25,750 nt of DNA, taken from positions 1 to 25,750 of the IMG/VR virus record IMGVR_UViG_3300017962_000100, one strand, 5' to 3'. Shown in pieces: positions 1 to 25,750 of the stretch. Under the pieces are notes generated by a model that had not been told where the DNA came from, made no database searches, and saw only the letters and a program-made list of their open reading frames with translations. Numbering within the stretch: position 1 is the first letter of the stretch; each line of letters opens with the position of its first letter. Source of the DNA: a virus. The position numbers were made by a program, and so were the translations under genes.

Positions 1-432
1 ACATCTTTCTTCACAGTTGGCATTTTCTTGCATGGCACTTTTCATGTCATGCATTTTGGATTCTAATCGATCTGAATGTTGATGATTCATTATCCCGGTA
101 TTTTTTGCTATGTATCTCATACCCTGTTTGCCTGATGCAAAAATTAAAAATGCCGCACTCATGACAGCACCAACACCAATTGTGGAAATGTTATGATAGC
201 TGTGTTTCATCACATCTATAAGTGCAAATGAATGGTAAAGATCGCCGCCGTACGAATTAATATACAGTTTAAGTGTACGTTTTGGCTTTTTTTGCAGGTT
301 AGCTGACAATATCCATTTGATAGCAACAGAAGTATTTTCCTCGTCAATGTCTCCATATAGATAGTGTATGTCGTTCTCTAACAATGACTTATCTATCTGG
401 TCTTCTGACGAAAATTGATCAAATTTTTTCAT
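1..432 (-). CDS. ClpP-like serine protease (family S14), N-terminal part, truncated by window edge
   Basis: Translating the minus strand from the ATG at 432-430 gives 144 open codons without a stop up to the window edge, so the C-terminus lies outside. The protein shows the ClpP layout: a substrate or oxyanion-loop motif INSYGGD (residues 58-64, where ClpP usually has N-S-P-G-G), the nucleophile region TIGVGAVMSAAF with Ser92 aligning to the ClpP catalytic serine, then G-K-Q-G-M-R and N-T-G-I-M-N-H-Q with His117 aligning to the catalytic histidine. The catalytic Asp would lie beyond the edge. There is no signal peptide. In phages, S14 proteins serve as prohead or scaffold proteases, or resemble the host Clp peptidase; T4 itself uses gp21 for head maturation, so the role here is open. 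The gene is divergent from the tail cluster and has a perfect late octamer 38 bases upstream, suggesting late expression. No good Shine-Dalgarno is seen before the start. Confidence 0.85.
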   Translation of the reverse strand, partial: MKKFDQFSSEDQIDKSLLENDIHYLYGDIDEENTSVAIKWILSANLQKKPKRTLKLYINSYGGDLYHSFALIDVMKHSYHNISTIGVGAVMSAAFLIFASGKQGMRYIAKNTGIMNHQHSDRLESKMHDMKSAMQENANCEERC

Positions 433-470
433 GTTAAATACTTGCTAATAACTTGTTGCTTTTAATAATA

Positions 471-478
471 TATTTATA
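471..478 (-). promoter_or_regulatory. T4-type late promoter octamer (TATAAATA) for the ClpP-like gene
   Basis: The plus-strand bases TATTTATA read TATAAATA on the minus strand, the exact T4 late promoter consensus. The ClpP-like start codon follows 38 bases downstream on that strand. The surroundings are very AT-rich, so chance is possible, but the intergenic position and orientation fit. Confidence 0.6.
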
Positions 479-523
479 TATCGATCAAAATGCAACCAAA
501 TTATGTGCGTATATTATATGTGC

Positions 524-531
524 AATAAATA
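524..531 (+). promoter_or_regulatory. Late promoter octamer (AATAAATA) before gp25
   Basis: AATAAATA differs by one base from the T4 late consensus. The same octamer precedes 16354 and 18124 in this window. Transcription would start near 537, just at the AAGG ribosome site (537-540) for the gp25 start at 550, giving a very short leader. Confidence 0.55.
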
Positions 532-549
532 GTATTAAGGTAGTTAAAA

Positions 550-975
550 ATGGCATATTCAGTACTTGACAATAAACAAGCAGGTGTTTCTAACAGAACA
601 GAAAATGTAGTGTATTCTGGAACTTATCGAGGATTTAGCACAGTTTCTGGAGTAAAAAACAATCAGCTATATGATCTTGATCTAGTCAAGCAAGATCTTA
701 TCAATCACTTTTATACTAGAAAAGGTGAAAGAGTTATGAATCCTGAATTTGGCACTATTATTTGGGACATGATCTATGAGCCGCTTGATGAAGCAAATAA
801 AGAATTAATTCTAGAAGATTGCAGAAAAATTATTGCCAGTGATCCCAGAGTAGAACTAGGATCAATCAGCATACAATCTCTTGATTCTGGTTTAAGAATC
901 AACATCAACATTAATATTCTACCGTTTAATCAATCATCAACTATGTCATTAAACTTTGAAAGAGAAACACTATAA
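550..975 (+). CDS. 25: Baseplate wedge subunit gp25 (GPW/gp25 family)
   Basis: This 141-aa protein matches T4 gp25 (132 aa) in length and pattern. Its core reads KGERVMNPEFGTIIWDMIYE (about residues 58-77), the typical GPW/gp25 signature in which a Gly-Glu-Arg turn is followed by P-x-F-G, and then a helix with DPRV near residue 99. In T4, gp25 is a sheath-like component of the inner baseplate wedge core with gp6 and gp53, and helps nucleate sheath assembly. The order gp25 then gp6 is the T4 order. The start at 550 has AAGG at 537-540, nine bases away, and a late promoter octamer at 524-531. The stop codon shares one base with the gp6 start (TAATG), so the two are probably translationally coupled. 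Confidence 0.93.
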   Translation: MAYSVLDNKQAGVSNRTENVVYSGTYRGFSTVSGVKNNQLYDLDLVKQDLINHFYTRKGERVMNPEFGTIIWDMIYEPLDEANKELILEDCRKIIASDPRVELGSISIQSLDSGLRINININILPFNQSSTMSLNFERETL

Positions 976-3900
976 TGAGTCAAATACAAAGACAAGATAA
1001 TTTATTTTCAGCAGAAGACTGGAAGGTAGTTTATAGAACATTTAATCAGGCAGACTTTACTGCATATGATTATGACACAATCAGAACTGCCATGCTAGAT
1101 TATATTCAGGTCAACTACCCAGAAGATTTCAACGACTATATTCAGTCAAGTGAATTTATTGCCATCATTGACCTGTTGGCATTTTTAGGACAAAGTTTAG
1201 CATTTAGAACTGATTTGAATTCTCGAGAAAACTTTTTTGACACTGCTGAAAGACGAGAAAGCATATTAAGACTAGCAAAATTAATCAACTACCAGCCCAA
1301 AAGAAATGTTCCTGCCAGAGGAATTCTCAAAGTCAACAAAATTAGAACAACTGAACCAATAACAGATTCTGAAGGTACTGCACTAGACAATAAAAATGTT
1401 GTCTGGAATGATCCAAACAATCCCGACTGGTATGATCAATGGTTGTCTGTGATAAACACAGCGTTTAGTTCTACAAATCAATTTGGAGATCCATACAAAA
1501 GCAAATCAATATCTGGAATTGAAACAGATGTTTACAATATCAATTCAACTACCAATCAGGCTGTGGTTAAAAACTTTACACAGTCAATTGATGGAATATC
1601 AACATCTATAGATGTAGTCAAATCTGATATTCATGAAGATGGTTATCTTTACGAAAAATCACCAGACTCATCTGAATCTTATAACTTATTATATAGAAAT
1701 GACAATCAAGGATTTGGCAGTACTGACACAGGTTTTTTTGTTTACTTTAAAGAAGGTGAGCTACAGCATCAAGACTATCAATTCAGCACACCAGTACCAA
1801 ATAGAAATACCAACGTTGATGTTACAAACATCAATGACACAGATGTTTTTGTACAAAAAATTACATCGTCTGGTACACCAATTGAAAAATGGACCAAAGT
1901 ACCAAACTTGTTTGGTCAAAACACAATTTACAACAGTTTAAATCTTAACACCAGAAATATCTTTAACGTTGAATCTAGGGTTGATGATCAAATCACAGTG
2001 CAATTCAGCGATGGTAATTTTGGTAATGCACCATATGGTAAATTTAGAATTTGGTACAGACAAAGCAATGGTCAAGGTCAGATAATTAGAAAAGACAGAA
2101 TTCAAAACAAAGAAATTTCTATTGCATATCTCAACAAAGAAGGTCAGCAGTTTACACTGACACTTAGTTTGTCATTAAACTACACAGTTTCAAACTCACA
2201 ACCAGCAGAAACAGATGCTGAAATAAAAACTAATGCACCGCAAACATTCTACACACAGGACAGAATGGTTAATGCAGAAGATTATAATATTTTTCCATTA
2301 ACACAAAGCAACACTGTTAGAAAACTAAAAGCAATAAACAAAACACACATAGGTCACAGTAGATACATTGATATCAATGATCCAACAGGAACAGTTAAAA
2401 GTGTTAATGTGTATGGTAACGATGGTATTTTATATAAAGATCCAGACTTTAGTTTAAATGAAGAAGAAATTGAAGGCACAGTTGTTGACAACAGCAGTTA
2501 CAACTATATTATCAATAACATATTACAGCCTTTGATTAAAAAAACACAATTGAAAAACTTCTACTATGACACATATAAAAACAATATTTTAGATATACAT
2601 GATAGTACACAGTTTGAAATGACCAATGCTAGTGAAAAAATAGTCTGGCATCCATTTCCTGATTCAGGAGAAAGCGATTCTGGATATTTTTATTTGTTTG
2701 GCGGATCAACAGACATTTCAAATTCAACAACCATTTACAATAATCCTTATAGTGGACTAGAAAAACTAGGATTTGTAAGGCCCGGAACAAAATTAGAATT
2801 TGTTGACGATTACACATCTCCAACTACAGTAGTATGGACAACTGTTGTTAGCGTAAGAAATAATGGTAGTATGCTTTCTAGTGATACCACTGGTTGTGTA
2901 CAACTCACAGAACAAATAACTAAAGGATTAAAAGTACGAACAGTTTTACCAAGTATAAGAACAACACTATCAAGCAGTGAAAGATCCTTAATACAAACCA
3001 AAATGGAAAACGGCGAAGATTTTGCTTTAGGATATCATTACTATGCATCACCGGATCAAAATTCTCCAGGTGTTGCTGAGTTGTCAATTCCTAGTACAGG
3101 TTCTGCATGGTATGTTATTAACGAAGACTATTTAGATTCTACCGGTGATTTTTCAATCACAAATAACAAAATACATAACAATGTACAGTCTTTAAGCAGT
3201 GATACTTCATGGTTAATTTATGCTGAATATATTCCAGCACCTAGCACACAAGCCAGTCCAAGATACAGATTTACTGTGAGAGGATTAGACTATGTGTTTG
3301 AAAGCAAAGACGAAGTAAGATTTTATTACGTTGAAGATTATAAAAATATTGATACTGCCACAGGCAAAGCAGTTAAAGACACAGTTACTCTTTTAGATAT
3401 TAATAAAGATGCAACTGTGCTCACAGATCCTGCAAATGCTTCTGTTATAACTGATCCAATTGTTTTTAACATTACAGATAACTTTACTGAACAAGATGGA
3501 TATGTTGACACAAAGAAAGTCAAAGTTTCTAATATTGATTCAGACGATGATGGTGCACCAGACAACCCAATAGCACATGAAAATCTTATAGATAATAACA
3601 ACTACATATTTTTTAACAGCTATGAAAGTTATGATGGTTACACATATTACATGTTGAATTCAGATGTTACACAGGTAGCAAACACAGATGTAGCTAATAC
3701 TACTAGTGGTATTACTTTTGTAACAGCAGACCAATATTTTTATAATAGCGATGGAAATACAGCAACAGTGATTCACGAAGATTCTGGTAACCCAATCAAA
3801 AGAGAAGGTTTCTTAAACAATGTAACCTATAAGGCTTATCTAGGAAGAAGTTTTACAACTTCTGATAAACTGTATTTCCAATATAAACACTCGGCACCAA

Positions 3901-4505
3901 GAGATCAACGTATTGATCCAAGTGTTTCTAATATTATTGAATTAATTGTTTTACAACAACAGTATCAAGCAGATATTACCAATTGGTTTAACAACAATGG
4001 TTCTAGGGCCACGTTACCAGCACAGCCAACCAGCGATGAAATTAGAGAAAACTTACTTGACATTGAAAAATACAAGTCAATAGGTGATCAAATTGTGTAC
4101 ACATCAGCAAGATTTAAATTATTATTTGGTGATACTGCTGATTCTCAAAATCAAGCAGTGTTTAAAGTGGTTAAGATTCCTGGTGCAACATACACAGACA
4201 ATCAAATCAAAACCGAAGTAGTACAGGCCATTAGTAATTATTTTTCAATTTCAAACTGGGACTTTGGTGATACTTTTTATTTTTCTGAACTGGCCGCATA
4301 TATTCATACACAGTTGAGTTCACAAATTTCAAGTGTGGTTATTGTACCAAAAGATGCTGAAGCAAAATTTGGCGATTTATTCCAAATCAAATCAGCAAGT
4401 AATGAATTATTTTTTAGTACTGCATCTGTTGATCAAGTACAAATTGTATCTGGACTTACAGGTGTAAACTTAAGATCAACTACAAGCACAGTTGGAGGTA
4501 GTTAA
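975..4505 (+). CDS. 6: Baseplate wedge subunit gp6, enlarged
   Basis: The first ~120 residues carry the gp6 signature blocks: FTAYDYDTIRTAMLDYI, NYPEDFNDYIQSSEF, LLAFLGQSLAFRTDLNSREN, then FDTAERRESILRLA. The C-terminal ~80 residues also look like gp6, with FYFSELAAYI, VVIVPKDAEAKFGDLFQI and a closing Q-I-V-S-G-L-T-G-V-N-L. In T4, gp6 dimers tie neighbouring wedges into the inner ring of the baseplate. At 1176 aa the protein is far longer than T4 gp6 (660 aa). The extra length lies in the middle, which is rich in Asn, Asp, Ser, Thr and Tyr and looks beta-structured, so it probably adds surface domains to the same core. The start overlaps the gp25 stop by one base; the stop overlaps the next start by one base. 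No strong Shine-Dalgarno is visible, so coupling to gp25 is likely. Confidence 0.93.
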   Translation: MSQIQRQDNLFSAEDWKVVYRTFNQADFTAYDYDTIRTAMLDYIQVNYPEDFNDYIQSSEFIAIIDLLAFLGQSLAFRTDLNSRENFFDTAERRESILRLAKLINYQPKRNVPARGILKVNKIRTTEPITDSEGTALDNKNVVWNDPNNPDWYDQWLSVINTAFSSTNQFGDPYKSKSISGIETDVYNINSTTNQAVVKNFTQSIDGISTSIDVVKSDIHEDGYLYEKSPDSSESYNLLYRNDNQGFGSTDTGFFVYFKEGELQHQDYQFSTPVPNRNTNVDVTNINDTDVFVQKITSSGTPIEKWTKVPNLFGQNTIYNSLNLNTRNIFNVESRVDDQITVQFSDGNFGNAPYGKFRIWYRQSNGQGQIIRKDRIQNKEISIAYLNKEGQQFTLTLSLSLNYTVSNSQPAETDAEIKTNAPQTFYTQDRMVNAEDYNIFPLTQSNTVRKLKAINKTHIGHSRYIDINDPTGTVKSVNVYGNDGILYKDPDFSLNEEEIEGTVVDNSSYNYIINNILQPLIKKTQLKNFYYDTYKNNILDIHDSTQFEMTNASEKIVWHPFPDSGESDSGYFYLFGGSTDISNSTTIYNNPYSGLEKLGFVRPGTKLEFVDDYTSPTTVVWTTVVSVRNNGSMLSSDTTGCVQLTEQITKGLKVRTVLPSIRTTLSSSERSLIQTKMENGEDFALGYHYYASPDQNSPGVAELSIPSTGSAWYVINEDYLDSTGDFSITNNKIHNNVQSLSSDTSWLIYAEYIPAPSTQASPRYRFTVRGLDYVFESKDEVRFYYVEDYKNIDTATGKAVKDTVTLLDINKDATVLTDPANASVITDPIVFNITDNFTEQDGYVDTKKVKVSNIDSDDDGAPDNPIAHENLIDNNNYIFFNSYESYDGYTYYMLNSDVTQVANTDVANTTSGITFVTADQYFYNSDGNTATVIHEDSGNPIKREGFLNNVTYKAYLGRSFTTSDKLYFQYKHSAPRDQRIDPSVSNIIELIVLQQQYQADITNWFNNNGSRATLPAQPTSDEIRENLLDIEKYKSIGDQIVYTSARFKLLFGDTADSQNQAVFKVVKIPGATYTDNQIKTEVVQAISNYFSISNWDFGDTFYFSELAAYIHTQLSSQISSVVIVPKDAEAKFGDLFQIKSASNELFFSTASVDQVQIVSGLTGVNLRSTTSTVGGS

Positions 4506-7500
4506 TGTCATATCATGACAATAATGACATTGAAAGCAATGTAGAATTGTCAAATGTTCAAGTTAGCAATGCTAACGTTGAAAGCAATTCAGGCATTGTC
4601 AGTACTGATTCTACAGCATTGAGTTTTTTACCGGAAGTGTTCCAGACAGAAAAGTTGAAAAACTTTTTTGACGGCACAGTTGAACAAGTTTTAAGAAAAC
4701 CCAACGATGAAAAAACTACTGAATACATTGGAAGAAAAACCGACGTTTATTTTGATAGCAGTAAAGACAATTATAAAATTGAAAAAACAAAAAATCGTCA
4801 AAACTATCAATTAGAGCCCGGCATTGTTTTAAAAGATAACGATTCCGGTGAAACTACTAATGCTATATTTTATAATGAAATTTTAGATCATATTGATCAT
4901 GAAAACGGAATAGTATCAAATCAAAATCGATTGTTTAATCAAAAGTATTATAGTTTTTCACCACCTATTGACTATGACAAATTTGTCAATTATGACAACT
5001 ACTATTGGTATCCAAGTCAAGATCTTAACGTACCATCAATTGTAGTAGACGGCACAACTGAAAACTTTACAGCAAATAACAGTCAAACCACATTCACATT
5101 AGAATCTGCTATAACAGAAACAATAATACAAAAGTTTGTTGAAACAGATAAAAACAATTCTCTTAGTGATACTGCTAACATTGTTTTCAACTTATCAAAT
5201 TATTTTAACAGCGACACTGATATTGTTAAATTAGACGGCAGTGTTTTTACAAGTTACACAGCCAACAATACTAACAAAACAATAACGTTCAGCACCGGTG
5301 ATATTGACAGCAACAGCATAGTTGAAGTTTTTTATATTACTGATGTTATAAAAGTAAATGGTATAACTGTTGACTACGACAACTATACTGCACTTGGTAA
5401 AACATTGGTATTATCAACTGCTTCTAGTGCCAACGATGTTGTTGAGATATCACACAATGTACGACCAGATCTAATATTAGGAAATAAAGAATATGTTTCT
5501 CCTAATAATATTAAGTTTAGTTCTGGCATGTTGATCAAATTTAATGATGCATATCTAATTGATATACAAGGACAGTACCAATCACAAAAGTTTTTTGTTG
5601 AAGGTGTTAACAGTGCATCAGGTATTGAATTTGTTGAACTAAGCACCGAACCTGAATTGTTTTTAGCTGATGAGCTGTTACCATGGGATTCTGCTGATAG
5701 TATAGGACTAGCAGATGAAAATGGTGGGTGGGATTCTGCAAGATGGAGTTCTGTTTCTGATATTACTAATCCAGACTACATCACAATTGAAAGAGGAAGT
5801 CGAGATAATAATCCATGGAGTAGAACCAATGGTTGGATTCACAAAGATAATTTAACAAATTACAGAACTCTACAGCAAACAGTTAACGTGTTTCATCCAT
5901 GGGATGCTGTAACTGACGATATTAGAGGTTTTGATACAGGCTTCTGGGACGTTACTACTGACACACAAGAAACCACATTTCAATTAGACAACAGCAGAAA
6001 AGGTCGTAGACCAATCATTGAATTTGAAAAAAATATCAAATTATATAATTACGGAACACAACATGCTGTTACTGTTGATGTTTTAGCAGACGACGACACT
6101 GTTGATGACATCAACGGTTCATCTACATACACTGTTGACGGTATTAACATTGAAGATGATATGCTTATCTTGTTCCGAAACAGTGATTTTGAAACAACAC
6201 TTGTGCCATGGTCCGGTGATGCATACCCATGGGATCATGACTCTGATGCAAATGTGGCAACGGGCGGTCCTACAGGTGGTGATCAAGGCTGGGATATTAC
6301 CGGTGCTGATTTTGATGTATCATCATCAGTCTGGCAAGTAACAGGACACAGCACAGGAAATATTCAATTAGTCAAATACAACAACATTGCTACAGATTTT
6401 AATATTTCAGATGGTTCAAAAATTACAGTAAGACTAGGAACAACATATCAAGGAAAAGAATATTACTGGGACGGCTTTAGTTGGATTGAATCTCAAGCAA
6501 AAGACAGTATTAATTCTGCACCGTTGTTTGATATCTACAACAACGCCGGCGAGCTAATCAGTGATGGTTCTCCGGAAGCTGGCAACAAAATATTTGGTTA
6601 CGAAGTTGGAACAGGCAGTAACGATCCTTATCTAAAATTTCCTTTAACTTATGAAAATTACAACACAGTGGGTGATATCAAATTTAAAAATCATTTAGCT
6701 GATGCTAATTCCACACATGGTCATCTTAACTATAAAAAGTACATTTACAAAAACAAATTGCAAGATACTTTTTACTACACTGTAATTGTGCATCCAAGTA
6801 AACGTAATACAGGAAACAAGTATTTTATTGACAACATTGAACAACAGAATTTGGTTTTTATCAAAGGAAACAAATATGTACTTGATCTTAGCGATTCAAG
6901 TTTTTCCGCAACTGGATTTTCTGGCTTAAATCATCAATTTGCATTGTCTGAAACACCCGATGGTAGATGGAACAGTGGAACAAGATACGACACTAATGTA
7001 AAATATTTTATTGACGATGTTCAAGTGTTGCCAGCTGATTTTTATAACAGTTTTGCTAGTGCTGAAAAAAGAAGAATTGAATTTTTACCTGATCAGGAAA
7101 CACCAGATCAATTGTATTATTATTGTGTTCATCATGAGAATATGGGTGGAGAAATAAGAACTGTTGAAAACAATATCAGTTCTTTGGTTGATGCCACTGT
7201 TATTGAATATCAAAACGAATGGGTTCTTAAAAAAGAAAAATCATATCAAAAAGTGATTCAAGAGTTTATAGTTGACAGTGAATCAAACAAAAACACATTT
7301 GTTTTAGATGCAACCATTGCCGGAGATGCAGTAGCTAAAGTATATGTCAACAACAAACAACTTGAATATAAAGTTGATTATACTATTTCAAAAAATCAAA
7401 TAATAAACACAACCAATAACATAAGCGAAGGATCACATGTTCTTGTAAAATGGCAAACACTTGAGAATAAACAATTAAAATCAGCATATTATGAAATTCC

Positions 7501-10500
7501 TAAAAATCTTTCAAATAATCCACAAAACAAATCAGTAATTTCATACTCATTTAGTGATTATCTAAGTCATTTTTATTCTACAATTTCAAATCAATCAAAT
7601 TTGGTAGGATTAGCTTCTGAGAATAACAGCTACAGAGACACTCAAAAAGATATATCACAAGGTGATGTGATTCTACAACATACTGCTCCGTTAATGAAAG
7701 CCGGAGTACATGTCAACAGCTTGTCTCGTGATTTAATTAAATCAATTAAACTTGCACAGACAGACTATACAAAATTTAAAAATCAATTTGTTACAAAAGC
7801 ACAATCAATTATTGATTCGTCAGACACTTCGGTACTGACAGATAGTGAACTAGTAGACACTATTCTAAAAGAAATGAATGCTAACAAAAAAGCCACTAGC
7901 AAGTGGTCACACAGTTTAATGTTGGCATATGGTGATACCAAGCAGACACAATCAATCACAATAGATTCAACTAATAAAACATGGAACACATTTTCTCAAG
8001 GACTTCCACAAGTGTTTGTTCAAGATGCACAAGGATTCCATCAACAATCTGGTGAACCAGGGTTGGAAATTGATTTTAGATTTGATCCTGCTACTGAAAA
8101 ACAAACAAAATCTTTATACATTTATCAAAACAACAAACAGTTGTTAATGAATCATGATTACATACTTGATAATTCAAATAGCACAACAAGTATTGTTTTT
8201 ATAGCAGATATTAGACCTGACATTGGCGATGTAATTCGTATTGAATATTTTGCAGACAAACAACCAGCATGGATTCCAGCCACTCCGGCAAAACTTGGTA
8301 TGACTGGTTTGTACAAACCAGAACAAACTGTAGATAATGGTCATGCTGAAACTACATTTTATTTTATCCAAGGCCATGACGGTAGTTTAACTTTGAACTA
8401 TGGAAACGACATTGATAGAGCATTATTAGAACTAGAAAAAAGAATATACAATGATTGTGAAAACAAATTTATTGATCCAGATTATGTTCCTGCTCTTTCA
8501 TATCAAACACTAGTCAGCAACTATTTCAATAAAAAAGATTATTCTTACAAAGATTATACAAATATCATAAGATCACAAATGCATTCATGGTTTGTTTTCA
8601 ATAAAGTTGATTGGGAACTAAATGATTCTACAAACAACAATTGGAGAGCATGGAACTGGAGCTCTGTAGCAAACTTAGAAGGTGATAGAACACCCGGTCA
8701 TTGGAGAGGAATTTTTAAAAAGTTTTATGGCACAGAAAAACCTCACACTCACCCATGGGAAATGTTAGGATTCACAACAAAACCTCTTTGGTGGGATAGA
8801 AACTACAGCTGGACTAGTTTTACAAAAAGACAAAAATTAATCAACGATATTGAAAACGGTATAATCATTGCTGGCGAAAGAGAAAACCTTTCTGACTTAT
8901 CATACACAGACAAAAACAATCCGTACAGACATGAAAACTTTTCATCTTTTGTTCCTGTAGATATTAGTGGTAATGTTTTAAACCCATGGGCAATTGGTTT
9001 ATGTAATAAATTACCACAAGGTACTAACACAGAACTCAGCTGGAGAATTGGAGATTTATCACCTGCAGAATTGGCTTTTTATAGAAACAGTGCATATCCG
9101 TTTGCATTGGTATCTACTATAGCATTAATGAAACCAGCAGAGTTTTTTGAATTATTTTTTGATACATTGAATTCTGCTACTGCAACAATAAACAAAAACA
9201 ATGTGTATGATAAAAACACAAATTTAAGACAGTCAAACAATGTCAAAGTTCATCGAGAACTTGATAATTCTTCAGTGGTAGTAGGAACTGGTTATCAGCA
9301 ATACATTAGTGAAAACATTATCAACAACTCAAGCAACGTTGAAATAAACTACGGTAATATCATAAGAAACAGTGTACCGCAGTTGATTCACAAACAGTCC
9401 GCTTTCATTGATTTTGGTTCATACAAAGCACAAGCCGAATCATATTCACCTACTGCTCAAAGAACCAGTGTGTTTATTCCAACCGATGATATAGATCATT
9501 TGACACATGTTAGCACACCAATACAAGGATCCAGTTATTCTGCTGTGGTCATTGAAAAAACAATACATGGTTATCGTGTCTCAGGATATGATATTGGCAA
9601 GAATTATTTTGAAAGCACAGTCAGTGACATAAATGGTTTATCAGTTAGTGTCAATATAGGTGGTACACCAATTAACATTCCATCATACACACCAAATCAA
9701 ACTGTGGCGGTAGACAGTTTTGTAAGATATGAAGGTGCTGTATATAAAGCAACTCAACCACATGTGACCGGAGATATTTTTGAACCTAAATACTATCAGT
9801 CAGTAAAAAATATTCCAATAACCGGCGGTGCTTCTGCAACTTATTACAAACAAATCAAAAACAACAAAGTAGCCAAAATAGAGTATGGTACTGAATTTAA
9901 AACTATACAAGAAGTTTTTGATTTCTTAGTTAACTATGGTAGAAAACTAGAATCAGATGGTTGGATCTTTGACGAATATCTAAAAGAACAAAATGAAACA
10001 AGTAACTGGTTATATGCCGCTAAAGAATTTTTATTTTGGAGTTTAGGCTCCTGGAGTAATGGTAGTTTATTAACTTTATCTCCAAGTGCCAATAGAATTA
10101 AATTTAAACCCAAGTCAGGTGTAGTGTCATCAGTTGAAGATGTGGTTGGCAACACATATTCAATACTTGACAAAAATGGAGCTCCGGTGCCAGCAGAAGA
10201 TACACAGATACTAAGAGATGGATCGCAGATCACAATTAGACACTATAACAAAACACCTCTTTACTTTGTAAACTTATATGCAAGAGAACTTGAACATATT
10301 ACTGTGTTTAACAATACTACAACATTTGGAGATAAAATATTTGATCCAATACTTGCTGTTAGACAACCTAGATTAAAACAGACACTGCTAAGAACTAAAG
10401 ACTGGTACGGAAAATACGAAGCCAATGGATTCATAATTGATTCAAATGCTGGAATTATCAGTAACTTTGAAACGTCAACTAGAGACATGACTAGATATCT

Positions 10501-13500
10501 AGATGTTGATAAACCTATCAATAACGAAATTCTAAACGAAACAGGATTGCACACAATAGGATATCAGAATAGAGAGAATCTAAAAAATCTTGAAATTTTA
10601 GATGAAAACCAAACCAAATTTTATCAAGGCTTTATTAGACAAAAAGGCACAGAAAACAGCATTGACAAACTGCTAAGAAGTGATGTTATCAGTGATAGAC
10701 AAGACATTAACTTGTACGAATATTATGCTTTTAAGATTGCAGAATTTGGCGGCTCTGGTGTTAATCAGTCAATTGAGTTCAAACTAGATTCAACTAAAAT
10801 CAAAAATAATCCACAGTTGATTTCATTCTTACCAACATCAGATTCAGTTGTAACAACAGATGTAGAAACTGATAATATTATTACCATTGATGTTGATGAT
10901 ACCGAAAACTGGATTAAAAAGCCAGACGGCGACAAAACAACAACTGATTTATTTTCCGTTAGATCAGAAAAATTTGAAATGCCAACAGCGGGTTATGTGC
11001 ATGTCAAAGACACAACTTATCAAGTGTTTGACAAGAGCAATTTAAATCTGCACTACCAAACAAATGCCAACAGTAATATACAATTAGGATCAACATACTG
11101 GATTGCGTATGACAACAACAGAGACTGGAATGTGTATAGACTCTCTAACTTGTCGCAATCAATTGACGGAATAGTATCAGCAGATCCATTAACAGTAACC
11201 GTTGATGATTCAACTGGTAACTTGATTAGCAACGTTGGCGAAACTGTAGATGTGGTTATTCCAAAACACACTGATTCAAACAGCAATGTTGTACTTGATA
11301 TGGTGCACGGGTCTAAAACACTAACACTGGTAGAATCAGATCAAACAATATCAAAAACATTCGCACTAACTGACCTGTTAGGTTCTGGAGCAGATGTTAC
11401 AGCATCAGGCACAGCAGATCAAGTACAGAAATTTATAGTCAAATCTGGTGGTACAGGATATTCAGCAGGTGACACTGTAACTGTTGCAGGTTCTGGAGGA
11501 TCAAGTGCTGTTGGTAATGTAGCCACTGTTGATGCCAACACTGGTGCTATCACAAGCATAACATTATCTTCCGGAGGTGCAGGTTTTTATGCTGAACCAA
11601 CAGATATATCAATACTAACAGGCAATACTGCTTCGGCGGGTGCAAATGCAGTTATTAGATTAAAAGGCAACAACCCAACTTATTACGCAGTTGGTACATT
11701 GGCAGATACCAACACATTTGTAAACGGAGAAACTGTAACTGACAATCTTGGTAACACTGCTACACTACTTAATACATTTACTGGTGCAGGAATTACTCAC
11801 TTGTTATTAACTAATGAATCAGGATCATCATTTGGCACAGCAACATACATTGCAGGTGCAACAGCAAATCTTTCAACAATTTCAAACGTAACAACACTAC
11901 CAAGTGCAAATATTTCTGATACAGATTATGATGATTTTGATAAGACTTTTGGTGGATTGCTGTCACTACAAGTCAATGCAGGAGGTTCAGGATATATCAA
12001 TCCAAATGTAGAATTTAACGACACTGCAAATTCAAATGTTGCCGGCGAAGTAATCACTGCAAACGGTTCAGTCACAAGTGCTTATATAACAGATCCAGGA
12101 TACGGGTTCCAACAAGTGCTTGGCACAGAAGCAACACTGGCCGTAGAAGTGCTCGACAGAGTTGACAGTGCAAATGCAGTCACACTTGATTTTGATGACA
12201 AACTGATCAAGTGTTCAACTATCAGCAACATTGCAGTCACAGTAAACAATGAGTTTGATACAACCAACAACGGTAGTGCTAGAATCAATGTCACTGACAG
12301 TGCCAATATTACCTTTGCTTCCAACATAGATTTAACTGCAAACACAGTTACTACAGCTCTGTCAAATAACTTAACAGACAGATCAACATCAAATGTACAA
12401 CTAGAATTTTATTTAGATGCTGGCACATCTGCTTCAGAAGGAAATGTCACAGTATCTTTGAATTACAAAAAAATAACTTATAGTGTTGCTGATACTACAG
12501 GTAACTCTGCTACAGCAAACACAGTAGTTGACAGTTATTTCAACAGCAGTTCACATCCTTTGTATTTCTATAAAGATGTAAGATTAGCTTCAAGAAACAA
12601 TGGCATAGATCAAAGCAATGTAGGATCAAATCTGTCCGCCACAGTCAATGATTTTGTGTCTAATGTGTGTTCAGACATTACATTTATTGAAGGTGATAAA
12701 ATTTGGTTAGACAATGGTGGCAATAACAACTGGTATACATTAACAATGACATCTAATGCTAGTGTTAAAACTGCATATGACAATCTGGCAACAAATGCCA
12801 ATATAGAAACAAGTATAACCGTTGGCAGTGACTATTGGATTATCCATTCAGATGTCAATTACGATTCGATTGAATCTTCTGTGTTTGAATCAACAGCAAG
12901 AACAAACAAAAACAAATCACAGATTAACTCAAACTTATTTTACAGATCAAAAGTGGTTGATGTTGAAAACAGATCAAGACAAACTGATTTTGAAATTTGG
13001 GATCCTATTAAAAGATTATTTCCAGGTGAAGCAGAAAGAGAAATAAAATTTATCAGCTCAGTTGACCCAGCAGTTTATACTAACTCTTCAGACCCAAATA
13101 GAGATGTTGATGTCACAGCTTGGGGTCAAGAAAATGTAGGCAGAGTATGGTGGAACACATCAACTGTCAAATACCTTGAATATGAAAATTACAACTTAGA
13201 TTACAAACAACAGTATTGGGGTAAAACATTCCCAGGTTCAACATTTGGTGTTTACGAATGGACTGAAAGTACACAAACACCTGAAAAGTATACTGGTTCT
13301 GGTACACCTATCAACAACACAGACTACAGCACAGTTTCAACTACCAACAAACAAAATATCACAACTGTAAAATACTATTTTTGGGTCAAAAACAGTGATA
13401 TAGTTCCTAATGTAAATTGGAGATCACTGACAACAACAGCCATAGCAAGACTACTTAAAAATCCAACTTCATATGGTGTTGATTGGTATGCTCCGGTAGA

Positions 13501-16321
13501 CACTAATAGTTTATTGGTAGCAAACTCAAGTCGTTACATTGGTGATCAATCTAATTTTAGATTAAACTACAAAACCAAAGACGTAGATATTCCAACAAAC
13601 TCGCAATGGTTAATGATCAAACAAAATGATCCTAACAAAAAAGTCGATGAAAGAATATGGAACAAGTTCACAGACAGTTTAAGTGGTCAAAACAGTCAAG
13701 GATTGGCTGTGCCTGATGTTTCTAATCTAAGTGAATTAAATCGTTATGGTAACAGTCTAAGACCTAGACAGTCTTGGTTTAAAGATGTGCTTGAAGCACG
13801 TAAAAACTTTGTTTATACTGCAAACAAGATACTTGCTAATATTAATTTAGATGTTGATTTGCCTGAATGGCAACAAACTGTAAGCACCGAATTAAGTTTT
13901 AATAAAATTGATTATTTTGCTTCTGGCTATAACAGTTCAATTGTGATTGACAGAGAAGTTGATACTTACAACGACATGCTGAGTGCTACATTAACACCAG
14001 GTGAAGTAATCAAAGTTGATCTAGATTACAACAACAAGTGGGCCATTTACATCTATGGTAATAGACAACAGATACTTGGTACTGATGTTGCTACCTCTGG
14101 CAATGAACTAGTAAGAATAGCAAACCAAACAGCAACAGTCGAACTAAATTCAACTTTTTACACCAGCACAGATTCAAATGTACAAGCTGAAATTAGAGAA
14201 ATAATGTCTACTATGTACAGCTATATTTTTGCAGGTAGTAGAAATGTGTATCTTAACACACTGCTGTTTAGTGGTATCAATACTGTGTTTTCACAACACA
14301 ATGAAATTGATTGGCTAATTAAAACCACATATTTTGATGTGGTACAAGAAGATCAAAGTTTATCACAACTGGTAAGTTATCAACCAGATACATTTACCTA
14401 TCTAAAAGATTATATAAACGAAGCAAAACCATATCACAGTAAACTGATTAATTACTTGAGCAAAAAGACTACACCGGTTGAATACGCAAATACTTCTGTA
14501 GTTGATACCTTGTCGTTTGCTCAAACATTGGTTTTTGATAGAACTACTAAAGATATAGAATTACTTTCTAACACTGCGGCCACAGATGCTGATCAATTGT
14601 TGGAATTAAAAAATAAATCTCAATTGACATATCCACCCGACAACAGTGCTATTGAAAGAATTGGAAAATATTTCTATGCAGATGAATTAAATGCATTAGA
14701 TACTTCAAACACATCTGCTGTTGAGAGTTTTATGAGTATGTTAAGAGATAAAATTGCACCATTTAGAGATGCAGACTTTGATGCTAACACATTTGTAACT
14801 ACCGGTAACCCAGAATGGTATCAGTCACTGTTACAATCAACTAACTCATGGCAAGCAAATGTAAACTACACACCAAACGTAGAAATTGACAGTAACTCGT
14901 TGATTACCACAAACACTATGATCAACTACAGCAACACTGATCATTTCAATTCATGGAGTGCAAGTGCAAATTACAATGTTGGTGACATTGCCAAACACGA
15001 AGGCCTAGTTTACAAATGTAATGTCAAACACAACTCGGCAATTGATCAAAGTGCAGTACTAAAAATTTCATCAATAATAAACGGTAGTCCAACTATTATC
15101 ACAACTGATCAACCACATGGCTTAACAAACGAATCTGTTGTGACAATTGCCGGTGCAGATGGAAACGGTATCAGTGGTATTGACGGAGATTATTATGCAT
15201 TGGTTCAAGATCAAAAAAGTTTTGCTTTGTATACATGGCAAGGCTATGTAGACAAATCATATTCTGAAAATGACACATCTACTTCAGCATATTCAACATA
15301 TCCGTTAGCGGCATTTGACAGTTCTTCTTTAGGATCGTATACCGGAACAACTGCAACAGTACAAGGTGCAGAAGCCTTTGATTTTTCAAAATGGGATCTT
15401 GTACAAGACTTTGTGTATTTGGCTGTTGAAGATCATACATCAAATAATTTTGCCACAGATTACAGTGATGGTAAATGGCAATTGATAACAACTCAATTAG
15501 ACAGTGCTGGTTTTGTAAGACCACAGCACGAAAATTATCCAGAAGAATTTATTCCAACTGTGGCCAAAGAAACACTGATGATTACTGTGGTCACTTATGA
15601 AAATACTGCTACTGATCTAGATGATATTGACAGTGACAGTGTTACCGATGAGCAACACGGGTATGGTGATCAGTATGCATTTAGAATTTTTTACAGCAAT
15701 GACAGTAAAACTCAATACAAAAGATTACCAATGGTATGTCAAACTGAACTTACTGCTCCGGTAACTAATCAATCAAAAGAAATTAGAGTAGCAAATGCAG
15801 ATGTACTGTACGACAGTGTTGCAGTGCTTGATCCAGATGACTCAAACACAGTTATTGGCAATATTGATGCTGTTCTTACAGGGTCAGTTTCAGATTCAAA
15901 TCCAGGATATATCTGGATTGATCAAGAGCTTATTGAATATCGTGAAGTTGATGGTAACACACTTAAAAAGATTCGAAGAGGTGTACTAGGCACAAGTATA
16001 CAAAATCACAGTATTAGCACTGTTATACATTCTGCAAGTTCGCAACATGATATTCCAAATGCTAAAGAATCGGCAATCTGGAGTGCATACGACTCGCTGG
16101 GCACTACCTTGATTGACAAAACTGTTCAGTCTGTTTGGGATTCATCATTGTTTGCTTTTGATGACGGACCGTGGGACAAAGCCACAAGAGATCCGTCAGA
16201 ACAAGCAGAATTTATCAGAGCAGGCGGAATTAGTGCATTTAACTTATACAACACAACATACGTAGAGCCCGGTTATGTAGAAAATCAAGCCGGTACGGGA
16301 GGATATTTTAATGAAGAGTAA
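4505..16321 (+). CDS. Giant baseplate/tail structural protein (marine T4-like type, position of gp7/gp8)
   Basis: This 3938-aa open frame follows gp6 directly (TAATG overlap, GGAGGT at 4494-4499), where T4 has gp7 and gp8. I recognise its blocks from large structural proteins of marine T4-like phages. They are FLPEVFQTEK (41-50) with YQLEPGIVL and a YYSF...FVNY..YYWY stretch to about 170; a W-rich block near 1360-1440 with PGHWRGIF and PHTHPWEMLGF; EAKPYHSK near 3306-3313; and YIWIDQELIEYREVDG followed by IRRGVLGT near 3802-3835. Between them lie PWD/GWD motifs (about 393-620), a cupredoxin-like motif (775-890) and Gly-rich GGTGY/GGSGY segments (2309-2539). No signal peptide or membrane segment stands out. 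It probably forms the outer baseplate wedge and may take over roles of T4 gp7, gp8 and more, since no separate gp8-gp11 appears before the fibre genes. The frame is intact throughout with uniform base use. Confidence 0.85.
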   Translation: MSYHDNNDIESNVELSNVQVSNANVESNSGIVSTDSTALSFLPEVFQTEKLKNFFDGTVEQVLRKPNDEKTTEYIGRKTDVYFDSSKDNYKIEKTKNRQNYQLEPGIVLKDNDSGETTNAIFYNEILDHIDHENGIVSNQNRLFNQKYYSFSPPIDYDKFVNYDNYYWYPSQDLNVPSIVVDGTTENFTANNSQTTFTLESAITETIIQKFVETDKNNSLSDTANIVFNLSNYFNSDTDIVKLDGSVFTSYTANNTNKTITFSTGDIDSNSIVEVFYITDVIKVNGITVDYDNYTALGKTLVLSTASSANDVVEISHNVRPDLILGNKEYVSPNNIKFSSGMLIKFNDAYLIDIQGQYQSQKFFVEGVNSASGIEFVELSTEPELFLADELLPWDSADSIGLADENGGWDSARWSSVSDITNPDYITIERGSRDNNPWSRTNGWIHKDNLTNYRTLQQTVNVFHPWDAVTDDIRGFDTGFWDVTTDTQETTFQLDNSRKGRRPIIEFEKNIKLYNYGTQHAVTVDVLADDDTVDDINGSSTYTVDGINIEDDMLILFRNSDFETTLVPWSGDAYPWDHDSDANVATGGPTGGDQGWDITGADFDVSSSVWQVTGHSTGNIQLVKYNNIATDFNISDGSKITVRLGTTYQGKEYYWDGFSWIESQAKDSINSAPLFDIYNNAGELISDGSPEAGNKIFGYEVGTGSNDPYLKFPLTYENYNTVGDIKFKNHLADANSTHGHLNYKKYIYKNKLQDTFYYTVIVHPSKRNTGNKYFIDNIEQQNLVFIKGNKYVLDLSDSSFSATGFSGLNHQFALSETPDGRWNSGTRYDTNVKYFIDDVQVLPADFYNSFASAEKRRIEFLPDQETPDQLYYYCVHHENMGGEIRTVENNISSLVDATVIEYQNEWVLKKEKSYQKVIQEFIVDSESNKNTFVLDATIAGDAVAKVYVNNKQLEYKVDYTISKNQIINTTNNISEGSHVLVKWQTLENKQLKSAYYEIPKNLSNNPQNKSVISYSFSDYLSHFYSTISNQSNLVGLASENNSYRDTQKDISQGDVILQHTAPLMKAGVHVNSLSRDLIKSIKLAQTDYTKFKNQFVTKAQSIIDSSDTSVLTDSELVDTILKEMNANKKATSKWSHSLMLAYGDTKQTQSITIDSTNKTWNTFSQGLPQVFVQDAQGFHQQSGEPGLEIDFRFDPATEKQTKSLYIYQNNKQLLMNHDYILDNSNSTTSIVFIADIRPDIGDVIRIEYFADKQPAWIPATPAKLGMTGLYKPEQTVDNGHAETTFYFIQGHDGSLTLNYGNDIDRALLELEKRIYNDCENKFIDPDYVPALSYQTLVSNYFNKKDYSYKDYTNIIRSQMHSWFVFNKVDWELNDSTNNNWRAWNWSSVANLEGDRTPGHWRGIFKKFYGTEKPHTHPWEMLGFTTKPLWWDRNYSWTSFTKRQKLINDIENGIIIAGERENLSDLSYTDKNNPYRHENFSSFVPVDISGNVLNPWAIGLCNKLPQGTNTELSWRIGDLSPAELAFYRNSAYPFALVSTIALMKPAEFFELFFDTLNSATATINKNNVYDKNTNLRQSNNVKVHRELDNSSVVVGTGYQQYISENIINNSSNVEINYGNIIRNSVPQLIHKQSAFIDFGSYKAQAESYSPTAQRTSVFIPTDDIDHLTHVSTPIQGSSYSAVVIEKTIHGYRVSGYDIGKNYFESTVSDINGLSVSVNIGGTPINIPSYTPNQTVAVDSFVRYEGAVYKATQPHVTGDIFEPKYYQSVKNIPITGGASATYYKQIKNNKVAKIEYGTEFKTIQEVFDFLVNYGRKLESDGWIFDEYLKEQNETSNWLYAAKEFLFWSLGSWSNGSLLTLSPSANRIKFKPKSGVVSSVEDVVGNTYSILDKNGAPVPAEDTQILRDGSQITIRHYNKTPLYFVNLYARELEHITVFNNTTTFGDKIFDPILAVRQPRLKQTLLRTKDWYGKYEANGFIIDSNAGIISNFETSTRDMTRYLDVDKPINNEILNETGLHTIGYQNRENLKNLEILDENQTKFYQGFIRQKGTENSIDKLLRSDVISDRQDINLYEYYAFKIAEFGGSGVNQSIEFKLDSTKIKNNPQLISFLPTSDSVVTTDVETDNIITIDVDDTENWIKKPDGDKTTTDLFSVRSEKFEMPTAGYVHVKDTTYQVFDKSNLNLHYQTNANSNIQLGSTYWIAYDNNRDWNVYRLSNLSQSIDGIVSADPLTVTVDDSTGNLISNVGETVDVVIPKHTDSNSNVVLDMVHGSKTLTLVESDQTISKTFALTDLLGSGADVTASGTADQVQKFIVKSGGTGYSAGDTVTVAGSGGSSAVGNVATVDANTGAITSITLSSGGAGFYAEPTDISILTGNTASAGANAVIRLKGNNPTYYAVGTLADTNTFVNGETVTDNLGNTATLLNTFTGAGITHLLLTNESGSSFGTATYIAGATANLSTISNVTTLPSANISDTDYDDFDKTFGGLLSLQVNAGGSGYINPNVEFNDTANSNVAGEVITANGSVTSAYITDPGYGFQQVLGTEATLAVEVLDRVDSANAVTLDFDDKLIKCSTISNIAVTVNNEFDTTNNGSARINVTDSANITFASNIDLTANTVTTALSNNLTDRSTSNVQLEFYLDAGTSASEGNVTVSLNYKKITYSVADTTGNSATANTVVDSYFNSSSHPLYFYKDVRLASRNNGIDQSNVGSNLSATVNDFVSNVCSDITFIEGDKIWLDNGGNNNWYTLTMTSNASVKTAYDNLATNANIETSITVGSDYWIIHSDVNYDSIESSVFESTARTNKNKSQINSNLFYRSKVVDVENRSRQTDFEIWDPIKRLFPGEAEREIKFISSVDPAVYTNSSDPNRDVDVTAWGQENVGRVWWNTSTVKYLEYENYNLDYKQQYWGKTFPGSTFGVYEWTESTQTPEKYTGSGTPINNTDYSTVSTTNKQNITTVKYYFWVKNSDIVPNVNWRSLTTTAIARLLKNPTSYGVDWYAPVDTNSLLVANSSRYIGDQSNFRLNYKTKDVDIPTNSQWLMIKQNDPNKKVDERIWNKFTDSLSGQNSQGLAVPDVSNLSELNRYGNSLRPRQSWFKDVLEARKNFVYTANKILANINLDVDLPEWQQTVSTELSFNKIDYFASGYNSSIVIDREVDTYNDMLSATLTPGEVIKVDLDYNNKWAIYIYGNRQQILGTDVATSGNELVRIANQTATVELNSTFYTSTDSNVQAEIREIMSTMYSYIFAGSRNVYLNTLLFSGINTVFSQHNEIDWLIKTTYFDVVQEDQSLSQLVSYQPDTFTYLKDYINEAKPYHSKLINYLSKKTTPVEYANTSVVDTLSFAQTLVFDRTTKDIELLSNTAATDADQLLELKNKSQLTYPPDNSAIERIGKYFYADELNALDTSNTSAVESFMSMLRDKIAPFRDADFDANTFVTTGNPEWYQSLLQSTNSWQANVNYTPNVEIDSNSLITTNTMINYSNTDHFNSWSASANYNVGDIAKHEGLVYKCNVKHNSAIDQSAVLKISSIINGSPTIITTDQPHGLTNESVVTIAGADGNGISGIDGDYYALVQDQKSFALYTWQGYVDKSYSENDTSTSAYSTYPLAAFDSSSLGSYTGTTATVQGAEAFDFSKWDLVQDFVYLAVEDHTSNNFATDYSDGKWQLITTQLDSAGFVRPQHENYPEEFIPTVAKETLMITVVTYENTATDLDDIDSDSVTDEQHGYGDQYAFRIFYSNDSKTQYKRLPMVCQTELTAPVTNQSKEIRVANADVLYDSVAVLDPDDSNTVIGNIDAVLTGSVSDSNPGYIWIDQELIEYREVDGNTLKKIRRGVLGTSIQNHSISTVIHSASSQHDIPNAKESAIWSAYDSLGTTLIDKTVQSVWDSSLFAFDDGPWDKATRDPSEQAEFIRAGGISAFNLYNTTYVEPGYVENQAGTGGYFNEE
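6827..7174 (+). other. Cupredoxin-like segment inside the giant baseplate protein
   Basis: About residues 775-890 of the giant protein read like a small beta-sandwich: VFIKGNKYVLDLSDSSF, then NHQF with His810, and YYYCVHHENMGG with Cys874, His877 and Met880. One His upstream plus a C-x2-H-x2-M loop resembles the ligand set of type 1 copper proteins. The Y-Y-Y-C-x2-H-x2-M-G-G ending also recurs, from memory, in tail proteins of marine phages. Copper binding is an inference. Confidence 0.45.
11429..12120 (+). other. Gly-rich GGxGY repeat segment inside the giant baseplate protein
   Basis: Residues 2309-2539 contain degenerate repeats of the form V-x-S/A-G-G-x-G-Y/F: VKSGGTGYSAGDTVTVAG, LSSGGAGFY, VNAGGSGYINP and ITDPGYGF. 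Each is followed by a hydrophilic strand. Such GGSGY units are common in structural proteins of marine T4-like phages. They likely form a beta-rich, surface-exposed module. Confidence 0.5.
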
Positions 16322-16327
16322 TAAATA
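16320..16327 (+). promoter_or_regulatory. Late promoter octamer (AATAAATA) overlapping the giant gene's stop codon
   Basis: AATAAATA begins inside the TAA stop (16319-16321) of the giant gene and lies 26 bases before the start at 16354. AAGGAG at 16339-16344 is a good ribosome site nine bases from that start. AATAAAT and ATTTATT form an inverted repeat around 16320-16335, with only two bases between the arms. Confidence 0.65.
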
Positions 16328-16353
16328 CATTTATTGTAAAGGAGCAAACCACA

Positions 16354-18063
16354 ATGGCAATATCTAATTTAACTATCAGAGCCGCAACAACAGATGTTAA
16401 CAACTTGGTTGCAAACGTTGATAGTAACATAACAATTAAAGGTACTCCTTTATCGCACGAAGAACTAGATTTAAACTTTCTTGAACTAGCAGAAACAATT
16501 CTGTCAACAGCAGATCAAAATCCATTAGAAGCAAATTTAGATGCTAATTCATTCTCAATACTAAATGTTAGCACGTTGTCAGCAAACACAATAACAGGCA
16601 ACTTAACAGGTGATGTTACAGGTGATGTTACAGGTGATGTTACAGGTGATTTAACAGGTAATGTTACAGGTGATGTTACAGGTGACTTAACAGGTGATGT
16701 TACAGGTGATGTTACAGGAACAGTTTCAAGCATTGCAAATCACGATACTGGTGATTTAGCAGAAGGTACAAGACTATATTATACAGATACCAGAGTTAAC
16801 AATGTGATAGCGAACACGTCAATTAATGCATTGTCAGATGTTAATACCTCAGGTGCATCTGCTAATTCAATACTAAAATACGATGGTGCTAATTGGGTAG
16901 TAGGTACCGACACTGATACTGATACCACAGATATCAGTTCAAACTCAATCACAGATTTATCAGATGTTGATACCACAGGAGTTGCTGATGGAAACTTTTT
17001 GATGTATGTTTCAGCAAATGCAAAGTGGGAAGTAACAACTGTGGCAACTGATGTCAGCGCCAATTCAATTGCAGACTTGTCAGATGTTGATACCGCAGGA
17101 ATAACTGCAAATTCAATTTTAAAGTACGATGGCAACAATTGGGTAATAGGCACAGACGACACAGGAACTATTGCGGCCAATAGTATAACAGAAACAGAAA
17201 TTGATACAGCTAATATTAACGTTGGTGTATTTGGCAAAGACGGAACTTATGTTGAATATGGTAATATCATTAACGAATTAGACATGAATCAAAACAATAT
17301 TACTGACGTTGCCAATATTGATGCCAATAATGCTGTTTTTTCAACAGCCAATATTGGCGAGATTAGTGTTGGCACTCTTATATCTAATAATAGTATCACA
17401 GCAAATGCTTTTACAGCCAACGCTGATGTAACTTCAGTAAATATTGAAGCAACAGGAAATTTAAGTGCAAATAATATAACTACATCAACAATTGACGTAA
17501 GAGGCACAATATCAACACCATTAATATCAAACAGTACCATTACAGCTGACTCTGTTACGGTAGAACACATAAATGCAAATGTTGATTTGTCTAACACTTA
17601 TCCTTCTAGAATTTCAACATTTGAAAGATATGTTCCTTCAACTGCTAACACTGGCTCATACTACACATCAATGATAGTGCAAGCCACATCAAATGGTGCG
17701 GTTAGTGATGGTTTTGGTCCAACAGTTGATTTTAAAATAGAAGATTCAACAGGTGCACCAAATGTGAGTTTGGGTTACATTGGTTTTGTTAGATCATCAG
17801 ACAATGACTCAGGTAAATTTGTTATAGAAATAGCAGATTCAGGAACAGTTTCAAATGCATTATCAATTTCACCTGAAGGTAATGTTGGTTTGGGTAGTAG
17901 CACAAATGCAAAACTTGACATGAATAATGGAACACTATTACTAGGCAATCTGTCAAATGCAGACATAGCCAATGTTTCAGCAGTCAACGGCATGATGGTG
18001 TACAACACTGATACTAACAAATTTCAAGGTTATGCAAGTAATACTTGGGTTAATTTGCATTAA
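16354..18063 (+). CDS. Tail-fibre-like virion protein with short tandem repeats
   Basis: This 569-aa protein begins with a segment typical of phage tail proteins (G-x-P-L-S-H-E-E-L-D-L-N-F near residues 32-44). Next comes a run of eleven four-residue units of the T-G-D-V type (residues 81-124). Three longer repeats built on LSDVDTxGxxxNSILKYDG-NW follow (about 160-270). A stretch with many Asn, Ser, Thr and Ala and regular spacing then suggests a beta-helix or fibrous trimer. The end, GMMVYNTDTNKFQGYA with N-T-W-V, is a motif often seen in phage fibre and structural proteins. Its own late promoter (16320-16327) and good ribosome site indicate strong late expression. It is most likely a fibre or fibre-attachment protein on the virion; receptor and exact T4 counterpart cannot be told. 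No chaperone or peptidase S74 domain is visible. Confidence 0.75.
   Translation: MAISNLTIRAATTDVNNLVANVDSNITIKGTPLSHEELDLNFLELAETILSTADQNPLEANLDANSFSILNVSTLSANTITGNLTGDVTGDVTGDVTGDLTGNVTGDVTGDLTGDVTGDVTGTVSSIANHDTGDLAEGTRLYYTDTRVNNVIANTSINALSDVNTSGASANSILKYDGANWVVGTDTDTDTTDISSNSITDLSDVDTTGVADGNFLMYVSANAKWEVTTVATDVSANSIADLSDVDTAGITANSILKYDGNNWVIGTDDTGTIAANSITETEIDTANINVGVFGKDGTYVEYGNIINELDMNQNNITDVANIDANNAVFSTANIGEISVGTLISNNSITANAFTANADVTSVNIEATGNLSANNITTSTIDVRGTISTPLISNSTITADSVTVEHINANVDLSNTYPSRISTFERYVPSTANTGSYYTSMIVQATSNGAVSDGFGPTVDFKIEDSTGAPNVSLGYIGFVRSSDNDSGKFVIEIADSGTVSNALSISPEGNVGLGSSTNAKLDMNNGTLLLGNLSNADIANVSAVNGMMVYNTDTNKFQGYASNTWVNLH
16594..16725 (+). repeat. Eleven tandem 12-bp units encoding TG(D/N/T)(V/L)
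   Basis: The units follow the pattern ACAGGTGATGTT with few changes; units 2-4 and 9-10 are near-perfect copies. They encode T-G-N-L, T-G-D-V three times, T-G-D-L, T-G-N-V, T-G-D-V, T-G-D-L, T-G-D-V twice and T-G-T-V. Every unit is a multiple of three, so gain or loss keeps the frame. Confidence 0.95.
16831..17157 (+). repeat. Three diverged ~40-residue repeats (LSDVDT ... KYDG NW)
   Basis: The repeats start at 16831, 16957 and 17077, spaced 126 and 120 bp. Units 1 and 3 are closest: both hold L-S-D-V, then N-S-I-L-K-Y-D-G and N-W-V followed by G-T-D. Unit 2 keeps LSDVDTTG but has a changed second half (FLMYVSANAKWEV). They are most simply internal duplications in a fibrous protein. Confidence 0.85.
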
Positions 18064-18081
18064 TAAAAAAATAACCCATGT

Positions 18082-18108
18082 TTATGTTGACAATAAATAA
18101 CAACATAA
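18082..18108 (+). repeat. Inverted repeat around the late promoter before 18124
   Basis: TTATGTTG (18082-18089) and CAACATAA (18101-18108) are perfect 8-bp complements separated by 11 bases that hold the AATAAATA octamer. There is no T-run after it, so it is not a classical terminator. It could be a protein-binding dyad or a weak mRNA hairpin. Confidence 0.7.
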
Positions 18109-18116
18109 GGTATAAT
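18087..18116 (+). promoter_or_regulatory. Sigma70-type promoter: TTGACA, 18 bp, TATAAT
   Basis: TTGACA (18087-18092) and TATAAT (18111-18116) both match the bacterial consensus exactly with an 18-bp spacer. Transcription would begin at about 18122-18124, practically on the start codon at 18124, so this promoter would give a leaderless or almost leaderless message. It overlaps the late octamer. Confidence 0.5.
18092..18099 (+). promoter_or_regulatory. Late promoter octamer (AATAAATA) before the 217-aa gene
   Basis: This is the same octamer as before gp25 and before 16354. Start of transcription near 18105 would put the AAGG ribosome site (18107-18110) in the leader, 13 bases from the ATG at 18124, a rather long spacing. 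Confidence 0.6.
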
Positions 18117-18123
18117 GTAAAAA

Positions 18124-18777
18124 ATGACAGATAAAAATATAGATAAAAAACCCAATGAAACTGGCACAGTTAAAGTGCAAGGTCATGTGCTGATCACAGA
18201 TAAAAATTCCGGTGAAGTTTTAGTTGACAAAAAAAATGCTATTCACTTTGGAAATATGGCATATGTTATTGCATCTGCTCTTAGTCATCATAACTTAAAT
18301 GATTCAGGTATTTACTGGATGGGATTTGGAAATGGTGGTTCTGATGTGTTATCCACAGGTAGTATCAAATACAAAGGTACTAACACAGGAACAACCAAAG
18401 ACAACTCTTCAGATTTGTATAACAGAACATATAACAAAGTTGTTGCAAAACCCAGTTCAACTACCACAGTTTCAAGCGGTGATCCTGACAACAACATTGA
18501 AATACTTGATTCAACAGGACCATATACTGATATCAAAGTCACATGTACTCTAGATTTTGGAGAACCATCAGGCCAAGATGCACAAGATAATGCAACTGCT
18601 GACACTGATTATGTGTTTGACGAACTAGGTCTTTTTGCATATTACCAAGATACTGCATCAGGCACACTAGACATTGAACAAAGTCTACTGCTTTCGCATG
18701 TGATTTTTCACCCTGTACAGAAAAGTACAAACAGACAAATTGAGGTTGTATACACTGTTCGAGTGCAAATGCAGTAA
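18124..18777 (+). CDS. Virion structural protein, 217 aa, conserved in marine T4-like phages
   Basis: The protein has a short charged N-terminus, then VKVQGHVLITDKNSGEVLVD (about 17-36) and K-N-A-I-H-F-G-N-M. A Gly-rich MGFGNGGSDV loop follows near residue 61, and the C-terminal part ends in beta-strands (QIEVVYTVRVQMQ). I recognise the 'GHV-I-D-TGEVLVDKKNAIH ... FGNGG' pattern from structural proteins near the tail-fibre genes of marine T4-like phages, but cannot name a T4 counterpart. It lies between two fibre-like genes and has its own late promoter. A role at the fibre attachment or baseplate periphery is an inference. There is no signal peptide or membrane segment. Confidence 0.65.
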   Translation: MTDKNIDKKPNETGTVKVQGHVLITDKNSGEVLVDKKNAIHFGNMAYVIASALSHHNLNDSGIYWMGFGNGGSDVLSTGSIKYKGTNTGTTKDNSSDLYNRTYNKVVAKPSSTTTVSSGDPDNNIEILDSTGPYTDIKVTCTLDFGEPSGQDAQDNATADTDYVFDELGLFAYYQDTASGTLDIEQSLLLSHVIFHPVQKSTNRQIEVVYTVRVQMQ

Positions 18778-18833
18778 ATTTTATGGAATATAAAGGAATT
18801 ATAACGCATTACAAAGTAAAAATTAACACTGCG

Positions 18834-18841
18834 TATAAATA
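18834..18841 (+). promoter_or_regulatory. T4-type late promoter octamer (TATAAATA) before the 435-aa fibre gene
   Basis: This is an exact T4 late consensus in the 79-base gap 18778-18856, 15 bases before the start at 18857. AAGGAG at 18845-18850 is a strong ribosome site with a six-base spacing. The expected start of transcription near 18847 would fall within this site. Confidence 0.7.
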
Positions 18842-18856
18842 TGTAAGGAGCAACAG

Positions 18857-20164
18857 ATGAGTTATACAATTAATAACACAAGAGGATCAGTGGTCACCAC
18901 AGTTACTCCGGGAACTACCCAAGTAGTTGGTGGTATTACACTGATCGGTAAAAACTATACAGGTTACGGCGAAATTATTGCTGAAGATTTTGTAAGAATA
19001 CTTGAAAATCAAGCCAGCAACACAGCACCCAGTGCCGCATTAACCGGACAATTATGGTACGACACAACAACCAATCAAGTTGGTTTAAAAGTTTATAATG
19101 GTACAGGCTGGGATAGAACCACACCACAAGTAGGTTCAACTACACCAAGTTCTCCTACAGCAGGTACGCTTTGGTTAGATACCGGTTCTGACAATGTTTT
19201 AAAAATCTACAACGGTAGTGATTGGATTTCAACTGCAATGGGATCAGATGATACCAAGCAAGTGCCGGTCACAGTAAAAGTAGGTGACAACAGTTGGGTA
19301 TCTACATCCGTTAGAAAAAATGGATATTCATCAAATTCAGATGCCGAAGTTGGTGTGACAGCAGTTATAGGTAAAGATGCATCTGGAGTAGACACTGTGA
19401 TTGCAGTTTATTCTCCGGCTTCGTTTACTATCAGTTCTAACACTACAAGTTATGCTAATACCACAACAGTGGTAGGAAAAATTTGTGCTAACTTTACAGC
19501 AGATGGTGCCAACGTTGCTGGATCATTAAACGCTGGTTTAAATATCAGAGATGGTTTTATTGATGCAGAATCGGCTCCATTAGCAGATGAATCATTAGCA
19601 CTACAAGATTCAGGTAATTCAAGCATCAGCTATTCTTCAGATGATCTTTTTGTACTTGCAAAAACAACAGATCAAACACACAGCGGAAATCTAGTTCCAA
19701 GTTCAAACAATGCTATTGACTTAGGAAGTTCAAGCAACAAATATGCAAATATTTACGGTGTAAGTGTTGAAGCAACATACGCCGATATCGCTGAAAGATT
19801 TGAAGCAGATGAACCACTAGATGCAGGAACAGTTATTGCACTAGGTGGTGCAAAAGAAATTACTAAAACTGCCGAAAGAGCAGACAATAAAGTATTTGGT
19901 GTTATTTCCAAAACACCAGCATTTAAAATGAATGCCGGTGCCGGTGATGACGCCACACATCCTTTTGTTGCATTTTCTGGAAGGGTACTTTGCAAAGTCA
20001 AAGGTCCTGTAACAAAAGGAGATAGATTGGTCAGCAGTGACGTTCCAGGCGTTGCTGTCAAAGCCAATCCCGATGATGACTGGAAAGCGACTTTTGGTCG
20101 TGCTCTAGTTGATAAAACATCAATTAACATAGAAAAAATAACTATTGCAATAGGAGTGAAATAA
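18857..20164 (+). CDS. Tail fibre protein with LW(Y/L)DT repeats and a C-terminal beta-barrel-like domain
   Basis: The N-terminus (SYTINNTRG, then LIGKNYTGYGE and EDFVRILENQASNTAPSA) is a block I know from phage tail fibre proteins. Two repeats follow: GQLWYDTTTNQ with VYNGTGW (64-85) and GTLWLDTGSDN with IYNGSDW (103-123). A further block NNAIDLGSSSNKYANIYG (284-301) leads into a C-terminal domain from YADIAERFEAD (308) to the end. That domain holds AGTVIALGG, VFGVISKTPAFKMN, FSGRVLCKVKGPVTKGDRLV and PGVAV, a pattern resembling SH3-like or hub-type beta domains at the end of fibre proteins. The protein is likely a trimeric fibre or adhesin-associated part of the virion, possibly host-contacting. 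It has its own late promoter and a strong ribosome site. The next gene starts one base after its stop. Confidence 0.78.
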   Translation: MSYTINNTRGSVVTTVTPGTTQVVGGITLIGKNYTGYGEIIAEDFVRILENQASNTAPSAALTGQLWYDTTTNQVGLKVYNGTGWDRTTPQVGSTTPSSPTAGTLWLDTGSDNVLKIYNGSDWISTAMGSDDTKQVPVTVKVGDNSWVSTSVRKNGYSSNSDAEVGVTAVIGKDASGVDTVIAVYSPASFTISSNTTSYANTTTVVGKICANFTADGANVAGSLNAGLNIRDGFIDAESAPLADESLALQDSGNSSISYSSDDLFVLAKTTDQTHSGNLVPSSNNAIDLGSSSNKYANIYGVSVEATYADIAERFEADEPLDAGTVIALGGAKEITKTAERADNKVFGVISKTPAFKMNAGAGDDATHPFVAFSGRVLCKVKGPVTKGDRLVSSDVPGVAVKANPDDDWKATFGRALVDKTSINIEKITIAIGVK

Positions 20165-20165
20165 A

Positions 20166-21071
20166 ATGGCTTATCAACAGGGAGATACTATTACAGCTAC
20201 AGATTACAACAATTTTGTTGCTAATATCAATGCTGTGATCAGTACAGGTTCCGGTGATAGTGGGTATGGCTTAACAGCAGTTAGCAGTGTATCCGTTGGA
20301 GCAACTATCTCAGCCGCCCAATGGAATTCATTACTAGATGGTTTACAGACCGCCGGTAATCACCAAGGAACAACATTAACAAACGCATCAAACACAGTAA
20401 CAACAGGAGGTAACATTTTGCCTTTGGCAAACTTAGCCGCTGACATTACTTTGATTGACACAAACAGATTAACAGCAGACGCAGGCAATATGTCAACTGG
20501 TGTTGCAGGTACAAGTTCATCAAGAACAACAGCATGGACAGGTACTGTATCACACACATTTACAGTAACATATGCAGATGCCAATGCCGCTAGATATTTC
20601 TTTAATTCAGGTGGTAAAATCAAGTTTGCTTTTTCAAGATCAGGCGGTACTACATCAGATCAGAACACATCTTGGACTAACTTACTTTCAGGACTAGGCA
20701 CAGTTGAATTTGGTGCTACTGGTTCACAGAGTACAGGTTCAGCAGGTTTTTATGATCTAACAGGTACACCAGCTAGTGTTTATAACTCAGCTGTAGGATC
20801 AGGTGCATATTCGGCCAACGATGTAGACATTGCGGCTTCAGTATCATCAAATGTGATTACATTTACAGTATCATTTAATGATGATCATGCGGCGGCCACT
20901 GGTACATACACAGGTGGCGGTCTAGGTACTGCGCCAAATGAAGGTACAGGTTGGACAGGTACTGACTCAGTGGATGGTACATTAACATCTACTATTACAT
21001 TTGACAAGGCAGATAATGCCTCTTATGTACAGGTAGCGTCACCAACATTTAGTACCACATCAGGCTTATAA
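20166..21071 (+). CDS. Virion structural protein, 301 aa, beta-rich
   Basis: The N-terminus (YQQGDTITATDYNNFVANIN) and the following ISAAQWNSLLDGL are typical of small structural or tail-tip proteins of marine phages. The middle has YFFNSGGKIKFAFSRSGGT and TSWTNLLSGLGTVEFG (about 144-180), a conserved block I have seen in phage virion proteins. The rest is Ser/Thr/Gly-rich with alternating strands and no long hydrophobic stretch. It starts one base after the previous stop, with AGGAG at 20152-20156 nine bases before the ATG, and shares the late transcript of the fibre gene. It is the last gene before the terminator. It could be a fibre, a fibre cap or a decoration protein; the sequence does not decide. 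Confidence 0.65.
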   Translation: MAYQQGDTITATDYNNFVANINAVISTGSGDSGYGLTAVSSVSVGATISAAQWNSLLDGLQTAGNHQGTTLTNASNTVTTGGNILPLANLAADITLIDTNRLTADAGNMSTGVAGTSSSRTTAWTGTVSHTFTVTYADANAARYFFNSGGKIKFAFSRSGGTTSDQNTSWTNLLSGLGTVEFGATGSQSTGSAGFYDLTGTPASVYNSAVGSGAYSANDVDIAASVSSNVITFTVSFNDDHAAATGTYTGGGLGTAPNEGTGWTGTDSVDGTLTSTITFDKADNASYVQVASPTFSTTSGL

Positions 21072-21079
21072 AATAACAA

Positions 21080-21099
21080 TTAATTTGTTGACAAATTAA
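21080..21099 (+). repeat. AT-rich hairpin upstream of the terminator
   Basis: TTAATTTG (21080-21087) and CAAATTAA (21092-21099) pair perfectly over 8 bp around a TTGA loop. It abuts the terminator stem and its loop contains part of the TTGACA element. On its own it is weak and is not followed by a T-run. Confidence 0.6.
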
Positions 21100-21116
21100 A
21101 CCTCCGATGTTAATAT
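21088..21116 (+). promoter_or_regulatory. Sigma70-type promoter within the terminator region: TTGACA, 17 bp, TAATAT
   Basis: TTGACA (21088-21093) is a perfect -35 element. TAATAT (21111-21116), at the preferred 17-bp spacing, keeps the most conserved A2 and T6 of the -10 box (four of six matches). Transcription would begin near 21123, the first base of the 3' arm of the terminator stem, leaving the GGAGG site free in the new message. Confidence 0.5.
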
Positions 21117-21140
21117 TAACAAAACATCGGAGGTTTTTTT
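21098..21140 (+). terminator. Intrinsic terminator ending the late structural block
   Basis: The arms 21098-21111 (AAACCTCCGATGTT) and 21123-21136 (AACATCGGAGGTTT) are perfect 14-bp complements around an 11-base AT-rich loop. The 3' arm runs into seven T (21134-21140). This is a strong rho-independent terminator, placed 26 bases after the stop of the 301-aa gene. Its 3' arm contains the ribosome site of the next gene. Confidence 0.92.
21129..21133 (+). promoter_or_regulatory. Shine-Dalgarno GGAGG inside the terminator stem
   Basis: GGAGG lies seven bases (all T) before the ATG at 21141, an ideal spacing, and is fully paired in the terminator hairpin. Read-through transcripts would hide it; transcripts starting at about 21123 would not. 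Confidence 0.8.
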
Positions 21141-21488
21141 ATGACCGATTTAAGATTGGAAAAAGCACTAGAATTTGCAAACTATAGATCTACTCTGGCA
21201 ATTCAAAAACAACAACTAAAAGATCGTTGTGAAGCTAGATTAAATTTTGCATATAATGGTGGATTATTCAAAATAGATCAAAGTCTTATTGGATTAATTG
21301 GTAATTTTGTTCACGAACAAAAAACTGATATAATATTATTAGATTCAAATCAAACACCAATTGCAGTTGAAGATCTAAGTGATTTTTATAATAAAATCAC
21401 ATCTCTGTGGTTTGAGTCTGTTAATGAATATCATAAGCAATATCAAGAATTAGCCAATAAACGCAAAGTACACAAACTGGTAGAATAA
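21141..21488 (+). CDS. Conserved phage protein of unknown function, 115 aa
   Basis: The protein is mostly helical. LRLEKALEFANYRSTLAIQKQQLKDR-type sequence (residues 4 to about 30) looks amphipathic and could form a coiled coil. It is followed by F-A-Y-N-G-G-L-F-K-I (36-45), a strand IILLD-SNQTPIAVEDL (69-84) and a long helix to the end (NEYHKQYQELANKRKVHKLV). I recall similar small proteins in marine T4-like phages near the tail genes, without known function. The start is fixed by GGAGG seven bases upstream, embedded in the terminator stem. The next gene begins one base after its stop, so it leads the glycosyltransferase cluster. There is no membrane segment or signal peptide. Confidence 0.75.
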   Translation: MTDLRLEKALEFANYRSTLAIQKQQLKDRCEARLNFAYNGGLFKIDQSLIGLIGNFVHEQKTDIILLDSNQTPIAVEDLSDFYNKITSLWFESVNEYHKQYQELANKRKVHKLVE

Positions 21489-21489
21489 C

Positions 21490-22371
21490 ATGAGCACCGG
21501 CGTCTTAATGTTTGCTCATAACAACCGTACTATTGATTATGGTGAAATAGCCTTGGCTAATGCCTGCTTGATTAAAAATCACATGTCTAACAATAATGTT
21601 ACTGTGATTACAGATCAAGGCACAGTTGATTGGCTCTATAAAAAGTACAGTAAAGAATTTGTTGACAGCAAAATTGATAATGTTAATATTATCAGAAGAA
21701 GACTCACAAGCAATCAAAAACGATATTATGATACTAGCTATACAAAGAAAATGGAACAGTTTTATAATATCAACAGACACAGTGCTTATGAATTATCACC
21801 GTATGACGAAACACTGTTAATTGACTGTGATTATCTAATAGGTAATAATTTATTAGATCAGTGCTGGCAACTGGATTATGATTTGCAAATTAATAAAACA
21901 TCTAAAGACATATATAGTGAAAGAGGCATAAGCCAGTTTAAAAGAATAAGCGGTACATCTGTAGACTTTTATTGGGCTACTGTAGTATTTTTTCGAAAAA
22001 ATAAAGAAACAGAATTATTTTTTAGTCTAGTTCAACACATCTATCAAAACTGGCCATATTACAGTATGCTATATGATTTTACTACACCAAATTACAGAAA
22101 CGATCATGCATTTAGTATAGCAGTTCATATGTTTAACGGAATGCAAAACACTGGTATGATAAAACCTTTGCCTTTACCATATCTACAACACATTGACGGA
22201 GTTGATGATTTTATTGATTGTGAGAATTCTAATCACTTTACATTCTTATTAGAAAAACACAAAAGACCAGGTGATTACATAGTTTGCAAAACCAAAGACA
22301 CAAACATGCATGTAATGAATAAATTTGCACTGGCAAGACTTGCCGGAAAGATTATAGAACAAAACAAATGA
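21490..22371 (+). CDS. GT-A-type glycosyltransferase-like protein (first of a tandem pair)
   Basis: The N-terminus GVLMFAHNNRTIDYGEIALANA (4-25) reads as the first strand and helix of a nucleotide-sugar-binding fold. The strand ETLLIDCDYLIG (107-118) ends in D112-C-D114, the Asp-x-Asp metal-binding motif of GT-A enzymes (GT8/GT2-like). A hydrophobic VDFYWATVVFFRKN segment (near 162-175) fits the acceptor-side core, and HVMNK near the C-terminus could supply the late metal-binding His of such folds. It is cytosolic, without membrane segments. Donor and acceptor are unknown; virion proteins, host surface glycan or phage DNA are all possible. It shares the opening pattern and the DCD strand with the next gene, so the two are likely paralogues. 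The stop overlaps the next start (ATGA). Confidence 0.65.
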   Translation: MSTGVLMFAHNNRTIDYGEIALANACLIKNHMSNNNVTVITDQGTVDWLYKKYSKEFVDSKIDNVNIIRRRLTSNQKRYYDTSYTKKMEQFYNINRHSAYELSPYDETLLIDCDYLIGNNLLDQCWQLDYDLQINKTSKDIYSERGISQFKRISGTSVDFYWATVVFFRKNKETELFFSLVQHIYQNWPYYSMLYDFTTPNYRNDHAFSIAVHMFNGMQNTGMIKPLPLPYLQHIDGVDDFIDCENSNHFTFLLEKHKRPGDYIVCKTKDTNMHVMNKFALARLAGKIIEQNK

Positions 22372-23222
22372 AAAAAGGTTACCTAGTTATTGCACAAAAC
22401 AACAGCACACACGATTATGTTCGTATGGCTTATGCGTTAGCACTCAGTATTGCTTCAACACAAACCAAAGTTCGTAGAATGAGTATAGCTGTTGACAAAA
22501 ACACAATTGTACCAGACAAATACCGTGTGATGTTTGAACATGTGATTGACATTCCATTTGATGACGATGCACTATTGTCTGAATGGAAAATTGATAACAA
22601 ATGGAAATATTATCATATCACGCCATATGATCATACTGTGATACTTGATTGTGATATGTTGTTTACCAAAGATGTGGGTCATTGGTGGGACTATTTGTTG
22701 ACAAGAAATATAACTGCTTGTTGTAATGTTAAAACTTTTAGAAATGAAACAGTAAAAGATCTGACATATAGAAATACATTCTTATCAAACAATTTACCAA
22801 ATGTTTACACAGCATTTTTTCATTTTAATAAAAACGACGATTTAGTTTATGAATATTTTAAATTGGTTGAAGCTATTTTTAGAAACTACGACACATTCAA
22901 AGAAGACTTTCTTAATCCACCTAGACAGTCAATATTAAGTGCTGATGTAGTATATGCCATGGCGGCAAAAATAATGGGAATTGAAGATGAACTGTGTAAT
23001 CAACACATTGAATATCCTACATTTGTTCATATGAAGTCGCAAATACAGAATTTTGAAAAACAGTTTACTGAACAGTGGACCAATCACATTGGAAACTATT
23101 TTTCTAGTAACGGTGAAATTAAAGTAGGTAACTACATACAACAATTACCGTTTCATTATCATGATAAGTCTTTTTTGACAGATGATATAATTGTAAAATT
23201 GGAGAAAAAAGTTGGCCTCTGA
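22368..23222 (+). CDS. GT-A-type glycosyltransferase-like protein (second of a tandem pair)
   Basis: This 284-aa protein resembles its upstream neighbour. It opens with GYLVIAQNNSTHDYVRMAYALA (4-25) and has the strand YDHTVILDCDMLFTKD (87-102) with D94-C-D96 as the Asp-x-Asp motif. A middle stretch NVYTAFFHFNKND lies at the position of the neighbour's FYWATVVFFRKN. F-V-H-M-K (near 222-226) may hold a metal-binding His. The start codon overlaps the preceding stop by four bases (ATGA) and no good Shine-Dalgarno is present, so translation is probably coupled. Two adjacent related enzymes suggest successive sugar additions or a heteromeric enzyme; this is inference. The 3' end overlaps the next gene by 11 bases. 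Confidence 0.65.
   Translation: MKKGYLVIAQNNSTHDYVRMAYALALSIASTQTKVRRMSIAVDKNTIVPDKYRVMFEHVIDIPFDDDALLSEWKIDNKWKYYHITPYDHTVILDCDMLFTKDVGHWWDYLLTRNITACCNVKTFRNETVKDLTYRNTFLSNNLPNVYTAFFHFNKNDDLVYEYFKLVEAIFRNYDTFKEDFLNPPRQSILSADVVYAMAAKIMGIEDELCNQHIEYPTFVHMKSQIQNFEKQFTEQWTNHIGNYFSSNGEIKVGNYIQQLPFHYHDKSFLTDDIIVKLEKKVGL
23201..23204 (+). promoter_or_regulatory. Ribosome site GGAG deciding a TTG start at 23212
   Basis: GGAG lies seven bases before TTG at 23212, inside the end of the previous gene. The next in-frame ATG is far downstream (near residue 111), well inside the coding frame, so TTG is the best start. Confidence 0.6.
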
Positions 23223-23802
23223 AACTACTAGATACGTTTTATTTGATCTTGAAACAAGAGACATTAATGGCATTGTGAGAAACAAGCCTGGTATCGGAGA
23301 AACATATTTTGAAGTTGATTTTGAAAATGTTCGAGAGTTCTTTGAAGGAAAGAAAAACACAGCAAATTATTATGTAGAAAAAGATTCCAATCAATCTGTT
23401 TACAATATCAAATTAAAACAGAACAATATTGCTATTCATTTACTAGACGACAGATTATATCGAATACCAAAGAAAACTTCTGCAGATATTACAGTTACAA
23501 ATGATAAAGAGAATAGAATTTTCAGTATCAAAATGGACAGTGCATTTCAAGAATATATGAAATCTAAATATAAAATTAACACAAAAGAAGACTTAGAAAA
23601 TGTACATATCAATGGTGTAGCTGTGTTGGATTTTATTTTTTGCTATGACAATGATCCACATAATTTGATAAGTTTCAATAGAATTCCAGTTTTACAATTA
23701 TTATTAGAAGAAAAAGTTGATATTTCTTATCAAAAAAGCTATAATAACTACAGTGTATATACAAAAAGAATTTATAACGATTATGCATACAAGGAAATTT
23801 AA
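23212..23802 (+). CDS. Hypothetical protein, 196 aa, TTG start
   Basis: I do not recognise this protein. It starts at TTG with a good GGAG seven bases upstream and overlaps the previous gene by 11 bases. The sequence alternates strands and charged loops: RYVLFDLETRDINGIV (7-22), then YFEVDFENVREFF, VYNIKLKQNNIAIHLLDDRLYRI, and IFSIKMDSAFQEYMKSKY. The last third has VAVLDFIFCYDND followed by basic, Tyr-rich sequence (KSYNNYSVYTKRIYNDYAYKEI). It is soluble, with no membrane segment. FDLET resembles the first motif of DnaQ-type exonucleases, but the following exonuclease motifs are missing, so I do not assign that function. Its place between glycosyltransferase-like genes suggests a joint role, unproven. 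Confidence 0.7.
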   Translation: MASETTRYVLFDLETRDINGIVRNKPGIGETYFEVDFENVREFFEGKKNTANYYVEKDSNQSVYNIKLKQNNIAIHLLDDRLYRIPKKTSADITVTNDKENRIFSIKMDSAFQEYMKSKYKINTKEDLENVHINGVAVLDFIFCYDNDPHNLISFNRIPVLQLLLEEKVDISYQKSYNNYSVYTKRIYNDYAYKEI

Positions 23803-24804
23803 ATGAACAACATCAAAGAAGTTAATGTTACAGACATAGATATTTTTTATATCAGTTACGACGAACCCAACATGGAAGAAAATTGGGCAGATTTAAAATC
23901 AAAATGCCCATGGGCAAAAAGAACACACGGGGTATTTGGATCTGATGCGGCACACAAAGCCTGTGCAGAAGCTAGTGATACTGATCGTTTTATCAGTGTT
24001 GATGGCGACAATGTTGTTGATCCGGCTTTCTTTGATCAAGTGATTGATTTTGCTGAAGCGGATGTAAACTTAGAAAATTCTGTAATTAGTTGGTGTGGTA
24101 AAAACTCAATTAACGGGCTTGTATATGGCAACGGTGGTATCAAATGTTGGCCTGTTGAATATGTTAAAAATATGAAAACTCACGAAATTGCCGAAGAGGA
24201 AGGATCACAAGTTGATTTTTGTTGGGATCTAAATTACATTCAAATGAACGATGCTTATAGTTTAGTTGTTAACAATGCAACACCTTATCAGGCTTATAGA
24301 GCAGGATTTAGAGAAGGTGTTAAAATGAGTTTAGACAGAGGTCTTAAAGTAGATCCGGATAATTTTGAAAAAAGTTTACACAACAAAAACTTTCATAGAT
24401 TGTTGGTATGGTGTAACATAGGTAGAGATGTGGAAAACGGTTTATGGGCAATGTATGGTGCTAGATTAGGCTGTTATCTTACCAATCTTGATTCTAGTTT
24501 TGATTATGTAAATGTTAGAGACTTTGAATGGCATACTCAATACTTTGAAAATGAAGTAATGCCTAAGTTCCAAGGTACAACTGATTACTGTGCTAAATCG
24601 CAATACAACTGGGACAAAGATAAATTATTAACAGCCAGTGTTGATTTAGGACAGCAACTTAAAAAGAAACTCAATATTGACGTAGCAGAGTTTGATGAAA
24701 CAGGTAGTAGGTTCTTTAAAAAAGTTTATTGGAATCCACCAAGAATGGGAAACCTAGTAACCGAAAAAGATTCTGAAGGAAGAATCAAGTATAAAACAAT
24801 CTAA
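23803..24804 (+). CDS. GT-A (family 2-like) glycosyltransferase of the marine T4-like type
   Basis: The 333-aa protein starts with DIDIFYISYDEPNMEENWAD (11-30), then PWAKRTHGVFGSDAAHKACA, and the strand DRFISVDGDNVVD (61-73), in which D67-G-D69 is the Asp-x-Asp metal and nucleotide-sugar motif. This opening is one I recognise from glycosyltransferase-annotated proteins of marine T4-like phages. The region GLVYGNGGIKCWPVEYV (about 106-122) resembles a GT2 acceptor-side loop. The C-terminal third is helical, with WHTQYFENEVMPKF. It is soluble. The start has AAGGA seven bases upstream and begins immediately after the previous stop. Its substrate is unknown. It differs from the two upstream enzymes, so the cluster has two glycosyltransferase types. 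The stop codon overlaps the ribosome site of the lysin gene. Confidence 0.72.
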   Translation: MNNIKEVNVTDIDIFYISYDEPNMEENWADLKSKCPWAKRTHGVFGSDAAHKACAEASDTDRFISVDGDNVVDPAFFDQVIDFAEADVNLENSVISWCGKNSINGLVYGNGGIKCWPVEYVKNMKTHEIAEEEGSQVDFCWDLNYIQMNDAYSLVVNNATPYQAYRAGFREGVKMSLDRGLKVDPDNFEKSLHNKNFHRLLVWCNIGRDVENGLWAMYGARLGCYLTNLDSSFDYVNVRDFEWHTQYFENEVMPKFQGTTDYCAKSQYNWDKDKLLTASVDLGQQLKKKLNIDVAEFDETGSRFFKKVYWNPPRMGNLVTEKDSEGRIKYKTI

Positions 24805-24814
24805 GGAGTTACAT

Positions 24815-25327
24815 ATGAAAGACAATTGGATTAAATGTTTAGAAACAATATTACATCATGAAGGCGGTTATGTAAATCACCCTAAGGATCCAGGTGGAGA
24901 AACCAATCTTGGTGTTACCAAAAGAGTATACGAAGAATTTGGTGGTACTAAAGATATGAAAGAGTTGACCCGTGAAGATGTTGAACCTATTTACAAAAAA
25001 AACTATTGGGACAGAGTAAAAGGTGATCAACTACCAGCAGGTTTAGATCTATGTGTGTTTGATTTTGGCGTTAATGCTGGTACAGGCAGAGCCGCTAAAT
25101 TTTTACAAAAGATAATTGGTACTACAGTTGATGGTGGTATTGGGCCTAATACTTTAAAAGCCTTAGAAGCATATATTCAAATAGAAGGACTTTCTGCTAC
25201 TATTGACACATATCAAAAAAACAGACAAGAATATTATGAAGGGCTTTCAACATTTGATACATTTGGTAAAGGCTGGACCAGAAGAGTCAACGAAACAACT
25301 GATTTAGCTCACAAAATGAGTTCATGA
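24815..25327 (+). CDS. Endolysin: GH108 N-acetylmuramidase with peptidoglycan-binding-like C-terminus
   Basis: This 170-aa protein has the GH108 layout. The N-terminal catalytic part opens with LETILHHEGGYVNHPKDPGG (9-28), in which Glu16 of E-G-G-Y is the expected catalytic acid; ETNLGVTKRVYEEFGG and YKKNYWDRVKGDQLPAG follow. The later part FDFGVNAGTGRAAKFLQK and DGGIGPNTLKAL (about 83-129) fits the PG_binding_3-like domain usually fused to GH108. The enzyme would cut the glycan backbone of murein to release progeny, or act as a tail-associated lysozyme. It has no signal peptide or membrane anchor, so it needs a holin, not seen in this window. The length is normal for the family. AAGGAG (24803-24808) lies six bases before the ATG. 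The stop overlaps the next start (ATGA). Confidence 0.92.
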   Translation: MKDNWIKCLETILHHEGGYVNHPKDPGGETNLGVTKRVYEEFGGTKDMKELTREDVEPIYKKNYWDRVKGDQLPAGLDLCVFDFGVNAGTGRAAKFLQKIIGTTVDGGIGPNTLKALEAYIQIEGLSATIDTYQKNRQEYYEGLSTFDTFGKGWTRRVNETTDLAHKMSS

Positions 25328-25563
25328 AACCAACCCTGCCTTTAGAAATATTTGAATATAAACTCAATTGGAGACCCGGTTACACTGTGAGATTACATAG
25401 TGATCTGCGTTTACAAGCAAAAGAATGGTGTAAAAAGAATTGCGATATGCACGAATGGGAACTTAACGAATACACCAATGTTTATGAACACACATTTTGT
25501 TTTGAAAAAAAGCAACACGCTGATACATTTTCAAAACTTTGGCCAAAGTTTACTAACCAATGA
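25324..25563 (+). CDS. Small hypothetical protein, 79 aa, coupled to the lysin and radical SAM genes
   Basis: I cannot assign a function. The sequence has NWRPGYTVRLHSDLRLQAKEW (15-35), then Cys36 and Cys40 (W-C-K-K-N-C), a Trp/Tyr-rich middle (HEWELNEYTNVYEHTFCF, with Cys59) and an amphipathic end. Similar short proteins occur in marine T4-like phages as far as I recall. It has no membrane segment, so it is a poor holin candidate. It overlaps the lysin stop by four bases (ATGA) and its own stop overlaps the next start by four bases, so three genes are translated as a chain. The neighbourhood allows, but does not show, a role as partner of the radical SAM protein. Confidence 0.7.
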   Translation: MKPTLPLEIFEYKLNWRPGYTVRLHSDLRLQAKEWCKKNCDMHEWELNEYTNVYEHTFCFEKKQHADTFSKLWPKFTNQ

Positions 25564-25750
25564 CAGATGAAGTTATCAAAATTAAAAAAACAAGAGAGCA
25601 ACTTAATAATGTATCTCCAAGTTTTTGTCTAGCCAAATGGTATCAAAGCACACTGCACTTACAGTATGGTCATACACACAGTTGCCATCACCCGAGAACA
25701 CATAACGTACCTTTATCAGAACTACAATCAAATCCTTCTGCACTACACAA
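25560..25750 (+). CDS. Radical SAM / twitch-domain protein, N-terminal part, truncated by window edge
   Basis: An open frame of 63 full codons starts at the ATG overlapping the previous stop (ATGA) and runs off the right edge. Its start SFCLAKWYQSTLHLQYGH (21-38) followed by THSCHHPRTHNVPLSEL (39-55) and NPSALH closely resembles, from memory, the N-terminus of the twitch-domain radical SAM proteins of marine T4-like phages. The paired Cys23 and Cys42 would belong to an auxiliary cluster region, and the CxxxCxxC site would lie further on, outside the window. Such enzymes use an iron-sulfur cluster and S-adenosylmethionine for radical chemistry; the phage substrate is unknown. No Shine-Dalgarno is seen, so coupling to the small gene upstream is likely. 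Confidence 0.65.
   Translation, partial: MTDEVIKIKKTREQLNNVSPSFCLAKWYQSTLHLQYGHTHSCHHPRTHNVPLSELQSNPSALH

Follow-up and report, generated by a model that had tools for sequence, protein, structure and literature searches.

In phage T4, the ribosome-binding sites of several genes lie in sequestering hairpins with a late promoter embedded in them. The described cases are e, soc, 49, I-TevI and segB, together with mobE of phage Aeh1 (PMC3014915, PMC2988022). Long RNA arriving from upstream pairs the Shine-Dalgarno (SD) sequence within a stem, while RNA begun locally lacks the 5' arm and is translated (PMC3014915, PMC2988022). The translational half of the element described below is therefore already known, and what is new here is the added terminator and the use of a sigma-70-type promoter. 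A literature search confined to open papers found no account of early-promoter or terminator-fused forms.

The window, meaning the whole stretch of DNA analysed, is a 25,750-base virus fragment with T4-type baseplate wedge genes, which we assign to a marine T4-like virus. The junction under study lies between the last gene of an upstream block, encoding a 301-aa protein, and the first gene of a downstream operon, encoding a 115-aa protein; the genes around it lie on the + strand throughout. ATG 21141 opens a closely packed row of genes that reaches at least to 25563. The lysin of the window, a member of glycoside hydrolase family 108 (GH108), belongs to this operon, and its DNA is 83-85% identical over about 160 bases to that of Pelagibacter phages HTVC008M and Mosig. 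The 115-aa protein has no PHROG or Pfam match, and zero matches across 50,697 phage records. Coordinates are collected in Table 1.

Table 1. Features of the junction and late-promoter motifs of the window.
Feature	Position	Strand	Basis or remark
Last gene of upstream block, 301 aa	20166..21071	+	Stop codon ends 26 nt ahead of the stem
-35 element TTGACA	21088..21093	+	TTGAC invariant in fused junctions of 10 aligned loci
Promoter spacer, 17 nt	21094..21110	+	Contains 13/14 bases of the 5' arm; same length in every fused relative
5' arm (anti-Shine-Dalgarno) AAACCTCCGATGTT	21098-21111	+	Repeat finder; co-varies with the 3' arm in relatives
-10 element TAATAT	21111..21116	+	End of 5' arm and part of loop; TA---T invariant
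Hairpin loop, 11 nt	21112..21122	+	Repeat finder
Predicted transcription start, +1 at about 21123	21122..21124	+	Inferred from -10 position
3' arm AACATCGGAGGTTT, holding the Shine-Dalgarno	21123-21136	+	Repeat finder, RNA fold
Shine-Dalgarno GGAGG	21129..21133	+	Inside the 3' arm
T7, candidate terminator U-tract and SD-to-start spacer	21134..21140	+	Runs into ATG 21141
First gene of downstream operon, 115 aa (115-codon ORF, ATG 21141)	21141..21488	+	Conserved in uncultivated marine viruses
T4-type late promoter motif TATAAATA	18834..18841	+	Ahead of structural gene at 18857
Similar NATAAATA motifs	524, 16320, 18092	+	Motif scan of the window

The original prediction described a 14-bp stem with GGAGG in its 3' arm and seven T before the ATG, and the sequence and a repeat finder bear this out: 21098-21111/21123-21136 is a perfect inverted repeat, complementary at 14/14 base pairs. 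The predicted RNA fold of 21070-21170 reaches -26.7 kcal/mol (z = -5.9), a stability equalled by none of 200 shuffles. The stem at 21098-21136 is the only perfect one in the window with at least 12 bp and at least five G-C pairs, and 12 dinucleotide shuffles of the window gave two such stems in total. The first relatives fetched supplied 1,530 distinct ORF upstream regions, of which nine have a perfect stem of at least 9 bp adjoining the start codon; shuffled upstream regions have none. At least six of the nine sit at this same junction.

Two known types of element can be recognized in this anatomy. A stable, G+C-containing stem leads directly into a U-tract (14 bp and T7, with T6-7 conserved), as in an intrinsic terminator, and the SD sequence lies inside the 3' arm of a stable stem, as in a T4-type locked ribosome site. 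The loop exceeds the 3-8 nt usual for intrinsic terminators, at 11 nt in the window, although loops of 4-9 nt are predicted for several relatives. A simple terminator scan, which accepts loops of up to 8 nt, omitted the window hairpin. An Rfam search returned no family at gathering score and only sub-threshold chance matches. Bidirectional termination, acting also on the minus strand, was considered and dropped, as both flanking genes read along the + strand and neither side has a converging gene. Positions 21080-21099 form a further, AT-rich inverted repeat, TTAATTTG-TTGA-CAAATTAA, with the -35 element at its centre; it is not evident in related junctions.

A promoter of the form TTGACA-N17-TAATAT had been said to overlap the 5' arm, and it does so exactly. 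It agrees with the sigma-70 consensus (TTGACA and TATAAT, 16-18 nt apart) at 10/12 positions, compared with 10-12/12 in relatives, and its -10 element is weaker than theirs. Promoter-like matches in the AT-rich window number 69 against 75 in shuffles and are hence not above chance, so the case for this promoter rests on its conservation. Base 21123 is the seventh after the -10 element and also the first of the 3' arm, and the predicted +1 therefore falls where the start had been placed. RNA from such a start would lack the 5' arm, and the -35/-10 geometry that sets it is conserved. The embedded T4 late promoter (TATAAATA) of the T4 locks has no counterpart here: no NATAAATA occurs in 21071-21141, and the putative promoter is of the sigma-70 type instead.

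The upstream 301-aa and downstream 115-aa proteins each identify 80 loci in uncultivated viruses, and the junction that they share was compared. Conservation in related phages had been proposed as a check on the element, and the fused arrangement is present in nine distinct junction sequences (window/L081, L085, L086, L096, L082, L087, L084, L093 and L098). All follow one layout: TTGACW, 17 nt, TAnnnT, a hairpin with the ribosome site in its 3' arm, T6-7 and ATG. Invariant columns of the alignment comprise TTGAC, TA---T, one G in the SD region, T6 and ATG. The -10 element is TATAAT in L082, L084, L087, L093 and L098, and the first three of these carry TTGACA-N17-TATAAT, the full 12/12 consensus. 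The arms differ while their pairing is kept, as with GATGTT/AACATC (window), TAGTGT/ACACTG (L086) and CAGTTAT/ATAATTG (L082). Because MAFFT put gaps into the arms, covariation was measured by arm swapping. Six representatives average -21.1 kcal/mol with their own arms and -13.5 kcal/mol with swapped arms, and 2 of 720 permutations, the native set included, match the native total; both figures take related sequences as independent. L098 has a bulged stem and so fell outside the ORF-based scan for perfect stems, but is included in the junction comparison. As judged from these alignments, the comparison argues against a chance origin of the fused arrangement. An ATG lies within the 5' arm in L093, L094, L095 and L098 and is in frame with the downstream gene at least in L093-L095, where read-through RNA could encode an N-terminal extension that local RNA cannot.

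Other relatives show the same functions in other forms. In L088, L089, L090 and L092 the elements are arranged in series. A stand-alone terminator (GGGCG-GCAA-CGCCC, followed by T7) comes first, a promoter whose elements are 17 nt apart second, and GGAGG and ATG last. Their SD-to-ATG spacers read GTTATT, TAAAACA or TATATA and contain no T-run. In these relatives the T-run belongs to the separate terminator, which is the strongest indication that its counterpart in the fused form serves termination. More distant relatives, L107-L154, have terminator-only versions. L153 has a hairpin-locked ribosome site that encloses a promoter-like motif but lacks a strong T-run; in L015, L020 and L043, the loop of the lock contains a late-type ATAAATA motif.

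Predicted folding separates the two RNAs that the junction could yield. The read-through RNA has a predicted fold energy of -26.2 kcal/mol and the local RNA one of -6.9 kcal/mol. For the window, the predicted probability that the SD bases are unpaired rises from about 0 in the read-through RNA to 0.04-0.79 per base in the local one, and across the fused cases it is likewise higher in local than in read-through RNA. The far weaker predicted fold agrees with the claim that local RNA would be freely translated; the wording is somewhat overstated, since part of the SD in the window's local RNA is still predicted to pair weakly with early codons. For termination, the distance from the upstream stop codon also matters. 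Full termination is reported for E. coli tR2 with more than 27 nt from the stop codon, where the terminating ribosome is then no hindrance (PMC4824070). The 26 nt between stop codon and stem in the window falls slightly under that value, and being so near the tR2 limit, termination should be substantial.

Late-promoter motifs are partitioned across the junction. The window holds four NATAAATA motifs on the + strand, each 23-34 nt upstream of a gene start (550, 16354, 18124 and 18857), and one on the - strand that precedes a divergent gene; none on the + strand lies at or after the junction. The same holds for 11 related loci, in which all + strand motifs precede the junction and none occurs past it over about 4 kb (less where the locus ends). 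G001 and G002, both with a fused junction, encode a gp55-type late sigma factor beside a gp47-like gene (PHROG 12791, E ~1e-84). The gp33-like HTVC008M protein found no match in four relatives, a negative that carries no weight for a query of 69 aa. Because the late motifs lie upstream only and gp55 is present in G001 and G002, it is plausible that the junction divides gp55-driven late from sigma-70-type transcription; from this we infer the timing, with read-through late and local transcription early or host-sigma. The original prediction also had the element isolating a glycosyltransferase/lysin cluster from the structural block. The distribution of late motifs and the GH108 lysin agree with this; the glycosyltransferases of the downstream cluster stay putative, being named by neither PHROGs, Pfam nor PDB sequences. 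A 12/12 TTGACA-N18-TATAAT match at 18087-18116 overlaps the late AATAAATA motif ahead of the gene at 18124, and related loci, too, have AATAAATA with TATAAT-like bases behind it.

We propose that the junction is a self-bypassing boundary element, or one-way valve, which terminates or locks read-through RNA and lets RNA from a local sigma-70-type promoter be translated, and we put the probability of this reading at roughly 0.7. RNA polymerase coming from the late-transcribed structural genes would copy both arms, and the hairpin with its U7 would stop transcription. In read-through RNA that escaped, the stem would hide GGAGG and leave the 115-aa gene untranslated. The sigma-70-type promoter would share the same DNA, with the 5' arm as its spacer, its -10 element in the loop and its start at the 3' arm. 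Because local RNA would begin at the 3' arm, the stem could not form, termination there would be impossible, the ribosome site would be exposed, and the lysin-containing operon would begin. Co-varying arms, an invariant -35 element, -10 element and T-run, and the series relatives all lend support to the three-in-one switch as first predicted.

Three other readings share parts of this evidence. That series relatives (L088-L092, L107-L154) have separate terminators at this junction marks termination as the conserved function, and the T-run is invariant in the fused forms only. Both would suit a plain insulating terminator and promoter, compressed by genome compaction, in which termination does the work and concealment of the ribosome site is incidental, with no role under selection. 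That account is unlikely, given that L153, L015 and L020, like T4 e, 49 and I-TevII, have no strong T-run and yet keep an SD-pairing hairpin round a promoter-like motif, so that the lock alone can be maintained. The T4 precedents, which lack a T-run, point instead towards a T4-type translational lock only, with T7 a mere SD-to-start spacer and little termination, and the 11-nt loop, long for an intrinsic terminator, and the 26-nt stop distance are likewise not ideal for termination. T6-7 is nonetheless invariant in the fused junctions, and the series relatives carry their T-run on the separate terminator rather than between SD and ATG, which leaves a lock without termination distinctly improbable.

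It could also be that the promoter goes unused and the operon is expressed by read-through, the hairpin being an attenuator opened by a protein, by temperature or by antitermination. The window's promoter does match at just 10/12 and, taken alone, is not above chance. We nevertheless consider this reading very improbable, because the spacing, the -35 and the -10 elements are conserved (12/12 in three relatives) while the arms change, and because the promoter stands free behind the terminator in the series relatives; nor did Rfam return a family at gathering score.

The proposed valve may extend beyond this group. Viral contigs scanned for TTGAC-N18-TANNNT-N8-22-GGAGG-T-run yielded 89 distinct matches; arm pairing is below -15 kcal/mol in 51 of them, compared with 13% when arms were randomly swapped. 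Four genes downstream of these matches were named by PHROGs as exonuclease, PurZ-like synthetase, dUTPase and endonuclease. Genome-wide scans of HTVC008M, Mosig, Syn9, P-SSM2 and P-SSM4 found 0-2 such hairpins each, at control level, so the module is not universal among cultured marine T4-like phages. In T4, the scan recovered e, 49 and I-TevII, and 11 of 404 ORFs scored against one in the shuffled control.

Individual cases are recorded here for reference. Fused TTGAC/TATAAT/GGAGG/T6 hairpins occur in the unrelated uncultivated phages L428, L442, L440, L383, L360, L427, L447 and L385, ahead of nucleotide-metabolism genes (RNase H-like exonuclease, PurZ-like, dUTPase, endonuclease); L428 has the pattern twice in 12.5 kb (3991 and 10579). 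The T5-like phages Spc35 (L488 360-445) and KPP2018 (L489 361-446) carry TTGCTT-N17-TATAAT downstream of RNase H; the spacer contains AAAGCYCTC, TATAAT falls in the loop, and GAGGGCTTT stands directly ahead of the ATG. In P-SSM2 (NC_006883 about 212713, L336 about 14713), AAGACCCCT-tttat-AGGGGTCTT-TTTTT adjoins the ATG of a 121-aa ORF; this terminator-like hairpin overlaps the ribosome site and has no evident promoter within it.

On the sequence evidence, the geometry recurs in uncultivated phages, in T5-like phages and in several T4 early genes, the last without a T-run. We regard it as evenly balanced whether large tailed phages have repeatedly evolved promoter-in-hairpin valves as a general boundary module, serving early (host-sigma) and late promoters, often fused to a terminator and leaving each cluster to be expressed solely from its own promoter. 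If the proposed valve is real, 50-60 bases would serve as terminator, insulator, promoter and leader, and operon borders of uncultivated phages could be found by motif. The T4 lock would be extended from late to host-type promoters and to transcription termination. The element would also be a simple portable part, which should shield a gene cluster from upstream transcription without a protein regulator.

Several known elements each share part of the design of the window's element. Five ATGs on the minus strand of T4 (NC_000866), at 62740 (regB), 65355 (denV), 53885 (nrdC.8), 123032 (alt.-3) and 130253 (30.8), have the same geometry: as in the window, the spacer holds the 5' arm, the -10 element lies in the loop and the SD in the 3' arm. 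Unlike the window, these early genes have a GTTTAC-type early promoter and no T-run, so a translational lock only is expected there. The unit ACCTCCCCTCTAAATAGTTAGACGGGAGGT-T6/7-ATG is found in 26 phage records, mostly of Synechococcus phages. In ACG-2014e, S-CAM4 and S-H9-1 it resembles the window in that its hairpin loop contains a promoter-like motif and its 3' arm the SD. It differs in that the loop motif is the late CTAAATA and the unit divides replication genes from the next gene, which is the T4 polarity. The unit occupies one place per record, for example L342 2501-2540 (KJ019054) and L343 2501-2541 (MW117966), with replication genes on one side and a hypothetical gene of some 500 aa on the other.

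With T4 e, soc, 49 and I-TevI the window shares the translational half of its element and a local promoter in the DNA of the 5' arm. That promoter is of the sigma-70 type, whereas T4 uses the late TATAAATA promoter, and the U-tract of the window would add termination. The polarity is likely opposite as well: the T4 locks block early read-through, while in the window late read-through would be excluded and the local promoter would be host-type. Like intrinsic (Rho-independent) terminators, the window's stem contains G+C and is followed by seven T; unlike ordinary ones, its 3' arm and T-run would double as SD and spacer, and its 5' arm as the spacer of a promoter.
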